Source: a bacterium (GTDB lineage Bacteria; CAIWAD01). Taken from it: a DNA stretch of 32,926 bases. Positions 1 to 32,926 of this stretch are shown piece by piece. Each line of letters starts with the position of its first letter. Positions within the stretch are counted from its first letter, which is position 1. Location of the stretch: assembly GCA_030685015.1 (NCBI GenBank), contig JAUXWS010000088.1, positions 1 to 32,926 on the forward strand. The letters are read 5' to 3'. The position numbers and the translations under genes are program-made. The notes under the pieces are model-generated. The model had not been told where the DNA came from and searched no databases. It saw only the letters and a program-made list of their open reading frames with translations.

Positions 1-27
1 CAGGCCGGGACAGGACAGGAGGCAGCC

Positions 28-528
28 ATGAAGGTGACCGAACCCGCCGCCTTCCATCACCTCAACATCAGCCGGAGCGGTCTCAGCGCCCAGCGTCGGC
101 GCATGGACGCCATCAGCGAGAACCTGGCCAACCTGAACACCACGCGCGGCGTGGACGGCGGCCCCTTCCAGCCCCGCGTCGTCGTCCTGCGGGAAGGGGA
201 GGAGGAACGCGACTTCCTCAGCCCCGACGGCCAGCGTCCCTCCGGCTTGTGGACCACCCACCCCGAGCACATGCGGGGCAGCCGCCCGGGCGGCGAGGGG
301 GACGGCCTCGCCGGGGTGCAGGCGGAGCGCTTCATCCAGAACCGCCGCCCGCGCATGGAGTACGACCCCGAGCATCCCGACGCCGACGCGGACGGCTATG
401 TGGCCTACCCCGACATCAACGTGGTGGAGGAGATGACCCACCTCATCGCCGCCAGCCGCGCCTATGAGGCCAACCTGACCGCCATCACGGCGGCCAAGGA
501 CATGGCCGCCAAGGCCCTGGAGATATAA
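28..528 (+). CDS. flgC: Flagellar proximal rod protein FlgC
   Basis: This 166-residue protein is a subunit of the flagellar proximal rod, which crosses the periplasm after export by the flagellar type III system. The N-terminal flagellar rod motif is clear (SRSGLSAQRRRMDAISENLA, about residues 15-34), followed by NTTRGVDGGPFQ, which is typical of FlgC. The C-terminal FlgC signature NVVEEMTHLIAASRAYEANL is near residues 130-149. A Shine-Dalgarno AGGAGG at 17-22 fixes the ATG at 28. One upstream frame ends at a TGA at 29-31 that would overlap this start by 4 bases. That is where flgB is expected, but 27 bases are too few to identify it. Length is slightly above the usual 135-150 residues because of an insertion near residues 60-105. 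Confidence 0.96.
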   Translation: MKVTEPAAFHHLNISRSGLSAQRRRMDAISENLANLNTTRGVDGGPFQPRVVVLREGEEERDFLSPDGQRPSGLWTTHPEHMRGSRPGGEGDGLAGVQAERFIQNRRPRMEYDPEHPDADADGYVAYPDINVVEEMTHLIAASRAYEANLTAITAAKDMAAKALEI

Positions 529-532
529 GCCC

Positions 533-916
533 ATGGCCGTGATCACGCCCAGCCAGCGTCTGGCCCAACTGGCCGCCGAGCAGCGCCCGGTCTCCGTCTC
601 CATGCTGGAATCGGCCCGCCAGGCGGACCGCATCCGCCCATCCCGCGGCGCCTCCCCGCTCGAGGCGCCCGGCGCCATCGGGGAGGGGACGGCGGCGCCC
701 AGCTTCGTGGACACGCTGAAGGCCTCCATCGAGGCGATCAATGTCCAACAGGTCCAAGCCGACGAGCTGGCCGCCCATTTCGCGGCGGGCGAGGTGGAGA
801 ACGTCCACGACGCGATGATCTCCATGGAGAAGGCCTCCCTCTCCTTCAAGTTCATGGTCGAGGTGCGCAACAAGCTGCTGGAAGGCTACCAGGAGCTGAT
901 GCGCATGCAGGTGTAG
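533..916 (+). CDS. fliE: Flagellar hook-basal body adaptor FliE
   Basis: FliE joins the MS-ring (FliF) to the proximal rod and is the first protein exported during assembly. The protein is 127 residues. The C-terminal half carries the family pattern: FVDTLKASIEAIN, then VHDAMISMEKASLSFKFMVE, and it ends in VRNKLLEGYQELMRMQV, the conserved FliE tail. The first 60 or so residues are poorly conserved and rich in Ala and Pro. The gene starts 4 bases after flgC, using GGAGAT at 519-524 as ribosome binding site, and lies immediately before fliF, as in most flagellar operons. Confidence 0.96.
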   Translation: MAVITPSQRLAQLAAEQRPVSVSMLESARQADRIRPSRGASPLEAPGAIGEGTAAPSFVDTLKASIEAINVQQVQADELAAHFAAGEVENVHDAMISMEKASLSFKFMVEVRNKLLEGYQELMRMQV

Positions 917-929
917 GAGCACGGTCCCC

Positions 930-2504
930 ATGCCCGACTGGCTATCCCCTTTCCTGCAAAGGCTGCGCGACACCTGGAACTCCCCCCGGCGGGGCAGTCT
1001 GCTCCTCCTGGCCGGCGGCGGCGTCCTTGTCCTGCTCCTGCTGGGCGCGACCTTCTGGTGGGCCGCCCAGCCGGATTGGGCGCCCCTCTACCGCGGCTTG
1101 AGCGAGGTGGAGGCGGCCCGCGTCGTCAGCCAGCTCGAGGAGCAGAAGGCGGCCTACCGGCTGACCGGCGGGGGCGGCACGGTGGAGGTGCCACGCTCCG
1201 AACTCTACCGCCTGCGGGTCAAGCTGGCCGCCGAGGGCGGGCCCCGCCCGGCCATCCCCGGCTACGAGCTGCTGGACGAGCAGCGCCTGGGCATGAGCGA
1301 CCGCGAGATGGACCTCATGCAGAAGCGGGCCCTGGAGGGCGAGCTGGCCAAGACCCTGGACGCCCTCTCCTGGGTCCACGGCGCCACCGTCCACATCGTG
1401 CAACCCAAGCCCTCGCTCTTCAAGGACGAGCAGGTGCCGGTCACGGCCAGCGTCACGGTGGTGACGGATCAACACTACGCCGTGCCCAGGGGCGAGGTGG
1501 CGGGGGTGGTCGCCCTGGTCAGCTCCGCCGTGGAGGGCCTGCACCCCACCCGCGTCACCGTGGTGGATTCCCGGGGCAAGCTCTTGACGGAACCGGCCGA
1601 CGACGACATCGGCCTGGGGCGCTCCAACAAGCAGATCGAACTGACGCGCAAGGTCAACGCCTACTACACGCAGCAGGCCCAGGAGATGCTCGACCGCGTG
1701 GTGGGGGAGGGCCGCAGCGTGGTGCGGGTGACGGCGGACCTGGATTTCAGCTACCTGGAGCGCACCAGCCGCATCTTCGACCCGGAGAAGAAGATCGTGC
1801 GCAGCCAGGAACTCAACGAGGGCAGCAGCACCGGGAGCGACACCTCCACCACCCAGGAGGAGCGCCTCATCACCAACTACGAGGTGAACGAGATCCTCGA
1901 GCACATCCGGGGACAGCAGGGCGCCCTCAAGCGCCTGAGCGTCTCCCTCGTGGTGGACGGCACCTACGCCGAGGGCGGTGGCGGCAAGGGCGACCCGCCG
2001 CTAAGCTACGTGCCCCGCAGCGCCGAGGAGATGCAAAAGCTGGAGCAGCTGGTGCGCACCGCCGTGGGCTTCGACGCCCAGCGCGGCGACCAGATCCAGG
2101 CCGAGAACCTCGCCTTCGACAGCTCCGGGCGCGAGCAGGACCTGGGCGCGCTGCGCAACCGCAAGATCCGGGACATGGCCCTGGACATCCTGCGCAAGGT
2201 CCTCTTCGTGGGTGGCATCATCGCCTTCCTCTTCCTCCTGCGCTCCACCTTGTCCCTCATCAACTCGCGGATCGGCCAGGCCTTCGACGACAAGCGGGCC
2301 CTCATGCTGGCCGGGGTCCGCACCGGCCCGGTCGTTGAAGAGAGCTACGAAGAGGAGGTGCCGCTCGTGATGGAGCTGGAGGCTGCCCGCACCCCCGAGC
2401 AGCGCCAGATCGCGCGGGTCCACAAGAAGGTGGTGGACTATTGCAAGGAGCATCCCGACGACGCCGCCCGCCTGGTGCGGGCCTGGCTCTATGAGGCAAG
2501 CTGA
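930..2504 (+). CDS. fliF: Flagellar MS-ring protein FliF
   Basis: FliF (524 residues) builds the MS-ring in the cytoplasmic membrane, the base on which switch, rod and export gate assemble. A first membrane segment lies at about residues 22-46. The periplasmic ring-building domains follow, with family sequences such as DWAPLYRGLSEVEAARVV and VHIVQPKPSLFKDEQ. A second membrane segment (LFVGGIIAFLFLLRS) is near residues 424-438. The C-terminal cytoplasmic tail, including VVDYCKEHPDDAARLVRAWL, is the FliG-binding region. Length is close to the usual 530-560. The stop codon overlaps the fliG start by one base (TGATG), suggesting translational coupling. Confidence 0.97.
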   Translation: MPDWLSPFLQRLRDTWNSPRRGSLLLLAGGGVLVLLLLGATFWWAAQPDWAPLYRGLSEVEAARVVSQLEEQKAAYRLTGGGGTVEVPRSELYRLRVKLAAEGGPRPAIPGYELLDEQRLGMSDREMDLMQKRALEGELAKTLDALSWVHGATVHIVQPKPSLFKDEQVPVTASVTVVTDQHYAVPRGEVAGVVALVSSAVEGLHPTRVTVVDSRGKLLTEPADDDIGLGRSNKQIELTRKVNAYYTQQAQEMLDRVVGEGRSVVRVTADLDFSYLERTSRIFDPEKKIVRSQELNEGSSTGSDTSTTQEERLITNYEVNEILEHIRGQQGALKRLSVSLVVDGTYAEGGGGKGDPPLSYVPRSAEEMQKLEQLVRTAVGFDAQRGDQIQAENLAFDSSGREQDLGALRNRKIRDMALDILRKVLFVGGIIAFLFLLRSTLSLINSRIGQAFDDKRALMLAGVRTGPVVEESYEEEVPLVMELEAARTPEQRQIARVHKKVVDYCKEHPDDAARLVRAWLYEAS

Positions 2505-3520
2505 TGGAAGGAACGGAGAGATTCCGCCAACTGGGCGGCGTGCAGCGGGCAGCGGCCTTCTTCGTGGCCATCGGGCCGGAGGCGGCCTCCGAGATCGTGC
2601 GCTTCCTGGAACCCACCGAGATTGAGGAACTCGCCCGCGAGATCATCAAGCTGGGCAACCTGCCGGTGACCATCCTCCAGGCGGCGGAGGACGACTTCTA
2701 CGAGATGGCCATGGCCGCCGACTACATCAAGGAAGGGGGCATGGGCTACGCCCAGAGCCTGCTGCAGGCCGCCCTGGGCGAGGTGCGCGCCATCGACATC
2801 ATCAAGCGCATCAAGTCCAGCCTGCAGATCCGCGGTTTCAACGTGCTCAAGAACGTGGATCCCACCGAGCTGCTCAGCTTCCTGCAGCGGGAGCATCCCC
2901 AGACCATCGCCCTCGTCCTCACCCAGCTCTCCCCCAGCCAGGCGGCCAACATCATCGCCAACCTGCCCGCCGAGCTGGCCAAGGAGTCCATGCTGCGCTT
3001 CGCCCGCATGGAGCGGGTCTCGCCCGAGAACATCGCGGCCGTGGAGCAGGTGCTGGAGAGCCGCATCGACTTCAGCCAGATGGGATCGAAACTGGGCGGC
3101 GTCAAGGCGGCGGCGGACATCCTCAACCTGACGGGCCAGTCCGTGGAGAAGGCGGTGCTGACCGGCATCGCCGCCGACGCGCCGGAGCTGTCGGCCGAAA
3201 TCAAGAACCTCATGTTCGTCTTCGAGGATGTCATCCAAATGGACGACCGCAGCATCCAGAAGGTGCTGCGCGAAGTGGACAACAAGGATCTCACGCTGGC
3301 CCTCAAGGCCTGCACGCCGGATCTGGCCGAGCGCCTGCTGGCCAACATCTCCAGCCGGGCCGCCGAGATGATCCGCGAGGAGCTGGAGTACATGCCGCCC
3401 GTCCGCCTGCGCGAGGTGGAGGAGGTGCAGCAGAAGATCATCGACATCATCCGCCGGCTGGAGGACGAAGGGCAGATCTACATCATGAAGGGGGCCGAGG
3501 AAGGCGACATGATGATCTGA
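2504..3520 (+). CDS. fliG: Flagellar motor switch protein FliG
   Basis: FliG (338 residues) forms the upper part of the C-ring, binds FliF and transmits torque from MotA. The middle-domain EHPQTIA motif is at residues 130-136, the flexible Gly-Gly linker at 198-199 and the MFVF motif at 237-240. The C-terminal torque helix region contains the expected charged residues (QMDDRSIQKVLREVDNKDL). Length is typical and no key motif is missing. The start is coupled to fliF by a one-base overlap. The stop at 3520 is followed by 208 bases before fliH, longer than most gaps in this locus. Confidence 0.97.
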   Translation: MEGTERFRQLGGVQRAAAFFVAIGPEAASEIVRFLEPTEIEELAREIIKLGNLPVTILQAAEDDFYEMAMAADYIKEGGMGYAQSLLQAALGEVRAIDIIKRIKSSLQIRGFNVLKNVDPTELLSFLQREHPQTIALVLTQLSPSQAANIIANLPAELAKESMLRFARMERVSPENIAAVEQVLESRIDFSQMGSKLGGVKAAADILNLTGQSVEKAVLTGIAADAPELSAEIKNLMFVFEDVIQMDDRSIQKVLREVDNKDLTLALKACTPDLAERLLANISSRAAEMIREELEYMPPVRLREVEEVQQKIIDIIRRLEDEGQIYIMKGAEEGDMMI

Positions 3521-3732
3521 TGGGCGGGAACCCGCTCGACACATGCGGCGCTGGTCGAAACAGACCCGGCCACGGGCGGAGGTCGCTCCCTGAGCACTCC
3601 CCGCGGACAGCGCCCCGGATCCTGGAAGACGCGGTGAGGAGGCTGCCCTTGACCGGACCCGGCATCGTGGGACGGGAGGCGAAGGCCGGGGATCCGGCCT
3701 TGGCCAGCATGGCTGCGGACCTTCGCCCATGA
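3520..3732 (+). CDS. Possible small ORF between fliG and fliH
   Basis: This open frame of 70 codons fills the fliG-fliH gap. Its ATG overlaps the fliG stop by one base (TGATG) and its stop overlaps the fliH start by four (ATGA). Double coupling of this kind is common among true genes here. The predicted peptide is rich in Arg, Gly and Pro, resembles no family I recognise, and has no clear domain, signal peptide or membrane segment. Its third-position GC, counted by hand, is about 80 percent. It may be a real small gene, a degraded reading frame, or chance in a GC-rich spacer that instead holds a promoter. Confidence 0.25.
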   Translation: MGGNPLDTCGAGRNRPGHGRRSLPEHSPRTAPRILEDAVRRLPLTGPGIVGREAKAGDPALASMAADLRP

Positions 3733-4466
3733 GCACGGTGCTGAAGGCGGAGCAGGTCCGGCTGGGCTCCGGGCGCTTCCTGGACAGCGGCACACGCGAG
3801 GAGGCCGGCAGCGGCCGCGAGGAGCAGAAGCGGCTGCGCACGGCCCAGGCCCTCTTCCGCCGACGGATCGGCGCCCTGAAGGAGGAGGGATTCCAACAGG
3901 CGCGGCGGTTGGAGGAGCTGCTGGCCGACATGGGTCGCCGCCTGGAGGAGGCACGGGCCGAGGGGCATGCCGCCGGGCTGCTGGACGGGCGTCGCCAAGT
4001 GGAGGAGGAGCTGGCCGAGGCCTTCCGCCTGCTGGCGATGCAGGAGGAGGAGTTCCGGCGGGCCGCCGCGGACTACCACCGCCAGGCCGACCGCGAGTTG
4101 GTCCGCCTGGCCCGCTGGATGGCCGAGACCGTGTTGCGGCGCGCCCTGCCCCTGGACGAGGAGGCCCTCGCCCGCCGGGTGCGCGACCTGCTGGAGGACT
4201 GCCTCGACCAGCAGACCGTCCGTCTTCATCTTCACCCTGGCGAGCGGCGCCGCATCCTGGGTGACGATCTCGAAGAGAGGCTGCCCCGGCTGGCCGAGCT
4301 GATCCGTTCGCTGGCCGGCCGGCTGGAATGGGTGGAGGCGGCCGAGGTGCCCCCCGGCGCCTGCCGCGTGGAGCTGCACGACGGCCTGCTCGAGGCCGGC
4401 TCCGCCGCCATGCTGGACCATCTGGAGGAGGAACTGGTGCGTCAGGCGGACGAGGCGGGACGATGA
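3729..4466 (+). CDS. fliH: Flagellar export apparatus protein FliH
   Basis: FliH (245 residues) is the stator-like regulator of the export ATPase FliI and tethers it to the C-ring. A long charged coiled-coil region (about 30-130, with GFQQARRLEELLADMGRRLEEARAEG) is followed by the conserved C-terminal domain. That domain contains LVRLARWMAETVLRRALPLD, a VRLHLHPGE strand, and ACRVELHDGLLEAG near the end, which correspond to the VEW-DGxxxA-type FliH/YscL/V-ATPase-E tail. The gene sits directly before fliI and overlaps it by 4 bases (ATGA at 4463-4466), the usual arrangement. Identification rests on domain pattern and position, since FliH sequences diverge strongly. Confidence 0.92.
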   Translation: MSTVLKAEQVRLGSGRFLDSGTREEAGSGREEQKRLRTAQALFRRRIGALKEEGFQQARRLEELLADMGRRLEEARAEGHAAGLLDGRRQVEEELAEAFRLLAMQEEEFRRAAADYHRQADRELVRLARWMAETVLRRALPLDEEALARRVRDLLEDCLDQQTVRLHLHPGERRRILGDDLEERLPRLAELIRSLAGRLEWVEAAEVPPGACRVELHDGLLEAGSAAMLDHLEEELVRQADEAGR

Positions 4467-5764
4467 GAGCCCTGGAGAACTGGCGACGACAGGCCGCCCG
4501 CGTCTCCCCCTGGCCGCGGCGCGGCCTGGTGGACCGGGTGACCGGCCTGGTAGTGGAGGGGCGGGGTCCGCGCGGCGCCCTGGGCCAGTCCTGCTCCATC
4601 GGCGAGGAGGGGGGCGGGCTCGAGGCGGAGATCGTGGGCTTCCGCAGCGGCCGCACCCTCCTCATGCCGCTGGGTCCCCTCACCGGCATCCGCCCCGGCC
4701 ATCTCATCCGCCTGCGGCCGGCGGCGCCCGCCGTCCCGACGGGGGATCTCCTCGCCGGGCGTGTGCTCAACGCCATGGGCGAGCCCATCGACGGCAAGGG
4801 ACCGCTCGCCGCCAGCGGCCGCGCCCCGCTCCACCGGGCGGCGCCGCCCGCCCTCGACCGCCCGCGCATCGACCAGGTCTTCGCCACGGGCGTGCGCAGC
4901 ATCGACGGCCTGCTCACCTGCGGCCGGGGCCAGCGGCTGGGCATCTTCGCCGGGGCCGGCGTGGGCAAGTCGGTCCTGCTGGGCATGATCGCCCGCTCCT
5001 CGGACGCCCGCATCAACGTGATCGGCCTCATCGGCGAGCGCGGCCGCGAAGTGCGCGAGTTCCTCGAGCGCGACCTGGGCGAGGAGGGCCTCTCCCGCAG
5101 CGTGGTGGTGGTGGTCACCAGCGACCAGGCGCCCCTGCTCAAGCGCCGGGGCGTGCAGCTGGCCACGGCCATCGCCGAGAGCTTCCGCGACCGGGGCATG
5201 GATGTGCTGCTGCTGGTGGACAGCCTCACCCGCGTCGCCACCGCCCAGCGCGAGATCGGCCTGGCCGCCGGCGAGCCGCCGGCGGGCAAAGGCTACACAC
5301 CCTCGGTCTTCGCCCTGCTGCCCTCCCTGCTCGAGCGGGCCGGGCGGGACCGCCAGGGCAGCATCACCGCCTTCTACACGGTCCTCGTGGACGGCGACGA
5401 CCTGACCGACCCGGTGGCCGACGCGGCGCGCAGCATCCTCGATGGGCATCTTGTCCTCTCGCGCCGCCTGGCGGAGCGCGGCCAGTGGCCGGCGGTGGAC
5501 GTGCTGGCCAGCATCAGCCGCGTGCGGCCCGGACTGGTGCTGCCCGGCCAGGAGGAGGCGGTGCGCCGGCTGCTGCGTTGGCTGGCGGCGCACCAGGAGG
5601 CGGAGGACCTCATCCAGGTGGGCGCCTACGCCAAGGGGTCGGACGCGGACGTGGACCAGGCCCTGGCCCGCCTGCCGCGCATCCGGGAGTGGCTGGGACA
5701 GCGCCAGGACGAGCATTCCAGCCATGCCGAGACGGTGCGCCGCCTGATCGAGTTGGCGGCATGA
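4463..5764 (+). CDS. fliI: Flagellum-specific ATPase FliI
   Basis: FliI (433 residues) is the cytoplasmic ATPase that energises substrate unloading at the flagellar export gate, and is related to the F1 beta subunit. The Walker A sequence GAGVGKS is at residues 164-170. The Walker B strand LLLVDS has its Asp at 253, followed by the family signature TRVATAQREIGLAAGEPP. The ATG at 4463 is chosen because it overlaps the fliH stop by 4 bases and gives the normal FliI N-terminus. An upstream in-frame ATG at 4328 would add 45 Gly/Arg-rich residues read through fliH and is unlikely. Confidence 0.96.
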   Translation: MRALENWRRQAARVSPWPRRGLVDRVTGLVVEGRGPRGALGQSCSIGEEGGGLEAEIVGFRSGRTLLMPLGPLTGIRPGHLIRLRPAAPAVPTGDLLAGRVLNAMGEPIDGKGPLAASGRAPLHRAAPPALDRPRIDQVFATGVRSIDGLLTCGRGQRLGIFAGAGVGKSVLLGMIARSSDARINVIGLIGERGREVREFLERDLGEEGLSRSVVVVVTSDQAPLLKRRGVQLATAIAESFRDRGMDVLLLVDSLTRVATAQREIGLAAGEPPAGKGYTPSVFALLPSLLERAGRDRQGSITAFYTVLVDGDDLTDPVADAARSILDGHLVLSRRLAERGQWPAVDVLASISRVRPGLVLPGQEEAVRRLLRWLAAHQEAEDLIQVGAYAKGSDADVDQALARLPRIREWLGQRQDEHSSHAETVRRLIELAA

Positions 5765-5777
5765 GCGGGATCCGCCC

Positions 5778-6242
5778 GTGAGGACGCGCCAGGAACGGCT
5801 CCAACGTCTCCTGCGGCTGCGCGAGCGGCGTGAGAAGCAGGCCCGTCACCAACTGGCCCTCAGCCTGGGGGAGGAGGCGCAGCGGCGCCGGGCCCTGGCC
5901 GAGACGGAGGCGCAGCTGGGCCAGGCCCGGGTCCAGTGGACGAGCGAGCTGGCGGGGGGGATCGGCCCGGCGCGCTGGAGCGTGCTGCAGGCCTACATCG
6001 ACCACCGGCAACGCAGCGTGGCGCTGGGCGAGCGGATGGTCGCCGAATGGCAGCCCCGGCTGGCGGCCGCCCGCGAGGAGTTGTCGGCCGCGGCGCGGGA
6101 GCGCCAGGGGATGGAGCGCTGGCGGGACCGCCTGGTCGAGCGGCAGCGGCGGGAGGAGGACCGGCGGGAGCGGCTCCGCCTGGATGAGATCGGATTGCTC
6201 GAGGTCCTGCGCCGCGAAGCGCCGGAACATGGAGAGGGATGA
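5778..6242 (+). CDS. fliJ: Flagellar FliJ protein
   Basis: FliJ (154 residues) is a small coiled-coil protein that inserts in the FliI hexamer like the gamma subunit of F1 and recycles export chaperones. The sequence is nearly all charged alpha helix (QERLQRLLRLRERREKQAR at the start, later RQRREEDRRERLRLDE), as in the family. It starts at GTG 5778, 13 bases after fliI. The ATG at 5761 opens only a 6-codon frame, so GTG is the better start. It ends in TGATG, overlapping the next gene. Family identity comes from size, coiled-coil character and position after fliI. Confidence 0.88.
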   Translation: MRTRQERLQRLLRLRERREKQARHQLALSLGEEAQRRRALAETEAQLGQARVQWTSELAGGIGPARWSVLQAYIDHRQRSVALGERMVAEWQPRLAAAREELSAAARERQGMERWRDRLVERQRREEDRRERLRLDEIGLLEVLRREAPEHGEG

Positions 6243-6886
6243 TGGCGGAAAGACCCAGACGCAGACAGGACGAGGTGGAGGAAACCCCGCCCGAGCCGAC
6301 GCAGAAGAAGGGCAATCGGGGCTTGCTGCTGTGGGGCGGGTACATCCTCGTCTCGACGGCCGTGGTCGTGGGCTTGGCCGTCCTGGTTGCCCAGCGTCGC
6401 CGGGCGGCCTGGGAGGCGCCTGTCCATGCCGTGGTGGACAGCCTCCAGGTGGACACGGCGCGGACGGCGGACCCGCTCCTGCTGAGCCCGGAGGACAGCC
6501 TGCGGACCCGCATCCAGGATCTCCAGGCCCAGGTGCAGGTCCATGAGGATTCCCTGGTGCGCGCTGTGGACACCACCCAGCGTCTGCAGACGCGGCTCGA
6601 GCGCCTGCAGGCCGAGCTTGACACCCTGCGCCAGCGCGATGTCCTGCTCTCCAGCGAGGAGGTGGTGCGCCTTTCCCGCGTCTTCGAGAGCATGCAGCCG
6701 CGCAAGGCGGCTCCCGTCATGCTGCGCATGGACAATGCCTCGGTGGCGGCCATCCTGCTCATGATCGAGGAGCGCACGGCGGCCAAGGTCATGGCGGCCA
6801 TGCCCCCGGACCGCGCCGCCGGCATCAGCACCCTCATCCGCGAGCAGGCCAAGGAGAAGGCCCGCCGCGTGGAGAAGCAACCGTGA
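6239..6886 (+). CDS. MotE/FlbB-like flagellar protein with MgtE-N-type domain
   Basis: This 215-residue membrane protein belongs to the group that includes Bacillus YlxF, MotE and spirochete FlbB, found between fliJ and fliK. One transmembrane helix is at about 28-50 (LLLWGGYILVSTAVVVGLAV). A coiled coil follows (about 85-135). A C-terminal MgtE-N-like repeat pair comes last: SRVFESMQPRKAAPVMLRM, then DNASVAAILLMIEERTAAKV and MAAMPPDRAAGIS. In MotE and FlbB this domain is periplasmic and acts with the stator or P-collar. That role here is inference. The start could be either ATG of ATGATG at 6239. The stop overlaps fliK by 4 bases. Confidence 0.85.
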   Translation: MMAERPRRRQDEVEETPPEPTQKKGNRGLLLWGGYILVSTAVVVGLAVLVAQRRRAAWEAPVHAVVDSLQVDTARTADPLLLSPEDSLRTRIQDLQAQVQVHEDSLVRAVDTTQRLQTRLERLQAELDTLRQRDVLLSSEEVVRLSRVFESMQPRKAAPVMLRMDNASVAAILLMIEERTAAKVMAAMPPDRAAGISTLIREQAKEKARRVEKQP

Positions 6887-8607
6887 GTGCGACGCCCGCC
6901 ATCCAGGCGCCCGCCCTCCTTGCCCTGGAAGGGGTCGCGCCCGGGCGGGGCGCCCGCCGCAGGCGGGAGAAAGCCTTCCCGGCGCTCGCGCTGGCGGAGC
7001 CGGCTGCCCTGAAACGGGAGCCGGTCATCCCGCTGGCCAGTGGCCGGGAGGGGGCCGCTTCCCGCCCGTGGCCACTCGGGACCTCGATCTCTGCCGGGGT
7101 GCTGGCCGCCGACCCGCCGGCGGCCGGGCCGCGTCCAGGCATGGGTGGACAGGCGGGGGCCGCGCGGGCGCACGCACGCCCGGCGACGCCGCAAGGCAGC
7201 GAGTCGAGCCAGGTCCTCCTCCCCGTTGCCCCCATGCCAGCCCGGGAGGACTCCACCGCCTACCCGGCGGCGGCTGCCGGAAGATCGAGTCCTGCCAGGA
7301 GGCCGGCCGCCTCGTCGGCGGTCGCCCGGCAGGCACCTGTCCTGCCGATGGGGCAGAAAGCGGTCCTTCCATCGCCGACCGCCCTGCCGCCACCTGCCGA
7401 ATCCGCAGGATCGGAGCCGGCCGCCCGGCCCACGCCCGGTGCGCCGATGGGACCCGGCGCGGCCGCCGTCCTGAGCCCCCCACCCGCACCCCGGGCGGGT
7501 CGGGAGGAGGGGACAGGACGGGAGGAGGGCACCCGGACCGCCCGCGGCGTGCCAAATGCGGGTGGGCGGCCCCTGCCCATGGCGCGGACCCTGCCCGCCA
7601 ACGCCGCTGCGCGTCTCTCCCCAACGGCCGGCAATCCAGCCAGGCCCATCCCGCTACGGGCACAGAACCGCCCGATTGAGTCTGGAGGCGAGGCGGCTCC
7701 GCCGGCGCCGTCCCCCGCCGCCAATCCAGGGGAAGACACCCGCACGGTGGCCCTGCTGCGCTTCGAGCAGAGCGCCCAGCGGCCCACCCGGCCCGCGGGG
7801 GAGCAGGTGCCAGGAACTGGCATGCCGGGAAGGGGCACGTCGGGAGAGGACGCCGAAGGAAAAACCGAGCGGCCCGCGGCCGTGCGCCTGCTGGCCGAGT
7901 GGCGCGCCGCCCTGGCCGGCGGGAGCTTGGGCCGCCGCGCCACGGGCCGGGCCACGGTAGAGACGAAGGCCGTGGACGGATCCAGCCCGGCGGGCCCGGC
8001 CCAAGCTGCGGCCTCCCTCCCGTGCGCGGAAAGCGCGGACGGCTTGCCCATCATCCAGCTTTCTGCTGGGCTTCTCTGGCTGGCCCGCGCCGAGGCGGCC
8101 CGGCCCGCCGCGGCCGGCCTCCCCCCGGCCCCGCTTGATCCCAAACTGCTTCTGGAGCAACTGCACGGCCGCCTGGAGCGCTTGGCGCTGACCGAAGGGG
8201 GCAGGGCGGAACTGGTCCTGGAGCCGGCCCGCCTGGGCCGGCTGACCCTGCGGCTGGAACGGGATGGCGCCGGCTGGCGGCTGGAGATCCACAGCAGTCT
8301 GGAGAGCACGGCCCGTGAATTGCACAGACAGGCGCAGGATTTGCGCGACAGCCTGGCCGGGGCGGGCCTTCGCCTGGACGAGCTGCGCCTGACGACCGAG
8401 GCCGGCCCCGCGCGGCACACGCCTGGTGAAGCTGGACGGGAGAGTGGGGCAGGCGCCTGGCATGAGGGCGACGACCCGGATCAGCGGGAGCGGGCCAGGC
8501 GGGAGGAGCGGGAGGAATCGGCAAGGTCGGCGGGTGGGGCGGAACATTTTGCCAACCGCCTGGAACGACTTCTCCACGTAAGCGGAGGGAAGGGAGCACG
8601 GCCATGA
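6883..8607 (+). CDS. fliK: Flagellar hook-length control protein FliK
   Basis: FliK (574 residues) is the exported ruler that measures hook length and switches the export gate to late substrates. The first 400 or so residues are low complexity, rich in Ala, Pro, Gly and Arg, as expected for an extended ruler. The conserved C-terminal hook-length domain is near residues 420-510, including LVLEPARLGRLTLRLERDG and the helix TARELHRQAQDLRDSLAGAG. It starts at GTG 6883 with a GTGA overlap to the upstream gene, and ends with an ATGA overlap to flgD. It is longer than Salmonella FliK (405 residues), matching the long hook protein encoded nearby. Confidence 0.93.
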   Translation: MSATPAIQAPALLALEGVAPGRGARRRREKAFPALALAEPAALKREPVIPLASGREGAASRPWPLGTSISAGVLAADPPAAGPRPGMGGQAGAARAHARPATPQGSESSQVLLPVAPMPAREDSTAYPAAAAGRSSPARRPAASSAVARQAPVLPMGQKAVLPSPTALPPPAESAGSEPAARPTPGAPMGPGAAAVLSPPPAPRAGREEGTGREEGTRTARGVPNAGGRPLPMARTLPANAAARLSPTAGNPARPIPLRAQNRPIESGGEAAPPAPSPAANPGEDTRTVALLRFEQSAQRPTRPAGEQVPGTGMPGRGTSGEDAEGKTERPAAVRLLAEWRAALAGGSLGRRATGRATVETKAVDGSSPAGPAQAAASLPCAESADGLPIIQLSAGLLWLARAEAARPAAAGLPPAPLDPKLLLEQLHGRLERLALTEGGRAELVLEPARLGRLTLRLERDGAGWRLEIHSSLESTARELHRQAQDLRDSLAGAGLRLDELRLTTEAGPARHTPGEAGRESGAGAWHEGDDPDQRERARREEREESARSAGGAEHFANRLERLLHVSGGKGARP

Positions 8608-9329
8608 ACAGCATCTCGGGCGTGGGTGGCAGCAGCCTGCAAGGAAGCCAGGTGGCCTCTTCGGCGGCGGAACTGGGTCGACAGGACTTCCTCAACCTGC
8701 TGGTCACCCAGCTGGCCAATCAGGATCCGCTCAACCCCATGGACAACCAGCAGTTCGCTGCCCAGTTGGCCCAGTTCAGCAGCCTCGAGCAGATGACCAA
8801 CATCCAGCAGACCCTGCAGCTGGGCCTGGCCGCCGACGCAGCCCTGGCCGGCGCCCTGCAGGGCGGCATGGCGGCCGAGCTGATCGGCCACCGCGTCACG
8901 GTGGTGGACAACCGCCTGGCCCTGGACGCCAGCGGCGCCGACCTGCGCTGGGAGGCCGAGCGCACCCCCGCCAGCCTCACGGTGGCCATCACCAACGAGC
9001 TGGGCGTCAAGGTCCACGAATTCACGATCGAGCCCTCCGCCGACGGCCACTACTCCTGGGATGGCCGGGGCGCCGGCGGGCAGCGCCTGCCCGAAGGCAC
9101 CTACACGGTGGCTTATGTGGCCCGGGACGCGGCCGGGGCCTCCATGGCGGTGCGCGCCCTTTGGCAGGGACGGATCGACACCGTCCGCTTCCGCGAGGGC
9201 ATTCCCTGGCTGGTGGGCGACGGGCTGGAGTTCAGCCTGGCGCAGGTGAGCGAGGTCAGCCGCGAGGCGGCCTCCGACGACGGGGGCGGATCGGCCGCCC
9301 GCGCCCTGGACATCCAAATCAACTGGTGA
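8604..9329 (+). CDS. flgD: Flagellar hook cap protein FlgD
   Basis: FlgD (241 residues) is the scaffold that caps the growing hook and is required for FlgE polymerisation. The N-terminal FlgD signature is present (LGRQDFLNLLVTQLANQDPL, then QQFAAQLAQFSSLEQM). The C-terminal FlgD Ig-like and Tudor-like domains follow, with DGHYSWDGRGAGGQRLPEGT. The ATG at 8604 overlaps the fliK stop by four bases, and flgE follows after 22 bases, the usual ruler-cap-hook order. Confidence 0.96.
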   Translation: MNSISGVGGSSLQGSQVASSAAELGRQDFLNLLVTQLANQDPLNPMDNQQFAAQLAQFSSLEQMTNIQQTLQLGLAADAALAGALQGGMAAELIGHRVTVVDNRLALDASGADLRWEAERTPASLTVAITNELGVKVHEFTIEPSADGHYSWDGRGAGGQRLPEGTYTVAYVARDAAGASMAVRALWQGRIDTVRFREGIPWLVGDGLEFSLAQVSEVSREAASDDGGGSAARALDIQINW

Positions 9330-9351
9330 ACGCGAGCAAGGAGACCACAGG

Positions 9352-11265
9352 ATGAACCGCTCCCTCTACACGGGCATTTCCGGCCTGCTGGGCCATCAAC
9401 AGAAGCTGGACGTGGTGGGCAACAACATTGCCAACGCCAGCACCGTGGGCTTCAAGCGCAGCCGCGTCAATTTCCAGGACGCCTTCTCCCAGACCCTGCG
9501 CAACGCCTCGGAACCCACCGGCACGGCCAGTGGCCGCGTCCCCATGCAGGTCGGGCTGGGGGTCCGCGTCGCCTCCATCGACCGCATCTTCGAGCAGGGC
9601 AACCTCGAGCTGACGGGGACGACCACCGACTTGGCCATTTACGGCGACGGCTTCTTTGTCGTGCAGGACGGCTCCGGCACCTACTACACGCGCAACGGCG
9701 CCTTCCAGGTCAACCAACTGGGGGCCCTCGTCACAGCGGACGGGCAGGCCGTGCTCGGCCTCAATGCCGATGCGGGCGGCAACCTGCCCGCCATCACCGA
9801 GCTGGGGGCCATCGTCCTGCCCCTGGACCAGGTCTCGGCCGCCCAGGCCACCACCGAGGTCGCCCTGCGTCACAACCTGGGCTCCGGCATGACCACTTCG
9901 CGCGCCACCCTGGCCAGCCTGGCCAACAGCGCCGGCGTCACCGGCGTCTCCGGCAACGCCGCCAACGGGCTGGGCGGCACCTGGAACGTGACGGTGACCG
10001 GCGCCGCCGCCACCCAGAGCAGGCTCCGCGGCAGCAACGCCGCCTTCCCCGGCGCCCTCACCTCGGCCATGACCCTGGGCAGCCTGGGCGTCACCCAGTT
10101 CGGCACGGTCAACGTCAGCGTGGACAACGGCGCGCCGGTGGCCATCACCGGTTTCGACGCCGAGACCACCCTCAGCGAGTTCATGGCCCTCATCGAGTCG
10201 CAAGTGGCGGGCGTGGACATCACCCTGGACAGCGGCGAGCTGGTCGTGGCGCGCACCCACTTCGGCTCCGGCGCCACCTACCGCGTCAACCTGACGGAAT
10301 CCGGTTCCAACGCCCTGGCCCGCCTCTTCGGTGCCGCCACCGTCAACGCCACCAACGGCACCAGTTCCACGCTGGCCGCCAGCGGCGCCTTCACCACCAG
10401 CCGTGGCCAGGTGCTGGCCCCCGTCGCCCTGGCGCTGGGCGAGGTGGACCCCACCAACGGCCGCGTGACGGAGGTGCTGGACCTGGGCGGTGGCGGCGTG
10501 AGCGTGCTGGCCGCCAACGGCCTCAGTGCCGGTGCCTTCAGAGTGGACACGGAGGACACGGTCCACGAGACCAGCATCATCGTCTACGACAGCCTGGGCG
10601 CGCCCCACACCATGGGCCTCAGCTTCACCCGCGGCGTGGATCCCAACTCCTGGCACTGGGAGGCGACCCTGCCTCCCCCCGCCAACACCATGTCGGGCAA
10701 CCGCGGCATGGTCCGCTTCACCGAGAGCGATGGCAGCCTGGCCTCCTTCACCTATGACAATGGAGCCAACGCCCTCAGCTTCGATCCCGGCAACGGCGCC
10801 GTCGTCCAGCTGACCTTCGACGCCGGCTCGGTGGGCGGCCTGGACGGCCTGACCCAGATGGCGGGAAGCACCACCCTGCTTGCCACCGGCCAGAACGGCC
10901 GGCCCATGGGCACCCTCAGCACGGTGGACTTCCTGGACGACGGGCGCATCCAGGGCACCTACAGCAACGGCGACGCCCGCACCCTGGCCCAGGTCCTGGT
11001 GGCGGAGTTCACCAACCCGCAGGGGCTCAAGGCGGCGGGCGGGGCCAATTTCAGCTCGACGGGCTCCAGTGGACTGGCCCGTCTGGGCCAACCCGGCACC
11101 CAACTGGAAAGCGTGGTCAAGAGCGGCTATCTGGAGATGTCCAACACCGACCTGAGCAAGGAACTGACCGAGATGATCCTGGCCCAGCGGGGTTTCCAGG
11201 CGGCGGCGCGCGTGATCAGCACCAGCGACACCATCCTGGGCGAGGTGATCCAGCTCAAGCGTTGA
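9352..11265 (+). CDS. flgE: Flagellar hook protein FlgE
   Basis: FlgE (637 residues) polymerises into the extracellular hook. The N-terminal rod/hook motif is LYTGISGLLGHQQKLDVVGN (about 4-23) followed by NIANASTVGFKRSR. The C-terminal motif is YLEMSNTDLSKELTEMILAQ with RGFQAAARVISTSDTIL, which forms the inner tube. The centre (about residues 170-480) is rich in Ala, Thr, Gly and Ser and is the variable outer D2/D3 region. It is much longer than Salmonella FlgE (403), as in several other phyla. The start uses AGGAG upstream of ATG 9352. The gene order matches flgD-flgE operons. Confidence 0.96.
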   Translation: MNRSLYTGISGLLGHQQKLDVVGNNIANASTVGFKRSRVNFQDAFSQTLRNASEPTGTASGRVPMQVGLGVRVASIDRIFEQGNLELTGTTTDLAIYGDGFFVVQDGSGTYYTRNGAFQVNQLGALVTADGQAVLGLNADAGGNLPAITELGAIVLPLDQVSAAQATTEVALRHNLGSGMTTSRATLASLANSAGVTGVSGNAANGLGGTWNVTVTGAAATQSRLRGSNAAFPGALTSAMTLGSLGVTQFGTVNVSVDNGAPVAITGFDAETTLSEFMALIESQVAGVDITLDSGELVVARTHFGSGATYRVNLTESGSNALARLFGAATVNATNGTSSTLAASGAFTTSRGQVLAPVALALGEVDPTNGRVTEVLDLGGGGVSVLAANGLSAGAFRVDTEDTVHETSIIVYDSLGAPHTMGLSFTRGVDPNSWHWEATLPPPANTMSGNRGMVRFTESDGSLASFTYDNGANALSFDPGNGAVVQLTFDAGSVGGLDGLTQMAGSTTLLATGQNGRPMGTLSTVDFLDDGRIQGTYSNGDARTLAQVLVAEFTNPQGLKAAGGANFSSTGSSGLARLGQPGTQLESVVKSGYLEMSNTDLSKELTEMILAQRGFQAAARVISTSDTILGEVIQLKR

Positions 11266-11285
11266 TGCAGACGTGCCGCGTAAGC

Positions 11286-11293
11286 GCCGATAA
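11286..11293 (+). promoter_or_regulatory. Possible FliA (sigma-28) -10 element before motA
   Basis: The spacer between flgE and motA contains GCCGATAA, an exact match to the enterobacterial FliA -10 consensus, 57 bases before the motA start. No matching -35 (TAAA-type) is seen 11-12 bases upstream, so this is only half a promoter. motAB are FliA-dependent in enterobacteria, which makes the position suggestive but not conclusive. Confidence 0.25.
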
Positions 11294-11304
11294 GACGCGG
11301 GAAG

Positions 11305-11331
11305 CGGTCGGCCGCGGCAGCGCGCCGACCG
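11305..11331 (+). other. Hairpin in the flgE-motA spacer
   Basis: CGGTCGGC at 11305-11312 and GCCGACCG at 11324-11331 form a perfect 8-bp stem with an 11-base loop, ending 19 bases before the motA start. There is no T-run after it, so it is not a typical terminator. It could affect mRNA stability or processing, or access to the motA ribosome binding site. Confidence 0.35.
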
Positions 11332-11350
11332 GCGGGAAGCAAGGGGCGGC

Positions 11351-12118
11351 ATGGATTTCTCGTCCATCATCGGACTGGTCGTGGGCTGGGGGCTGGTCGC
11401 CTGGGCCATCGCCTCGCGCCCCGGCGGCTTCTTTTTCCTCGATCTGGCCTCCATCTTCATCGTGGCCGGCGGCACGGCCGGCGCCCTGCTCATGAACTTC
11501 CCCCTCTCCGGCCTGCGGCGCATGAACGCCAGCTTCCTCAAGTTCATGTTCCACCGCGAGCAGGGTCTGTCGGAGACCATCCAGTTCATGGTGGAGATTT
11601 CCGAGCGGGTCCGGCGCGAGGGCATCCTGGCCATCGAGCAGACCCTGCAGGAGATGAACGACGAGTTCCTGGCCAACGGCCTCCGCCTGGCCGTGGACGG
11701 CACGGACCCCGACATGATCAAAGCCATTCTCGAGATCGAGATCCGCACCCTGGAGGAGCGGCACCAGGTGGCGGCCCACCTCTGGAGCCAGGTGGGCACC
11801 TACGCCCCCGCCTTCGGCATGATCGGAACCCTGATCGGCCTCATCCAGATGCTGCAGTCCCTGGATGACCCCTCCAAGATCGGCCTGGGCATGGCCACCG
11901 CCCTGGTCACCACCTTCTACGGCGCCATCATCGCCAACCTGATCGCCTTGCCCATCGCCGGCAAGCTGACCCTTCGCTCGCGGGAGGAGTTGGGACGGAA
12001 GGCCCTCATCATGGAGGGGATCCTCTCCATCCAGAACGGGGACAACCCGCGCATGGTGCGCGAAAAGCTGCGCACCTTCCTGCCCCCCCACCACCGCCTG
12101 CTCGTGCAGGACGACTGA
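11351..12118 (+). CDS. motA: Flagellar stator protein MotA
   Basis: MotA (255 residues) forms, with MotB, the ion-driven stator that pushes on FliG. Four membrane segments are visible: two near the N-terminus (SIIGLVVGWGLVAWAIA; ASIFIVAGGTAGALLM) and two in the second half (YAPAFGMIGTLIGLIQML; ATALVTTFYGAIIANLIALP). The large cytoplasmic loop lies between them. The C-terminal MotA hallmark EGILSIQNGDNPRMVREKL is present. Length is typical. It is followed by motB after two bases. The sequence alone does not settle whether protons or sodium ions are used. Confidence 0.95.
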   Translation: MDFSSIIGLVVGWGLVAWAIASRPGGFFFLDLASIFIVAGGTAGALLMNFPLSGLRRMNASFLKFMFHREQGLSETIQFMVEISERVRREGILAIEQTLQEMNDEFLANGLRLAVDGTDPDMIKAILEIEIRTLEERHQVAAHLWSQVGTYAPAFGMIGTLIGLIQMLQSLDDPSKIGLGMATALVTTFYGAIIANLIALPIAGKLTLRSREELGRKALIMEGILSIQNGDNPRMVREKLRTFLPPHHRLLVQDD

Positions 12119-12120
12119 GC

Positions 12121-12804
12121 ATGGCCCGGCGCCCCATCCCGCCCAAGGTGCCCACTTCGCCGGGGTGGATGACCACCTATGGCGACCTGATGAGCCTGCT
12201 CCTCGTCTTCTTCATCCTGCTGGTGAGCTTCTCCACCCTGGAGGTGACCCAGTTCCACAAGGCGATGGGTTCGCTCAAGCAGGGAGGTGACGGCATCTTC
12301 CGGCCCTCCACCGGCCAGATCCTGATCGAGGCGCCGGCCCAGCTCTCGGCCGAGTTCGACCGGGCCGTGTCCGACCTGGGAGAGGAGCTGGCCCGCCAGA
12401 GCCTGAGCGAGCAGGTGCGCGTCTACTGGGACACGCAGGGCGTGCGCTTCGTCCTCCAGGACGAGGTGCTGTTCCCGCCCGGCTCCGCCGTGCTCAACAC
12501 GCGCTACCGGGATGTGCTGACAGCCGTCGCCGACGTCATCCGCACCCTGCCCGTGGCCGAGCTGCAGGTGGAAGGCCACACCGACGACACGCCCATCCGC
12601 ACCGAACGCTATCCCAGCAACTGGGAGCTGTCCACGGCCCGGGCCGTGGCCATGTTGCGCTTCCTGGAGGGGCTGGGCCTGGTCCCGCCGCGCAAGCTGG
12701 CCGCCCATGGATTCGGCGAGTTCCGACCCTTCGTGCCCAACGACTCGCCGGCAAACAAAGCCAAGAACCGGCGGGTGGAGATCTACGTCCTGCGCCAGCG
12801 CTGA
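12121..12804 (+). CDS. motB: Flagellar stator protein MotB (OmpA-type peptidoglycan binding)
   Basis: MotB (227 residues) anchors the stator to peptidoglycan. The family N-terminus GWMTTYGDLMSLLLVFFILL holds the essential ion-binding Asp at residue 22. One membrane helix spans about 23-40. The plug and linker region follows. A C-terminal OmpA-like domain contains VEGHTDDTPIR, then NWELSTARAVAML and NKAKNRRVEIYV, the peptidoglycan-binding residues. The start is 2 bases after the motA stop. Downstream there is no fliL, which often follows motB in this gene order; instead there is a 207-base spacer. Confidence 0.96.
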   Translation: MARRPIPPKVPTSPGWMTTYGDLMSLLLVFFILLVSFSTLEVTQFHKAMGSLKQGGDGIFRPSTGQILIEAPAQLSAEFDRAVSDLGEELARQSLSEQVRVYWDTQGVRFVLQDEVLFPPGSAVLNTRYRDVLTAVADVIRTLPVAELQVEGHTDDTPIRTERYPSNWELSTARAVAMLRFLEGLGLVPPRKLAAHGFGEFRPFVPNDSPANKAKNRRVEIYVLRQR

Positions 12805-12945
12805 TCCCCCCGGCGGCAGCTTCTGCCAGGAAGCCTCCTCCCACGGCAGCATCTGCCCACCGCCCGGGCCGCCCCGTCTCCCTTCTGCGCCGTCCTTCCC
12901 CTTGAGGGCAGCGGCTTTTCCCCCGCTTCGGAACTTCCATCGTTT

Positions 12946-12961
12946 GGGCATGGCCTTTGCC
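12946..12961 (+). promoter_or_regulatory. Putative sigma-54 (RpoN) promoter upstream of fliM
   Basis: The 207-base motB-fliM spacer has no gene. Near its end is GGGCATG, then 4 bases, then TTGCC. This gives a GG at 12947-12948 and a GC at 12959-12960 with exactly 10 bases between, the invariant -24/-12 spacing. It matches TGGCACG-N4-TTGCW except at the first T, the C of CAC and the last base. Transcription would start near 12972, about 40 bases before the fliM ATG. Flagellar operons are often RpoN-dependent, but no flagellar enhancer-binding protein gene lies in the window. Confidence 0.4.
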
Positions 12962-13011
12962 TGACGCATGTCGGCGGGTGCCTTCACCCACGGGAAGCAG
13001 GACAGGGGGCC

Positions 13012-14004
13012 ATGAACAAGATCCTCTCCCAGGACGAGATCAACCAGCTGCTGGACTCCTACAAGAACCAGCGGTTGCCCGACAGCGGCGGCGAAGACCT
13101 GCGCGAGGTCCAGCCCTATGACTTCAAGCACCCGGAGCGCATCAGCAAGGACATGATGCGCTCCATGCGCACCATCCACGAGGGGCTGGCGCGGGCGATG
13201 GGCACCCACCTGTCCAGCACCATGCGCCAGATGGTGGAGGTCAACCTGCTCTCCATGGACCAGGTGACCTACGCCGAATACACCATGAGCCTGCCCGAGC
13301 TGTCCAGCCTCTTCGTGCTCACCACGGAGAGGGGCGGCGGCTCCGTCATCGCCGAGCTGTCCCCCCAGTTCGTCCTCTACATGGTGGACCGCCTCCTGGG
13401 CGGCACCGGGGACGCCCTGAGCGAGCCGCGCGAGATCACCATCATCGAGCAGAACGTCATCGCGCGCTTCGTCAACCAGCTGGTGGCCACCCTCAACGAG
13501 GCGTGGTCCATGATCTTTCCCATGGAGTTCGTGCGCGAGAGCTATGAGAGCAATCCGCAGTTCGTCCAGATCGCCCCCGCCAGCGAGACGGTCTGCGTCG
13601 TCTTCTTCGAGATCCGGGTGAAGGCCTACACCTTCTCCATGAACATCTGCATCCCCTATTTCGTCCTCGAGCCGGCCATGCCCTATCTCACCCAGGGGCG
13701 GCGCCTCTCCCTGGAACGACGCGGGGACCGCGAGGTGCAACGCACCATCGCCCACAAGGTGCTCTGCGGGGAGATCGAGCTGAAGGCCAATCTGTCGCGC
13801 ACCGAACTCAGTCTCGAGGACTTCCTCAACATCAAGGTGGGGGACGTCCTCACCCTGCCCGTCCGCGAGCATGAGGAGGTGGAGCTGGAGGTGGGGGGCA
13901 AGGTGAAGTTCCTGGGGCGGCCGGGCCGCCTGGGACAGCGCCGCGGTTTCCGCATCACACGCGCCGTCGATCCGCTGGAAGACCCCATCTACAACGAGTT
14001 GTAG
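13012..14004 (+). CDS. fliM: Flagellar motor switch protein FliM
   Basis: FliM (330 residues) is the C-ring protein that binds phosphorylated CheY and relays it to FliG. The N-terminal CheY-binding helix LSQDEINQLL is at residues 5-14. The middle CheC-like domain has the FliG-contacting LLGGTG at 128-133. The C-terminal SpoA domain includes LSLEDFLNIKVGDVLTLP and VELEVGGKVKFLGRPG. Length is typical. It starts a new transcription block after a 207-base spacer with a possible RpoN promoter. Confidence 0.97.
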   Translation: MNKILSQDEINQLLDSYKNQRLPDSGGEDLREVQPYDFKHPERISKDMMRSMRTIHEGLARAMGTHLSSTMRQMVEVNLLSMDQVTYAEYTMSLPELSSLFVLTTERGGGSVIAELSPQFVLYMVDRLLGGTGDALSEPREITIIEQNVIARFVNQLVATLNEAWSMIFPMEFVRESYESNPQFVQIAPASETVCVVFFEIRVKAYTFSMNICIPYFVLEPAMPYLTQGRRLSLERRGDREVQRTIAHKVLCGEIELKANLSRTELSLEDFLNIKVGDVLTLPVREHEEVELEVGGKVKFLGRPGRLGQRRGFRITRAVDPLEDPIYNEL

Positions 14005-14010
14005 GAAGCG

Positions 14011-14027
14011 GGCGGCCACCGGCCGCC
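14011..14027 (+). other. Stem-loop between fliM and fliN
   Basis: GGCGGCC and GGCCGCC (7 bp) enclose a 3-base loop in the 48-base spacer. No T-tract follows, so it is not a standard terminator. It may mark an RNA-processing or attenuation site, or simply reflect GC-rich sequence. Confidence 0.25.
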
Positions 14028-14052
14028 GCGCCCAGGCAGGAGCAAAGGACCC

Positions 14053-15096
14053 ATGGCAGATTCCCCCGACCTCGCCCAGCTGGAGCTGCTGCGCGCCAAT
14101 GAAGTGGGCTTCGCGGCGCGCTCGGGCGAGATCTTCCGCACCGTCATCAATCTGGAAACGCGCCTGGATCTGCAGGAGCTGAGCATCGCCGACGCCGCCG
14201 TCCTGGCCGCCCTGGGGGAGGAGGAGCTGGTCTGCGTCGAAGCCCCCTTCGTCAAGGGGCTGCCCGGCCAGGTCGTCTTCCTGCTGGAAAAGCCCTTCAC
14301 GGCGCGGGTGGTCGACTACATGATCATGGGCGACGGCGAGGTGGAGTTCATGGCGGAGGAGCACCTCGACGGCATCGTCGAGGGCGTCAACCAGCTCATG
14401 GGCAATGAATTGACCGAGCTGTCCGGACGGGTGGGCGTCAATCTGCGCAACGAGGTGAAGCCCGCCCATCTGCTCAAGCCGGAGGAGTGGTCCGCCCGCT
14501 ACCCCGGCTGGGTGCTCGCCACTTTCCGGGTGACGATCGACGGCCAGGAGCCGGTGCGGCTGGGCAAGCTGCTCTCGCCCGACCTGGCCGTGGCGCTGGC
14601 CGGCATGTTGGGGGCCGAACCCCCCAACATCGAGGACGATGACGCCGATTTCGGCGTGAGGCGTCCAGCGGAAGACGCCCCGTCCGCCGCCGCTCCCGCC
14701 ATGGGCGGACAGGCCGCGCCTGGCGGAGTCGCCCCGGCGGCCCCGGTCCGCGAGGTGCGCCAGGCCCAGTTCACCGATTTCGGCCCTCCGCCGGTCGCTC
14801 CGCGCAGCGGCATGGAGACCAAGCTGGGCGACACGGGTCTGGGCCGCGTGTTGGATCTGCGCCTGCCGGTGGTGATCGAGCTGGGTCGCACGCGCATGCT
14901 GATCAAGGACATTGTCGAGCTGTCGCCGGGCAGCGTGATCGAGTTGAACAAGCTGGTGGGCGAGCCGGTGGATCTCTTCGTCAACGGCAAGCGCTTCGCC
15001 CAGGGCGAAGTGGTGGTCATCGACGAGAACTTCGGCGTGCGCATCACGGATCTGGTGCTCCTGGATCAGCGCCTGCAGCAGGCCGGAGAGGCATGA
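14053..15096 (+). CDS. fliN: Flagellar motor switch protein FliN, FliY-like with a CheC-type domain
   Basis: This 347-residue protein is much longer than enterobacterial FliN (about 137). Residues 1-200 form a CheC/FliM-middle-like domain. Residues 106-118 (DGIVEGVNQLMGN) match the CheC/FliY phosphatase pattern DxxxExxNxxxG(N), with D106, E110, N113 and G117. An Ala/Pro linker follows (about 200-255). The C-terminal SpoA (FliN) domain holds LDLRLPVVIELGRTRMLIKD and LNKLVGEPVDLFVNGKRFAQ. It should sit at the base of the C-ring and may dephosphorylate CheY-P, as Bacillus FliY does. The stop overlaps fliO by 4 bases. Confidence 0.93.
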   Translation: MADSPDLAQLELLRANEVGFAARSGEIFRTVINLETRLDLQELSIADAAVLAALGEEELVCVEAPFVKGLPGQVVFLLEKPFTARVVDYMIMGDGEVEFMAEEHLDGIVEGVNQLMGNELTELSGRVGVNLRNEVKPAHLLKPEEWSARYPGWVLATFRVTIDGQEPVRLGKLLSPDLAVALAGMLGAEPPNIEDDDADFGVRRPAEDAPSAAAPAMGGQAAPGGVAPAAPVREVRQAQFTDFGPPPVAPRSGMETKLGDTGLGRVLDLRLPVVIELGRTRMLIKDIVELSPGSVIELNKLVGEPVDLFVNGKRFAQGEVVVIDENFGVRITDLVLLDQRLQQAGEA

Positions 15097-15512
15097 TGCC
15101 GGCCGACAGCCTGGCCCACTTCGGCGCGCAGGCGCCCTCCCTGGCCTCCCTGCTCCTGCGCCTGCTCTTGACTCTGGCGCTGCTGGGCGGGGGCCTCTGG
15201 CTGCTGCGCCGCCTGCGCCGACGGCCGGGCTCGCCGGCGGACGACCGCCCCCTCGAGATCCTCTCCGCCATCAGCCTGGGCACGCGCCGCCAAGCCGTCC
15301 TCCTGCGCGTCTCGGGCCATGTCTGGCTGCTGGGGCTGGGGGAGGGCGGGGTGCGCACCCTGGGCCGCTTCAGCGGCTCCGAGGCGCAGGACCTGATCGC
15401 CCGGGCCGGCCGCGGTCCCCATCCCTTCCAGCTACGCTTCTTCGAGGCCAGGCAGCGGGCGGCGGGCGCCAACCCACCCGGACCCGGAGAGGGAGGGCTG
15501 GATGGACGCTGA
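15093..15512 (+). CDS. fliO: Flagellar export gate assembly protein FliO
   Basis: FliO (139 residues) helps assemble and stabilise FliP in the export gate. A single hydrophobic segment lies at about 17-38 (LASLLLRLLLTLALLGGGLW), followed by a basic stretch. The conserved cytoplasmic domain contains LEILSAISLGTRRQAVLLRV and LLGLGEGGVRTLGRF, the FliO pattern. It overlaps fliN by 4 bases and fliP by 11, the usual tight fliN-fliO-fliP arrangement. Sequence conservation of the family is low, but position and topology agree. Confidence 0.9.
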   Translation: MMPADSLAHFGAQAPSLASLLLRLLLTLALLGGGLWLLRRLRRRPGSPADDRPLEILSAISLGTRRQAVLLRVSGHVWLLGLGEGGVRTLGRFSGSEAQDLIARAGRGPHPFQLRFFEARQRAAGANPPGPGEGGLDGR

Positions 15513-16308
15513 GCGGTGCGTGCGGCGCCGGTGGACCGGCCCCTGGCCGCTCCGCCTCCTGCCGCTGTTCGCCTGTCTGCTGCTGGCCCTGCCCGTCCTG
15601 GCCCAGACGCCCGCCCCGGCACCTGGACAGACAGCCCCTGCCTTCACCCTGACGATGGGGGGCGCCCTCCCCGCCCGGCCCGATTTCGTGGTGGCCATCG
15701 AAATCCTCTTCCTCATGACCCTGCTGGCCCTGGCGCCGGCCCTCCTCATCCTGGCCACCTCCTTCACGCGCATCCTGGTCGTGCTGCACTTCGTCCGGCA
15801 GGCCCTGGGCACCCAGCAACTGCCGCCCAACCAGGTGCTGATCGGCCTCACGCTCTTCCTCACCTTCTTCATCATGCGTCCGGCCTTCGACCAGATGAAC
15901 CGCGAGGCCCTCCAGCCCTACCTGAGCCAGCAGATCACGCAGCAGGAAGCCATCGCCAAGGCCCAGGTCCCCTTCAAGGCCTTCATGCTGCGGCAGGCCC
16001 GCACCGAGGACCTGGCCCTCTTCGTGCGCCTGGCCAAGCTGGAGCGCCCCGGCAAGGCGGAGGACCTGCCCATCACGGTGGTGATGCCGGGCTTCCTCAT
16101 CAGCGAGCTGCGCATGGGATTCCAGATCGGCTTCCTCATCTATCTGCCCTTTCTCGTCATCGATCTGGTGGTGGCCAGCGTGCTCATGAGCATGGGCATG
16201 CTCATGCTGCCCCCCATCATGATCAGCCTGCCCTTCAAGATCCTGCTCTTCGTGCTGGTGGACGGCTTGAATCTGCTGGTGCGCTCGCTGGTGGAGGGCT
16301 TCCGGTGA
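15502..16308 (+). CDS. fliP: Flagellar export gate protein FliP
   Basis: FliP (268 residues) is the core pentamer of the export gate in the inner membrane. A cleavable signal peptide (about 1-35, ending LPVLAQ) is followed by the first membrane segment (VAIEILFLMTLLALAPALLI). Family signatures are SFTRILVVLHFVRQALGTQQ, then LTLFLTFFIMRP, FLISELRMGFQIGFLIYLPF and, near the end, MLPPIMISLPFKILLFVLVD. It starts inside the end of fliO. fliQ does not follow directly, as it normally does; a 240-base repeat-rich segment separates them. Confidence 0.96.
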   Translation: MDAERCVRRRWTGPWPLRLLPLFACLLLALPVLAQTPAPAPGQTAPAFTLTMGGALPARPDFVVAIEILFLMTLLALAPALLILATSFTRILVVLHFVRQALGTQQLPPNQVLIGLTLFLTFFIMRPAFDQMNREALQPYLSQQITQQEAIAKAQVPFKAFMLRQARTEDLALFVRLAKLERPGKAEDLPITVVMPGFLISELRMGFQIGFLIYLPFLVIDLVVASVLMSMGMLMLPPIMISLPFKILLFVLVDGLNLLVRSLVEGFR

Positions 16309-16330
16309 GGGAGCAACGCGAGGCCTCACC

Positions 16331-16408
16331 ATCGACATCGGTATCGCTATCGGTATCGGTATCGCTATCGCTATCGCTATCGCTATCGCTATCGGTATCG
16401 GGATCGAA
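16331..16408 (+). repeat. Tandem hexanucleotide array, 13 copies of ATCGNN
   Basis: Thirteen consecutive 6-base units all begin ATCG and end mostly in GT or CT. Five identical ATCGCT units in a row (16361-16390) form the centre. The array lies between fliP and fliQ, and faces a related array in the opposite orientation at 16481-16516. It is noncoding on the plus strand. Confidence 0.95.
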
Positions 16409-16480
16409 GCCGTCATCCTTTCTCAGCCACTCGAGCAAGAGGGTGAATCCATTCCAGACGCCGACGGGCAAAGGGGAATC

Positions 16481-16516
16481 GATCCCGATCCCGATCCCGA
16501 TAGCGATCCCGATGTC
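16481..16516 (-). repeat. Inverted hexanucleotide array, 6 units of GATNNN
   Basis: Six units (GATCCC three times, GATAGC, GATCCC, GATGTC) read on the minus strand as ATC-starting hexamers of the same kind as the array at 16331-16408. The two arrays therefore form inverted arms around a spacer of about 72 bases and could pair as an imperfect long hairpin. The minus strand through both arms and the spacer is open and would encode Ile-Gly and Asp-Ser/Thr repeats, but I do not call it a gene. Confidence 0.9.
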
Positions 16517-16548
16517 GAGGGTGACCAACTCCTGTTGGAGGATCGATC

Positions 16549-16812
16549 ATGAGTGAGCAACAGGTCCTACATCTCATCCAGCAGACGCTGTGGATGACCC
16601 TCCAGCTCTCGCTGCCCATCCTCGTCACCGGCCTGCTCGTCGGCCTGGCGGTGGGCATCCTGCAGAGCGTGACCCAGATCCACGAGATGACCCTCACCTT
16701 CATTCCCAAGATCCTGGCCGTGGCCCTGGTCCTGGTCGTGGCCCTCCCCTGGATGATGCAGGAGCTGCTCAGCTTCACGCGGGAGGTCTTCGATCTGAGC
16801 ACCAAGCTCTAG
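16549..16812 (+). CDS. fliQ: Flagellar export gate protein FliQ
   Basis: FliQ (87 residues) is a small export-gate subunit with two membrane helices (about 16-40 and 52-75). Family residues are seen in VLHLIQQTLWMTLQLSLPIL, VGILQSVTQIHEMTLTFIPK and the tail LLSFTREVFD. Length is standard. A GGAGG at 16536-16540 gives the ribosome binding site for ATG 16549. It is split from fliP by the hexamer-repeat segment, and fliR follows after 21 bases. Confidence 0.96.
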   Translation: MSEQQVLHLIQQTLWMTLQLSLPILVTGLLVGLAVGILQSVTQIHEMTLTFIPKILAVALVLVVALPWMMQELLSFTREVFDLSTKL

Positions 16813-16833
16813 CGCCGGGAGGCGGGGGGCGCC

Positions 16834-17607
16834 ATGTTCTTCAGCTGGCCCATCGCCTGGGTCGAACTCTTCCTGCTGGTCGTCTTCCGCGTGGCGGGGG
16901 TGATCGCCCTCATGCCCGTCCTGGGCGGCCGCGGCATGCCGGCGCGGGCCAAGCTCCTGCTCGCCCTGCTCATCACGCTCCTCCTGCTGCCCGCGCTGCC
17001 GGTGGCGGACTGGCCGCTGGGGGGGCGCGGCCTTTGGAGCTGGCTGGGCCTGGCCGCCCACGAGGTCCTGCTGGGCGTCCTGCTCGGCTTCGCCGCCCAG
17101 GTGCCCATCCTGGCCATGCAGATGGCGGGCGAGCTGCTGGGCCTGCAGATGGGCTTCGGCATCGCGTCGGTGATCGATCCCGAGTCCGGCGGCCAGGAGA
17201 ACATCATGGCCGGCATGCTGCGCAATGTCGCCCTGCTTCTCTTCCTCGTCTTCAACGGACACCACGTGGTGCTGACGGCGATGGCCGACAGCCTGCGGAC
17301 ACTGCCGCCGGGGGCCCTCAGCCTCTCGCCCGACCTCCTGGGCGAGGGTCTCCGCCTGGTGGGCCACCTCTTCGAGCTGGGCCTGCGCCTGGGGGCGCCG
17401 GCCATGGCCGCCCTGCTGCTGAGCGAGGTGGGGCTGGGCCTCATCGCCCGCACGGTGCCGCAGATGAACATCTTCATCGTCGGCTTCCCCCTCAAGATCG
17501 GCCTGGGCTTCGCCCTCCTGGGCATCACCCTGCCCTCCGTCCTCGTCCTGTTCCGCCAGGAGGTGGGGGCGCTGGCCGGTGTGCTGGCCCGTCTCGCCGC
17601 GCCCTGA
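16834..17607 (+). CDS. fliR: Flagellar export gate protein FliR
   Basis: FliR (257 residues) is the single gate subunit that packs with FliP and FliQ at the export pore. Several membrane helices are visible. Family motifs are LFLLVVFRVAGVIALMPVLG near the N-terminus, AGELLGLQMGFGIASVIDPE in the middle, and PQMNIFIVGFPLKIGLGFAL near residues 209-228. Length is normal. flhB, which usually follows fliR, is not present: the next sequence is a cobalamin riboswitch. The flagellar locus therefore ends here and flhB/flhA must lie elsewhere. Confidence 0.96.
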   Translation: MFFSWPIAWVELFLLVVFRVAGVIALMPVLGGRGMPARAKLLLALLITLLLLPALPVADWPLGGRGLWSWLGLAAHEVLLGVLLGFAAQVPILAMQMAGELLGLQMGFGIASVIDPESGGQENIMAGMLRNVALLLFLVFNGHHVVLTAMADSLRTLPPGALSLSPDLLGEGLRLVGHLFELGLRLGAPAMAALLLSEVGLGLIARTVPQMNIFIVGFPLKIGLGFALLGITLPSVLVLFRQEVGALAGVLARLAAP

Positions 17608-17619
17608 GCGGGTCCTTCC

Positions 17620-17648
17620 TTTCCACCCAGCCCGGCGATTGCTACCCT
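17620..17648 (+). promoter_or_regulatory. Possible promoter of the B12 riboswitch operon
   Basis: TTTCCA (17620-17625) and TACCCT (17643-17648) are separated by 17 bases and lie just before the riboswitch. Agreement with the sigma-70 consensus is 4 of 6 and 3 of 6, so this is a plausible but weak match. A promoter must exist between fliR and the riboswitch unless transcription reads through from fliR. Confidence 0.3.
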
Positions 17649-17654
17649 TGGCCC

Positions 17655-17835
17655 GTGGGTGTTCCGCCGGGCGGCACGACCTCCGCGGAGGCGGAACGAA
17701 GAGGGAAGACGGTGCAAGTCCGTCGCGGGCCCGCCACTGTAACCGGCGACGAAACCGCAGAGAGCCACTGCCCCCAAAGGGCGGGAAGGCGCGGCCGAGG
17801 AAGACCCGGAAGCCAGGAGACCTGCCCACCGGACC
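17655..17835 (+). ncRNA. Cobalamin (adenosylcobalamin) riboswitch
   Basis: The conserved core of the B12-responsive riboswitch is easy to follow: GGGAAGACGGTGCAAGTCC, then CGGGCCCGCCACTGTAA (GCCACTG at 17733-17739), then the B12 box AGCCAGGAGACCTGCC at 17811-17826. It is followed by a hairpin CCGGTTC-T-GAACCGG (17834-17848), which may be the loop that kisses the core in this class. It lies upstream of a B12 uptake operon (btuB-btuF-btuD-btuC), so it should reduce expression when cobalamin is plentiful. The 5' boundary is approximate. Confidence 0.95.
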
Positions 17836-17907
17836 GGTTCTGAACCGGGCCGCCATTCAGGAGGCCGTCCCCGCGGACAGGGACGGGTCTCGTCCAGGCA
17901 AAAACGG

Positions 17908-17938
17908 AGCCCGGACTTCCCGCGCGGAGGTCCGGGCT
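17908..17938 (+). terminator. Riboswitch expression-platform terminator
   Basis: A 13-bp stem (17908-17920 with 17926-17938, one G-T pair) with a 5-base loop is followed by TCTT, a weak T-tract. It lies 70-odd bases after the B12 box and before btuB, the expected place for a riboswitch-controlled intrinsic terminator. An alternative antiterminator fold was not worked out. Confidence 0.7.
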
Positions 17939-18014
17939 TCTTGCATGGATGGCGCCTGTCCCGTCACACGGTGGAAGCCTCGCAACCGGCCCCGGCGCGG
18001 GCCAGGGAGGCATC

Positions 18015-19922
18015 ATGAGTCGGTTTGTCCAGTGGCTGGGGGCGGCATTGGTGGCCTTGTTGTCGGCAGGCCCCCTCCCGGCGACCGAGGCGCTCCCGCC
18101 CGTCGGCGGCGTGGTGGAGCTGGAGGAGGTGGTGGTCAGCGCCACCCGCACGCCCCTGCGGCCGGACCAGGTGGCCAGCGCCGTGACCGTGATCGGCCGC
18201 CGCGAGATCGAGCAGAGCGGCGCCCGCGACCTGGCCGGCCTGCTCGAGCAGGCGGCCAACCTGGACATCAGCCGTGCCGGCGGTCCAGGCGGCACGGCCA
18301 CGCTGCGCCTGCGGGGCCTGGGCGATGCCCACACCCTCTTCCTGGTGGACGGCATGGAGCTGAACGACCCGGCCAGCCCGGGCCGCGCCGTCGACCTGTC
18401 CACCATCCCGTTGGAAGCGGTGGAGCGGGTTGAGATCGTGGCCGGCCCCCAGAGCGCCCTCTACGGGGCCGACGCCATGGGGGGTGTGGTGCAGGTCTTC
18501 ACGCGGCCGCTGGAACCGGGCCTGCGCCTGGGGGTGCAGGGCGGCAATCTGGGTCAAGCCGGCCTGCGGGCCGGTGCGGCGGGGCGGCGCGGAGCGCTGG
18601 GGCTGGGCCTGGACCTGGGCCACGACGAGCTGGGGGGCTGGTCCGCCGCGCGTCCCGCCAGCGGCGGGGGAGAGGCCGACGGCCTGCGCTCCAGCCACGG
18701 CCGCCTGCGGGTGGATTGGCGGCCGCGGCCCACGGTTGATCTCGATCTCGCGCTGAGCCGCGAGCACTCCCGCGCCGATTTGGACAACATGGGTGGGGCC
18801 GGCGGCGAGGATCCCAACCACGTGGCGCGGACCCGCCGGCAGGGCGTCCGCCTGCACGCCGCCTGGGGGCAGGGGGCGGCCCGGAGCGAGGCCAGCCTCT
18901 GGGAGCAACGCACGGCGCGCGATTACGACAACCCGGTGGATGCGCTCCATCCCGGCGAGAGCCTGAGCGCGGCCTATCGCGGATCGGTCTCGCACCTTGG
19001 CCTGCAGCACGCCCGTCCCCTGGGACGCGATCACAATCTCCTCCTGGCGATGGATTGGGAACGGGAGCGGGCACATTCCTCCTCGCTGTCCAGCAGTGAA
19101 TTCGGGGACTACGCCGAACTCTTCCCCCGGCGCCAGAGCCACGCCCTGGGCCTGGTCCTGCAGGACAATTGGCGGCGCGGCCCCTGGACCCTGACCGCCT
19201 CCCTCCGCCGCGACCAGCACTCGCGCCAGGGCGGGGAGAGCACCGGACGCCTGGCAGCGGGCTGGTCCCCCGCGCCGGGCCTGCTGCTGCGGGGCAGCGC
19301 CGGCACCGGCTTCAAGGCGCCCAGCCTCTACCAGTTGCACAGCGCCTACGGCAACCGGGAGCTGCGGGCCGAGCGCTCGCGCGGCGCCGATCTGGGGCTG
19401 GACTTGCGGCACGGCTCCTGGCATGCCTCGCTTAGCGCCTTCCGCATCCAGGTGCGCGAGCAGATCGAGTTCGACGGCGCCACCTGGCTCTATACCAATC
19501 TGGGACGCACCCACAGCCGCGGTCTGGAGGCGGAGGCGGGCGGCCCCCTGCTCCCTGGTCTGGATTGGAGCGCCCGCCTGCTGCGGCAGCAGGTACGGGA
19601 CGATCTGAGCGGCCAGGAGCTGCCGCGCCGCCCGGGCAGCGTGCTGCGCCTGGGGCTGGAGGCCGGGCGCGGGCCGGGCCGGCTGGCCGCCTCCTGGCGG
19701 CGCGAGGGCCGGCGCCTGGATCTGGACTTCGCCGCCTGGCCGGCGCGGCAGACGGAGTTGCCCGCCTTCGCCTGCCTGGACCTGCGCGGCAGCTGGCGCT
19801 GGTCGCGGCAGTTGTCCACCTGGTTCACGGTGCGGAACCTGCTGGACGCCCGCGTGGAGGAGATCCTGGGCTACCAGGGAGAGCAGCGGGCTTGGCGCCT
19901 GGGCCTGGACTGGAATCTCTAG
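18015..19922 (+). CDS. btuB: TonB-dependent outer-membrane cobalamin receptor BtuB
   Basis: This 635-residue outer-membrane beta-barrel receptor should import vitamin B12 using TonB energy. A signal peptide (1 to about 23) is followed by a TonB box EEVVVSAT at residues 37-44. A plug domain follows (TLFLVDGMELNDPASPG; VERVEIVAGPQSALYGADAM). The barrel includes a late FKAPSLYQLHSAYGN motif and ends NLLDARVEEILGYQG. The start at 18015 is chosen for GGGAGG at 18005-18010 and an immediate signal peptide. An in-frame ATG at 17949 would add 22 residues overlapping the leader. Substrate is inferred from the riboswitch and the btuFDC genes. Confidence 0.93.
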   Translation: MSRFVQWLGAALVALLSAGPLPATEALPPVGGVVELEEVVVSATRTPLRPDQVASAVTVIGRREIEQSGARDLAGLLEQAANLDISRAGGPGGTATLRLRGLGDAHTLFLVDGMELNDPASPGRAVDLSTIPLEAVERVEIVAGPQSALYGADAMGGVVQVFTRPLEPGLRLGVQGGNLGQAGLRAGAAGRRGALGLGLDLGHDELGGWSAARPASGGGEADGLRSSHGRLRVDWRPRPTVDLDLALSREHSRADLDNMGGAGGEDPNHVARTRRQGVRLHAAWGQGAARSEASLWEQRTARDYDNPVDALHPGESLSAAYRGSVSHLGLQHARPLGRDHNLLLAMDWERERAHSSSLSSSEFGDYAELFPRRQSHALGLVLQDNWRRGPWTLTASLRRDQHSRQGGESTGRLAAGWSPAPGLLLRGSAGTGFKAPSLYQLHSAYGNRELRAERSRGADLGLDLRHGSWHASLSAFRIQVREQIEFDGATWLYTNLGRTHSRGLEAEAGGPLLPGLDWSARLLRQQVRDDLSGQELPRRPGSVLRLGLEAGRGPGRLAASWRREGRRLDLDFAAWPARQTELPAFACLDLRGSWRWSRQLSTWFTVRNLLDARVEEILGYQGEQRAWRLGLDWNL

Positions 19923-19935
19923 GAGGCCTGCCCAC

Positions 19936-20847
19936 GTGGCCGCTTCGCGCACTCCGTCGTCCCATTCCGCCCGCGTCGCGGTCGTCCTGCTGCTCGCCTT
20001 GCTGCTGGCGGGCGGGGCCAAGGCCGCGCCGCGCCGGGTGGTGAGCCTGGTCCCCAGCCTGACCGAGACGGTGGCGGCGCTGGGGGCGGCCGACCGGCTG
20101 GTGGGACGCAGCCGCTACTGCTCTCATCCGGCCGCGGTGGAGCGCCTGCCGGCGGTGGGCGGCTACCTGGATCCCTCCTGGGAGGCGGTGGTCGCCCTCA
20201 GGCCCGACCTGCTTCTGCTCACCCCCGAGAGCCGGGAAGCCCGCCAGCGGGCGGAGGCCTTGGGCATCCCGGTGGCGGTCATCGCCCAGGACCGCCTGGC
20301 GGAGGTCCTGGCCGGGATGGAGGAGCTGGGCCGCCTGCTGGGCCTGGCGGAGCGGGGCCGGCAGCTGGCCGACTCCCTGCGCCGGGGGCTGGATGACCTG
20401 GCCCGGGGCCGGGCGGACCAGGGGCCGCCCGCCCGCGTGTTGCTGGTGGCGGACCGCGCGCCGGAACCGGGGCCACCCCGCGATTTGTGGGTGATCGGCC
20501 GCGGCAGCTGGCTGGCCGATCTCCTGGAGCAGTTGGGGGCGAGGAACGCGGCCGAGGGGCTGAGCCCGGCCCAGCCCCTGCTGTCCCGCGAGGGCGTGGC
20601 CCGGCTCGATCCGGACTGGATCCTGGAATTGTGGCCCGCGCCGCCCCCCGGCCGCTGCCTGTCCGCGCTGGCGGCGGACTGGAGGGCCTGGCCGGAGCTG
20701 CGGGCGGTGCGCGCGGGGCAGGTGCGGGCCCTGGGGGAGGACTGTCTCATCCTGCCCGGACCGCGGCTGCTGGAGGCGGCCCGGATGCTGGCCTCGCTGC
20801 TGGCGGGCGGGCCGGACGCCCCCTTGCCGGGCGCCGGGAAGCCTTGA
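19936..20847 (+). CDS. btuF: Cobalamin ABC transporter, periplasmic binding protein BtuF
   Basis: BtuF (303 residues) carries cobalamin across the periplasm to the BtuCD permease. A signal peptide ends near ALLLAGGAKAA (about residue 31). The BtuF/FecB (periplasmic-binding type III) pattern follows: RRVVSLVPSLTETVAALGAA, then LVGRSRYCSHPAAV, LPAVGGYLDPSWEAVVALRP, and a second lobe with GSWLADLLEQLGARNAA. The GTG start at 19936 is supported by AGGAGG at 19921-19926. It lies 13 bases after btuB and 16 before btuD in the operon. Confidence 0.92.
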   Translation: MAASRTPSSHSARVAVVLLLALLLAGGAKAAPRRVVSLVPSLTETVAALGAADRLVGRSRYCSHPAAVERLPAVGGYLDPSWEAVVALRPDLLLLTPESREARQRAEALGIPVAVIAQDRLAEVLAGMEELGRLLGLAERGRQLADSLRRGLDDLARGRADQGPPARVLLVADRAPEPGPPRDLWVIGRGSWLADLLEQLGARNAAEGLSPAQPLLSREGVARLDPDWILELWPAPPPGRCLSALAADWRAWPELRAVRAGQVRALGEDCLILPGPRLLEAARMLASLLAGGPDAPLPGAGKP

Positions 20848-20863
20848 TGGAAGAAGCCCTGTC

Positions 20864-21655
20864 ATGCGATTGACCGTGGAGGATCTGGGCTGCCGCGTGG
20901 GCGGCTTCCAGCTGGAGGGTGTCTCGCTGGAGCTGCCGCCCGGCGGGCGCCTCGCCCTGGTGGGGCCCAACGGTTCGGGCAAGTCCACCCTGCTGCGCGC
21001 CATCAGCGGCCGCCTGCCCGCCCGGGGCCGCGTCCTCGTCGACGGAATGCCCCTGGCCGCCATGGCGCCCCGCCAGCGGGCGCGGGCCATCTGCCTGTTG
21101 CCCCAGACGGAGGGTGGGGGCGGCGCCTTCACCGTGGAGGACTACGTGCTGCTGGGGCGCTATCCCCACCTGGGCTGGTTGGGGCTGCTCGGCGCCCGCG
21201 ACCGCCGGCGCGCCGGCGAGGCGATGGAACGGATGGGCTGCCTGCCCTGGCGCACGCGCCGCCTGGACTCCCTGAGCGGCGGCGAGCGGCAACTGGTGCG
21301 CTTGGCGGCGGCACTGGCCCAGGAAGCGCGCATCCTGCTGCTGGACGAGCCCGGCACTTTCCTCGACCCCGGCCAGCGGCGGCGCCTGTGGGCCCGGCTG
21401 GATGCCGCGCTGGCGGAGGACGGCATCTCCCTCATCTACGTCAGCCATGATCTGAACGAGGCCCTCTGGCGGGCCGACCGCTTCCTCGCCCTGGAGCAGG
21501 GGCGACCCCTGCGCCAAGGGCCGGCCGCGCACCTGGCCGAGGGCGATTGGCTGGGCCGTCTCTTCGGTTTGCCCCTGGCCGCCGCCCGGCGGCCGGGCAG
21601 TGGGCGCACCTGGCTGCTGGAGGAGGAGGGTGACCAGGAGGCGCCCCAGCCATGA
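20864..21655 (+). CDS. btuD: Cobalamin ABC transporter ATPase BtuD
   Basis: BtuD (263 residues) is the ATPase that powers B12 import. Walker A GPNGSGKS is at residues 34-41, the signature LSGGE begins at 137, and Walker B ILLLDEP is at 157-163, followed by the switch His in IYVSHDL. The overall pattern is that of the iron-siderophore/B12 (FecE/BtuD) family. The stop overlaps the permease gene by 4 bases. Iron or haem specificity cannot be excluded from this gene alone, but the riboswitch points to cobalamin. Confidence 0.94.
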   Translation: MRLTVEDLGCRVGGFQLEGVSLELPPGGRLALVGPNGSGKSTLLRAISGRLPARGRVLVDGMPLAAMAPRQRARAICLLPQTEGGGGAFTVEDYVLLGRYPHLGWLGLLGARDRRRAGEAMERMGCLPWRTRRLDSLSGGERQLVRLAAALAQEARILLLDEPGTFLDPGQRRRLWARLDAALAEDGISLIYVSHDLNEALWRADRFLALEQGRPLRQGPAAHLAEGDWLGRLFGLPLAAARRPGSGRTWLLEEEGDQEAPQP

Positions 21656-22656
21656 AGCGGCCGCCCCCGGGCGGGGTGCTCATCCTGCTGGCCTTGTTCA
21701 GCTTGGCCAGCCTGCCGGCGGGCCTCCTGGCCGGCGCCATGCCCCTTGACCTGGGGCGGGCCCTGGCCGACGGCGCCAGCCCCGACGCCCTCGTCCTCTT
21801 CCAGATCCGCCTGCCCCGCGTTCTGCTGGGCTGGGTGGCGGGGGCGGTCCTCGCCCTGGCCGGACTCCTGCTGCAGGCCCTCTTCCGCAATCCCCTGGCC
21901 AGCCCCTACACCCTGGGCATCTCCAGCGGCGCCGCGCTGGGATCCGCCCTCGTCCTGACCGGCGGCGGACTGGCTTTCAGCGCTCCCCTGGCCGGGGGCC
22001 TGCGGCTGGCGGGGGCGCAGGGTGGCGCCCTGGCCGGCGCTCTGCTTGCCGGCTGGCTCTGCTGGGTGCTGGGACGGCGGGCGGACCGCCACGGCGCCGG
22101 CGGCCTGCTGCTGGCGGGGGTCGCCCTCAATTTCACCTTTGCCAGCCTGCTCCTGCTCATCCAGGTGATGACCGATCCTGGCCAGAGTCTGCGCATCCTG
22201 CGCTGGTTGATGGGCGGCCTCGAGGCGGCCTCCTGGTCCCTGTTGCCCCTGCCGGCCGCGCTGCTCGCCCTCTCCGCGCTGCTTGCCTGGGGCGCGGCGC
22301 GGGACCTCGACCTGCTCAGCCTGGGGGAGGAGACGGCCCACGGCCGCGGCCTCGACCTGACCCGGCTCACCGGCGCCGTCTTCTGGCTCAGCTCCCTGCT
22401 GGTGGCCGCCCTCGTCGCCGTCACCGGTCCCATCGGCTTCGTGGGGATGATGGCTCCCCACGCCGCCCGCCTGTTGGTGGGGCCGGGGCACCGCCGGCTG
22501 GTTCCCGCCGCCCTTCTGACGGGCAGCGGCTTTCTCGTCCTGGCCGACACCTTGGCCCGCCTGCTCATCGCGCCGGCCGAGCTGCCGGTGGGAGTCATCA
22601 CGGCCTGCCTGGGGGGGCCGGTCTTCCTTGCCCTGCTGGTGAGAAAGGGCGGCTGA
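21652..22656 (+). CDS. btuC: Cobalamin ABC transporter permease BtuC (FecCD family)
   Basis: BtuC (334 residues) is the membrane channel of the B12 importer, with about ten hydrophobic helices. FecCD signatures are IRLPRVLLGWVAGAVLALAG, LLQALFRNPLASPYTLGISS, and near residue 260 VTGPIGFVGMMAPHAARLLV, which contacts the ATPase. It overlaps btuD by 4 bases (ATGA) and closes the operon. A 7-bp GC stem at 22689-22716 without a T-run lies downstream and is a weak terminator candidate. Confidence 0.94.
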   Translation: MKRPPPGGVLILLALFSLASLPAGLLAGAMPLDLGRALADGASPDALVLFQIRLPRVLLGWVAGAVLALAGLLLQALFRNPLASPYTLGISSGAALGSALVLTGGGLAFSAPLAGGLRLAGAQGGALAGALLAGWLCWVLGRRADRHGAGGLLLAGVALNFTFASLLLLIQVMTDPGQSLRILRWLMGGLEAASWSLLPLPAALLALSALLAWGAARDLDLLSLGEETAHGRGLDLTRLTGAVFWLSSLLVAALVAVTGPIGFVGMMAPHAARLLVGPGHRRLVPAALLTGSGFLVLADTLARLLIAPAELPVGVITACLGGPVFLALLVRKGG

Positions 22657-22766
22657 GGGCGGGGCCTGCCACAGACCGCCGGGAAGGAGGGACGGCAAAG
22701 GAAGCCAGTCCGTCCCGGATCCGCGCCGGGAGGGCGTGGCCGGCGTCTTGCTGCCGGTCCGCCGGC

Positions 22767-22795
22767 TTGTCTGGAGAGAGTCGCGACCTTATCTT
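22767..22795 (+). promoter_or_regulatory. Likely tRNA-Gly promoter
   Basis: TTGTCT (22767-22772) and TATCTT (22790-22795) are 17 bases apart, each matching 4 of 6 consensus positions. Transcription would begin near 22802, a few bases before the tRNA, which fits a stand-alone tRNA gene. Confidence 0.5.
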
Positions 22796-22805
22796 TGGCC
22801 CACCT

Positions 22806-22878
22806 GCGAGCGTAACTCAGTTGGTAGAGTGCCAGCTTCCCAAGCTGGTTGTCGCGAGTTCGAGCCTCGTCGCTCGCT
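22806..22878 (+). tRNA. tRNA-Gly (anticodon CCC)
   Basis: A full cloverleaf can be drawn by eye. The acceptor stem GCGAGCG pairs with CGCTCGC without mismatch. The D-arm is ACTC-AGTTGGTA-GAGT. The anticodon arm CCAGC-TTCCCAA-GCTGG gives anticodon CCC. The variable loop has 5 bases, and the T-arm GCGAG-TTCGAGC-CTCGT has one G-T pair. The discriminator is T, as in bacterial tRNA-Gly. The 3' CCA is not encoded. Confidence 0.96.
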
Positions 22879-23013
22879 TCCCTGCCCAGGCCGCCTCCGG
22901 GCGGCTTTCGCCGACCCAGTCCAGAGCGGAACCTTGCGCCACCCTCCATTCTTCCCTTGCCCCAACGCCGACGTTATCCTAGCCTTCCGCCGCCACCGGC
23001 AAAGGAGAGATCC

Positions 23014-24174
23014 ATGCAAGCTGCACGACTGCTTTCCCTGCTCGTTCTCTGCACCCCGGCGCTGGCCGCGGCGCGGTTCGGGCCGGTCGAGACCGTCCTG
23101 GCGGACGGCGTTCCCCTGGCCGTCAACGGCTATGCCATTCCCGACCTGGCCGACTGGAACGGCGACGGACGGCCCGACCTCCTTGTGGGCGAGGGCGGCG
23201 GCGCCGCCCCCCAGTCCAAGATCCGCCTCTACCTGAACCAGGGAGGACCCGGCGCGCCCCTTTTCTCGAATTGGACCTACCTCCAGGCGGCAGGGGCGGA
23301 CATTGTCCAGCCCAGCTCGGGCTGCATGGGCTGTTGTCCTCGCGTCGCGGACTGGAACGGCGACTCGCTGCCGGATCTGCTCGTGGGCCGCTCGGACGGC
23401 ACGGTCCTGCTGTTCCTGAACCAGGGGCAGCCCGGCGCACCGCTGCTGGCGGCCGGCGTGGCGGTCACGGTGGGGCCGCAGGGCGGACAGGTGCCGCTCA
23501 ACGTGGGCAGCCGCGCCACGCCGGAGTGGCTGGACTGGGACGGCGACGGCCGCCCCGATCTGCTCTGTGGAGCCCTCGACGGCAAGGCGCGGGTGGCGCT
23601 CAACCAGGGCGGCCCGGGCGCGCCCCTGCTGGCCGCGCCCCTGCTGCTGAGCGCTGCCTCGGGGGCCGACCTGGCCGTGACCAGCGGCCGCTCCTGTTTC
23701 GTGGTGCTGGACGACAACGGCGACGGACTGCCCGACTTGGTCAGCGGCAACACGAACGGCGAACTGCTCTACTCGCGCAACAACGGCACCATGGCGGACG
23801 AGGCCTACGGCCCCTGGGAGCCGGTTGTCTGCGGCGGCGCGGCCTTCGACCTGCCCGGCACCCAGCGCAGCCGTCCCGTCTTCAGGGACTGGAACGGCGA
23901 CGGCGTCCCCGACCTGCTTGTGGGCTACGGCGACGGACTGGTCCGTCTCTGCCTGGCGCCGCCCGCTCCACCCGAGCCCCTGCTTGCCACTGTTGTGTCC
24001 GGCGTCCTGCGCCTCACATGGCCCGCGGGCCTGCCCGGGGACGTGGTCCGCGTCCAACGGAAGGAGCTGCCGGGCGGGGAGTGGATCCTGCTGGGCGAGA
24101 CGGCAGGCAGCCATTGGGACGAGGCGCTGCCGGCCGACGGCGGCGCGCTCTTCCGCGTCACGCGGGTCCGCTGA
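23014..24174 (+). CDS. Secreted FG-GAP/VCBS-repeat protein
   Basis: This 386-residue exported protein of unknown role has a signal peptide (about 1-19, ending ALAAA). It carries five FG-GAP/VCBS-type calcium-binding repeats, each with a D-W-N-G-D-G-x-P-D-L core, starting at residues 47, 113, 174, 233 and 292. The spacing of about 60 residues suggests blades of a beta-propeller. A short fibronectin-III-like tail follows (LLATVVSGVLRLTWP onward). A CMGCC cluster precedes the second repeat. ATG 23014 is chosen for AAAGGAGA at 23001-23008 and the signal peptide. Likely surface-associated or periplasmic; no membrane anchor is seen. Confidence 0.85.
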   Translation: MQAARLLSLLVLCTPALAAARFGPVETVLADGVPLAVNGYAIPDLADWNGDGRPDLLVGEGGGAAPQSKIRLYLNQGGPGAPLFSNWTYLQAAGADIVQPSSGCMGCCPRVADWNGDSLPDLLVGRSDGTVLLFLNQGQPGAPLLAAGVAVTVGPQGGQVPLNVGSRATPEWLDWDGDGRPDLLCGALDGKARVALNQGGPGAPLLAAPLLLSAASGADLAVTSGRSCFVVLDDNGDGLPDLVSGNTNGELLYSRNNGTMADEAYGPWEPVVCGGAAFDLPGTQRSRPVFRDWNGDGVPDLLVGYGDGLVRLCLAPPAPPEPLLATVVSGVLRLTWPAGLPGDVVRVQRKELPGGEWILLGETAGSHWDEALPADGGALFRVTRVR

Positions 24175-24421
24175 GGCCGTCCGACCGCGGCGCGAACCCG
24201 CATTCGGCAGAGTCCACCTTTTCAGATGTGCACAACCTGTTCCGGCTTGACCTGCACGCCAAGCTGGATCCTGGCCCACTCCAAACAATCGGCCTGGATC
24301 AATTCTGGGGGGTCAGGTCACGTCTCGGACTTCGCCCGGATCCGCCTGAAGGATCTGGACATGGACGCGACGTGTGAGTTCGCGCTGGCGGACTTGAACT
24401 AGGAGGTCCGGCGTTTCGGGT
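24175..24421. other. Intergenic region between convergent genes, with one copy of a 12-bp repeat
   Basis: This 247-base gap between the FG-GAP gene and the convergent sensor kinase has no convincing gene. It holds GGGTCAGGTCAC at 24310-24321, which recurs exactly on the far side of the kinase gene at 27379-27390. A plus-strand open frame runs through this copy to a stop just after GCGGACTTGAAC, without a start or recognisable family, and may be decayed coding or mobile DNA. I see no clear terminator for either gene. Confidence 0.4.
24310..24321 (+). repeat. GGGTCAGGTCAC repeat, left copy
   Basis: This exact 12-base sequence recurs at 27379-27390 in the same orientation. The two copies flank the sensor kinase gene. 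Motifs of the GGGGTCAGGTC kind are found in REP-type repeats associated with RAYT transposases; linking it to those is from memory and untested. Confidence 0.6.
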
Positions 24422-27112
24422 TCATTGCTGGGCGCCCAGGGCCACGCGCACTCCGGTCGACAGATCGGCCAGGGAGAAGGGCTTCTGGATGAAGTGCAGG
24501 TCCGGGTCCAGCACGCCATGGTGGGCGATGACGTCGGCCGTGTAGCCCGACATGAAGAGGCACTGGAGCCCCGGGCGTCCCTCCTGCAGGCGCCGGGCCA
24601 GGTCGCGGCCATTCATCTCGGGCATGATCACATCGGTGAGGAGCAAGTCGATGCCGTCCTCGCGCTGCCTGGCCACCTCAATGGCCTCCAGGGGGGAGCT
24701 GGCAGCCAGCACGGTGTAGCCCAGGTGCTCCAGCATGAGGGCCACCATGTCCAGGATGGCGGCCTCGTCCTCCACCAGCAGGATGCTCTCGCGGCCCCGG
24801 GCGGGGGCAGGGGCGGCGGCGTCCTGCTCGCCGGTCAGCTCCGACCCTGCATGGCGGGGCAGGTGGATGGTGAAGCGCGTGCCTTGTCCCAGCGAGCTTG
24901 CCACGTCGATGAAGCCGTGGTTCTGGCGGACGGCGCCATAGACGGTGGCAAGACCCAGGCCCGTGCCCTTGCCCAGCTCCCGGGTGGTGAAGAAGGGCTC
25001 GAAGATGTGGGACAGGGTCTCCCGGTCCATGCCGCACCCGGTGTCCTTCACCACCAGCCGCACATAGTTGCCGGGCAGGCTGTCGGCCATGCTGGCGCAG
25101 GCTTCCGCCTCCAGGGTGGCGTTGTCCGTCGCCACCGTCACCTGGCCGGTTCCCTGGATGGCGTCCCGGGCGTTGACGCAGAGGTTGACCAGGATCTGGT
25201 CCACCTGGGAAGGATCCATCCGCACGGGCCACAAGGCTGGACCCGGCCGCCAGTCCAGCGTGAGGTGCTCGCCCAGGAGGCGCCGCAGCATGTCCAGCAT
25301 GCCGGCCACCACCTCGTTCAGGTCCAGCACCTGGGGCATGACCGTCTGCCGGCGGGCGAAGGCCAGGAGCTGGCGCGTCAAATTGGTCGAGCGCGTGGCG
25401 GCCTTCTGGATCTCCAGCAGATCGCCGTGGAGTGGCTGGCCGGCTTCCAGGCCGGCCAGGGCCAGCTCGCAGTGGCCCAGGATGACACAGAGCATGTTGT
25501 TGAAATCGTGGGCCACCCCACCCGCCAGGCGGCCAACCGATTCCAGCCGCTGGGATTGAACCAGCTGGCGGCGCAGCCGCTCCCGCTCCACCTCGGCCCG
25601 CGCCCGCTCGCTCACATCGATCAGGCAGACGAGCAGACCGTCGCCGTCCTGGGTGGCCGCCACTTCCATGGGGCGCGTCTGTCCATCCTTGCAGGCAACC
25701 TGGTAGAGCTGGGGGTGCAGGGCCGAACCATCCTGCAGGGACGCGGTCCAGGACCGCATCACCTCCCGGCGGTAATCCGGGTCGGGATAGGCGCGGCGGA
25801 ACCATTCCTCCACTGTGGGCAGGTCCTCCAGGGAATAACCGGTCACGTTGGTGAAGCGGCGGTTGAGGCCCAGGATGCGGCCGGATCCCGCCGAATGCGA
25901 CATGGGGATGGGCGCCAGATCGAAGAGGCGTCGGAAGCGCTCCGATGCCTGGGCGGCCAGCCGGCGCAGGGAGCGCTGCCGGCGCAGGAGGAGGATCAGC
26001 CAGACGATGAGCAGGCCTTCCACCAGGATGAAGGCGAGGGCCGGCAGGATGATGTGCCGGTTGGCGCGCCAAGTGCCGACGGGCCGGTGGAGCAGGCGGC
26101 TGCCCGCCGGCAGGCGGTCCGGGGCGATGCCGTGCTGGATCAGGCGGCGCCAGTCGAAGACCGCTTCGGAGGATTCAACCACCTCCCCGAGACGGGCGGG
26201 GGACTCGCCCTTGAGCACACGCGTGGCCAGACCAGCCAGCTGGCGACCCAGGGCGTGGCCTCTGCTCATCATCCCGCCGGTGGCGCCCCAGGCCAGATGC
26301 TGTTCGCGATGGCTGAAAATGGGCACGGGCGCGATGGCCGCCAGTTCCCGCAGCACTTCCGGCAGATCCACGGCCCCCGAGGGCGCGGCCGCGTAATCCA
26401 GGAAGAAAACGGCATCTTCGGCCGGCAGGACCGCCACGCGATCCAGCAGGTCGCGGACCTCCAGCGCGCCCGCCTCATCGAAGAAGTGGAGGCTGGCGCC
26501 GCTCAGGCCAGGGGCCAAGGTCTGGAGGCGGGCCTGGTTGATCCGGCCGGTGGTGGTGGCGTCCGTCACCACCCAGATGCGGCAGCCCGGCCGCAGCCGG
26601 GCGATCAATTCCACAGTGGCGCCCAGATCCTCGCTGATCCGGATGCCGGTCGTGATCGAGTCGGAGGGGGCCGGCCTTTCCACGCTGGAGTGGAGGAGAG
26701 GGATGCCGGGAAAGAGACGCGGCCGGGCCCGCCACAGCAGGTCGTGGGCGTCCTGGTCGGAGGCGAGCAGCAGGTCGAAGCGGGTGCCCGCGAACTTGGC
26801 CGCCCACACCGCCAGGATGCGCTCGCCCAGCTCTCCCGCCAGGGCGGCGGAATGGCGCTTGCCGTCCAGGTATTCCACTTGCAGTTCCAGGCCGGCGCCG
26901 AAGGATTCGAACAGGGCCTCGCGCAGACCGGTCTGGATCTCATCGGACCAGCCGTAGCCCGGGTGGTAGGAATTGACCAGGAGGACGCGGTAGGTGGGCT
27001 GGGCCCCACCAGGCCTCGGCGCCAGGCAGGTCAGCGCCAGGCAGAGGAGGAGCAGGCCGCCGGCGCTCAGGCGACGGGCGCATGGGTGACTCCGTGGCCG
27101 CACTCCCATCAT
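24422..27112 (-). CDS. Hybrid sensor histidine kinase with ABC-substrate-binding-like sensor, PAS and receiver
   Basis: This 896-residue membrane kinase begins with a signal or anchor segment (about 15-37). A periplasmic domain of the ABC substrate-binding-like (ABC_sub_bind) kind follows (RVLLVNSYHPGYGWSDEIQT; about 40-345), then a membrane helix (about 355-376) and a PAS domain (about 390-510). The HisKA domain carries the phospho-acceptor His at 535 (GGVAHDFNNML). The ATPase domain has DTGCGMD and GKGTGLGLATVYG. A C-terminal receiver has Asp 827 (TDVIMPEMNG) and the Lys of QKPFS. It should sense a periplasmic ligand and pass phosphate to its own receiver. No DNA-binding partner is adjacent. 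GGAGGAGG precedes the ATG on the minus strand. Confidence 0.92.
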   Translation of the reverse strand: MMGVRPRSHPCARRLSAGGLLLLCLALTCLAPRPGGAQPTYRVLLVNSYHPGYGWSDEIQTGLREALFESFGAGLELQVEYLDGKRHSAALAGELGERILAVWAAKFAGTRFDLLLASDQDAHDLLWRARPRLFPGIPLLHSSVERPAPSDSITTGIRISEDLGATVELIARLRPGCRIWVVTDATTTGRINQARLQTLAPGLSGASLHFFDEAGALEVRDLLDRVAVLPAEDAVFFLDYAAAPSGAVDLPEVLRELAAIAPVPIFSHREQHLAWGATGGMMSRGHALGRQLAGLATRVLKGESPARLGEVVESSEAVFDWRRLIQHGIAPDRLPAGSRLLHRPVGTWRANRHIILPALAFILVEGLLIVWLILLLRRQRSLRRLAAQASERFRRLFDLAPIPMSHSAGSGRILGLNRRFTNVTGYSLEDLPTVEEWFRRAYPDPDYRREVMRSWTASLQDGSALHPQLYQVACKDGQTRPMEVAATQDGDGLLVCLIDVSERARAEVERERLRRQLVQSQRLESVGRLAGGVAHDFNNMLCVILGHCELALAGLEAGQPLHGDLLEIQKAATRSTNLTRQLLAFARRQTVMPQVLDLNEVVAGMLDMLRRLLGEHLTLDWRPGPALWPVRMDPSQVDQILVNLCVNARDAIQGTGQVTVATDNATLEAEACASMADSLPGNYVRLVVKDTGCGMDRETLSHIFEPFFTTRELGKGTGLGLATVYGAVRQNHGFIDVASSLGQGTRFTIHLPRHAGSELTGEQDAAAPAPARGRESILLVEDEAAILDMVALMLEHLGYTVLAASSPLEAIEVARQREDGIDLLLTDVIMPEMNGRDLARRLQEGRPGLQCLFMSGYTADVIAHHGVLDPDLHFIQKPFSLADLSTGVRVALGAQQ

Positions 27113-27774
27113 CCGCCCTCCTCCAGATTGACCCCTGCCGGGATGGACATGCTCCCGGCGGCTGGGCTGGGTTCAGTTCCAGTACCGATGCGAAGACGTC
27201 TGCTGTTGGAAGGACTGCCAGTGACGGACCCATAGTAGCGAACGGAATCTGTCGGTGCCGACCGGGGCAGGTCCATCGACCGACAGGTGCAGGGCGAAGG
27301 GATGGACCCGGCGCGCGGGATGGGGGCCGACCGGCCCCGCCCACCCTGACATCCACGCAATAACTGGAGGAAGGCTCTGGGTCAGGTCACATGGGCATGG
27401 ACAACGACTGGGGGCATGGCTGGACTTCGCATCGCGATGGCGCGGAGCACACGGTCCATCGGCGCTTGGCCCCATTCCAGGTGGATGTGCCGCCTGAGTC
27501 CACGCTCTGGACCGCATGGCCGCCGGTGCCCAACGGTGTCGGACGCCCTGTGAGTGAGGCCCGATGTCCGGTCAAGGATCCCACTGCCCGCATCGGAGCC
27601 ACTTTGCCCATGGCGGCACAGCAGGAGACCCGTTGTAGCAAGTGATCATCCTGCTCAAACCACGGGCCGTCGCCCTGGCCACGTGTTTGCCGCCAGACCA
27701 TGGCTGGCGATTCCGATTGGTGGAAAGGGACAGAGCGGAAGTGACAGAACAGAAGGAGCGCCGACAATGGAGAA
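27113..27774. other. Noncoding stretch between the kinase gene and the tRNA-Arg remnant
   Basis: No convincing gene is seen here. Frames open on both strands have no recognisable domains and look like GC-rich chance. The part next to 27112 must hold the kinase promoter on the minus strand, but I find no good sigma-70 match. It contains the second GGGTCAGGTCAC copy at 27379-27390. The right end is the old downstream flank of the tRNA-Arg gene. Confidence 0.5.
27379..27390 (+). repeat. GGGTCAGGTCAC repeat, right copy
   Basis: Exact direct copy of the 12 bases at 24310-24321, on the other side of the sensor kinase gene. The preceding bases (TCTGGG) are also shared apart from three extra G in the left copy. 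Confidence 0.6.
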
Positions 27775-27798
27775 GGGGTTCCGGTCTCCCGGAACCCC
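27775..27798 (-). terminator. Intrinsic terminator of the former tRNA-Arg gene
   Basis: A perfect 10-bp stem (27775-27784 with 27789-27798) and a 4-base loop lie 12 bases after the tRNA-Arg 3' end on the minus strand, followed by TTCTCC. The position directly behind the tRNA 3' part suggests it is the original chromosomal terminator, marking the side that belongs to the host chromosome. Confidence 0.7.
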
Positions 27799-27810
27799 AT
27801 GATCCTCAAG

Positions 27811-27852
27811 TGCACCCAGGAGGAGTCGAACCCCCAACCTTCTGATCCGTAG
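27811..27852 (-). other. 3' part of tRNA-Arg(ACG): integration-site remnant (att)
   Basis: On the minus strand, CTACGGA is an anticodon loop with anticodon ACG. TCAGA and AGG/TT follow, then the T-arm GGGGG-TTCGACT-CCTCC region and the acceptor 3' strand TGGGTGC with discriminator A. CCA is not encoded, as in the tRNA-Gly gene here. The 5' half is missing: upstream bases cannot form the anticodon stem, D-arm or acceptor. A tRNA 3' half beside an integrase is the hallmark of tRNA-targeted integration. The intact tRNA should be at the other end of the element, to the right of the window. Confidence 0.85.
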
Positions 27853-28058
27853 TTTATGTTACCCGAAAACCGGCTGTTTTCATAGCACGGCATGGAATGG
27901 CATGGCGTGGCAGAAAAGCATGAATATCAAAGAGATACGATACGGATTGAGTCCCGAGCCACTTTACATATCGCCTCGCGTTGGCAACATTTGGCGGGGG
28001 TTCACGGCGACCGGACGGCGACCGAAATGGCCCCCCTAACCTTCTGATGAGGCGTTAA
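27853..28058. promoter_or_regulatory. Integrase leader with possible arm-type sites
   Basis: This 206-base AT-richer stretch lies between the att remnant and the integrase. It has closely spaced copies of GGCATGG (near 27889-27912) and two copies of GGCGACCG (near 28008-28022). At 28038-28048 is AACCTTCTGAT preceded by a C-run, a partial repeat of the tRNA-derived att sequence at 27836-27846. These are candidates for recombinase or excisionase binding sites; none is proven. Confidence 0.4.
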
Positions 28059-29228
28059 ATGGCTAGGATTCGATTCACGCAGAAGCTGCTGGACGAGCTG
28101 ACGACCACCAAATCCAGGGACTGGTTCTACGATGAGCAGGTCCCTCTCCTGGCCCTGATGGTGACGGCCAAAGGGGCCAAATCCTTCTATGCTATCAAGA
28201 CCAAGGATGGGGTGAAGCGGCATGTGCGCATCGGCCCATACCCTGAGGTTCCGATTCCAATGGCCAGAAGAATGGCCTCTGATCTCATCCTCAAGATGAT
28301 CACTGGCGAGCCAGTTGGAGAGGAATTGAAGCAGCGTGAGCGGGCGGCAGCATTCTCGTTAGAGGACGCCTACAACGAGTACTGTGCCTATCTGCAACGA
28401 CACCGCAAGCCCGGCACCATCTACCAGTACCGGATGCAGTGGGAGCGCTTCTTGAAGGACTGGTCTGGACATCGAGCACTTCGCTCCATTCGACGGCGAG
28501 AAGTCGTCGACCTCCACCAACAGATTGGTGACTACCATGGCCACCATCAGGCCAACCGAGTGATTGCCCTGCTGCGCGCCGTCTTCAACCGTGCCATTCG
28601 CGAGCACGAGATGGACATTGCCAACCCTGCCATGGCGATCACCTTCTACCGTGAGAACAAGCGGTCCCGCCGACTCACACCCGAGGAGCTTCCTGCCTTC
28701 TTCAAGTCAGTGGATGAGGAGCCCAACCGGGACGTCCGTGACTTCGTCCTGCTGTCCCTGTTCACGGGTGCCAGGAAGTCCAACATGCTGGGCATGCGGT
28801 GGAAGGACATTTCAATGGATCTTGGGCTGTGGCAGATTCCTTCCAGCGAATCCAAGAACAGCAAGGAGCTGGATGTCATCCTCTCATCTGTGGCGATGAA
28901 GATCCTGCGCGAACGGATGGAGTTAGCCACAGGCGAGTTTGTCTTTCCCGGACGCAACGGGCGCAGCAACGAGCACATGCGAGAGCCTAAGTTTGGGTGG
29001 CTGCGGATCTGCAAACGCGCTGGATTGAAAGATCTGCATCTGCACGATTTGCGCCGCAGCCTGGCCTCCTTCCAGATCGATACAGGTACCCCACTGGAGG
29101 TGATCCAAAAGACGCTGGGGCATGAGTCCAAGGTGACGACGGAGATCTACGCGCGCCTGGCTCTGGAGCCGGTGCGGGCCAGCGTGGAGCGGGCGACGGA
29201 GGAGATGCTGCGGCGGGCGAGGGGTTAG
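28059..29228 (+). CDS. Tyrosine recombinase (phage-type integrase)
   Basis: This 389-residue integrase should catalyse insertion and excision of the element at tRNA-Arg. An N-terminal arm-binding-like domain (about 1-90, with KGAKSFYAIKTKDGVKRHVR) resembles those of P4-type integrases. A SAM-like core-binding domain spans about 95-200. The catalytic domain has Arg 239 (TGARKSN), the His-x-x-Arg pair H329/R332 (HDLRRSLASF), His 355 (LGHES) and the nucleophile Tyr 364 (TEIYARL). All catalytic residues are present, so it is probably functional. Codon use is less GC-biased than the flagellar genes, in line with transfer. Confidence 0.95.
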   Translation: MARIRFTQKLLDELTTTKSRDWFYDEQVPLLALMVTAKGAKSFYAIKTKDGVKRHVRIGPYPEVPIPMARRMASDLILKMITGEPVGEELKQRERAAAFSLEDAYNEYCAYLQRHRKPGTIYQYRMQWERFLKDWSGHRALRSIRRREVVDLHQQIGDYHGHHQANRVIALLRAVFNRAIREHEMDIANPAMAITFYRENKRSRRLTPEELPAFFKSVDEEPNRDVRDFVLLSLFTGARKSNMLGMRWKDISMDLGLWQIPSSESKNSKELDVILSSVAMKILRERMELATGEFVFPGRNGRSNEHMREPKFGWLRICKRAGLKDLHLHDLRRSLASFQIDTGTPLEVIQKTLGHESKVTTEIYARLALEPVRASVERATEEMLRRARG

Positions 29229-29483
29229 TCTACACGCGTTTAATAATCCAAGATTCTTGTCATGATCCGATCTCTGCTTTGAGATTAGCTGTCGGATTAC
29301 TAACAATCGCTGTTCGCCCTTCACAGCTTGGTACAGTTAACAACGTTGATTTTCGGCAGGCCGTAATGGTGAACACGCCGATCACCACCGTGGCATACCG
29401 CGAGCAGCGTGCCGATCTGAGGGAACGCAGACATTGCCTCATCACAGAGGCACAGCCCACCTTGCCACAGCCCGGGGGACAGC
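29229..29483. other. Spacer between integrase and target gene
   Basis: These 255 bases begin AT-rich and contain a small nested inverted repeat near 29264-29297 (ATCCGATCTC...GAGAT...TCGGAT). No T-run follows, so it is a poor terminator. A promoter for the next gene is expected here, but I cannot pick a convincing one. Confidence 0.4.
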
Positions 29484-30712
29484 ATGAAGCACGCACTTTA
29501 CCTTCTTGCCCTGAGCGCGATCGCCAGTCAGCCGACCCTGGCCGCGCCACCGCTGCCGGTCACCGATCTACAGATCCAGTTGGTGGACTCGGTCCACATC
29601 CAGTTGAACTGGTCGCCGGTGAGCCAGGACACCCTGGGCAATCCCCTCGACTGCGTCTACTACGATGTACACCAGAGCCAGACGCCGAACTTCCTCCCCT
29701 CGGAAGCCACCTGGATCGACAGCACCTCCACCACCACACTGACCGATTCATTGGCTGGCGAGCTGGGCTTCTACAGGGTCCAGGTCCAGTCCTGTGTGGA
29801 ATCCTTTCCCCACGACATTGTGCGCATCCCCGCCGGCCAGTTCATGATGGGCCAGGCGGGCGTGGCCACGCCCGAGCACGAGGTCACCTTGACCAACGAC
29901 TTCCTGCTGGGCCGCACAGAAGTGACCAATGCCCAGTACCTGGAGGCCTTGAACTGGGCCAAAGCGCAGGGTCTGGTCTCCGTGGGGGGGGATTATGTGC
30001 AGCAGTACAATGTGAACCTGCTGCGCATCAATCAGAGCGGCTTTGATCGCTATGAGATCCGCTACAACGCTGGCACGCAGCAGTTCTATCTGCATGCCGG
30101 AACCTATGATGCTGGAAGCTGGGGTCCGGGTGAGGCCTACCCCGGCGGCAATTACGACCCAGCGAACCACCCCGTGAAGTCCGTGTCCTGGTACGGCGCG
30201 GCCTGCTACTGCGACTGGCGCAGCCAGATGGAGAACCTGCCCCGCTATTACGAAGGCCAATGGGGCCAAATTCCCAACCCCCGCAATCCCTACACTGCCA
30301 CGGGCTACCGCCTGCCCACCGAGGCGGAATGGGAATTCGCCGCCCAACACGACGACGAACGCACCTATCCCTGGGGACCCACATCGCCCACCTGCACGCT
30401 GGCCAACTTCTACAACAGCAGTTACTACTGCGTGGGTTGGACCAGCCCGGTGGGGGCGCATCCGGCGGGTGCGTCCAGCTTGGGCTTGCAGGACATGGCG
30501 GGGAATGTGTGGGAGTGGTGCAACGACTGGTACACGAGCTACAGCGCGGGGGCGGTGTCGGATCCGCCGGGTCCAGCCAGCGGCTCCAGCCGTGTCGTGC
30601 GGGGCGGCAGTTGGGTCCACGGCGCGGCCGGCCTGCCATGCGCCCTTCGCCTCTTCAACGCCCCGGCACGCGCTACCTCCACGGCTTCCGTCTCTGCAGG
30701 ACCCTCCCTTAA
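29484..30712 (+). CDS. Exported FGE-sulfatase-domain protein, probable DGR target, frameshifted near the 3' end
   Basis: A signal peptide (about 1-21) is followed by a fibronectin-III-like domain (22-110) and a formylglycine-generating-enzyme/C-type-lectin-fold domain from about 112. Motifs are IPAGQFMMG, GRTEVTNAQYLEAL, HPVKSVSWYGAACYCDW, YRLPTEAEWEFAA, GLQDMAGNVWEWCNDWY and VVRGGSW. The catalytic Cys pair of true FGE is absent, so it is more likely a binding protein. After residue 393 or so (near 30662) the frame breaks. The expected family ending GTRYLHGFRLCRTLP and stop at 30710-30712 lie in another frame, as if one C were lost from a C-run. Unshifted, translation runs to 30821. The C-terminus matches DGR variable regions. 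Confidence 0.85.
30598..30712 (+). other. Candidate DGR variable region (VR)
   Basis: This segment codes the C-terminal end of the lectin-fold domain, from VVRGGSW to GFRLCRTLP. Between the fixed ends, the positions that are usually Asn in this family are GTC, CAC, GGC, GCC, GGC, CTT, CTC, TTC, AAC, GCC, GGC, TAC, CTC and CAC. Thirteen of fourteen end in C, with varied first and second bases, which is what adenine mutagenesis of AAC codons gives. High genomic GC at third positions also favours C, so this is supportive, not proof. The template repeat needed to confirm it is not in the window. Confidence 0.65.
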
Positions 30713-30722
30713 CCCTATGAAC

Positions 30723-30738
30723 TTTTACCCTTTTACCC
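30723..30738 (+). repeat. Tandem TTTTACCC pair after the VR
   Basis: Two adjacent copies of the 8-mer TTTTACCC (30723-30730, 30731-30738) lie between the candidate variable region and the inverted repeat. It is a small low-GC tract in GC-rich DNA; function unknown. Confidence 0.6.
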
Positions 30739-30746
30739 TTTGGAGA

Positions 30747-30805
30747 GCATGTTTCCGTCCCGCCCGCCCCGAGCGAAGCGGGGGCGAGGTGGGATGGAAA
30801 CATGC
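30747..30805 (+). repeat. 59-bp inverted repeat (cruciform/hairpin) after the VR
   Basis: The arms GCATGTTTCC and GGAAACATGC are perfect. Pairing continues through TCCC, CC and GCCCC with two G-T pairs, one mismatch and one bulge. The apex reads GCGAAGC, a sequence known to form a very stable DNA mini-hairpin. It lies 35 bases after the restored stop of the target gene. DGR target sites commonly have a hairpin/cruciform just after the variable region that aids retrohoming. It could alternatively be a terminator, though no T-run follows. Confidence 0.85.
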
Positions 30806-30820
30806 CGGTGGCATAGCCTG

Positions 30821-31156
30821 ATGCCGGTGAGGATTTTCACCCTTTCGTTTGATGCAGAACGCGAGTTGTTCCAGGAGGAGGATTTGAACCGTTTCTGCGC
30901 CACGCGCAGCGTGACGCAGAAACGGGCCGAGTTTTTCGCCTGGAAAGGCAAGGCCTGGTGGACGGTGTGGGTGGAGTACGACGAGGCCGTACAGGGCGAG
31001 GCGCTGCCGGAAGGGCTGGACGCCGAGCAGACGGCCACCTACCAGCGCCTGCGCGAATGGCGCTTCGGCGTGGCGGAGAAACAGGGCTTGCCCGCCTGCG
31101 TGGTGGCCGCCAACCGCAAGCAAGCCGAGCAAGCGCTGCGATATGCTAGTGGTTGA
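30821..31156 (+). CDS. DGR accessory protein of the HRDC type, C-terminally truncated
   Basis: This 111-residue protein begins MPVRIFTLSFDAE. It has an N-terminal region typical of DGR HRDC accessory proteins (LNRFCATRSVTQKRAEFFAW; AWWTVWVEYDEA), then the first half of an HRDC domain (YQRLREWRFGVAEKQGLPAC, VVAANRKQAEQAL). It stops at RYASG, where the domain should continue with about 35-40 more residues including a Gly-x-Gly turn. HRDC proteins replace Avd as the accessory in one class of DGR. An in-frame ATG at 30740 would read through the inverted repeat and is unlikely. A GTG at 30827 is an alternative start. The abrupt end suggests a deletion or insertion at about 31140-31160. Confidence 0.75.
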   Translation: MPVRIFTLSFDAERELFQEEDLNRFCATRSVTQKRAEFFAWKGKAWWTVWVEYDEAVQGEALPEGLDAEQTATYQRLREWRFGVAEKQGLPACVVAANRKQAEQALRYASG

Positions 31157-31158
31157 TG

Positions 31159-31479
31159 CTAAGGAACCTTTGTCCTCGCACACCATTCAGGCAGCGCTGA
31201 CGGACAGATTCTGAGCATCTGGCGAAGTGCTTGATCCCACAGAAAATCGACGTCGTGGAATTCGCGCATCCGCTGCTGGAGCGGTCCAAAGTCCATACCG
31301 AGCGCGGTTTGCCGAAGACCTGCCTCGGATCCCCAAGCCCTGCAACGGGGCGCCCGACCCTTGTACCAGACCCGCTTATCTTGGCTCCCGTCGTCACACC
31401 TCGACCTGCTTTCGTGGAGCCCATCATGTCTTGCCTGAATAGATTCCAACCCCGTGCTGGCAATCGGCGCGTTCCTCAT
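31159..31479 (-). CDS. Tentative small ORF, unknown
   Basis: This 106-residue minus-strand frame begins MRNAPIASTGLESIQ. The start overlaps the stop of the small ORF at 31476-31634 by 4 bases (ATGA) and is preceded by GGAGAGGG. The tail LQQRMREFHDVDFLWDQAL looks helical. I recognise no family. It ends 2 bases from the truncated HRDC gene, which is convergent. The frame is open further upstream, so the start is uncertain. Confidence 0.3.
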   Translation of the reverse strand: MRNAPIASTGLESIQARHDGLHESRSRCDDGSQDKRVWYKGRAPRCRAWGSEAGLRQTALGMDFGPLQQRMREFHDVDFLWDQALRQMLRICPSALPEWCARTKVP

Positions 31480-31634
31480 ATCACCCTCTCCCGTTCGATT
31501 CTGCTCGCCACCAGATAACCCGGGTCGACAGTCCCCGCCTGGTTGATCGCCAGGCGTAGCAAGCGGACAGGTCCGTCCCGGGGCACTTCCATGCCCAGGC
31601 CACTCGCGTGAAAAGCACGGGCCGGGTGATCCAT
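31476..31634 (-). CDS. Tentative small ORF, weakly FlgM-like C-terminus
   Basis: A 52-residue minus-strand frame starts at ATG 31634 with GGGAGA about 9 bases upstream and ends with an ATGA overlap to the next small ORF. Its second half, VRLLRLAINQAGTVDPGYLV followed by ASRI, faintly recalls the C-terminal helix of the anti-sigma-28 factor FlgM. The match is too short and loose to assign. Third-position GC counted by hand is about 71 percent, lower than the flagellar genes. Confidence 0.27.
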   Translation of the reverse strand: MDHPARAFHASGLGMEVPRDGPVRLLRLAINQAGTVDPGYLVASRIERERVI

Positions 31635-31763
31635 GCCTGTGGGTCTCCCAGGCGGACTCTGTCCAATCCATCACCTGTCGGCTCCGGCGCGCACCACGCG
31701 CCCGGGCCTTGATCATGCTCTCTGGCGGCTTCGCGCCGGTGCTGACCCAGTACCGGAGCGGCC

Positions 31764-32468
31764 ATGCTGCCCACCAAACGCACTGACGCCCTCACCCCCT
31801 CTTCCCTCTCCGACTACCTGACCCTGGCTGCCCGGGAGCCGGTCTTGCCGCCGTCCCTGGGCGATTTCCTGGCCTTGCTGGCAAATGTCAAGGCCGATCC
31901 CGTCCCCGCCGTCCGGGCGCTGGCCGCGGTCATCCGCCATCTGCAGGCGGATCCGCCGGAGGGGCCCAGCATCCGCCTCTGGCTGCTGGTCGCCTACGCG
32001 CCCGCCCTGCAGGCCCTGGCCGTCCGCTACCGCACGCCCGGGGCGACCCTGGATGAATCCGCCAGCGCCGCGGTCTGGGCCTTCCTGGAGACGCTGCAGG
32101 CCATGAGCGTGGAGCGGCTGGCCAGCCCCTGGCTGGCCCGGGAGATCGAGCGGGACACCAAGGATCGGCTGCGCGTGGTGGTGGGTGCGCGCGATTACCA
32201 GCAGGATGCCCGAAGGGCGGAGCGCCCAGACGAGGCGCTGATGGAGGACCGGGTCCGGGACGAGCGGACGGACGCCTACCAAGCGCTGGAGGATTTGATC
32301 CAGGACATGCCGGTGACCGAGGCGGAGCGCACGCTGCTTTCTGGTCTCTACGTGTACGGCTACACACTGCGGGAGATGGCCGACATGGCCGGGGAGGCTT
32401 ACAACACGGTCCAGAAGCGCTTCTACCGATTGATGCGCCGCCTGGAAAATTCGAGGAGATTTCGCTGA
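31764..32468 (+). CDS. Sigma-70-like transcription factor
   Basis: This 234-residue protein has the layout of a divergent sigma-70/ECF-like factor. A helical region near residues 70-135 (SIRLWLLVAYAPALQALAVR; SAAVWAFLETLQAMSVERLA) resembles region 2. A clear region-4-type helix-turn-helix lies at about 185-228 (TEAERTLLSGLYVYGYTLRE, then NTVQKRFYRLMRRLE). It could direct transcription of the element's own genes, or be a non-sigma HTH regulator; no anti-sigma factor is adjacent. It starts at ATG 31764, and the next gene follows after 59 bases on the same strand. Confidence 0.6.
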   Translation: MLPTKRTDALTPSSLSDYLTLAAREPVLPPSLGDFLALLANVKADPVPAVRALAAVIRHLQADPPEGPSIRLWLLVAYAPALQALAVRYRTPGATLDESASAAVWAFLETLQAMSVERLASPWLAREIERDTKDRLRVVVGARDYQQDARRAERPDEALMEDRVRDERTDAYQALEDLIQDMPVTEAERTLLSGLYVYGYTLREMADMAGEAYNTVQKRFYRLMRRLENSRRFR

Positions 32469-32527
32469 CCCTGTCCGATTCCGGCCATCTCGCCGCCCCA
32501 TTAGTGGGAAAGACGAGGAGCCCCCGC

Positions 32528-32818
32528 ATGGCCGGAATCAAGGACAGCATCATGACCGAACCCAAGGCGAGTCCCGCCGAGGACCGCGTGCGCCAGGCCT
32601 TCCTGCGCCTGGCGCTGCAAGTGGGCGGCGCCGCCGCCGAGCACCCCATCCCCGACGAGGCCGTCTTCACGCTGTGCCGCTGCGTGGATGGCGCCTTCCA
32701 TGATTGCCTGGACGCCCTGCGCGATCCGGCAGGCGCGCCCACCCGCCCGCCGGCCCTCAACCTGCGGCGGCACCCGGCCGTCGTGCATCTCCTGTCCATC
32801 ATCCAGCAGAAGCAGTAA
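32528..32818 (+). CDS. Small protein of unknown function
   Basis: This 96-residue protein begins MAGIKDSIMTEPK, with GAGGAG at 32514-32519 as ribosome binding site. A second ATG at 32552 is an alternative start. It is mainly helical, with a VFTLCRCVDGAFHDCLDALR stretch containing three Cys, and ends HLLSIIQQKQ. I recognise no family. It lies between the sigma-like gene and the gene at 32841, all on one strand and close together, so it is probably co-transcribed with them. Confidence 0.65.
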   Translation: MAGIKDSIMTEPKASPAEDRVRQAFLRLALQVGGAAAEHPIPDEAVFTLCRCVDGAFHDCLDALRDPAGAPTRPPALNLRRHPAVVHLLSIIQQKQ

Positions 32819-32840
32819 TCCATCAAATCGGAGGTCCCAC

Positions 32841-32926
32841 ATGGGCCGGTTCGACGACATGACCCAGCGCCACGAGCAGCACACCCTGGAGAGCGGCCGC
32901 TACCTCAAGTTCGACGACGGGGACAA
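32841..32926 (+). CDS. Start of a gene, cut by the window end
   Basis: An ATG at 32841 preceded by GGAGG (32830-32834) opens a frame of at least 28 codons: MGRFDDMTQRHEQ, then SGRYLKFDDGD. The YLKFDDGD segment resembles the first strand of small phage or plasmid single-strand-DNA-binding-like proteins that begin with a Leu-Lys-x-x-Asp-Gly pattern. That is only a hint. The rest of the gene is outside the window. Confidence 0.55.
   Translation, partial: MGRFDDMTQRHEQHTLESGRYLKFDDGD

Follow-up and report, generated by a model that had tools for sequence, protein, structure and literature searches.

A gene cassette in an integrative element as the probable remote target of a diversity-generating retroelement

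The contig JAUXWS010000088.1 (assembly GCA_030685015.1, GTDB lineage CAIWAD01) carries, in close succession, a gene for a putatively exported protein of the FGE/C-type-lectin fold, an inverted repeat and an HRDC-like open reading frame, an arrangement that recalls a diversity-generating retroelement (DGR). Is this the remainder of such a retroelement or a target that is diversified from elsewhere in the genome? A sequence-only reading had placed a decayed or orphan DGR here and had offered two explanations, truncation of the retroelement or a remote target served by a distant reverse transcriptase (RT). We analyzed the contig at its full length of 32,926 nucleotides (the window, which is the entire contig C88) within the 3.61-Mb genome of 105 contigs. 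In our assessment, positions 29484-30805 very probably constitute a remote target cassette of a DGR that resides on contig C86. The features of the region are the following:

27790-27853, minus strand: tRNA-Arg gene, 3' half, with about 19 bp more, a probable remnant of the left attachment site (88% to tRNA-Arg(acg) on C7)
28059-29228, plus strand: tyrosine integrase (Pfam Phage_integrase, E=4e-26; PHROG integrase, E=3e-62)
29484-30821, plus strand: DGR target gene for an exported FGE/C-type-lectin-fold protein
30580-30704, plus strand: variable repeat (VR), compared with the template repeat (TR) at C86:8957-9085
30683-30703, plus strand: IMH-like 3' end of the VR, GGCTTCCGTCTCTGCAGGACC
30710-30746, plus strand: pyrimidine-rich spacer TAACCCT...ACCCTTT between VR and hairpin
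30747-30805, plus strand: retrohoming hairpin/cruciform with a GAGCGAAGC core
30821-31156, plus strand: HRDC accessory gene of the DGR, copied in truncated form (111 aa)
31121-31151, no strand: right-hand border at which DGR-derived sequence gives way to element backbone (homology to C86 ends at 31121, homology to the C58 element starts at 31151)
31764-32468, plus strand: sigma-factor-like backbone gene (NCBIfam sigma70-ECF, E=2e-9, just below the cut-off; homologues on C7, C58 and C100)
32504-32818, plus strand: backbone open reading frame (C7, C58 and C100 carry homologues in matching order)

The target gene and its template

The open reading frame at 29484-30821 encodes 445 amino acids with an N-terminus that, by eye, resembles a signal peptide. 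A profile search assigned the protein to Pfam FGE-sulfatase (E=1e-43), and it matches 2y3c, a solved DGR variable protein from Treponema denticola, with E=3e-16. The exported target of FGE/C-type-lectin fold that had been proposed earlier is thus real. A second target encoded on C52 shares 85% amino acid identity with it, and a collection of viral sequences yielded just two FGE relatives, both distant (40%).

Neither an RT nor a TR was found on the whole of C88, as the sequence-only reading had noted, and the locus is accordingly not a self-sufficient DGR. Both were found on C86, including the template of roughly 100 bp, matching except at A positions, that had been expected elsewhere in the genome. 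With the VR-HRDC region as a DNA query, two stretches of C86 were retrieved, one of 394 bp at 95% identity that comprises a hairpin and an HRDC gene, and one of 129 bp at 76% that represents the TR. Of the 37 TR adenines that align with window positions 30580-30704, 26 have been replaced (by G in 12 cases, by T and by C in 7 each), as against a single one of 88 other bases (Fisher p = 4e-17). The variable-looking C-terminus perceived earlier is therefore a genuine VR. The sole non-adenine change, C to G near the 3' end, lies within the IMH/IMH* site and also separates TR and VR of a second DGR on C67, as IMH*/IMH would predict. All other non-adenine bases equal those of the TR, though the gene upstream has diverged from its sister by about 15%.

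Five FGE paralogues (on C90, C59, C28, C41 and C57) served as controls. Compared with the TR, they differ at 25 to 34 of 87 to 91 non-adenine positions and lack the adenine bias, which rules out ordinary or chance FGE paralogy. In a scan of the genome, the TR core with adenines masked occurs only on C86, C52 and C88, and the reversed pattern, used as a control, nowhere.

On C86 the order is hairpin-HRDC-Avd-RT-TR, the TR of 129 bp overlapping the 3' end of the RT reading frame. That frame (L030, 8953-10077) runs through the TR, i.e. the A-rich template also encodes a glutamine-rich tail of the RT. Among six RT matches in the whole genome, the one on C86 (P0001) fits the PHROG RT family with E=4e-104 and contains YMDD and PIGNLTSQ, in agreement with YxDD and IGxxxSQ, which we take to be motifs of DGR RTs. 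Avd (104.4 bits, cut-off 80) and an intact HRDC (72.1 bits, cut-off 23.8) are encoded next to it. Taken with the window, C86 thus exhibits the adenine pattern between TR and VR, an RT of the DGR type and adjacent Avd and HRDC genes. The VR-HRDC-Avd-RT-TR order is common to loci of other bacteria (L036, L040, L041, L043, L044 and others). As TR and RT reside on C86 and the VR differs from the TR at adenines, the locus cannot be called an orphan DGR or a truncated one; the best description is a VR without RT or TR nearby that is served in trans. Of the two earlier explanations the remote target is supported; the headline of a decayed or orphan DGR is not.

Further RTs on C31, C25 and C15 resemble, by eye, those of group II introns, lie at unrelated loci and were set aside; the sixth (L001, C82:3474-4097) is situated within an open frame of about 900 amino acids. 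The second complete DGR, on C67 (L031), consists of VR 8040-8176, HRDC 8320-8835, RT 9099-10229 and TR 10146-10281, with changes at 18 of 29 adenines and 6 of 107 other positions. Here, the VR contains an additional base and the target likewise reads out of frame. This second DGR is ruled out as the donor of the window VR because its TR mismatches the latter at many non-adenine sites.

The homing site and the HRDC copy

The end of the VR reads CAGGACC as in the other VRs and as opposed to CAGCACC in the TRs. Within two mismatches, GGCTTCCGTCTCTGCAGGACC occurs in the genome only in both DGR TRs, in their VRs and in one gene on C105. The latter (L173, 1587-2110) is an AT-rich FGE gene in a GC-rich genome that contains an in-frame stop, has an IMH-like end and appears to be the decayed target of a different DGR.

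The inverted repeat that had been recognized downstream of the target is well founded. Its arms (30747-30764 and 30788-30805) form a strand fold of -27.9 kcal/mol with DNA parameters, as against -14.0 +/- 2.3 for shuffled sequences (z=-6.0). The GAGCGAAGC core is restricted to the window, C86 and the region 3' of the C67 VR, where the outer stem differs in sequence and retains its pairing. Among 7-mers in the 140 bp downstream of 56 related VRs (L036-L115), ACCCTTT (16 cases) and GCGAAGC (15) rank first and second, counts that are not independent because the loci are related to one another; GCGAAGC follows TRs in only 2 cases. In phage BPP-1, IMH and hairpin suffice to target a foreign gene, and pairing of the stem is required while its sequence is not (PMC3240598). 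The re-paired outer stem on C67 and the 7-mers following the VRs agree with these rules. The window thus retains both IMH and downstream hairpin.

If the BPP-1 scheme applies, RT and Avd would reverse-transcribe RNA of the TR on C86, introducing random bases at adenine positions, and the resulting cDNA would replace the window VR in trans, guided to its site by IMH and hairpin. Such homing would alter the binding face of the exported C-type-lectin-fold protein.

The third element, described earlier as an HRDC accessory gene, stands as an HRDC-derived reading frame and falls as a complete gene. It corresponds at 90% identity to the N-terminal 134 residues of the intact HRDC on C86, with 95% nucleotide identity over 30728-31121 and divergence thereafter. 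The copy breaks off at 31112-31121, and most of the HRDC domain is gone: 29 of 68 HRDC positions are matched, compared with 67 of 68 in the C86 protein, and as it is cut short the frame scores 16.5 bits, below the Pfam cut-off of 23.8 bits. Judged by these features it is a shortened duplicate of the C86 gene and does not qualify as a working accessory gene. Its start is likely ATG 30821; TTG 30740 lies just 5' of the hairpin. Truncated HRDC copies beside remote targets found no clear parallel in 20 genomes with related DGRs, where extra HRDC copies do exist. In three genomes of the same genus or the same family (G001-G003) no HRDC of the DGR type was found, the matches being limited to the HRDC domain within long, RecQ-like frames; these genomes thus offer no orthologous locus for comparison.

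The integrative element and the donor locus

The cassette is embedded in sequence of an integrative element. On the left, positions 27790-27853 align at 88% identity with part of C7, namely the 3' half of an intact tRNA-Arg(acg) and the bases that follow it; in the window, ARAGORN found no complete tRNA at this place. The adjacent integrase has homologues on C7 (70% amino acid identity) and C100 (59%). The integrative element assumed by the sequence-only reading is hence apparent at its left side, where tRNA half and integrase are found; its right end lies past the contig edge. C7 and C100 repeat this succession of integrase and backbone, and C58 shares the backbone, whose nucleotide identities to these three are 69-80%; for the reading frame at 32504-32818 no family match was obtained. 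This layout argues that both flanks on C88 belong together, without settling which VR was assembled between them. Counting the window, at least four related integrative elements reside in the genome (the others being L158 on C58, L159 on C7 and L161 on C100), with cargo that differs beside the integrase/backbone boundary.

On C7, the slot between integrase and backbone is occupied by a Bro-N/PDC-S13-type gene and a nuclease, and on C58 an IS110 transposase and a CAP12/TIR gene are found past the same boundary. From these family matches we infer that the DGR target sits in a cargo slot that is elsewhere filled by defence-like genes.

The origin of the cassette points to C52 and C86. C52 contains a gene for a subtilisin-like (S8) protease-FGE fusion (L032, 280-3354) that ends in a VR of the C86 TR, with 9 non-adenine changes and no clear hairpin downstream. 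It is followed by the second FGE target, which is cut by the contig end. C52 and C86 probably form one DGR locus, of which the window would contain a second copy of the last target, the hairpin and the 5' part of HRDC. Presumably the cassette arose by duplication of this portion (target, hairpin and 5' part of HRDC) into the element. A PemK/MazF-like toxin gene region is also duplicated near DGR parts, with 98% identity between L032 1-344 and L030 8154-7811.

Identity between the two copies is mosaic. It amounts to about 85% 5' of 30183; from there a single mismatch occurs in the 167 positions up to 30349, and further 3' there are 4 mismatches in 260 positions over 30728-30987 and then 14 in 134 to 31121. 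The near-identical tract around the VR suggests later recombination or gene conversion and makes it hard to assign the assembled VR to one locus.

Frame shift, competing explanations and related systems

Relative to the TR, the window VR has a net deletion of four bases between 30665 and 30666. Owing to their absence the target is out of frame after about 30665, including the GFRLCRTLP C-terminal strand, and its reading frame extends to 30821; in frame, it would stop at the TAA at 30710-30712. The VR is thus not in frame with its gene, which would lower the prospects of a functional protein at present and does not count against the status of a DGR target. We surveyed 62 TR/VR pairs from other genomes and found net frame-shifting gaps in six. 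Five of them (L052, L069, L070, L093 and L113) reside inside the VR as indels of 1-2 bases, which in every case coincide with or adjoin adenine-rich AAC codons; in L056 the gap falls beyond the VR end. With 5 of 62 pairs, a frame-shifted VR appears to be a recurring minority state, for which assembly error in hypervariable sequence is also possible. The four-base deletion is presumably a homing error, and since the TR itself is in frame, the reading frame should be regained at a further homing event. The frame shift may therefore be a reversible off-state; terminal decay is possible, too.

Decay is central to another explanation, namely that copying from the DGR locus took place once the VR there had been diversified, and that the cassette has since lost homing and is now carried along as a dead passenger. 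Two signs of damage, the truncated HRDC copy and the frame-shifted VR, would then reflect ordinary decay, and the near-identical tract 30183-30987 could be a single copied block. We consider this unlikely, if well worth keeping in mind, as IMH, spacer and hairpin are intact, as frame-shifted VRs recur in other DGRs and as the non-adenine bases of the window VR are free of drift in contrast to the 9 such changes in the hairpin-less VR on C52.

The contig ends raise a different concern. C52 and C86 break off within sequence that is identical to C88, 53 and 54 bases after it begins, as expected if the assembler collapsed 30297-30781, and this counts against the preferred reading in that the assembled VR may belong to the C52-C86 locus. 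Carried further, the whole segment of VR and hairpin would stem from that locus and would have been joined into C88 by repeat collapse. Such a chimera is improbable. Diverged DGR homology continues on both sides (29536-30182, about 85% to C52; 30988-31121, about 90% to C86), so target gene and HRDC copy are present here anyway, and the slot lies between integrase and backbone, as it does on C7 and C100.

Similarly slim is the chance that a whole DGR once stood in the window and was then truncated, with loss of RT and TR. The HRDC copy does end at 31112-31121, where Avd and RT would come next, but there is no trace of Avd, RT or TR before the backbone restarts at 31151, and the VR matches the C86 TR and was accordingly written by the C86 DGR or copied from its locus. 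With nothing to indicate that a complete retroelement ever stood here, the earlier suggestion of truncation is not sustained. FGE paralogues are common in the genome, but the idea that an ordinary one merely adjoins a fortuitous inverted repeat and an HRDC-like frame of other origin deserves practically no credence, for paralogues do not exhibit the adenine-only difference and hairpin core and IMH are confined to DGR-related sites.

As a remote target of the C86 DGR, the cassette joins known cases. Remote target genes have been described for the HRDC-DGR of Treponema denticola (PMC4891356), which shares with the present system the FGE/C-type-lectin-fold targets, the HRDC accessory gene and the location of some targets far from the core locus; 2y3c from this organism is the closest solved DGR protein. 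In T. denticola, HRDC is situated between TR and RT and overlaps RT (PMC4891356), whereas the order here is HRDC-Avd-RT-TR, and the window differs further in that a truncated HRDC copy accompanies the target inside an integrative element. In Thiohalocapsa PB-PSB1, remote VRs are diversified in trans and duplication has been linked to mobile elements (PMC10907252). There as here, VRs match a distant TR at non-adenine sites, and DGR parts have been duplicated within the genome in connection with mobile elements, with truncated leftovers. Transposons are implicated in PB-PSB1, while an integrase-bearing element carries the cassette in the window; activity in PB-PSB1 was proven by read variation (PMC10907252), whereas the window target is known from its assembled sequence. 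The window has in common with BPP-1 an IMH-bearing VR and, downstream of it, a hairpin in which pairing of the stem counts for more than its sequence. Stems of the BPP-1 type comprise 7-10 bp with GRNA loops and lie 4-34 bp after the VR (PMC3240598); in the window the outer stem has about 18 bp around the GAGCGAAGC core, the hairpin starts about 42 bp after the VR and the target is remote.

Remote DGR targets as such are therefore already known, and the window feature is of the same kind as those in T. denticola and PB-PSB1. What sets it apart is that it occupies a cargo slot in a tRNA-associated integrative element, that a truncated copy of HRDC accompanies the target and that the VR is frame-shifted. 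Surveys of metagenomes that require a VR beside the RT overlook remote targets (PMC8144416). The present one, on another contig and in a mobile element, is recognizable by IMH, TAACCCT...ACCCTTT spacer and GCGAAGC hairpin, a signature that offers a way to find more. The frame-shifted VRs in the window and in 5 of 62 related pairs pose the question of whether they are a reversible switch operated by homing errors or short-lived failures. Tentatively, and with more doubt than confidence, one may imagine target cassettes (gene, VR, IMH and hairpin) as cargo of integrative elements that uses any compatible RT/TR of the host, with homing indels at adenine codons toggling the frame, reversibly so because the TR itself remains in frame.

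Outside this genome, the RT that matches most closely belongs to the DGR of Go_SlDig_bin_48 (L036). This DGR shares the succession of VR, downstream GCGAAGC motif, HRDC, Avd, RT and TR, and differs in being a single compact locus with only one HRDC match in its genome. Its TR overlaps the 3' end of the RT reading frame in the same way as on C86.
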